From IMG/VR virus record IMGVR_UViG_3300023054_000025, positions 1 to 24,551 of that record: a stretch of 24,551 bases of DNA; one strand, written 5' to 3'. The notes beneath the pieces are model-generated. The model saw nothing but the letters and a program-made list of their open reading frames with translations. It was not told the origin of the DNA and made no database searches. A program made the translations under genes and the position numbers. This stretch comes from a virus. Shown one piece after another: positions 1 through 24,551 of the stretch. The number at the start of each line of letters is the position of its first letter. Position 1 is the first letter of the stretch.

Positions 1-240
1 TAACCCCTCGAAAATTGTATCTTGTAATATATATAACCAAAGAGGTATGCCTGTTTTTTTTTGTAAGAGTTGATGCGGATTATTAGCTGTCTGAGCTAAA
101 CATCCGACCGCACAACCTTTTCCTTCTTTAAAGTAAATGCTTTGAATAAAATTATCCGCTTTTCTATGAGCTATTGCTAGCTCGACATACTCGGCTTTTA
201 TTTCTTCTTTATTATGATAACTTAATGTTTCTGTTTTCAT
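1..240 (-). CDS. Conserved small phage protein, partial (runs off left edge)
   Basis: An open frame starts with ATG at 240 and stays open for 80 codons to the window edge, so the C-terminus is missing. A good ribosome site (AGAGGAAAT) sits directly upstream. The visible protein is a soluble, charged helical stretch followed by GKGCAVGC, then GIPLWLYILQDTIFEGL. This pattern (a Gly/Cys-rich turn, then a 'GIP..L..L.D.IFEGL' block) recurs in small phage proteins of unknown function found in early or recombination regions; that is from memory and not checked. It is the last gene of the leftward recombination operon seen here. Its first codons and ribosome site lie inside a 37-bp repeat shared with the next gene upstream. 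I assign no function. Confidence 0.7.
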   Translation of the reverse strand, partial: MKTETLSYHNKEEIKAEYVELAIAHRKADNFIQSIYFKEGKGCAVGCLAQTANNPHQLLQKKTGIPLWLYILQDTIFEGL

Positions 241-262
241 ATTTCCTCTGATTCTAAAATTT
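226..262. repeat. 37-bp perfect direct repeat, copy 1
   Basis: Identical base for base to 368-404. On the minus strand it holds the end of one gene (AAATTTTAG), a short spacer, the ribosome site AGAGGAAAT and the first codons ATGAAAACAGAAAC of the next gene. The repeat is therefore a complete gene-junction cassette. Confidence 0.95.
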
Positions 263-382
263 CGCTATCGCCAAAGCCATCGCTTTAGCATAAGCTAGTG
301 TATCATTCACTTTTTTATTCTTTTTAATCTTTTTAACTTTATTTTTTCCGTTAATCACTATTTTTTCTGTTTCTGTTTTCAT
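254..382 (-). CDS. Small lysine-rich protein (42 aa), unknown
   Basis: A 42-codon frame begins with ATG at 382 behind AGAGGAAAT and ends with TAG at 254. The product starts MKTETEKIVING, has a strongly basic middle (KKIKKNKK) and ends in an Ala-rich helix. It is probably a small soluble, possibly nucleic-acid-binding peptide, but composition is the only hint. Its ribosome site and first five codons are identical to those of the next gene downstream, because both lie in copies of a 37-bp direct repeat. Only about 13 bases separate its stop from the next start, so the two are expected to be co-transcribed. I do not recognise a family. Confidence 0.5.
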   Translation of the reverse strand: MKTETEKIVINGKNKVKKIKKNKKVNDTLAYAKAMALAIAKF

Positions 383-404
383 ATTTCCTCTGATTCTAAA
401 ATTT
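368..404. repeat. 37-bp perfect direct repeat, copy 2
   Basis: Second copy of the junction at 226-262. It provides the ribosome site and start of the 42-aa ORF (254-382). Upstream of it, the matching AAATTTTAG falls at the end of a start-less reading frame rather than a recognisable gene. Confidence 0.95.
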
Positions 405-478
405 ATCTTTTGCCACACAAACAACTACAATCTTTTCTTTTGCTTGAGTTCTCTAATAATTCCTATCTATAATTAAAG

Positions 479-739
479 TTATTCCTTAGCTCTATATAGC
501 CTGATAGTCTCAACAGCTACCACTAGCTCGCACTTAGCTGTCAAATCTATAAAGGCTTGCCTCTGTTCCTCTGTAAGTATTGGATTAAGGAGATCGTATA
601 CCTCCTTAGAGTACTGGCGATAATCTTGATAGTCATAAATCTTCTCAAGGTTATAAACAGCTTCTATTGCTATTGGCCTCTCCTCAACCTTATAATTAAG
701 AAAGGGATTATCTTGTATCTTTTTATCATCCTTATTCAT
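479..739 (-). CDS. Hypothetical phage protein (86 aa)
   Basis: I start the gene at ATG 739 (MNKDDKKIQDNPFLNY), not at the earlier in-frame ATG at 781, because AAGGAGG lies just upstream of 739 and that start overlaps the exonuclease stop, typical of coupled phage genes. The 86-aa product is acidic and mostly helical, with no signal peptide or membrane segment. It directly follows the YqaJ-type exonuclease and so belongs to the recombination operon. I do not recognise the family. A role as an accessory to the exonuclease is only suggested by position. Confidence 0.65.
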   Translation of the reverse strand: MNKDDKKIQDNPFLNYKVEERPIAIEAVYNLEKIYDYQDYRQYSKEVYDLLNPILTEEQRQAFIDLTAKCELVVAVETIRLYRAKE

Positions 740-1676
740 TACCTCCCTCCTTAACTGAAAATCTAAAAAACTGATAACCATTAACCATCTTAGGAGGCAT
801 TAAAACCCTATTATTTTTTAGAGTATATTTTCTATCTTTAAGAGTTGTCTTTCCTAAACTATGACCTTTAAGTTTTTGAATTAATTTAGCCTCAACATCC
901 TTAAACTCGTTCTCCCAATATTTAACCTCCTTAGCTAAGTCTGATTTCATTTTCTTAGCTTCTAAATACTTCTCTAATACCTCTGCTGTCTCATCCTCTG
1001 GAATATCAATAGGAGCTTCTATTGGCTTAGTAAAAATATCAGCAAGAGTTGATTTGTCTAATCTGTTAGCCTCTGGAGGAGTATCATCATCAATACTTTT
1101 TTTAAAAGCTAAAACCTTCTCCATAGCAAAATCATAAATGCTTTGGTCAAACTTATAAAAGACACATCTAGGATTAGCTACATCTCCACCACAAACAGCA
1201 AAGATAGCTCCATAGCCTTTACCTAACAATCCTAACTGCCATTGTAATTGAAGTTGATACATTAAAGGAATCTCATCCCAAAATTGCTTTGTATGCTTAA
1301 CTTCTAAGATACCTTCCTCATCCTCAAGACCACCAAAGATTTCAGCTTGTGGATGCTCCTCTCCTATAGGAGTAATAAAAAAATCAGGAGTAGCACAAAG
1401 ATAGTCATGCTCTGAGTGCTTAAAAGTTTGATTACTCTCTACAATATTATATTGTTTATTATGCCACCTAAAGAGAGTTCCTATAGCTCCCTCTACAGCA
1501 TTACCATAAATCAAAAATGGAGAGTCCTGATTTTGCCTTTCCTTCCTACCTGTTTTCTCCATCCATAATTGTAAAGGAGAGGAGTACTCGGAAAGCCCAC
1601 AGATAATACCTATCTCCGAGCTTCCGATTAAACTCTTTCTTTCCTCTTGCCATTCTGCTTGTTCTTTATTTAACAT
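732..1676 (-). CDS. YqaJ / lambda-exonuclease family recombinase nuclease
   Basis: This 314-aa protein is a 5'-3' double-strand exonuclease of the PD-(D/E)XK superfamily. Such enzymes resect DNA ends so that a single-strand annealing protein can pair them during phage recombination. The family layout is clear: RKSLIGSSEIGIICG near residues 13-27, GNAVEGAIG with E62 near 58-66, ATPDFFI with D98, EVK with E125 and K127 as the metal and catalytic pair, and a Gln-rich helix around 141-147. A helical, lysine-rich tail of about 100 residues follows the nuclease core. The start at 1676 has AAAGGATT upstream. A DUF1351-like protein lies three genes upstream, an association common in phages. No RecT/Erf/Bet annealing partner is visible in the window and it may lie past the left edge. 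Confidence 0.9.
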   Translation of the reverse strand: MLNKEQAEWQEERKSLIGSSEIGIICGLSEYSSPLQLWMEKTGRKERQNQDSPFLIYGNAVEGAIGTLFRWHNKQYNIVESNQTFKHSEHDYLCATPDFFITPIGEEHPQAEIFGGLEDEEGILEVKHTKQFWDEIPLMYQLQLQWQLGLLGKGYGAIFAVCGGDVANPRCVFYKFDQSIYDFAMEKVLAFKKSIDDDTPPEANRLDKSTLADIFTKPIEAPIDIPEDETAEVLEKYLEAKKMKSDLAKEVKYWENEFKDVEAKLIQKLKGHSLGKTTLKDRKYTLKNNRVLMPPKMVNGYQFFRFSVKEGGNE

Positions 1677-1693
1677 TTTATAATCCTTTCAAA

Positions 1694-1885
1694 TTAAGCG
1701 TACCAAAAACCTTCACTATTCTTATTGTAATATTCTACAAGTTTATCCATGCCAATATCAGATAAGACTTCTAATAAAATAATATCAAAGGCAATATGTA
1801 GTCCTTCGTTATCTCCACCCTGTTTTTTATAAGCTGTTTCTAACTTTTTAATTCCTTCCTGTTCTATTAGTTTTAAGTCTTTCAT
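1694..1885 (-). CDS. Small hypothetical protein (63 aa)
   Basis: A 63-aa helical protein, MKDLKLIEQEGIKKLE at the N-terminus and ending NSEGFWYA. Its ATG overlaps the stop of the preceding gene by one base (TAATG), indicating translational coupling, and the exonuclease starts 17 bases after its stop. There is no signal peptide or membrane segment. I do not recognise the family. Being sandwiched between a DUF1351-like protein and the exonuclease points to the recombination operon. Confidence 0.65.
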   Translation of the reverse strand: MKDLKLIEQEGIKKLETAYKKQGGDNEGLHIAFDIILLEVLSDIGMDKLVEYYNKNSEGFWYA

Positions 1886-2154
1886 TATAATTGTCCTGCT
1901 AAATCATCCCAATAATCATCTCGCTCCATAAGAGTATCAAAAGCCTTAACAACCATACCTTTCTGATACTCCGGGTCTATTAGTAAATCCTTAATAAAAT
2001 AGACAACTACAGAATAAATAAAGTCCTCTGGTAAAGGACTCTCAGGAGCCGGCTTCTTTCCACTAATAATCTCAAAGTCTTTAAATTGTTGTCCCTTCTG
2101 CATGTAAGCTATATTAGCAATCGGGATTAAATGATTTCCAAAATTAATAAACAT
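1885..2154 (-). CDS. Small hypothetical protein (89 aa)
   Basis: An 89-aa soluble, acidic protein with no motif I recognise. Its ATG overlaps the TAA of the preceding DUF1351-like gene (TAATG), with AAAGGAGAG just upstream, so start choice and coupling are well supported. It is coupled in the same way to the next gene. The sequence has an alternating hydrophobic segment (FIYSVVVYFIKDLLI) that reads as a buried strand/helix rather than a membrane span. Confidence 0.65.
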   Translation of the reverse strand: MFINFGNHLIPIANIAYMQKGQQFKDFEIISGKKPAPESPLPEDFIYSVVVYFIKDLLIDPEYQKGMVVKAFDTLMERDDYWDDLAGQL

Positions 2155-3335
2155 TATTTCTCTCCTTTAAAGTTGATTTGATAGTTCAGATATAAGCTAT
2201 GAAGCTCTGCAATAGCATTTTCATAAGTAGGGAAAGTAGTAACCAGATACTTATTTAACTCCTTACGATACTTCTTATCCTTCTCTAGCTTCTCTTGTTC
2301 TGCTTTAGCCTTAGCCTCTGCCTCAAGTTTCTCTGCTTCTATCTTAGCTGTCGCTCTTGTTTCTGCTTCTTGTTGTAAGACTCTCTCTCTTTCTGCTTGG
2401 TCTCTTTGTTCTGCATCAGCTCTAAGCTTAGCTAGTTCAGCATCTTTCTCAGCTTCTCTTTCTTTAGCCTCCTGTCTCTCTTTGGCTTCTTGTTCTATTT
2501 TAACTAAAGTTACTTTATAAAGTCCCTCTGCTTCCTTAGCGATAATCTTAAAATCAATGTCTGACATCTTCTCAAGAGTCTCTCTGTCGTCAATAACAAA
2601 ATTAAATTTTGATAAAATTGATAACCTATCTAGGAGTCTGTCTTTAATTCTTTCCTTAGCTAAGATTTCCTCTTGATTCTTATCAAAGATATTTTTAGCC
2701 TCTGTAATTAACTTACTAAACTCATCCTGTGACATAGCCTTTAGTTTGTCTCTATCATAAGTTAAATTATACTTAGTCAAGTCCTCAAGTCTTTCTAATA
2801 GTAGAGCCTGTGCAATCTCCTCAGTCCTATAAGCTTTCTCTGCTGTATCTCTTAGGATTTGATAATCATCATCTTTAATATACTTAAGACTAGCCGGGTC
2901 AAACTCTGCTTGATACTTTGATAACTCTTGTATTCTAGATAAGTATAAAGCTTCTAATCTTTCCTCTTTCTCCCGGGCAATTCGCTCCTCTTCTTGCTTC
3001 TGTCTTAGGATTTCTAAATCAACAATATCCATCTCAGTTTTTAAATGGTCTTCACACTCAACCACTGGAGAGGTTAGCTCTTTAGCTCTACTGTCAACCT
3101 TCCTACCAAAGTCTAAGGAATCTTTCTTAAGCTCCTTCCTTCTGGCCTCAATAGAGTTCCTAAGGTTTCTTAGTTCACTCTTTTTAGTACTAGCTATATC
3201 GTAATTTACCTTATCATCAGAGTTGTCTACTTTAATAAGTAAGATTTCCTCTTTAAGCTCTGCTAGCTTGGCTAAGGTTACGTCATAAGTTATTAGCTCA
3301 TCCATTGAGCTTTTAATTTCTATGTCATTAGGCAT
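2154..3335 (-). CDS. DUF1351-like coiled-coil protein of the recombination module
   Basis: A 393-aa, highly charged, almost entirely helical protein. Residues about 1-115 resemble the DUF1351 family: a short beta-like start (ELITYDVTLAKLAELKEEI), then a lysine/arginine-rich helix with RNLRNSIEARRKELKK. Members of that family lie near phage recombinase genes, and here the YqaJ-type nuclease is in the same operon. Three similar blocks of about 60 residues follow (roughly 130-285), each built as 'R(I/L)xxLxKYxxxxDxxxLxxMxDxDFxxLxxxAxxxY'. A long Ala/Glu/Lys coiled coil occupies about 285-355, and a short globular end follows. No strong ribosome site precedes the ATG at 3335. Its biochemical role is not known. 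Binding or scaffolding for the nuclease is inference from context. Confidence 0.6.
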   Translation of the reverse strand: MPNDIEIKSSMDELITYDVTLAKLAELKEEILLIKVDNSDDKVNYDIASTKKSELRNLRNSIEARRKELKKDSLDFGRKVDSRAKELTSPVVECEDHLKTEMDIVDLEILRQKQEEERIAREKEERLEALYLSRIQELSKYQAEFDPASLKYIKDDDYQILRDTAEKAYRTEEIAQALLLERLEDLTKYNLTYDRDKLKAMSQDEFSKLITEAKNIFDKNQEEILAKERIKDRLLDRLSILSKFNFVIDDRETLEKMSDIDFKIIAKEAEGLYKVTLVKIEQEAKERQEAKEREAEKDAELAKLRADAEQRDQAERERVLQQEAETRATAKIEAEKLEAEAKAKAEQEKLEKDKKYRKELNKYLVTTFPTYENAIAELHSLYLNYQINFKGEK

Positions 3336-3370
3336 GTTATTTATTGCTTTAAATGTTAAATTTATTTTTA

Positions 3371-3508
3371 CTACTCTAAAATATCGTTCTTAATTTCTAG
3401 TGTACAATCTGCTACTTTACTAGGAATATCATCAATCTTTAAGTAGATTGCTATAAACATCACTATTATTAATTCTAGGACTAAGCCTAAAAGTATATTA
3501 TCTTTCAT
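3371..3508 (-). CDS. Small single-span membrane protein (45 aa)
   Basis: The chosen start is ATG 3508, which has GAGGAT eight bases upstream; an in-frame ATG at 3523 overlaps the preceding stop as TAATG and would give 50 aa. The product has an uninterrupted hydrophobic helix (ILLGLVLELIIVMFIAIYL) followed by a polar tail with one Cys, so a single membrane span is likely. It is too short for family assignment. Position in the accessory region downstream of another small membrane protein gene suggests a host-takeover or lysis-accessory peptide, but that is a guess. Confidence 0.5.
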   Translation of the reverse strand: MKDNILLGLVLELIIVMFIAIYLKIDDIPSKVADCTLEIKNDILE

Positions 3509-3522
3509 TGTATCAATCCTCA

Positions 3523-3621
3523 TTAATAATCATTATTCTTTGGCACTACTGCATTGACTGAAACCTGTAAGCGATACTCGCTCTCCGGGACGTTCATTGA
3601 TAACATTTCTGCTCTACTCAT
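3523..3621 (-). CDS. Very small ORF (32 aa), unknown
   Basis: ATG 3621 lies eight bases inside the end of the preceding gene and has GGAG seven bases upstream, a well-placed ribosome site. The product is MSRAEMLSMNVPESEYRLQV followed by 12 polar residues. Its TAA overlaps a possible ATG of the next small gene. Overlap and ribosome site argue for real translation. I see no domain. Confidence 0.42.
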   Translation of the reverse strand: MSRAEMLSMNVPESEYRLQVSVNAVVPKNNDY

Positions 3622-3829
3622 TTTTATTCTCCATAATTATAAAATATATACTTAACTGCTTACTCCATAAGGCAATATGTAAAGCCTTAAATCTTAAGCC
3701 CATAGACTGCCAATAACTATTACTAAATCCCTTCCTAAAAGAATAAGGAGACCACCACCAGCTAAGTTTATTAACTGATAAATTCTTACCTAGTTTTATC
3801 TTTAGCTTATGGCCCCTTAATCCTCCCAC
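3614..3829 (-). CDS. Small aromatic-rich protein (71 aa), unknown
   Basis: The frame starts with GTG at 3829, overlapping the TAG of the preceding gene by one base, and ends at 3614. No better start is visible downstream. The centre is rich in Trp, Tyr and Phe (LSWWWSPYSFRKGFSNSYW, then SMGLRFKALHIALW), a pattern that looks conserved rather than random and reads like a small compact fold. There is no convincing membrane helix. I do not recognise a family name. Confidence 0.5.
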   Translation of the reverse strand: MGGLRGHKLKIKLGKNLSVNKLSWWWSPYSFRKGFSNSYWQSMGLRFKALHIALWSKQLSIYFIIMENKNE

Positions 3830-4086
3830 TACAGCCCACTAACAGGAAAGCCACTCAAAGCCCAAGGGATAATATGACATACAAATACATAGCCTACAGC
3901 TAGGAGCATGGAGTACATAAAGACCTGCTCTATAACCCTCTCTACTTCTAGCTCTCTCTTTCTTTTTGCATACTGACTAAGATAAGGCTCGGGCATTTTG
4001 ATTGCCTCTGCCATTAGTCTTTTATTGTTATTTAGCTCCTGAGTAGTTACTAAATCTTGTTCGTTTAGTTTGATTACATTTGACAT
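3829..4086 (-). CDS. Small membrane protein (85 aa), unknown
   Basis: ATG 4086 is preceded by GAGGGTAATAAA, an acceptable ribosome site. Residues 1-50 are polar and basic (ending YAKRKRELEVERVIEQ). Residues about 55-80 form one hydrophobic helix, VFMYSMLLAVGYVFVCHIIPW. The charge pattern suggests an N-in single-span protein, with the short Gly/Pro end outside. No family recognised. It sits just downstream of a broken DUF932-type gene in the accessory region. Confidence 0.6.
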   Translation of the reverse strand: MSNVIKLNEQDLVTTQELNNNKRLMAEAIKMPEPYLSQYAKRKRELEVERVIEQVFMYSMLLAVGYVFVCHIIPWALSGFPVSGL

Positions 4087-4114
4087 TTTATTACCCTCAA
4101 TAATAAAGATTAAA

Positions 4115-4391
4115 TTAGTTGGCTCCTGCTTTGATTGCTGCCATCTCCTCGGCTAGTGTCCAGATAGCTTTATTAAGCTTAGAGCTTTCGTCCATAGACT
4201 TTACAGCTCTTACTTTCCTTAACTGTCTTTAATGATATTACTTCTCTTGGAATCCATCCAAAATCTCTAATGACTTTAATAGGCTCTATAGTATCTATGT
4301 GCTGATACTTCTCGCTAGTTTCTTGATGTGAGTTTTCATTAAAAAGTATTGGGTAACTTTCTAAGTTGATTTCGTTTAATTCGTTATACAT
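4115..4391 (-). pseudogene. DUF932-type phage protein with the central part deleted
   Basis: ATG 4391 (GAGGGGG upstream) opens a 70-codon frame ending at 4179. Its residues about 27-55 (EKYQHIDTIEPIKVIRDFGW and on) match the start of DUF932 phage/plasmid proteins, which typically read '..YxFIPTxxVIxxLxxxGWxPVxA..'. In another frame, 4115-4228 encodes RAVKSMDESSKLNKAIWTLA and then EEMAAIKAGAN, resembling the extreme C-terminus of the same family ('RAV..I....KLNKALW.LAEKMAELK'). Family members are usually well over 200 aa. Here the ends lie almost side by side in different frames, so roughly the middle 150-200 residues are gone. The 70-aa N-terminal peptide may still be made from its good ribosome site. 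Family recognition is from memory. Confidence 0.65.
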
Positions 4392-4420
4392 TTTTATTCC
4401 CCCTCAAAGAATAATTAAAG

Positions 4421-4429
4421 TTTATATCA
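4421..4429 (-). promoter_or_regulatory. Candidate extended -10 promoter for the left operon
   Basis: In the 115-bp gap 4392-4506, the largest non-coding stretch in the window, the minus strand reads TGATATAAA, i.e. TGn followed by TATAAA, about 30 bases before the ATG at 4391. No good -35 is found at 16-18 bases, which extended -10 promoters can tolerate. This would separate transcription of the left accessory and recombination genes from the late genes. Confidence 0.35.
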
Positions 4430-4506
4430 AAAGGATATACTAACTAGATGTTAACGTACAGTCTTTTTATGCAATTATTTTAAATATATTTAAGCCCTTG
4501 ATACTG

Positions 4507-4722
4507 CTAGATATTTGATTGAATCCAGATTAAAAGACCTTCTATTATATGCTTCTCTATGGTTAGCTGTATCTCCTTAGCTCTATTGGTACCAGATTTA
4601 AGCTCCTTAAAGATTAAATACTCTTGGCTCTGGAAGTACTCTACTATTTTCTTAACTTCATTAGACTTGTAGGAGCTTCCCTCATAGACAGATTTGAAAG
4701 TCTTATCCGGGAAGTTATACAT
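4507..4722 (-). CDS. Hypothetical protein (71 aa)
   Basis: ATG 4722 follows the beta-helix gene stop by a few bases, with TTGGAGA about eight bases upstream. The 71-aa product (MYNFPDKTFKSVYEGSSYKS then a helical, charged remainder ending in IWIQSNI) has no signal peptide and no membrane span. It is the last gene before the non-coding gap. I do not recognise the family. Confidence 0.55.
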   Translation of the reverse strand: MYNFPDKTFKSVYEGSSYKSNEVKKIVEYFQSQEYLIFKELKSGTNRAKEIQLTIEKHIIEGLLIWIQSNI

Positions 4723-4725
4723 AGG

Positions 4726-5949
4726 CTATTCTCCAATCGGTATAAATAAAGTTGAGCCACCACCACCGCCACCTGATGTTTGTGATTGGACTGCTCCAAT
4801 GTCTTTATCAAGGGAGGATGTCCCTCTATATTCTGGTAATAAAGTAAGGTCTCCATTTACAATATCGGTAAAAGGAGTTTCGTCTAATATAACATCACTG
4901 GATGTCAAGTTGTTTATAATTGTAGCACTAGCAGGAGTTACTTCTGGTGTAGTTGAATTAAAAAAAGCATTATTACCATAATCAACAATATTAAAATCAA
5001 CTCCACTGTTCCAAGTTATGCTTGTTGCTCCTGCTCCGTCGAACTCGTAAAATATATTATCCTTAATTGCTGAAATTGGTTGTCCGTATCCTTGCTCGTA
5101 AATCTTCATTGCTTTTAAATTTGGAAGACCGTTTCCCAAAAAGGTGTTATTTTTAATCTGGTTGTATACGCCTCCGTGGACAACAATCATTGGGTACGTT
5201 GTGGAAACTGTGTTTGTAACTTCAAATACATTTCCTTCGAATCCGCAAGGCGAAGAATTTGCGTATTTGCCTATGTCTATTGGGTAATTAAATTGTCCCC
5301 ATCTAAAATAACTATTTCTAAAATTTTGCTGAACTCCTCCATTTCCATCATTATAAAGAATAAATCCTGTTGTGTTATCTTTTTTAAAAAAAACATTTTC
5401 AAAAGTATTTTGATAATACTGCATATATAAAAAATTCCTCTCGCCACTTAGTCCGTTGTCGTTTATTTCTACATCTTTCCAAATCGGGTAACCTCCGCTG
5501 TGCATACCATATTGGTGGTTTGGAATTGTTATTTTTAAATTTTTGTAAATAAATGAAATATCTCTTGCGTTTAGCCCTCCAAACTGCGTTGTAATGGAAG
5601 AAAAATCCAATACTGCAACGTGCTCTATTTCGGGTCTATTGTCTGGAAAAGTTATCTTGGCATTTCCTCCATCGTTTGCCCCTGACACTGTGAAGGTTTT
5701 GTCGTAATCGTTTTTTGTAAATCCTGTCTCGGTACTCCATCCTGCCGTGCAAACTTCGTTGTCGCTAATCAGGCACGTGTCTCCGGAACTTGAAACGTCC
5801 ACACATTTTTGAATAGTTAAATAAGCAGTTGGCAATGAGTTGCCATCATTTGAGTCACTTCCAGTTGTACATCTAACATATCTCGTCGCACCAAAAGCAA
5901 CATTAACAAATAAGAAAAAAGTAATTAGAAATTTAAAAATGTTTTTCAT
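4726..5949 (-). CDS. Secreted right-handed beta-helix protein
   Basis: I start at ATG 5949 (MKNIFKFLITFFLFVNVAFG), giving 407 aa. This start overlaps the previous stop as ATGA and yields a clean Sec signal peptide; the in-frame start at 5976 would bury it. After the signal comes ATRYVRCTTGSDSNDGNS and an 'LTIQKCVD...GDTCLI' turn, the usual opening of pectate-lyase-like beta-helix proteins. Repeated N-rich rungs follow (FENVFFKKDNT, IKNNTFLGNG, IKDNIFYEFDG). The end has DIGAVQ, like the 'DIGAFE' close of choice-of-anchor-Q-type helices, then six Gly and STLFIPIGE. I see no certain catalytic set, so depolymerase or adhesin are both open. CpG is denser in its first two thirds than in flanking genes, suggesting recent acquisition. 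Confidence 0.75.
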   Translation of the reverse strand: MKNIFKFLITFFLFVNVAFGATRYVRCTTGSDSNDGNSLPTAYLTIQKCVDVSSSGDTCLISDNEVCTAGWSTETGFTKNDYDKTFTVSGANDGGNAKITFPDNRPEIEHVAVLDFSSITTQFGGLNARDISFIYKNLKITIPNHQYGMHSGGYPIWKDVEINDNGLSGERNFLYMQYYQNTFENVFFKKDNTTGFILYNDGNGGVQQNFRNSYFRWGQFNYPIDIGKYANSSPCGFEGNVFEVTNTVSTTYPMIVVHGGVYNQIKNNTFLGNGLPNLKAMKIYEQGYGQPISAIKDNIFYEFDGAGATSITWNSGVDFNIVDYGNNAFFNSTTPEVTPASATIINNLTSSDVILDETPFTDIVNGDLTLLPEYRGTSSLDKDIGAVQSQTSGGGGGGSTLFIPIGE

Positions 5950-6341
5950 TGTTCTAGTCCGTAACAAACTGTCCATCTAATATCTCCAGTAGCACTAGAA
6001 GTAATTTCAATACCTTTCGCCTCTGCTAGTTTGATAATCTTATTATTCAAGGTAAATACAGCGGGCTGATTTTCTAATAAGTTATTTGAATAAAAAGCAT
6101 CACCATCTTCTTCCCCTAATGTAACAAGACTAGTGGTTGCTCCTATATTCTGGACATAAATTTTATAAACAACTATCTGCTTATCAGCAACCCCATCAAC
6201 GGCTAAGAGAGTTGTAGCTGTTGTAATTCCCGTACCCTCATCACTAACACAAATAGCTGGAGACAACTGAAACCTCTCAACCTGTGCAAAAGATAATACC
6301 GGGACTAAAAGTAAAACTAAGAGTAATAATATTTTTTTCAT
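5946..6341 (-). CDS. Small secreted protein (131 aa), unknown
   Basis: Residues 1-19 are a textbook Sec signal peptide (MKKILLLLVLLLVPVLSFA) with predicted cleavage before QVERF. The mature part of about 112 residues is beta-rich and Thr/Ala-rich, with two Cys, one near each end, that could form a disulphide outside the cytoplasm. It is coupled to the beta-helix gene by an ATGA overlap, so the two are probably made together. Phage virion proteins assemble in the cytoplasm and do not need a signal peptide, so I infer an action on the host envelope or surface. No family recognised. Confidence 0.65.
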   Translation of the reverse strand: MKKILLLLVLLLVPVLSFAQVERFQLSPAICVSDEGTGITTATTLLAVDGVADKQIVVYKIYVQNIGATTSLVTLGEEDGDAFYSNNLLENQPAVFTLNNKIIKLAEAKGIEITSSATGDIRWTVCYGLEQ

Positions 6342-6346
6342 TTTCT

Positions 6347-6622
6347 TTATTTATTTTTAAACTTCTCTAACACACCCCATATTGTGGCTCCTAAGAATAA
6401 GACAACTCCAGAGGCATACTCAAAAATAACATCTTGATTCTGTGCTATTCCTTCTGCTAACTTTCTACCCTCTTCTGGTACCCCTGCCAACGTCCCTAGA
6501 GTAATAAGCCCTACCCCTACCCCTGCTATTAACTTTCTAAGAACACTTCCTACAACTCTCTTAGCTAAGGTATTTTGTAGCCAATCAATCGGCTTTTTAA
6601 AAATATTAGTTACAAAACTCAT
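6347..6622 (-). CDS. Putative holin (two-span membrane protein, 91 aa)
   Basis: ATG 6622 has AGGAGA seven bases upstream. The protein has an amphipathic basic start (KKPIDWLQNTLAKR), a first hydrophobic segment around residues 29-48 (LIAGVGVGLITLGTLAG), a polar loop with PEEGRK, and a second segment around 68-85 (ASGVVLFLGATIWGVL), ending in KFKNK. Size, two spans, a basic C-terminus and position just after the lysozyme fit a class II-type holin, which would permeabilise the inner membrane to release or activate the endolysin. There is no sequence signature to prove this. The coiled-coil membrane protein at 7271-7498 is the alternative or partner. Confidence 0.55.
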   Translation of the reverse strand: MSFVTNIFKKPIDWLQNTLAKRVVGSVLRKLIAGVGVGLITLGTLAGVPEEGRKLAEGIAQNQDVIFEYASGVVLFLGATIWGVLEKFKNK

Positions 6623-6625
6623 AAT

Positions 6626-6757
6626 CTATCTCCTAAATAAAGTTTTTAGTTTACCCCAAATCCATTTAAAAACACTGTTCGGAATAGGGATAAATATCTC
6701 ATCTCTGGTTATTTTTAGACCTCTATAAGGAAAGTCCTTATTACCTTCGTCCTCCAT
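6626..6757 (-). CDS. Very small ORF between lysozyme and holin candidate (43 aa)
   Basis: The frame from ATG 6757 to TAG 6626 encodes MEDEGNKDFPYRGLKITRDE then a basic, aromatic end (VFKWIWGKLKTLFRR). It fills the lysozyme-holin gap and its end carries the ribosome site of the next gene. The coding pattern extends upstream of the ATG with no stop back into the lysozyme gene (KPDTIIIT precedes it), but no ATG, GTG or TTG is available there, and the ATG itself lacks a ribosome site. Translation, if real, may use a rare start or coupling. The C-terminal amphipathic helix could touch membrane. Confidence 0.4.
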   Translation of the reverse strand: MEDEGNKDFPYRGLKITRDEIFIPIPNSVFKWIWGKLKTLFRR

Positions 6758-6779
6758 AGTAATTATAATGGTATCTGGT

Positions 6780-7274
6780 TTAGTCTTTTTTGAATAGGGA
6801 GAAATTATAGCCTGATATTTTATTGATTAGTAAGTCTGTTACCCTCTTAGCTCTGGATTTAACTTGCTTGGCCCATAGAGACTTTAGAGCGTTGTCCTTA
6901 GCCTCCTCGTACCTGTCTGCTTTAATCAGCCTTAAGGTATTTTTAAACTCGCTAAACTTATTAAAACCCATATTAAACATCATATTAATAACTGCTAGCT
7001 TCTGGTTAAAGCCTAACTCTTGCCAGTCTTTATTTCCAATAATCTTAATGGAGTCCTCTATAGCATCTTTAATATCGTTGGTTAGTAAGTAATAAGCCTC
7101 CTCGTCTGACAGCCCTCTCTCTTGAATATTCCTACCAATCCCAATAGTCCAAATACCTTTTGAATCTTGATAAATAACATGTCTATTATTTTTCTTAACT
7201 TCTCCCTCATCTTGAGTTAACATTGGGATTAATATATCTATTAGTCTTTCTGTTTCTGACTTATACATTTTCAT
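6780..7274 (-). CDS. Endolysin, T4-type lysozyme (GH24)
   Basis: A 164-aa muramidase that cleaves the glycan strands of peptidoglycan to lyse the host. The T4 lysozyme catalytic triad is in place: E23 in LTQDEG, D37 in IYQDSKG and T43 in WTIGIGR, spaced as E11, D20 and T26 of T4 lysozyme apart from a five-residue longer beta-hairpin. The C-terminal lobe has the family's INMMFNMGFNKFSEF and RAKRV blocks. There is no N-terminal signal or signal-anchor, so it needs a holin to reach the wall. It overlaps the preceding membrane-protein stop as ATGA, giving a compact lysis cluster. Confidence 0.93.
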   Translation of the reverse strand: MKMYKSETERLIDILIPMLTQDEGEVKKNNRHVIYQDSKGIWTIGIGRNIQERGLSDEEAYYLLTNDIKDAIEDSIKIIGNKDWQELGFNQKLAVINMMFNMGFNKFSEFKNTLRLIKADRYEEAKDNALKSLWAKQVKSRAKRVTDLLINKISGYNFSLFKKD

Positions 7275-7498
7275 CTTAAAAATTTAATAGCAAGGCTTAC
7301 GACTGCTGACATTAAAGCCCCGGCAATAGTCCCAATAAGTAACATTTTAGTTTTAAGCACTGCTAGCTCCTTCTCGTTATTAGTTACCCTAGAGTCTATA
7401 TCCTTCCTACAATCCTCTAACCTAGCAAGCTCGCTAATAAATAACCTTCGGTACTGAGTAAACATCTCATCGCCACCACTACTTTCATTGTTTTCCAC
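7271..7498 (-). CDS. Coiled-coil protein with C-terminal membrane span; holin or holin-like
   Basis: The start is GTG 7498, supported by GAGGGGG upstream and lying 14 bases inside the PAS gene. The 75-aa product has a charged N-terminal coiled coil (LARLEDCRKDIDSRVTNNEK) and then a single hydrophobic helix, MLLIGTIAGALMSAVVSLAI, ending KFLR. This coiled-coil-then-span layout is that of XhlA-like lysis proteins; topology is opposite to an inner-membrane spanin. It is directly coupled to the lysozyme. I infer a membrane-lysis role, either as the holin or as helper to the two-span protein at 6347-6622. Confidence 0.55.
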   Translation of the reverse strand: MENNESSGGDEMFTQYRRLFISELARLEDCRKDIDSRVTNNEKELAVLKTKMLLIGTIAGALMSAVVSLAIKFLR

Positions 7499-8063
7499 AA
7501 AAACACCCCCTCGCCTTTATATAATCCTCAGTGATTGTTTTAACATCAATGGCTTGGCTTATGAAGTATAATAACTCTTGCTCTTGGTCGTAAACACAGG
7601 AGACTGTTAACTGTAAAGGTATTGGAATCTTGGCACCCTGCTTGTCTAAATAATAGTACTCCTTCTCCATAGTGTAAGTCTCGGTACTTTTATTTTCAAT
7701 TAAACTTTTTACGTTCTCCTCATCTTTAGAGATAAACTCAGGCATTGTTATGTCTTGCCATCTTAAGCTTAACAATTCCTCTTTAGAGCGACGGACTAAA
7801 TTACACCAAGCTTGATTTACATCTAAAAAAAAACCATCTAAGGCGACCTCTGCTAGTCCAACTTTTGAGTGTTTAAATAAATTTGCATAAGTAGAGTTAA
7901 GTCTTGCTAATTGTTTTTCTTGCTGTTCTATCTCTTCTGTTAGTTTTTTTATTATTGGGAGTACGCTTTCTTTAGTATGAAACGAGGACATGTGAGCCGG
8001 CTTAATTCCTTGTTGAATATCGATAATGTTTGAAACTAGTCTGAGTCTCTGGAGATTTGCCAT
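7485..8063 (-). CDS. Stand-alone PAS-domain protein
   Basis: A 192-aa protein. Residues about 34-57 are a coiled coil (EEIEQQEKQLARLNSTYANL at its end), which in sensor proteins joins dimers. Residues about 58-173 read as one complete PAS domain: LFKHSKVGLAEVALDGFFLD, then VNQAWCNLVRRSKEELLSLR, the WQDITMPE turn, and strands KEYYYLDKQGAKIPIPLQLT and LYFISQAID. There is no kinase, cyclase, HTH or other output domain. The tail ends GCFCGKQ with a CxC pair. Any ligand is unknown and I see no definite haem or flavin signature. It lies between the tail-fibre genes and the lysis cluster, overlapping the latter, so it is expected to be late-expressed. The ATG has no clear ribosome site. Confidence 0.8.
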   Translation of the reverse strand: MANLQRLRLVSNIIDIQQGIKPAHMSSFHTKESVLPIIKKLTEEIEQQEKQLARLNSTYANLFKHSKVGLAEVALDGFFLDVNQAWCNLVRRSKEELLSLRWQDITMPEFISKDEENVKSLIENKSTETYTMEKEYYYLDKQGAKIPIPLQLTVSCVYDQEQELLYFISQAIDVKTITEDYIKARGCFCGKQ

Positions 8064-8077
8064 TTTTTATTTAACTA

Positions 8078-8473
8078 TTAACTAAAAATAGCTTCTATCT
8101 GTTGACTTGCTAATATCTCTGCTTGCTTCTTAGCATCTTCTTTAACAAAGTTAGCAAAATCCTCTCTAAGCCTGTCTCTAATATCATCACAAGCCCATTG
8201 AAGCTCTGATTTTGGATTAGGATACTCCTCATTAACATATCTGGTATGGTCGTAAGGTTTCCCGTCAGGGTCTAATGCTTCCTCTATTATTGCTTTTTGT
8301 TTAATTAATATATCAGAATATCCTCGACTAACTGCATATCTCTTAATCATTTCCATATCATTTGAAAATAATACCTGAGGAATAATAAAGGGTATTGAGA
8401 TTACTACTGAGTTATTAGCAGGAGGATTAAATGCTAGTTCGTTTATTTTTGCTATAATTTCTTGGTAAGTCAT
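8078..8473 (-). CDS. Hypothetical protein after tail fibre; possible fibre chaperone
   Basis: A 131-aa soluble protein starting a few bases after the fibre stop. It begins MTYQEIIAKINELAF, has a Pro/Ile-rich middle (VVISIPFIIPQVLFS), a DPDGKPYDHTRYVNEEYPNP segment and a helical acidic end. I do not recognise a family. Position immediately after a collar-domain fibre is where phages often encode a fibre-assembly chaperone, so that is a position-based suggestion only. Confidence 0.5.
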   Translation of the reverse strand: MTYQEIIAKINELAFNPPANNSVVISIPFIIPQVLFSNDMEMIKRYAVSRGYSDILIKQKAIIEEALDPDGKPYDHTRYVNEEYPNPKSELQWACDDIRDRLREDFANFVKEDAKKQAEILASQQIEAIFS

Positions 8474-8475
8474 GA

Positions 8476-9357
8476 TTAGTACTTTATAACATAATTTAAA
8501 GTTAAAAAAGGAGGATTATTACTTAGAGTATTTTGGTCAACATCTCCATTTAAGCCTGAGATGTAACCTACATTTCCTGCAAAATCTCCGTTTGTGTGAG
8601 TATGTGCAGGAGTAGTATGTGTATGGTTTGATGATACTCCACCTGTTGTCATTGTGTGATTATGACTTCCGCCTGCTTGCGTTCCAACTGGACTATAATG
8701 GTCTGATACTGCACCAGTACCACCCCTGTACTTGAAAGCATCTCCACCGACTGAGCTAGTTGAAGAAACATAAAATCCGTGAATGTGGCTTCCATCAGTG
8801 CTAGTTGTCCCTGTGTGAGTATGTCCAACAGAATTGTTGCCTGTGGTTCCACCGCCAGATGCGTTTATGTATAAGTTTCCTTTGCTATGATAATGAGCCT
8901 TGACTACATGTACATGGTCAATTGCTCCACCAACAGAACCTAATACCGCCCCTGTCCCTGAGACTGCTTTCCCTAATGGAAACCTCTGTCTTAAGTCTGG
9001 AATATTAAACGTTGTTGAACCATCACCAGACCCATAAGTAGTAGAAATTCTAGCAAATAAATTAGCGTAAGTAGTTCTACTAACAGCAGCTCCATTACAA
9101 GTTAAAAATCCACTTGGAGGAGTTGCTCCAGTGTCAATAATTATAGCACCGGTAAAGAGAAAGGATAATAAAATATCCCAAGTTGAGCCATTAAAATTTT
9201 CTACTGATTGAGTTGTTGAATTAACTCTTTTTGTATTTGTTGGGATATTTGTAGCGCCTGTATAATCTTGCTTAGCATTATGAGCAAATAACCCTCTAAT
9301 AGTATCTAATACATCTGAGTAGTTATCTGTGGTTACTGGCTTATTAAAATCACTCAT
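8476..9357 (-). CDS. Tail fibre with phage collar domain and HxH metal-binding motifs
   Basis: A 293-aa fibre protein. Residues about 68-130 form a phage tail collar domain (TGAIIIDTGATPPSGFLTCN ... GSGDGSTTFNIPDLRQRFPL). From residue 148 to 254 the chain is Gly/Ser/Thr-rich and carries seven His-x-His motifs (148/150, 155/157, 179/181, 191/193, 232/234, 245/247, 252/254). In the T4 long-tail-fibre tip such motifs from three chains coordinate a line of iron ions; a similar metal-threaded trimer is inferred here. It ends NNPPFLTLNYVIKY, the usual close of collar-type proteins. The 67-aa frame on the same strand at 8649-8852 is an out-of-frame shadow. It is the likely receptor-binding or side fibre. 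Confidence 0.88.
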   Translation of the reverse strand: MSDFNKPVTTDNYSDVLDTIRGLFAHNAKQDYTGATNIPTNTKRVNSTTQSVENFNGSTWDILLSFLFTGAIIIDTGATPPSGFLTCNGAAVSRTTYANLFARISTTYGSGDGSTTFNIPDLRQRFPLGKAVSGTGAVLGSVGGAIDHVHVVKAHYHSKGNLYINASGGGTTGNNSVGHTHTGTTSTDGSHIHGFYVSSTSSVGGDAFKYRGGTGAVSDHYSPVGTQAGGSHNHTMTTGGVSSNHTHTTPAHTHTNGDFAGNVGYISGLNGDVDQNTLSNNPPFLTLNYVIKY

Positions 9358-9367
9358 AATTTTTTAT

Positions 9368-12300
9368 TTAAACAGGCGGTCTAATAACTCCCTCAGCAAA
9401 CCATGAGAATCTTTCAGCTACCTGAGTTCCACTACTATTAAAAATCTGTACTTCAAATTGGTCAACATCTGGAGAAGCCCAATCATATTTTACAAAAGCA
9501 TAAAGCTTATCTCCTGAGCTATTAGCAGGCATAGCATTAAGATTAATGACATCTATAAAATCTTTATTAAACGTTACCACAGTCCAACCTGAGGCACTAG
9601 ATACTCCATTACCTCCGTCTCTGGATTTCTTAACATCAATCTTAACAGTAATATTACTAAACCTAGCTATAGCAGTATCAGCCGAGCCTGTGAACGTCAA
9701 AGTATATCTTGCATATCTAAAAGCAATAGTAAAAGCAGAGGAAGCGTTGTAAACTGTCCAAGCATCTCCAATATCCTCTTTTACTTCTATCTTAGGAGTT
9801 GCTGTTACTACTCCAGAAACTACCTCATTTGACCAAGTAAACTTAAGCGCAGAAGCCGGAAGGATAACTCCATAGTCTTTTTCATATTCAAAAGTACTTG
9901 TACCCCCGGGAGTCGGCTGAGCATAAATAGGATAACTAGCATCTATAAAATCTTGGAAAGTAGTTTTAGAGTTATTGGTAAAGTGTTCAGCCCATGTTTC
10001 TGTAGTATTTATAGGAGCTACTAAAGTATTAAGTAATGAGTCCTTACAGTTTACTAAAGTTCCATCTGCTACAGGAATAACTAAATAATCTTGTAATACA
10101 TAATCAGGAGGGTCGAAAACTGTAGTTATTACACTAAGCTCAGCTCCCTCATTTCCTGCTGTATCAATAGCTGTTATCCAGTAGGTATATTCTCCTCCTA
10201 CTGTCTCTAAGTAAGTATGAAAGCTAGCATCAACTGTACCTATAATAACAGCACTTAAAAAGGTATCTCCTTTATAAACTCTATATGTTGCTACTGGTAA
10301 ACTTGAAGGAGCTGGAACCTCCCAATCTAAAAGCACATTATTATCAACTGTAGTAGCTCTTAGTTCTGTAATTACATTAGGAGCAACAATAATTATTTCT
10401 GTAGCTGTCGCCATATCACTTTTATTCTTAGTGGTATCAACTGCCTTAATCCAATATGTAGTACTTCCTGCAACTTTATAATTATCTACAAACTTAGTTC
10501 CTTTAATCTCATCTAAAAATGTTGCTGCTTCCCAAGAGGCTCCACCTCTACGGATTTCAAAATAATCAAAGTCTATCTCGCTACTAGCGTTCCAACTTAA
10601 CCTAATTGCAAGCTCTTGTAAGCTAGCAACAAAACCTGTCACGTTAGCCGGCTTAGCTGTCTTTCCAACAACTGTATGACTACCTGTTACCCAATCAGAG
10701 AAAGAGCCTATACCATTTTTTGACCTGATTCTTACATCATAACCAGAGCTATCTTTAACATCTAAAATATGAGTAAAGGACTGGTCCCCATCAACTTCAA
10801 TAGCATTTGACCAACTTCCAGAGCTTGTAAGTTTATATTGTATTTGTATCTTGCCTGACTCTGTTACAAAAATATCAGTAGGAGGAGTCCAAGCTACCTT
10901 CATACGAGAGAATATTGTCCCATCACTTCTCTTGTATAGTTCGTCTGTACCACTTGTTAAAACTAATGCTGTAGGCGCTCCTGATGATTCTGGATTAGGT
11001 AAGCTTGTAGCAGGAGCTTGAGTAATTGAATTCTCATCAATAGTCTCGTTCCAATTATAAGCATTAGAATCTATTTCATGTAAAACAAGAGTGATTGTCG
11101 GAATTAAAGAGCTATCTAAAAAAAACTTATAATCCTCTACTAAAAAGACTTTGCTTGAATAACCATACCTAGGCATACTAAGCATCACCGTATCGCCCGG
11201 GAGCAATGAATAAGCCTTTAATCCAAAGTCTGCCTCAAAGGACTGCTCTCTCCTAGTTTCCTCTAATTCTATCTTTGCACACCTCTGGCATTGAGTCCCA
11301 CTAGTTACTAAGTTAAAAGGCATATCATAAAACCTTTCTCCTCCATCCTCATTTACATAAGTTGAATTACTAGAGGGAGGATAGTCTGTTACTTCATAGT
11401 TATTTTCAATTGATACAAATTGTCCTCTAACTGTATTAAAGATTTCTGATTTACTTACTAATCTATTAATTGTTGGAGGAGATAATAAATCATCTTCGGT
11501 TAGAGTTATAGTAGGAGTTACATATTTACCGGGAAAGAATCGCCATTTACTATCTATAAAAACTATATTTCCTGCCATTGAAAGAGCCATCTCCTCTAAT
11601 ACTTCCTGAGGACTAACTCCTGCATCAATAGCTCCGTTTATTTGATACCTTGGCTCTGTCCCTCCTGCCTTTAAAGGTACTGCCTCATCGCAAATATTAG
11701 CAGCCCATTGTAAACCACCTACATTAGTAGAGGTATCAATATCAGCCCAAGCAACACCCATCCCAAAGTTAGTATCAGTTAAGTAGTCGGCTGCAACTAA
11801 AGCAGCGTTAGTTTTATAAAGAGTAGTAGCATCCCGAGGGTCATATAACTTCTTACCTTCTATCTCTAAGATAATCTCAGGCATGCCCTCAGCAAATAAA
11901 ATATTATGGAATAGTAATATTAAGTAAACATGTGCTCTATTGCTTTGCTTGTCTGTACTTGTCCAAAAAGCAGGAAGTTGTCCTATTAAATCTGTATTAG
12001 CTACTTGTGAAGGAGAGCCAAGTCCTTGAGTGGCCATAAAGACCCTAGAGACAGCACCCGGAGCAAAGTCTCCATCACACCACCTATCAACTCCATTAGG
12101 AAAGCTAACCTGTTTATCATCTAAAAATAATCCCTTAACAGCATTAACCTCATGGCAAGCGTAAGTAACAACTAAATGAAGATGTTTAGTATCAGGATTA
12201 ATATAAATAAAACTAATAATCCCACCTGTTTTAAATCTCCCATAAATTATCTGCCAAGGTGCGTCAGCTTGAGCATAACTAACATCCTTCCCTTTTGGTA

Positions 12301-12475
12301 ATGCTCTCCTTTTTTGTCTCTTAAGTCTCCTTCTCGCTTTCCTGATATTAAGCTTAGTTATAGGTAACTCTTTATCCTTTAGGAATTTCCTAATGTCCTT
12401 CCTCTTAATGTGAAGTAAGCCACCTCTCTCTGCCTTCTCAACATCTTGAATCTCTGGAATAAATAAATCTGTCAT
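9368..12475 (-). CDS. Tail tip / host-specificity protein (lambda J-like) with fibronectin-III repeats
   Basis: A 1035-aa protein at the tip of the tail that forms the hub and contacts the host. The N-terminal half has the J-like tail pattern: PWQIIYGRFKTGGIISFIYI near 72-92, a DPRDATT/LYKTNAALVAADYL block, a QEVLEEMALSMAGNIVF block, then ETRREQSFEADFGLKAYSLL followed by PGDTVML. From about 500 to 800 come three fibronectin-III-like repeats (APTALVLTSG..., ANVTGFVASL..., ITELRATTVD...). The last about 235 residues are beta-rich and end in WFAEGVIRPPV. It starts on a TAATG overlap with the previous tail protein. The N-terminus before the core is very basic (RKARRRLKRQKRRALPKGK). Confidence 0.85.
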   Translation of the reverse strand: MTDLFIPEIQDVEKAERGGLLHIKRKDIRKFLKDKELPITKLNIRKARRRLKRQKRRALPKGKDVSYAQADAPWQIIYGRFKTGGIISFIYINPDTKHLHLVVTYACHEVNAVKGLFLDDKQVSFPNGVDRWCDGDFAPGAVSRVFMATQGLGSPSQVANTDLIGQLPAFWTSTDKQSNRAHVYLILLFHNILFAEGMPEIILEIEGKKLYDPRDATTLYKTNAALVAADYLTDTNFGMGVAWADIDTSTNVGGLQWAANICDEAVPLKAGGTEPRYQINGAIDAGVSPQEVLEEMALSMAGNIVFIDSKWRFFPGKYVTPTITLTEDDLLSPPTINRLVSKSEIFNTVRGQFVSIENNYEVTDYPPSSNSTYVNEDGGERFYDMPFNLVTSGTQCQRCAKIELEETRREQSFEADFGLKAYSLLPGDTVMLSMPRYGYSSKVFLVEDYKFFLDSSLIPTITLVLHEIDSNAYNWNETIDENSITQAPATSLPNPESSGAPTALVLTSGTDELYKRSDGTIFSRMKVAWTPPTDIFVTESGKIQIQYKLTSSGSWSNAIEVDGDQSFTHILDVKDSSGYDVRIRSKNGIGSFSDWVTGSHTVVGKTAKPANVTGFVASLQELAIRLSWNASSEIDFDYFEIRRGGASWEAATFLDEIKGTKFVDNYKVAGSTTYWIKAVDTTKNKSDMATATEIIIVAPNVITELRATTVDNNVLLDWEVPAPSSLPVATYRVYKGDTFLSAVIIGTVDASFHTYLETVGGEYTYWITAIDTAGNEGAELSVITTVFDPPDYVLQDYLVIPVADGTLVNCKDSLLNTLVAPINTTETWAEHFTNNSKTTFQDFIDASYPIYAQPTPGGTSTFEYEKDYGVILPASALKFTWSNEVVSGVVTATPKIEVKEDIGDAWTVYNASSAFTIAFRYARYTLTFTGSADTAIARFSNITVKIDVKKSRDGGNGVSSASGWTVVTFNKDFIDVINLNAMPANSSGDKLYAFVKYDWASPDVDQFEVQIFNSSGTQVAERFSWFAEGVIRPPV

Positions 12476-13080
12476 TAGTCCTTTCCTTTATTCTTTTTAG
12501 CTTTCTTTTTTCTTGCTTTCTTTTTGCCCCAATAGCCTGACCAATTAGCTAAGGCTTCCATGTATTTAAAACCTGTATCGTTTGGATAAAATAACTGTTG
12601 AGTTTTTAAGTTATATCTAAACTCATTATTATTTAAAACATTAATTAACTCGCTTTCGTAGTTTAGAGTGATTGTTGCTGATTCTACTCCATCTGAGAAA
12701 GGAGCTGTACTTAGTGTCCCTTTAAATATTAATCGAGGATCTGCTATTACCTGCCTACTACTATTTAAAAAGCCAAACCATAATTTCCCTGTTCCACTAT
12801 GAGAAGCATTATTTAAGAGAGTACTAATTAACACTGATGGCTCTCCTGCCAAAGCTATACTAATCCCACTAGCTACTACAGACTTACTCTCTGCTACTAC
12901 TGGAGGAGCTTTAAAAGTTCCATCTCCTACCCATGTTAAACTATTCCAACTAATATCATTTGCTAAAGTATTATATCTTAATGTCGTGGCTCCAAAGACC
13001 CCCTCAAACAATAAGAAAGGTCTATTAACCCCTGCTGTAAGTTCTGCTAAAAATCCTGCTGTTGCTTGTCTATTTCCCAT
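12475..13080 (-). CDS. Tail-tip protein (DUF2163-like / baseplate hub-type)
   Basis: A 201-aa protein with the layout of a common proteobacterial phage tail-tip protein: FLAELTAGVNRPFLLFEGVF at the start, ISWNSLTWVGDG, SGISIALAGEP, GKLWFGFL, then ESATITLNYESELINVLNNN and a FYPNDTGFKYMEAL end block. Such genes sit between tape measure and J-like protein, as here, and the product probably belongs to the distal tail complex. Coupled by one-base TAATG overlaps on both sides. The last about 18 residues are a lysine-rich tail (KKKARKKKAKKNKGKD) after the usual family end, which looks like an addition. Confidence 0.65.
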   Translation of the reverse strand: MGNRQATAGFLAELTAGVNRPFLLFEGVFGATTLRYNTLANDISWNSLTWVGDGTFKAPPVVAESKSVVASGISIALAGEPSVLISTLLNNASHSGTGKLWFGFLNSSRQVIADPRLIFKGTLSTAPFSDGVESATITLNYESELINVLNNNEFRYNLKTQQLFYPNDTGFKYMEALANWSGYWGKKKARKKKAKKNKGKD

Positions 13081-13694
13081 TAGATTGCTTCTATTGCCTT
13101 GTATGATAATAACTGCAATTTAGCATTATCAGCAACAGATACTCTTTGACTTGAGCCTGATAACCTAAAAAGACCTTTAGGATTATTAGTTATAATTGTA
13201 TCAGAATTAGAGACAGCCTCTCTTAGTCTTGGAAAGATTTCTAAAGTAGCATAGCCACTACCATCTGAGTTAGTATTTAATAAAACTTGATGGAGCCTTG
13301 AGGCTATCTGTATCATGTCTCCAGCCTTTAATATGTTTGTAATACTTGGAGTCCATCCCTTTGTTAAGATTGTCTCTATTCCTGCTGATTGATTTGTCCT
13401 TATTTGTGGAGAGCCACTAGCTACACCTAAAGGAGAAGTCTTACTAGAGTCTCCCATTAAGAAAGTACCCTCAACACCTCTTAAAGCTGTCAAAAATGCT
13501 TGCCATACTTGAGCATCTTCCTGCTTCATACGAGGGAGAGATATTTCAGCCTTCCATTGTTGGCCATCAAAAACATGTATTTGTTGCTTAAGAGTAAAAG
13601 GAGAGACACTAACAGAGGTAACAGTATCAGCATAAACTACAATAGCAGCAGGAGCTTTAACGTTAGGAAGTGATAAAGGATAACTGATACTCAT
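13080..13694 (-). CDS. Distal tail protein
   Basis: A 204-aa protein directly after the tape measure. The pattern 'SISYPLSLP ... VSVSPFTLKQQIHVFDGQQW ... EISLPRMKQEDAQVWQAF ... LRGVEGTFLMGD' and later 'GWTPSITNILKAGDMIQI' plus 'LEIFPRLREAVSNSDTI' and 'GLFRLS' is that of a widespread phage tail protein family encoded between tape measure and hub proteins. I infer a ring-forming distal tail role. No enzyme motif is seen. Start and stop are compactly arranged with both neighbours. Confidence 0.68.
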   Translation of the reverse strand: MSISYPLSLPNVKAPAAIVVYADTVTSVSVSPFTLKQQIHVFDGQQWKAEISLPRMKQEDAQVWQAFLTALRGVEGTFLMGDSSKTSPLGVASGSPQIRTNQSAGIETILTKGWTPSITNILKAGDMIQIASRLHQVLLNTNSDGSGYATLEIFPRLREAVSNSDTIITNNPKGLFRLSGSSQRVSVADNAKLQLLSYKAIEAI

Positions 13695-13697
13695 TAT

Positions 13698-16600
13698 TTA
13701 TATTGCCCCTCTTTCTACTAAATCAATAACAGCATCTACACTAGCTTGGATTGCATTATTTTGCATCTCAGATAAAGCATGCAAGATTGAAGCCTCAACC
13801 CCTTCGCTCGCTCCTCTTGCATCAATATTAATATTAACATTATTTCCACCTCGAGAGCTTCCTAAATCAGCAGAGACTCCTAACTTTCCTCCTACTTGTG
13901 TTAAAGGTAAAATCCCCTCTGGTCCTGCTTCTCCCATCATGCCACCTGCAAACCTAGTTAAGCCTGTTACAATTCCACCTCTAGCAAACTTCTCTACAGT
14001 TCCATTATTTGAGGAAGTTGTATAACTACCTGCTTCTGGATGGTCTCCTGTAAATATTCCATTATATTTTACATTGATTGTTGTACCGTCCATCTCTTTA
14101 ATTGATTTAGCAGTAGCTTGAACCTTCTCGTTAAGAGTGTCCCAACTTCCCCCGGCATCTTGGATAGCTGCATCCATACCAGCAACTAAATTAATTAAAG
14201 TATCTTCGCTAGCATTTACTAATTGGTCTATTGAGGTAATTCCATTAGTAGCAAGAGTAGACATTAGTCCTTCAATTTCTGAGGCTGTAAACTCTCCACT
14301 AGCTGTAAGTGATTCTCTTAATCCATCAAGTGATGTTATCCCTGCCTCTGCTGCTTCAATTCCGATATTTTGCATCTGGATTAAAGCTTGATAACCCTTT
14401 CCTCCTGTAGCAATTAACTTAGACATTGCTCCAGTATAATTACCTATCCCTGCTAATCCATCTCCAAAAGCCTGATTAGCATCCCTAATCCTACTAGCTA
14501 CTTCTAGCCATGTGATTTCTCCCTGCTTTCCTGCCTCCTTCTGTGCATTAACAAACTCCTCCTGAGTAATGTTAAGCTCTGTAAATAAACCTCTTAGGCT
14601 GTCAATATCGCCCCCTAAGGCATCTTGTAACATGACCCCTAATTGTCCTGACTCTAAATCGTCAATATTTAATTTAGCAGATATTACCTCTCCAGCTCCT
14701 AAGAAAGTATTTGCATTATCTCCGGCACTTGGAAAGAAGTCTCTCTCTGCTATAAAATCAGTAAAGTTATTAAATAAGTTAGGGTCTAAACTATCTTTAA
14801 TTCCTGTACTAAATTCTGATAGTTTTTTTAATATTGGATTTAACTGGTCGGCGGCTGCTTCTCTAGCAATAGTCTCTGGATTTGTAGCACCTCCAAGACC
14901 AAAGGCTTTATTAAGTCCCTTCCCTGCTGCTTCGCCTAACTTAGCTCCTATCTGTGCTCCTACTGGTCCACCAAAAAAGGCACCAATAGCTGCTCCTGCT
15001 CCTGTAGTAATTCCATTAACTGAGTCCTCGGTAGACTTACCAACTTTAGAGAGAGCCTCAAAGCTTGCTATCCCTGCTGATATATAACCTGCATTTGAGT
15101 TAGCTCCTGCAAAGAGTCCTCCCGGGTCTGTGCTTAATGTTCCGGGAGTGAAGTCTCCACTTGGTAATAATGGCCCTTGCATACCCTCTGGTCTTGCTGA
15201 CCCAAACAAAGAGTCCATAGAGAATATTTTTGAAAAACTAAAACCACCATTTGAGTCTGTCCCTGATTTAAAGATGGATTGAGCTATGCTACTTCCTAAA
15301 TCTTGTGGACTTGATAAATCAAAGCCTCCTAAGCCTTCTGTTAAACTTGCTGCTATCTCTGAGGCAAAACCTACAGCAACCTGCTTGAACATATCAGTAA
15401 GATCAAACTTTAATCCTGTAATTCCATTTTCAAAAAAGCTTTGCCAATTCTGGACAGCTTCTTTATGAGCATCTATTAAACTATCTTTACCCTTATCAGC
15501 GCCCTCCTCTAGTCCTTCTTTTGTAGCTTTAGCAATGCCATCTTTAATACCTCCACCACCTGCCCCACCTAAAGCACCTTTCTCAAAATTTACTAACAAC
15601 TTCTCTAATTCTGTTTGTGTTTTTTTAGTTTCCTCTGTTACTACTGCTTGATTATCTGCTCCCTGTGCTATGGAGGCATTTACTCTGTCTGTTGCTACTC
15701 TCCATTTATTAGCATTAACTTCTGCTTGATGTATTTCGTTATTAATTTTATTAACCATCAAACCAATAGAATCAGCTTGAGTTTTACTAAAGATAGCTGT
15801 GGAGGCTTCTTGTAGTTCGTAAAAAGCTAACTTAAGTTTTAATAATGGAACATGAAGAGCTGCTGCTCCTGCCTTAAACTTATCTACTACATAATCCCAA
15901 ATAGCTGTTAAGCCATCAAGAATTTTGCCTAAGTTCATTGCTACTAACGTCACTCCTATTAAGGCTAGTCCCATAGGATTTGAAGCTAAAGCAAGTTTCC
16001 CTAAGGCTATTAAAGCGCTAAAGGCTAATTTAACTTTCCCGATTGCTAAAACTACTGGTCCAGCAATAGCAACTATCCCGGCTAATTGTAAAGTTAAAGT
16101 CCCAACTCCTACTAAGATAGCTTTGAATGCAGCTCCTAAAATCCAATTATCCATTGCCTCGCTGACTTTCTCAACACTATTAAGGACAGCAGTAAAAGTA
16201 TCAATAGCTGTGCTTAAAATAGGGATTAAAAGATTTCCAAAAGCAATCGCTATACTAGTTAGTCTATTTAAGAAAGTATCAAATTTAGATTTAAAAGTAT
16301 CAAGTCTTTTTGCATACTCATCGGATAAAGCAGTGTTAGCCTCAAAAGCTATTGCTTGCCTGTTCATAGCTTCTCTTAATTGGTCTGAGTTCTTAGCTAA
16401 GTTAAGAGTAGAGAGGATTAATCTCTGTTCATGGATTCCCATCTCTCCTAATATTTTAATTAAGCTTCCTCCTCCACCTTCAATATTTTTCATACCCTCG
16501 AAGAGCCTAACAAAAGCTTCCTCTGGACTATTCTGTGCTAATTTTTGAAAAGCTTCTGGAGTTTGTTCTCCTGCTATCCTTGAGTAAGTTGCTAAAGATT

Positions 16601-17321
16601 CTCCTCCCTCATCAACAGCAGTTTTTAAGGCAATAAACATTTTCTGCATTGCTGTACCACCTGCCTCTGCATTAATACCCGTACTTGATAAAGTTGTCCC
16701 TACTGCTGCTATTTGACTTGCTGTAAGTCCAAACATAGTACCAGAGGAAGCCATCCTCTGAGTAAAAGTTACAATCTCTGCTTCTGTAGTTGCAAAGTTA
16801 TTACCTAAGTCTACAATCACTGAGCCAAATCTTTCTACTTCACTATCTGGAAACTTAGTAACTGCTTGGATTCTTGCTATAGATGTTGCTGCTTCCTCTG
16901 CTGATAAATTAGTAGTCTCTCCAAGTTTAATCATAGTCTCAGAAAAAGCTAAGACTCCTTCTTTATTTTGCCCTAACTGTCCTGCTACTTCTGCAACTCT
17001 TGCAATCTCATTAGCTGAGGCGGGCATCCTCTTAGACATATCTAAAATACCTGTCTCTAATCTTTTATAATCTTTTACGCTTCCGTCTACTGTCTTTTTA
17101 ACTCCTGCAAAAGCACTCTCAAAATCTGATGCTAATTTAACTGCTCCGGCTGCTGCTAATCCTAAGGGTAAAGTAAACTTAGTTGATATATCTCTACCGA
17201 TTCGCTCCATCTGGCGCCCTTCCTTAGTTAGAGACCTTTGAGCATCGTTTAGACCTTCCTTAAACTGGTCTACTTTTAATTGTAATGAGACAAATAATGA
17301 TCCAACCTTTCTAATCGCCAT
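13698..17321 (-). CDS. Tail tape measure protein
   Basis: A 1207-aa tape measure, the longest gene here; in siphoviruses its length sets tail length. Residues about 1-45 are a helical start (LFVSLQLKVDQFKEGLNDAQ). Residues about 65-330 form a TP901-type core (FESAFAGVKKTVDGSVKDYK ... GQNKEGVLAF ... GTTLSSTGINAEAGGTAMQK). Residues about 340-470 hold a long hydrophobic region that may be membrane-active during DNA injection. Gly/Ser-rich and helical parts follow. The end has FARGGIVTGLTRFAGGMMGE and AGPEGILPL, a typical tape-measure close. It starts 11 bases inside the frameshifted chaperone gene, with no strong ribosome site, so coupling is likely. Confidence 0.93.
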   Translation of the reverse strand: MAIRKVGSLFVSLQLKVDQFKEGLNDAQRSLTKEGRQMERIGRDISTKFTLPLGLAAAGAVKLASDFESAFAGVKKTVDGSVKDYKRLETGILDMSKRMPASANEIARVAEVAGQLGQNKEGVLAFSETMIKLGETTNLSAEEAATSIARIQAVTKFPDSEVERFGSVIVDLGNNFATTEAEIVTFTQRMASSGTMFGLTASQIAAVGTTLSSTGINAEAGGTAMQKMFIALKTAVDEGGESLATYSRIAGEQTPEAFQKLAQNSPEEAFVRLFEGMKNIEGGGGSLIKILGEMGIHEQRLILSTLNLAKNSDQLREAMNRQAIAFEANTALSDEYAKRLDTFKSKFDTFLNRLTSIAIAFGNLLIPILSTAIDTFTAVLNSVEKVSEAMDNWILGAAFKAILVGVGTLTLQLAGIVAIAGPVVLAIGKVKLAFSALIALGKLALASNPMGLALIGVTLVAMNLGKILDGLTAIWDYVVDKFKAGAAALHVPLLKLKLAFYELQEASTAIFSKTQADSIGLMVNKINNEIHQAEVNANKWRVATDRVNASIAQGADNQAVVTEETKKTQTELEKLLVNFEKGALGGAGGGGIKDGIAKATKEGLEEGADKGKDSLIDAHKEAVQNWQSFFENGITGLKFDLTDMFKQVAVGFASEIAASLTEGLGGFDLSSPQDLGSSIAQSIFKSGTDSNGGFSFSKIFSMDSLFGSARPEGMQGPLLPSGDFTPGTLSTDPGGLFAGANSNAGYISAGIASFEALSKVGKSTEDSVNGITTGAGAAIGAFFGGPVGAQIGAKLGEAAGKGLNKAFGLGGATNPETIAREAAADQLNPILKKLSEFSTGIKDSLDPNLFNNFTDFIAERDFFPSAGDNANTFLGAGEVISAKLNIDDLESGQLGVMLQDALGGDIDSLRGLFTELNITQEEFVNAQKEAGKQGEITWLEVASRIRDANQAFGDGLAGIGNYTGAMSKLIATGGKGYQALIQMQNIGIEAAEAGITSLDGLRESLTASGEFTASEIEGLMSTLATNGITSIDQLVNASEDTLINLVAGMDAAIQDAGGSWDTLNEKVQATAKSIKEMDGTTINVKYNGIFTGDHPEAGSYTTSSNNGTVEKFARGGIVTGLTRFAGGMMGEAGPEGILPLTQVGGKLGVSADLGSSRGGNNVNINIDARGASEGVEASILHALSEMQNNAIQASVDAVIDLVERGAI

Positions 17322-18029
17322 TGATTTTTTCTTTTGTTTTAATAACTACGCCCTCTTGAGTTATCTTTAAATTATTATTGTAGGCTTTTACATTTGCTAA
17401 GATTCTACTACCTTCACTTACTGCTTCTTGTTTTTCAGATTTAAAGAAGTCCAGAGGATTCATATCCCTTTTATTCTTTTTACCCTTAAAGGCATTATAC
17501 AACAGAGAAGGCACTAGCCCAAACCTATAATTTTCATTATCTGTTTTAACTTCGTGTCTTTCTGTTATAGCTTGAAATTGTGCAGGAGTTAATGACCAAA
17601 AAAAATCAGAAGTAAGCCTGTAGTCATAAATGGCGATTGACCAGTAGAGGAGAAAGTCTAAGTCGTAGTCTGATTCTACTTTTGAGACTTGGAAGCTATC
17701 TTTTTTTTTGATTTTCTTTCTTGAGCCTGACTTCTAAGAGCTGCTCTTGTTACAGCTTCTCCAAACTCGTTAAGTTCGTCTGAGTCCATATTATCGATAA
17801 TCTCATCAACTTGAATATCAGTTATAGTAGGTCGCTTTTCAATTAGGAGAGTCCAAAGGATTGCATGTATTTGAGATGGACCCATATCTGCGAGAAAGGT
17901 CGGAGAGAAGGGATTTAACTTGCTTAACCTATGAAGTCTCCTGAGAAACCCAAAGGAGAAAGTTAAATTATATTCCTTCCCTTCGACCTTAATTTTATTT
18001 ATTGGTAATGCCTTATCTTCGTTGCTCAT
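17311..18029 (-). CDS. Tail assembly chaperone, -1 frameshift fusion product (G-T type)
   Basis: If ribosomes slip back one base at the A-run at 17701-17709, translation from ATG 18029 continues in the -1 frame (DSFQVSKVESDYDLDFLLYW ...) to the stop at 17311. The product has about 110 + 129 = 239 aa. The frame is open without interruption from 17700 to 17311, which explains the apparent gap 17515-17675. The added part has the T-like signature FFWSLTPAQFQAITER near its start. By analogy with lambda gpG/gpGT, the short and fused proteins in a fixed ratio coat and fold the tape measure before tail-tube polymerisation. The tape measure gene starts inside its end, the expected order. Confidence 0.85.
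17676..18029 (-). CDS. Tail assembly chaperone, short product (G type)
   Basis: The zero-frame product is 117 aa: a small beta start (INKIKVEGKEYNLTFSFGFL), then helices through SPTFLADMGPSQIHAILWTL and a basic tail (ERKSKKKIASKSQK). The region QAQERKSKKK is coded by the A-rich slip site, so the short protein ends eight codons past it. It is placed between tail tube and tape measure as in lambda-like phages. It would be the abundant form. Sequence similarity of this half is weak in general, so the call rests on position, size and the slippery site. Confidence 0.82.
   Translation of the reverse strand: MSNEDKALPINKIKVEGKEYNLTFSFGFLRRLHRLSKLNPFSPTFLADMGPSQIHAILWTLLIEKRPTITDIQVDEIIDNMDSDELNEFGEAVTRAALRSQAQERKSKKKIASKSQK
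17700..17710 (-). promoter_or_regulatory. Slippery sequence for -1 programmed ribosomal frameshift
   Basis: On the minus strand TC-AAAAAAAAA-G (nine A) is read in zero frame as TCA AAA AAA AAG ATA. It contains A AAA AAG, the classic -1 slip heptamer. Both frames around it are open and code for the two halves of the chaperone. I did not identify a clear downstream stem or pseudoknot, and no certain upstream Shine-Dalgarno stimulator. Confidence 0.85.
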
Positions 18030-18041
18030 ATCAAAGTGATA

Positions 18042-18470
18042 TTAGCTTGAAGTTATTGCTCCGTCAACCATTATAGTTACTGGTCTAATAACAGCATCAT
18101 CAATATTAGCTCCGTTACCAATACTTGTAATATAAGCAGCAAAAGCTAACTCTTCATCTCCAGCATCTTTAAGAACCATTTGAAAGTTTCTTAGAGTTCT
18201 GGCTTGATGGTCTGTCCACAGTTGAGCATGGAAAGTATTAGTACTATCCCAAATAACATCAAAAGAGATTTCTCCACCACTAATAAAGCTAGGGATTACC
18301 TCTCGATAATTTCCTGCTGAGCTATGGTTAGTGACATCAATAGTCTCAAAAGAAGATTCTGGACCAGAGAAGTTACGACAGCCTTCAATCTCATTAAAGA
18401 CCTCCGGACCTACAGCACCATCTCCAATTTTTAATTTTGTGCCTAAGGCACTTTTAGGAGTAATAGACAT
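18042..18470 (-). CDS. Major tail tube protein
   Basis: A 142-aa protein that polymerises into the tail tube. It follows the tail-tube family plan: LGTKLKIGDGAVGPEVFNEI near the start, FETIDVTNHSSAGNYREVIP, then GGEISFDVIWDSTN and FQMVLKDAGDEELAFAAYIT, ending PVTIMVDGAITSS. AAAGGAAAAAC lies in front of the ATG, one of the stronger ribosome sites of the cluster, as expected for an abundant protein. It sits between tail terminator and chaperone. Confidence 0.87.
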   Translation of the reverse strand: MSITPKSALGTKLKIGDGAVGPEVFNEIEGCRNFSGPESSFETIDVTNHSSAGNYREVIPSFISGGEISFDVIWDSTNTFHAQLWTDHQARTLRNFQMVLKDAGDEELAFAAYITSIGNGANIDDAVIRPVTIMVDGAITSS

Positions 18471-18487
18471 TTTGTTTTTCCTTTAAA

Positions 18488-18877
18488 TTACGACTTCGTA
18501 AACCTTACAATAACATCTACTATTACTCTGTAGAATTGAGTTGTAGGCTCAAAGTCGTCTATTTCATCTTCAACAGTAATTTGATGGACATCGGTCGTAT
18601 CAACAATACCGCTATAATTATTTAGCGCTGACTTTACCTTTTTAGTTAAAGATTTAGCCTCGCTATATTTGCCACTAAAAATATTTATCTGCATCCTAGT
18701 ATTACCGTAATTGGTAACTCCTGCAATGTCCTTAAAGGAAGGGTCGCTAACCTGTTGGTAAACTATAGCAGGTAAACTAGCACCTTGAGGTAAGATAACT
18801 GGAAAGATTCTAGTAGTAACTGCTGATACTTCTGAATCATTTTTTAAGATTGAATAAATTACTTTTTCAGCGCTCAT
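18488..18877 (-). CDS. Tail terminator / tail completion protein (DUF3168-like)
   Basis: A 129-aa protein of the gp17-like DUF3168 type: EKVIYSILKNDSEVSAVTTR, LPQGASLPAIVYQQVS, then TRMQINIFSGKYSEAKSLTK and a strand-rich end, TQFYRVIVDVIVRF. Members cap the tail tube and join it to the head. Its ATG overlaps the stop of the gp10-like gene (ATGA). Confidence 0.82.
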   Translation of the reverse strand: MSAEKVIYSILKNDSEVSAVTTRIFPVILPQGASLPAIVYQQVSDPSFKDIAGVTNYGNTRMQINIFSGKYSEAKSLTKKVKSALNNYSGIVDTTDVHQITVEDEIDDFEPTTQFYRVIVDVIVRFTKS

Positions 18878-19269
18878 AATAGTTTTTTAATTTCTGACCC
18901 CATCATATCTAATGCTCTATCACTCTGAGTATCAAAAGCAGGTCTTAAAAAAGGCTTAGCAGGAACCATACCAACTACCTTTTTACCTCTAACAACTTTA
19001 TGACCATACTCCACCATGTGACCATAATATTTATCAACAGCTATTACACTCTCAAAAGTATTAACATCGTACAAGCCTGTTCTTATCTTAATACTATCTG
19101 ATAAGTTTCCTGTCATACCTACAGGGACTTTACTTACAGCAGCATCTCTAATCGGCTCAGCACCTTTCTTAACTGCTCTAGTAGCTATAAGAGTCTGTAC
19201 TCTTGCTCCTATCTCGTTAAACTTTCTATTGATTTCCTCTATATTTTCAAACTTAATGCTGAACGTCAT
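18874..19269 (-). CDS. HK97 gp10-like head-tail/tail completion protein
   Basis: A 131-aa neck protein of the HK97 gp10-like family. Diagnostic parts are AVKKGAEPIRDAAVSKVPVG, then MTGNLSDSIKIRTG, YYGHMVEYGHKVVRG and the near-invariant PAKPFLRPAFD, followed by a terminal helix. It overlaps the head-closure gene by 17 bases, and its product is expected at the head-tail junction or as a tail-assembly factor. Confidence 0.87.
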   Translation of the reverse strand: MTFSIKFENIEEINRKFNEIGARVQTLIATRAVKKGAEPIRDAAVSKVPVGMTGNLSDSIKIRTGLYDVNTFESVIAVDKYYGHMVEYGHKVVRGKKVVGMVPAKPFLRPAFDTQSDRALDMMGSEIKKLL

Positions 19270-19624
19270 TTGAGTTTATATCCCCATTTATGGCTAAACA
19301 CTCTAACTCCATAAATTGCTTCCTCCCTACTTCTCGGACTGAAACAATATTATAAGCGTTACTTCCATATTGTACTCGATATTTTGTATTAAGGTTAGGT
19401 ATGTATCTAATATTATAAATTACTCTCTCCTCTATTGTCTGGAGACTGACATCTCTACCACCATCAGAGACTGCATAGGATTTATCTAAAGCCTTCTTTC
19501 TGACTTCCTGTGCTCTAACAACTGTAAAGGGAATATAGTCAAAAGTTTGCTCTCCATTATCTGGATTAGTAGTTATTGACCTCTGGAGTATAGAGATTTT
19601 CTTATCAAAGTTTCCTAGTCTCAT
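19253..19624 (-). CDS. Head closure (head-tail joining) protein
   Basis: A 123-aa protein of the phage head-tail joining family (SPP1 gp16-like). It opens GNFDKKISILQRSITTNPDN-GEQ, the family's start, continues with ERVIYNIRYIPNLNTKYRVQ and ends with YNIVSVREVGRKQFMELECL. It stops DNA leakage after packaging. The ATG overlaps the connector gene stop (ATGA). Confidence 0.85.
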   Translation of the reverse strand: MRLGNFDKKISILQRSITTNPDNGEQTFDYIPFTVVRAQEVRKKALDKSYAVSDGGRDVSLQTIEERVIYNIRYIPNLNTKYRVQYGSNAYNIVSVREVGRKQFMELECLAINGDINSNDVQH

Positions 19625-20220
19625 GCTATTGAATTTTTCCTAATTGACTCAATCATTATGTTCATTGCAATAGGCAACTCATGGAGCTGAACAGGCGCCA
19701 CTAAGTCTCTATTGTCATATAAATGACTTACTAAGCAAAGGATAACTGATTTAATCTCTGAGGGTACACTTTCTGCATCTGGATAGCCTGTATTATAAAT
19801 AACCTCAATAGCCTTAACATCATCAAAGATAGCCGGGAAGCTAGCGTTAGACTTCCAATAAATGTAAGGACTAAAGCTTGTCTCATTTAAGCCATAATTT
19901 GAGCTGTTTAAGGCTGTGTAATTCTCCCCATCACTACTAGGTAAATACTTAATGGAAGTTACTGACAGGACTGAATTAAGAGCTTGGAATGGAGGATAAG
20001 GGAGATATATCTTATCTGGATAGTCTCTTAAGTATAAGACTCTAGTTTTTTGGATTATTGACTGCCATCCTAAGACTTCTAATGTGTGAGTAGCTGCTTT
20101 AATATGTAGAGTAAGGAGGTCGTCCTCATCTAAATTCTCTCCCTCTACATGGATAAAGCCTTTAACTTCCTCTAAGCTAACAGGTAAAAAATTTAATTCA
20201 CTAGTAGTCTTAATATTCAT
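19621..20220 (-). CDS. Head-tail connector protein (gp6-like / phiE125 gp8 type)
   Basis: A 199-aa protein that forms the ring under the portal. It shows the connector pattern LPVSLEEVKGFIHVEGENLD-EDDLL at the start (helix that contacts the portal), a LYLRDYPDKIYLPYPPFQAL strand region, and the helical end SEIKSVILCLVSHLYDNRDL. Length is typical of the longer phiE125-type members. It starts just after the small protein at 20223-20426 without a clear ribosome site. Confidence 0.83.
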   Translation of the reverse strand: MNIKTTSELNFLPVSLEEVKGFIHVEGENLDEDDLLTLHIKAATHTLEVLGWQSIIQKTRVLYLRDYPDKIYLPYPPFQALNSVLSVTSIKYLPSSDGENYTALNSSNYGLNETSFSPYIYWKSNASFPAIFDDVKAIEVIYNTGYPDAESVPSEIKSVILCLVSHLYDNRDLVAPVQLHELPIAMNIMIESIRKNSIA

Positions 20221-20222
20221 AT

Positions 20223-20426
20223 TTATTTTTTAGTAGCAGTCTCAATTTTCTTAGATGATGATGATAATGCTGTCTCTTTCTCTGACTTATTAGCTTTGAC
20301 TTGTACTATCTCAGCCATACCACCACCAATTAAGGCTTTTGCTAACTTGTCCTCAACTTCTACTAACTCTCCTCCCTGACCACTACAACCAAGACAGGCA
20401 ACAGTTTTTATTAATTTAATAATCAT
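20223..20426 (-). CDS. Small head-module protein (67 aa), unknown
   Basis: A 67-aa protein between capsid and connector. The first about 45 residues (IKLIKTVACLGCSGQGGELV, then DKLAKALIGGGMAEIV) resemble a common small phage protein with a 'G..GE.v.v.d.lA..Li..G.A..v' pattern encoded at this place; its function is not known. It carries CLGC, a CxxC pair, which could bind metal. The tail is Lys/Ser-rich and probably disordered. Confidence 0.6.
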   Translation of the reverse strand: MIIKLIKTVACLGCSGQGGELVEVEDKLAKALIGGGMAEIVQVKANKSEKETALSSSSKKIETATKK

Positions 20427-20454
20427 AATTTTCTCATTTAAAAACTAAAAGGCA

Positions 20455-20480
20455 TGTTAACGAAATTGACCTCGTTAACA
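20455..20480 (-). terminator. Hairpin after the capsid gene; weak terminator, processing site or operator
   Basis: A perfect 9-bp dyad (TGTTAACGA ... TCGTTAACA) with an 8-base centre begins 18 bases after the capsid stop on the minus strand, followed by TGCCTTTTAGTTTTT. The stem is AT-rich, so termination would be partial, leaving capsid mRNA in excess over downstream genes. Alternatively the dyad is an operator. Confidence 0.4.
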
Positions 20481-20498
20481 CACCTTAAACACCTATTA

Positions 20499-21737
20499 TT
20501 AAGCTGCTTGAATACCTCTAGAAAAATACTGAGAGTTAGCAGGTTTACCAGTAGCTTCCATAGTAGCTAATAGTCCTACTTGCTTAGTTAAAGCAAACAA
20601 CTCATCCAGTCTTTGCACACTAAAATCCTTTCGGACTGTAATGTAATACTCCTTAGGGTCTCCAAAAAGCATTGTATACTGACTAGCAGCAATAGTACTA
20701 GGAGCAAACTCAGACTCTAGCAAAGGTCTATCCTCAAGGGTAGCTCTTTCGCCATTAAAGCCCGGCTGATAGATATAATCTCCACCAGTGTTTTTTAATT
20801 TCTTAAGCGCCTTTCTTATCAATCGGTGCATTAAGAAACTACTGTTAGCTCTAATCCCTGCAGGTAAAGACATATACAAGTCGATAATATCATCTCCTGT
20901 AATTGCTGTTGCTCCTGCAAAAGCTACGTCCCTACTAGTAGGAATACAATCAGCATGAGAAGTATTAAATACTCCTACTGCTTTGTTAGCTGTTCCGTTA
21001 CCAGTCATTAAGTCTTTCTCAAACTTCTGGTTAAACTTCTCAGCTAATCTTTTGCTAATCCAGTTCTCAAGGTCAACAGCAGACTCAGTAAGCAAAGATT
21101 TTGAAGTCTTTACTAGTAAATCATAATAAGCTGGAGTTAACACCAAGTTACTAAATGCAAGACTTGCCTCTACTGTTGCTGAGCCAATCTCAGTACCATT
21201 TGCAGCATCGTCCATCTCAACATCTTCCTTAGGAAACTCTAAAGACTTAGTCCCTGTTACATAAAATACCTCAGCAGCATTTAAGAACGGAGTTGAGTGT
21301 TGAATTTTCTCAATCAATTTAGCTACAAAAGTCTCAGGGACAGTATGACCACCCTCAGTATCAGTACCTAAAGAAAGAGCACGAACCTCTGAATTATTAA
21401 GCTTACCGCCTGCCATCTTTTTATAGAAAGCACTACGATACTCATCAGTACTAGAATAAGCTTGAACAGTCTCAATCTTTCCTGATACATTTCTTTTTTC
21501 AGCTGTCTCTACTTCAACTCTTTCGTTGATTTCAACATCAGCAGTAGAGCGCTCATCAAGAGTAATACTTCTCTCAATTCTTGCATCTAAAGCGTCAAAA
21601 TCTTTCTCCATACCAGAGTACTTAGTACCTTCGTCAACCGAAAAGTCTCTGTCCTCTTTCTCAATAGAATCTACAAGGCCACGCATATCAGCTAAAAGCT
21701 TAGCTCTACGCTCCTGTAGGGATTTAATATTTTCCAT
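20499..21737 (-). CDS. Major capsid protein (HK97 gp5 fold)
   Basis: I start at ATG 21737 (MENIKSLQERRAKLLADMRG), 412 aa, because TAAGGAAAATAAA precedes it; an in-frame ATG at 21803 would overlap the protease and add 22 residues. Residues about 1-95 are a charged coiled-coil delta domain, expected to act as internal scaffold and be removed by the adjacent protease. The fold core follows: GGHTVPETFVAKLIEKI, TPFLNAAEVFYVTG, LVKTSKSLLTESAVDLENWI, KFEKDLMTGNGTANKAVGV, and late GDPKEYYITVRKDFSVQRLD. It is the main shell protein. Confidence 0.93.
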   Translation of the reverse strand: MENIKSLQERRAKLLADMRGLVDSIEKEDRDFSVDEGTKYSGMEKDFDALDARIERSITLDERSTADVEINERVEVETAEKRNVSGKIETVQAYSSTDEYRSAFYKKMAGGKLNNSEVRALSLGTDTEGGHTVPETFVAKLIEKIQHSTPFLNAAEVFYVTGTKSLEFPKEDVEMDDAANGTEIGSATVEASLAFSNLVLTPAYYDLLVKTSKSLLTESAVDLENWISKRLAEKFNQKFEKDLMTGNGTANKAVGVFNTSHADCIPTSRDVAFAGATAITGDDIIDLYMSLPAGIRANSSFLMHRLIRKALKKLKNTGGDYIYQPGFNGERATLEDRPLLESEFAPSTIAASQYTMLFGDPKEYYITVRKDFSVQRLDELFALTKQVGLLATMEATGKPANSQYFSRGIQAA

Positions 21738-21780
21738 TTTATTTTCCTTAAATTTTTTAAGTTTAAATCGACTACTATTT

Positions 21781-22419
21781 TTAATGCCTTCGGGCTTTAT
21801 CAAGTAAATCTAATTTCACTCTAAGAATTTTCGGAAAGCCTTTTTTTAGTGGCTGACTTTCTTTTGATTCCTTAAATGCTTCTTGAGCATTCCTAAGTGA
21901 GATTTCTGTGTCTTCAAATGCAGGATAAGTAACAACTGATACATCAAACAAATCTACATCTGAAATTGTTCTTAAAGGGACTTCCTGTTTATAGTCCCAC
22001 TCCTCTTGTCTAACGATAAAGCCAATTGACATCTGACTAATATCGCCTCTTTTAATTGACTCTCTAATATCTTTGGCTAAAGTAGTATCTGGTAATTGAA
22101 TCTCTACAGCTAAACCTTTCTCATCCTCTCGGAGACTTAAAGTTTTTGCTTTTGTCCTTCCTAAAATCTTGCTTGGCTCATGGTCTACTAATGCTCTAAC
22201 ATCTTGAGACTCATTAATAGCTCTGGAGAAAGCACCTTTTTGTATCTTCTCCCTAAAATATCCTCCTATTTCAGCCTCTATGCCAAAAACAGAAGCATAG
22301 CCTATTAAGATATTAGACTCAGCCTGAAACTCATCTCCTGCCTCTGCTCTCATCTCTATGGTACCAGTAAGAAACCTCTTAGCTATTTCTGTCTTATTCT
22401 CTTGCTTTTTGGTCTTCAT
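21781..22419 (-). CDS. Prohead maturation protease (HK97 gp4 type, S78)
   Basis: A 212-aa serine protease that removes the capsid delta domain during head maturation. Family marks are GYASVFG near 40-46, YFREKIQKGAFSRAI, catalytic His80 in ALVDHEPSKILGRT and catalytic Ser131 in ISQMSIGF, with LFDVSVVTYPAFEDT near the end. It starts 26 bases inside the portal gene and ends before the chosen capsid start, the standard portal-protease-capsid order. Confidence 0.93.
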   Translation of the reverse strand: MKTKKQENKTEIAKRFLTGTIEMRAEAGDEFQAESNILIGYASVFGIEAEIGGYFREKIQKGAFSRAINESQDVRALVDHEPSKILGRTKAKTLSLREDEKGLAVEIQLPDTTLAKDIRESIKRGDISQMSIGFIVRQEEWDYKQEVPLRTISDVDLFDVSVVTYPAFEDTEISLRNAQEAFKESKESQPLKKGFPKILRVKLDLLDKARRH

Positions 22420-23941
22420 TGATTTCGCCTAATAAAATAAATTTTGGGAAGTTATCAGCATAGTCGCTAATATACTTCTCTCGCCTCTCGTCTGTTGGCA
22501 TCTTGCTTATGATATTATCATAAAATTTATCAGACCTTAACCTTGCTTCTGAATATCCAGAATCTTGTAGCATCTGACAATAATCCTCAAAGTTCCTTTG
22601 ATAAAACTCTTTTATTTTATCTAGCCTTTGCTCCTTACTAACCATAGTAACAAGCTTTTTATACTTTTCGTCAAGAGAGTAAAGTATTACTGACTTAGCC
22701 TCTGGCTTCTTAACATCTTTTGTAGGAGCTACATCTGCCTGAGTATTAGCGCTCTGTTGTGGACTAGTAGGGACAGCGTAAACATCTCCTCCCTCTCTCT
22801 TATTTTCATTTAACTGCTTTCTGATTTCATTAGGACTATAAACAGCGCTCCTGATATAAATCTCGTCTCTTTCTGCTTTTGATTTTGGATCTCCTCTTAG
22901 TAATGATTCAATCTTAAACTCAACATAAACTTCCTCTTTCCCTGAGGCTGTGAAAATATACATGTTTATAGCTTCCTCAATCTTATTTAAGAGAGGATTT
23001 AAGACATAATTTACATACTGCCTATCTAAAACATCACTATTTCCAACTGTAACATTAACCAAGTGACCTATCATGTGAGGAGGCGCTCTAAATATTCTGG
23101 CCATATTCTCTACATCTAGCTTTCTATTCTCAATAAACTGAGCATCTTGAGGACTAAATTGTATCGGAGTAAAGGTCATACCTCCTTCTAATACTGCTAC
23201 CTCTTTCTCTCCTGAGGCTGAACCATGAGACTCCTTCCATCTTTTTTTAATTTCCTTTGCCTTCTCCTCTCCTATTTTTGTTGGATAAGTAATAACCCCG
23301 GAAGGAGTAGCATCTCCCGCCATTGTTCTAGCTGCATAAGCTTCTGTCTCTAAAGCCTGAGCAAAAGCATCTCTAAGCTCTGTCATTAAAGGAGTTCCTA
23401 TAATACCATCTCTAGAATTAATTTTAATGTGAATAATCTCATCACTACTTAAATAAACTTCCTTTTTCCCTACCTGAGCAGAAGGATTATCATAAAAATA
23501 ATCTATTTTTCTTGTTTTAGAGTCAAAAGAATATTTAACCCTACTAGGACTGAGAGGTATTAACTCCTTAATTTTTCCTGTTTTGTTTTTTACTACCCAA
23601 ATATAGGCATTTGAAACAATCATTAAATGATTAATTAATAACTCTTTGAAGTCTGAGGGAGTCTGATAATTATTAGGCTTAAGTTTTAATAGCGAATAAA
23701 GCTCATGTGACTTAGCTCTCTCTCTGTTATTATCAGAGTCTGATTGATAAGTGATTAAAGGGAGTACTCCACAAGTCTCTTTTAATAACCTGATACAAGC
23801 ATTAACTGCAGGAAGCCCTACTATTGTCCTACTGTTGACTTCCTGACTAGAATATTTAGGCTTACTGCTGAATAGAGATTGAATATAACCAGAGGTAGAG
23901 TCTCTATTTTCTCTGTTCTTTAAAAAATTAAATAGCTTCAT
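22394..23941 (-). CDS. Portal protein (HK97 gp3 type)
   Basis: A 515-aa portal that forms the dodecameric DNA gate. Recognisable parts are VGLPAVNACIRLLKETCGVL-PLITY near 40-65, KLKPNNYQTPSDFKELLINH, ELIPLSPSRVKYSFD, and MARIFRAPPHMIGHLVN around residue 285. The canonical family core ends near residue 385. Another about 130 residues follow: a Pro/Gln/Ala linker and a helical, charged tail (EKYKKLVTMVSKEQRLDKIK ...) that could contact the connector or packaged DNA. ATG 23941 lies six bases after the terminase stop. Confidence 0.93.
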   Translation of the reverse strand: MKLFNFLKNRENRDSTSGYIQSLFSSKPKYSSQEVNSRTIVGLPAVNACIRLLKETCGVLPLITYQSDSDNNRERAKSHELYSLLKLKPNNYQTPSDFKELLINHLMIVSNAYIWVVKNKTGKIKELIPLSPSRVKYSFDSKTRKIDYFYDNPSAQVGKKEVYLSSDEIIHIKINSRDGIIGTPLMTELRDAFAQALETEAYAARTMAGDATPSGVITYPTKIGEEKAKEIKKRWKESHGSASGEKEVAVLEGGMTFTPIQFSPQDAQFIENRKLDVENMARIFRAPPHMIGHLVNVTVGNSDVLDRQYVNYVLNPLLNKIEEAINMYIFTASGKEEVYVEFKIESLLRGDPKSKAERDEIYIRSAVYSPNEIRKQLNENKREGGDVYAVPTSPQQSANTQADVAPTKDVKKPEAKSVILYSLDEKYKKLVTMVSKEQRLDKIKEFYQRNFEDYCQMLQDSGYSEARLRSDKFYDNIISKMPTDERREKYISDYADNFPKFILLGEINEDQKARE

Positions 23942-23946
23942 TATTT

Positions 23947-24551
23947 CTAGTATATTGTAAAATCTGCACTCTGCTCTCCTGCCATCTTCGCTCTATATAG
24001 AGCCATAATCATTGCAACAACTCCATCAATCCTTTTTTTACTTCTCTTTTTACTTGGCTTGATATTGTCTGCTGGGTCTTTATCAATAGCAACATTTCCT
24101 ATCTGCCAATTAATAACAGGATTATCATTATGCTTGAGTTTACAACTCAATAAACTATTTTGAAACTCCTTACTTGCAGGAGACATACTCGCAAAGCCTT
24201 GACCCATTAGCAATACCTCAAAGCCCTTTGCCTCTAAGTCCTGAGCAAATTGAGTAGCGTTCCATCTATCAATAGCTATTTGTCTGATATTAAATATCTT
24301 TGAAAGCTCATCTATAAAAGCTAATATTTGCCGATAGTCTATTACAGCTCCACTACATTTATAAATAAATCCCTTATTTACCCATCCCTGATAATTGACC
24401 CCATCCTCAAACCTGTTGGTAATTCTAGCCTCTGGTAACCAATGCCAAGACAAGACTCGATACTCCTCATCTCCCATAGGAAAGGCTAAGGACAATGCTG
24501 ATATATCTGTTGTACTTGATAAGTCGACTCCTCCGTAACACTCTCTATTAT
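23947..24551 (-). CDS. Terminase large subunit, C-terminal part (partial at right edge)
   Basis: The frame is open up to the window edge, so the ATPase half is outside. The visible 200 or so residues are the RNase-H-like nuclease that cuts concatemers during packaging. CYGGVDLSSTTDISALSLAF at the edge contains the first metal-binding Asp. The end has QIGNVAIDKDPADNIKPSK-KRSKKRIDGVVAMIMALYRA, with the second conserved Asp in RIDG. An internal TTG at 24495 is not the real start because the nuclease motif lies upstream of it. This is the HK97/Terminase_1-type large subunit. Confidence 0.93.
   Translation of the reverse strand, partial: NRECYGGVDLSSTTDISALSLAFPMGDEEYRVLSWHWLPEARITNRFEDGVNYQGWVNKGFIYKCSGAVIDYRQILAFIDELSKIFNIRQIAIDRWNATQFAQDLEAKGFEVLLMGQGFASMSPASKEFQNSLLSCKLKHNDNPVINWQIGNVAIDKDPADNIKPSKKRSKKRIDGVVAMIMALYRAKMAGEQSADFTIY

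Follow-up and report, generated by a model that had tools for sequence, protein, structure and literature searches.

A stand-alone PAS protein between the fibre and lysis genes of a phage, and its possible part in lysis

What would a phage do with a single PAS domain, encoded on its own among the late genes? The question was raised by a linear IMG/VR virus record of 24.5 kb, the whole of which was analysed and is called the window here. The late genes of the window were all on the minus strand, in the order head/tail genes, tape measure, two tail proteins, J-like tip, fibre, 131-aa protein, PAS protein, 75-aa protein, lysozyme and 91-aa protein. The features needed for the argument are given below; L002 is a related phage contig, and XhlA-like refers to architecture.

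13698–17321, minus: tape measure
9368–12475, minus: tail tip/host-specificity (J-like) protein, which served as the query for relatives
8476–9357, minus: tail collar-domain fibre protein (profile E 2e-21)
8078–8473, minus: 131-aa protein whose homologue, 36% identical, is also encoded upstream of the gene at the PAS position in L002
7485–8063, minus: stand-alone PAS protein gene, ATG start, 192 aa; N-terminal helices/coil 2–64, PAS core ~65–174, C-terminal helix 174–189
7743–7889, minus: first part of the PAS fold (residues about 59–107), missing in the L002 orthologue
7542–7862, minus: PAS core (residues about 68–174), from the model and structure alignment
7506–7512, minus: GAGGGGG, the ribosome site for the XhlA-like gene, lying within the PAS gene; together with its spacer and the GTG start it shares bases with the codons of the C-terminal Arg-Gly-Cys-Phe-Cys
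7271–7498, minus: 75-aa protein with coil and C-terminal membrane helix, XhlA-like by architecture; GTG start, 14-nt overlap with the PAS gene
6780–7274, minus: phage lysozyme (endolysin; Phage_lysozyme E 4e-11)
6347–6622, minus: 91-aa membrane protein, candidate holin (weak profile, 13 bits versus 27)

The preliminary description had placed the PAS gene between tail-fibre and lysis genes, and the collar-fibre match upstream and the Phage_lysozyme match downstream agreed with this. The lysozyme gene was two genes downstream of the PAS gene, close enough for the window to be counted among the loci near a lysin.

Other properties of the window were recorded in passing. Its G+C content was 36%. 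A recognisable ribosome site was present at 11 of the 27 gene starts examined, the PAS gene not being among the 11. After the lysis genes, the products of the consecutive genes 4726–5976 and 5946–6341 (minus) both began with apparent Sec signal peptides, as exported proteins would, and the 416-aa product of this pair was parallel beta-helix-like. A counterpart of the smaller one may be held by another contig (L093, 16259–16639).

The PAS protein and its overlap with the next gene

The open reading frame was present at exactly 7485–8063 on the minus strand. Its product had a helix/coil region and, after it, a single complete PAS domain; an output domain was absent, as had been read from the sequence before. 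It matched TIGR00229 sensory_box in NCBIfam (E 1.6e-14, 54.1 bits against a cut-off of 22.9) and PAS_9 (PF13426) in Pfam (E 1.2e-7, 32.4 bits against a cut-off of 27). Searches of the same two profile collections found no output domain and no C-terminal helix-turn-helix; only 18 residues follow the PAS domain. No membrane segment was found in the protein either (maximum hydropathy 0.84), the helix being in the next gene.

Structure prediction had been set beforehand as a test of the PAS fold. An AlphaFold2 model based on nine sequences gave a mean pLDDT of 85.5, with 91–98 over residues 61–170, and superseded an earlier model from 3 sequences (pLDDT 57.6). The model contained a five-stranded sheet with helices in the PAS order, and was superimposed on solved PAS domains with a Z of 15.4 (rmsd 1.6 Å, 102 residues). 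The PAS assignment thus passed this test and, taken with the profile matches and the bacterial matches below, is well outside what chance would give.

The closest sequences were bacterial. PAS S-box proteins of bacteria were 34% identical (E 7e-12), within a range of 32–37% for bacterial PAS sequences. The best profile was the PAS of the diguanylate cyclase DgcE/YegE (PRK09776, E 9.5e-24); the score was far below the full-length cut-off, as expected for a single domain. Three other phage PAS proteins that were tested matched the same stretch of PRK09776. The window PAS has the sequence profile and fold of PAS/sensory-box domains (PF13426, TIGR00229) such as the first PAS of DgcE/YegE, but it is encoded by a phage and stands alone, without a kinase, cyclase or DNA-binding output domain. 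Membership of the LOV subfamily was considered and rejected, as the sequence contained no GxNCRFLQ flavin-cysteine motif; Cys87 follows VNQAW, a position common to non-LOV bacterial PAS. Binding of a ligand or cofactor is not universal among PAS domains.

A protein of this kind could be a decoy in host signalling. The PAS would dimerise with PAS domains of host sensors (DgcE-like diguanylate cyclases, histidine kinases) and alter signalling, and its place in the operon would only provide late expression. This would fit the host-like sequence, the absence of an output domain, and the PRK09776 PAS being closest to all four phage proteins (E 5e-33 to 6e-12, including the window). On the other hand, it would leave unexplained the recurrence beside lysis genes, the fusion to membrane segments and the half-PAS retained in L002, which are described below. 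We considered the decoy unlikely.

The PAS gene and the XhlA-like gene overlapped by 14 nt (7485–7498), in agreement with the earlier claim that the PAS gene runs into the gene preceding the lysozyme. The sequence AAG GCG AGG GGG TGT TTT TGT GGA AAA CAA TGA codes for KARGCFCGKQ, and also contains the GAGGGGG site and the GTG start. The N-terminus of the XhlA-like protein, M-x-NNE, was kept in the L002 homologue. We took the overlap to be real, because the GTG start has its GAGGGGG site in the PAS gene and is followed by these conserved residues. The overlap, together with the position of the next gene's ribosome site within the PAS gene, suggested that the two genes are translationally coupled.

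The same bases bear on the C-terminal CxC, which the preliminary description had offered as a redox or metal handle. The motif was absent in L002 and different in another relative, L092, and it coincided with the signals for translation of the next gene (ribosome site and GTG start). The proposal was rejected: with these signals in the same bases and the motif missing from L002, a redox role is unlikely.

The 75-aa product had a polar N-terminal part followed by a membrane helix (hydropathy 2.27 at residue 53), and the lysozyme gene came next. The earlier label of "holin-like" held for its architecture, a coil with a C-terminal membrane helix, which is that of XhlA (PF10779) of the PBSX-type lysis cassette. 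It did not hold for family membership, the XhlA profile giving 15.9 bits, under the cut-off of 34.7. We know of no PAS partner in the XhlA systems described.

Relatives with the same gene order

When the PAS protein itself was used as the query, neither INPHARED phages nor IMG/VR nor GTDB contigs yielded a relative, and relatives were therefore sought through the tail genes. A search with a two-sequence alignment returned L002 only.

The J protein of L002, the nearest relative, was 60% identical to that of the window. The gene order was a homologue of the 131-aa protein, a gene at the PAS position, an XhlA-like gene (49%) and a DUF5675 gene in the place of the lysozyme; an additional gene of 77 aa stood ahead of the PAS position. 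The protein at the PAS position was 127 aa long: the coil at the N-terminus was present, and of the PAS domain the C-terminal half, but nothing corresponded to residues about 59–107. It retained the two-plus-two-residue hairpin extension of the window PAS, which the aligned bacterial PAS domains lacked.

In the kept C-terminal half, comparison with the window gave a pN of 0.30 and a pS of 0.76, from one contig and with synonymous sites saturated. From these values the half-PAS looks maintained as coding sequence under purifying selection, and not a decaying remnant. With residues ~59–107 lost, the L002 PAS would have no ordinary ligand pocket. This argues that at least one lineage can do without ligand sensing.

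The DUF5675 genes of L002 (10949–11377) and of a further phage, L112 (7428–7874), occupied the expected position of the lysin. Their standing there in two phages suggests that DUF5675 is a lysis enzyme.

In L092 (genome G007), the J protein was 36% identical to that of the window. The order was fibre, a 90-aa protein, a 199-aa protein with coil and full PAS, then an 80-aa protein that has a membrane helix at its C-terminus. The L092 PAS had no match in INPHARED.

A full PAS was present in one of 50 related viral contigs (G007), many of the 50 being fragments. This bore out the earlier remark that a PAS in the late operon of a phage is unusual. Two relatives (L003 and L088) had the small coil-membrane gene and the lysozyme without a PAS, which showed the PAS to be optional.

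The rarity of PAS among the relatives would be expected of a recently captured host gene (a moron), kept by chance or decaying and with no selected link to lysis. A separate capture, seen with weak support in the tree below, points the same way. Such a gene would not be expected to have an orthologue at the same place in L002 with purifying selection on its C-terminal half, or to be matched by a PAS in the same slot of the L092 phage, whose J protein is so distant. We regard a moron as quite unlikely.

An assembly factor or minor virion protein was also considered, such as a fibre chaperone or tail-tip accessory in which the PAS is a plain binding module. The position just after the fibre genes is usual for fibre chaperones in lambda-type phages, and the PAS gene comes after the collar fibre and the 131-aa gene. 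The L002 half-PAS, moreover, shows a ligand pocket to be dispensable. However, the coupling is with the membrane gene downstream, by overlap here and by membrane fusions elsewhere, and not with the fibre, and the window PAS protein matched no PHROG tail family. A role in assembly is improbable to about the same degree as a moron.

Phage PAS proteins with a membrane segment

IMG/VR was scanned with bacterial PAS sequences, blind to gene context, and a follow-up scan was added. Six distinct phage loci (L107, L108, L110, L112, L113 and L121) encoded proteins of 164–200 aa with a single PAS and one C-terminal hydrophobic segment. The hydropathy of the segment was 1.6–2.3 in five of them and weak (1.13) in L110. 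The segment is probably transmembrane. L106, whose product is a PAS-GGDEF-EAL protein of host type, was judged to be cellular and left out. The proteins of L107 and L108 had no match in INPHARED.

A recognisable or positionally inferred lysin was close by at three of the six loci. In L108, the gene was between fibre genes and a phage lysozyme gene, the latter three genes on. In L112, the next gene was a DUF5675 gene, and genes for a small membrane protein and an Rz-like protein came after it. In L113, it and a peptidase M15 gene overlapped; the length of the overlap depends on the start and is at most 34 nt. A search for PAS genes beside lysis genes in other phages had been proposed earlier, and this was its yield, together with the same slot in L002 and L092.

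The L107 gene followed two membrane proteins at the end of the contig, which left no identifiable lysin there. The L110/L111 gene adjoined a fibre gene on the opposite strand. The L121 gene (5956–6474) was in a replication-type region, beside a DNA methyltransferase-like gene; proteins of this type therefore also occur outside lysis regions.

A small tree placed five of the PAS-membrane proteins in one cluster (90/88) and the window PAS with bacterial PAS (88/87), neither grouping being strong. The window PAS and the fused family may go back to separate captures.

Foldseek with the PAS model also returned proteins of Cellulophaga phages (phrog_10199/phrog_31932): phi19:1 gp108 (E 1.7e-5), assigned by length from the structure-search entries, and phi18:3 gp090 (E 1.8e-4). 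The gp090 gene was two genes before the endolysin, and gp108 was five genes before the lysozyme. A homologue of gp090, phi38:2 gp11, overlapped a peptidase gene. These proteins resemble the phage PAS proteins in having a coil and a nearby lysin, but their hydrophobic segment is N-terminal, whereas that of the PAS-membrane proteins is C-terminal. Despite the structure matches, profile-profile comparison with PAS found no similarity (hhalign 0.2%), and they were therefore kept apart, as a lead and not as evidence. Their kinship with PAS is unproven. A coil protein of this kind, with its N-terminal hydrophobic segment and PAS-like only in the structure search, was common to Cellulophaga phages of different families and encoded near their lysins (L100, 39102–39620; L105, 3911–4546; L102, 6203–6925). 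Unimolecular spanins have been annotated in the related flavophages Ingeline and Nekkels (PMC8776804), and the Cellulophaga PAS-like proteins may be these spanins.

A possible part in lysis

Our preferred reading, to which we give slightly less than even weight, is that a cytoplasmic PAS module docks on a membrane partner and tunes lysis. The 192-aa protein would be an accessory protein of the lysis cassette. It would dimerise in the cytoplasm through its coil and PAS sheet, and dock on the co-translated XhlA-like small membrane protein encoded next. Through this protein, the docked PAS would bring holin triggering and lysozyme release forward or hold them back. The complete PAS of the window phage may bind a ligand or cofactor. 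Docking, rather than sensing, would be the conserved core function; we ranked it first because one orthologue (L002) cannot form a normal pocket.

This reading draws on the PAS fold, the gene orders of L002 and L092/G007, the membrane-fused forms near lysins, the 14-nt overlap and the pN/pS of L002. Against it are the PAS-free L003 and L088, the contexts of L121 and L110/L111, the hint of separate capture in the tree and the sub-threshold XhlA score. The preliminary description had suggested that the protein tunes lysis timing, and the recurrence beside lysis genes and the PAS-membrane fusions lend this weight. The lysis effect itself, like the complex with the XhlA-like protein and any sensed signal, we infer.

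In known cases, lysis timing is controlled by holin/antiholin chemistry, as with RI and T of T4. A regulator bound to a membrane pore protein sets the timing in T4, where holin T is paired with the antiholins RI and RIII, RIII being cytoplasmic and RI acting in the periplasm (PMC11413866, PMC8385771). We compare the PAS protein with this system in how it would work, and claim no homology. VqmA of vibriophage VP882 is, like the window protein, a phage-encoded PAS protein; it is a transcription factor that senses a small molecule and leads to lysis (PMC8284805). VqmA differs in having a helix-turn-helix as its output and in acting at the level of transcription; the window protein has no such domain, and its gene is in the lysis region.

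Stand-alone "PAS domain" proteins of 169–205 aa from uncultured phages were already present in public structure sets. A search of open-licence PubMed Central papers yielded none that assigns a PAS protein to the lysis cassette of a phage, and none that describes a PAS-membrane fusion. Stand-alone phage PAS proteins and VqmA were known; against these papers, the proposed place of PAS in the lysis cassette, with a moderately supported mechanism, and the PAS-membrane fusion appear new.

A broader proposal is that PAS sensor domains were recruited by several tailed phages, whether distant relatives or unrelated, as a coupled gene or by fusion to a membrane helix, and that the timing of lysis was thereby tied to an intracellular signal (redox, metabolite or light); the result would be a sensor-gated lysis cassette. 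We hold this to be doubtful. The half-PAS of L002 makes it testable whether the PAS fold serves as a sensor or as a docking module. If PAS proteins do work on the membrane component of the cassette, a phage could read the internal state of its host when deciding on lysis, and the PAS-membrane proteins would lend themselves to tests of signal-dependent lysis.
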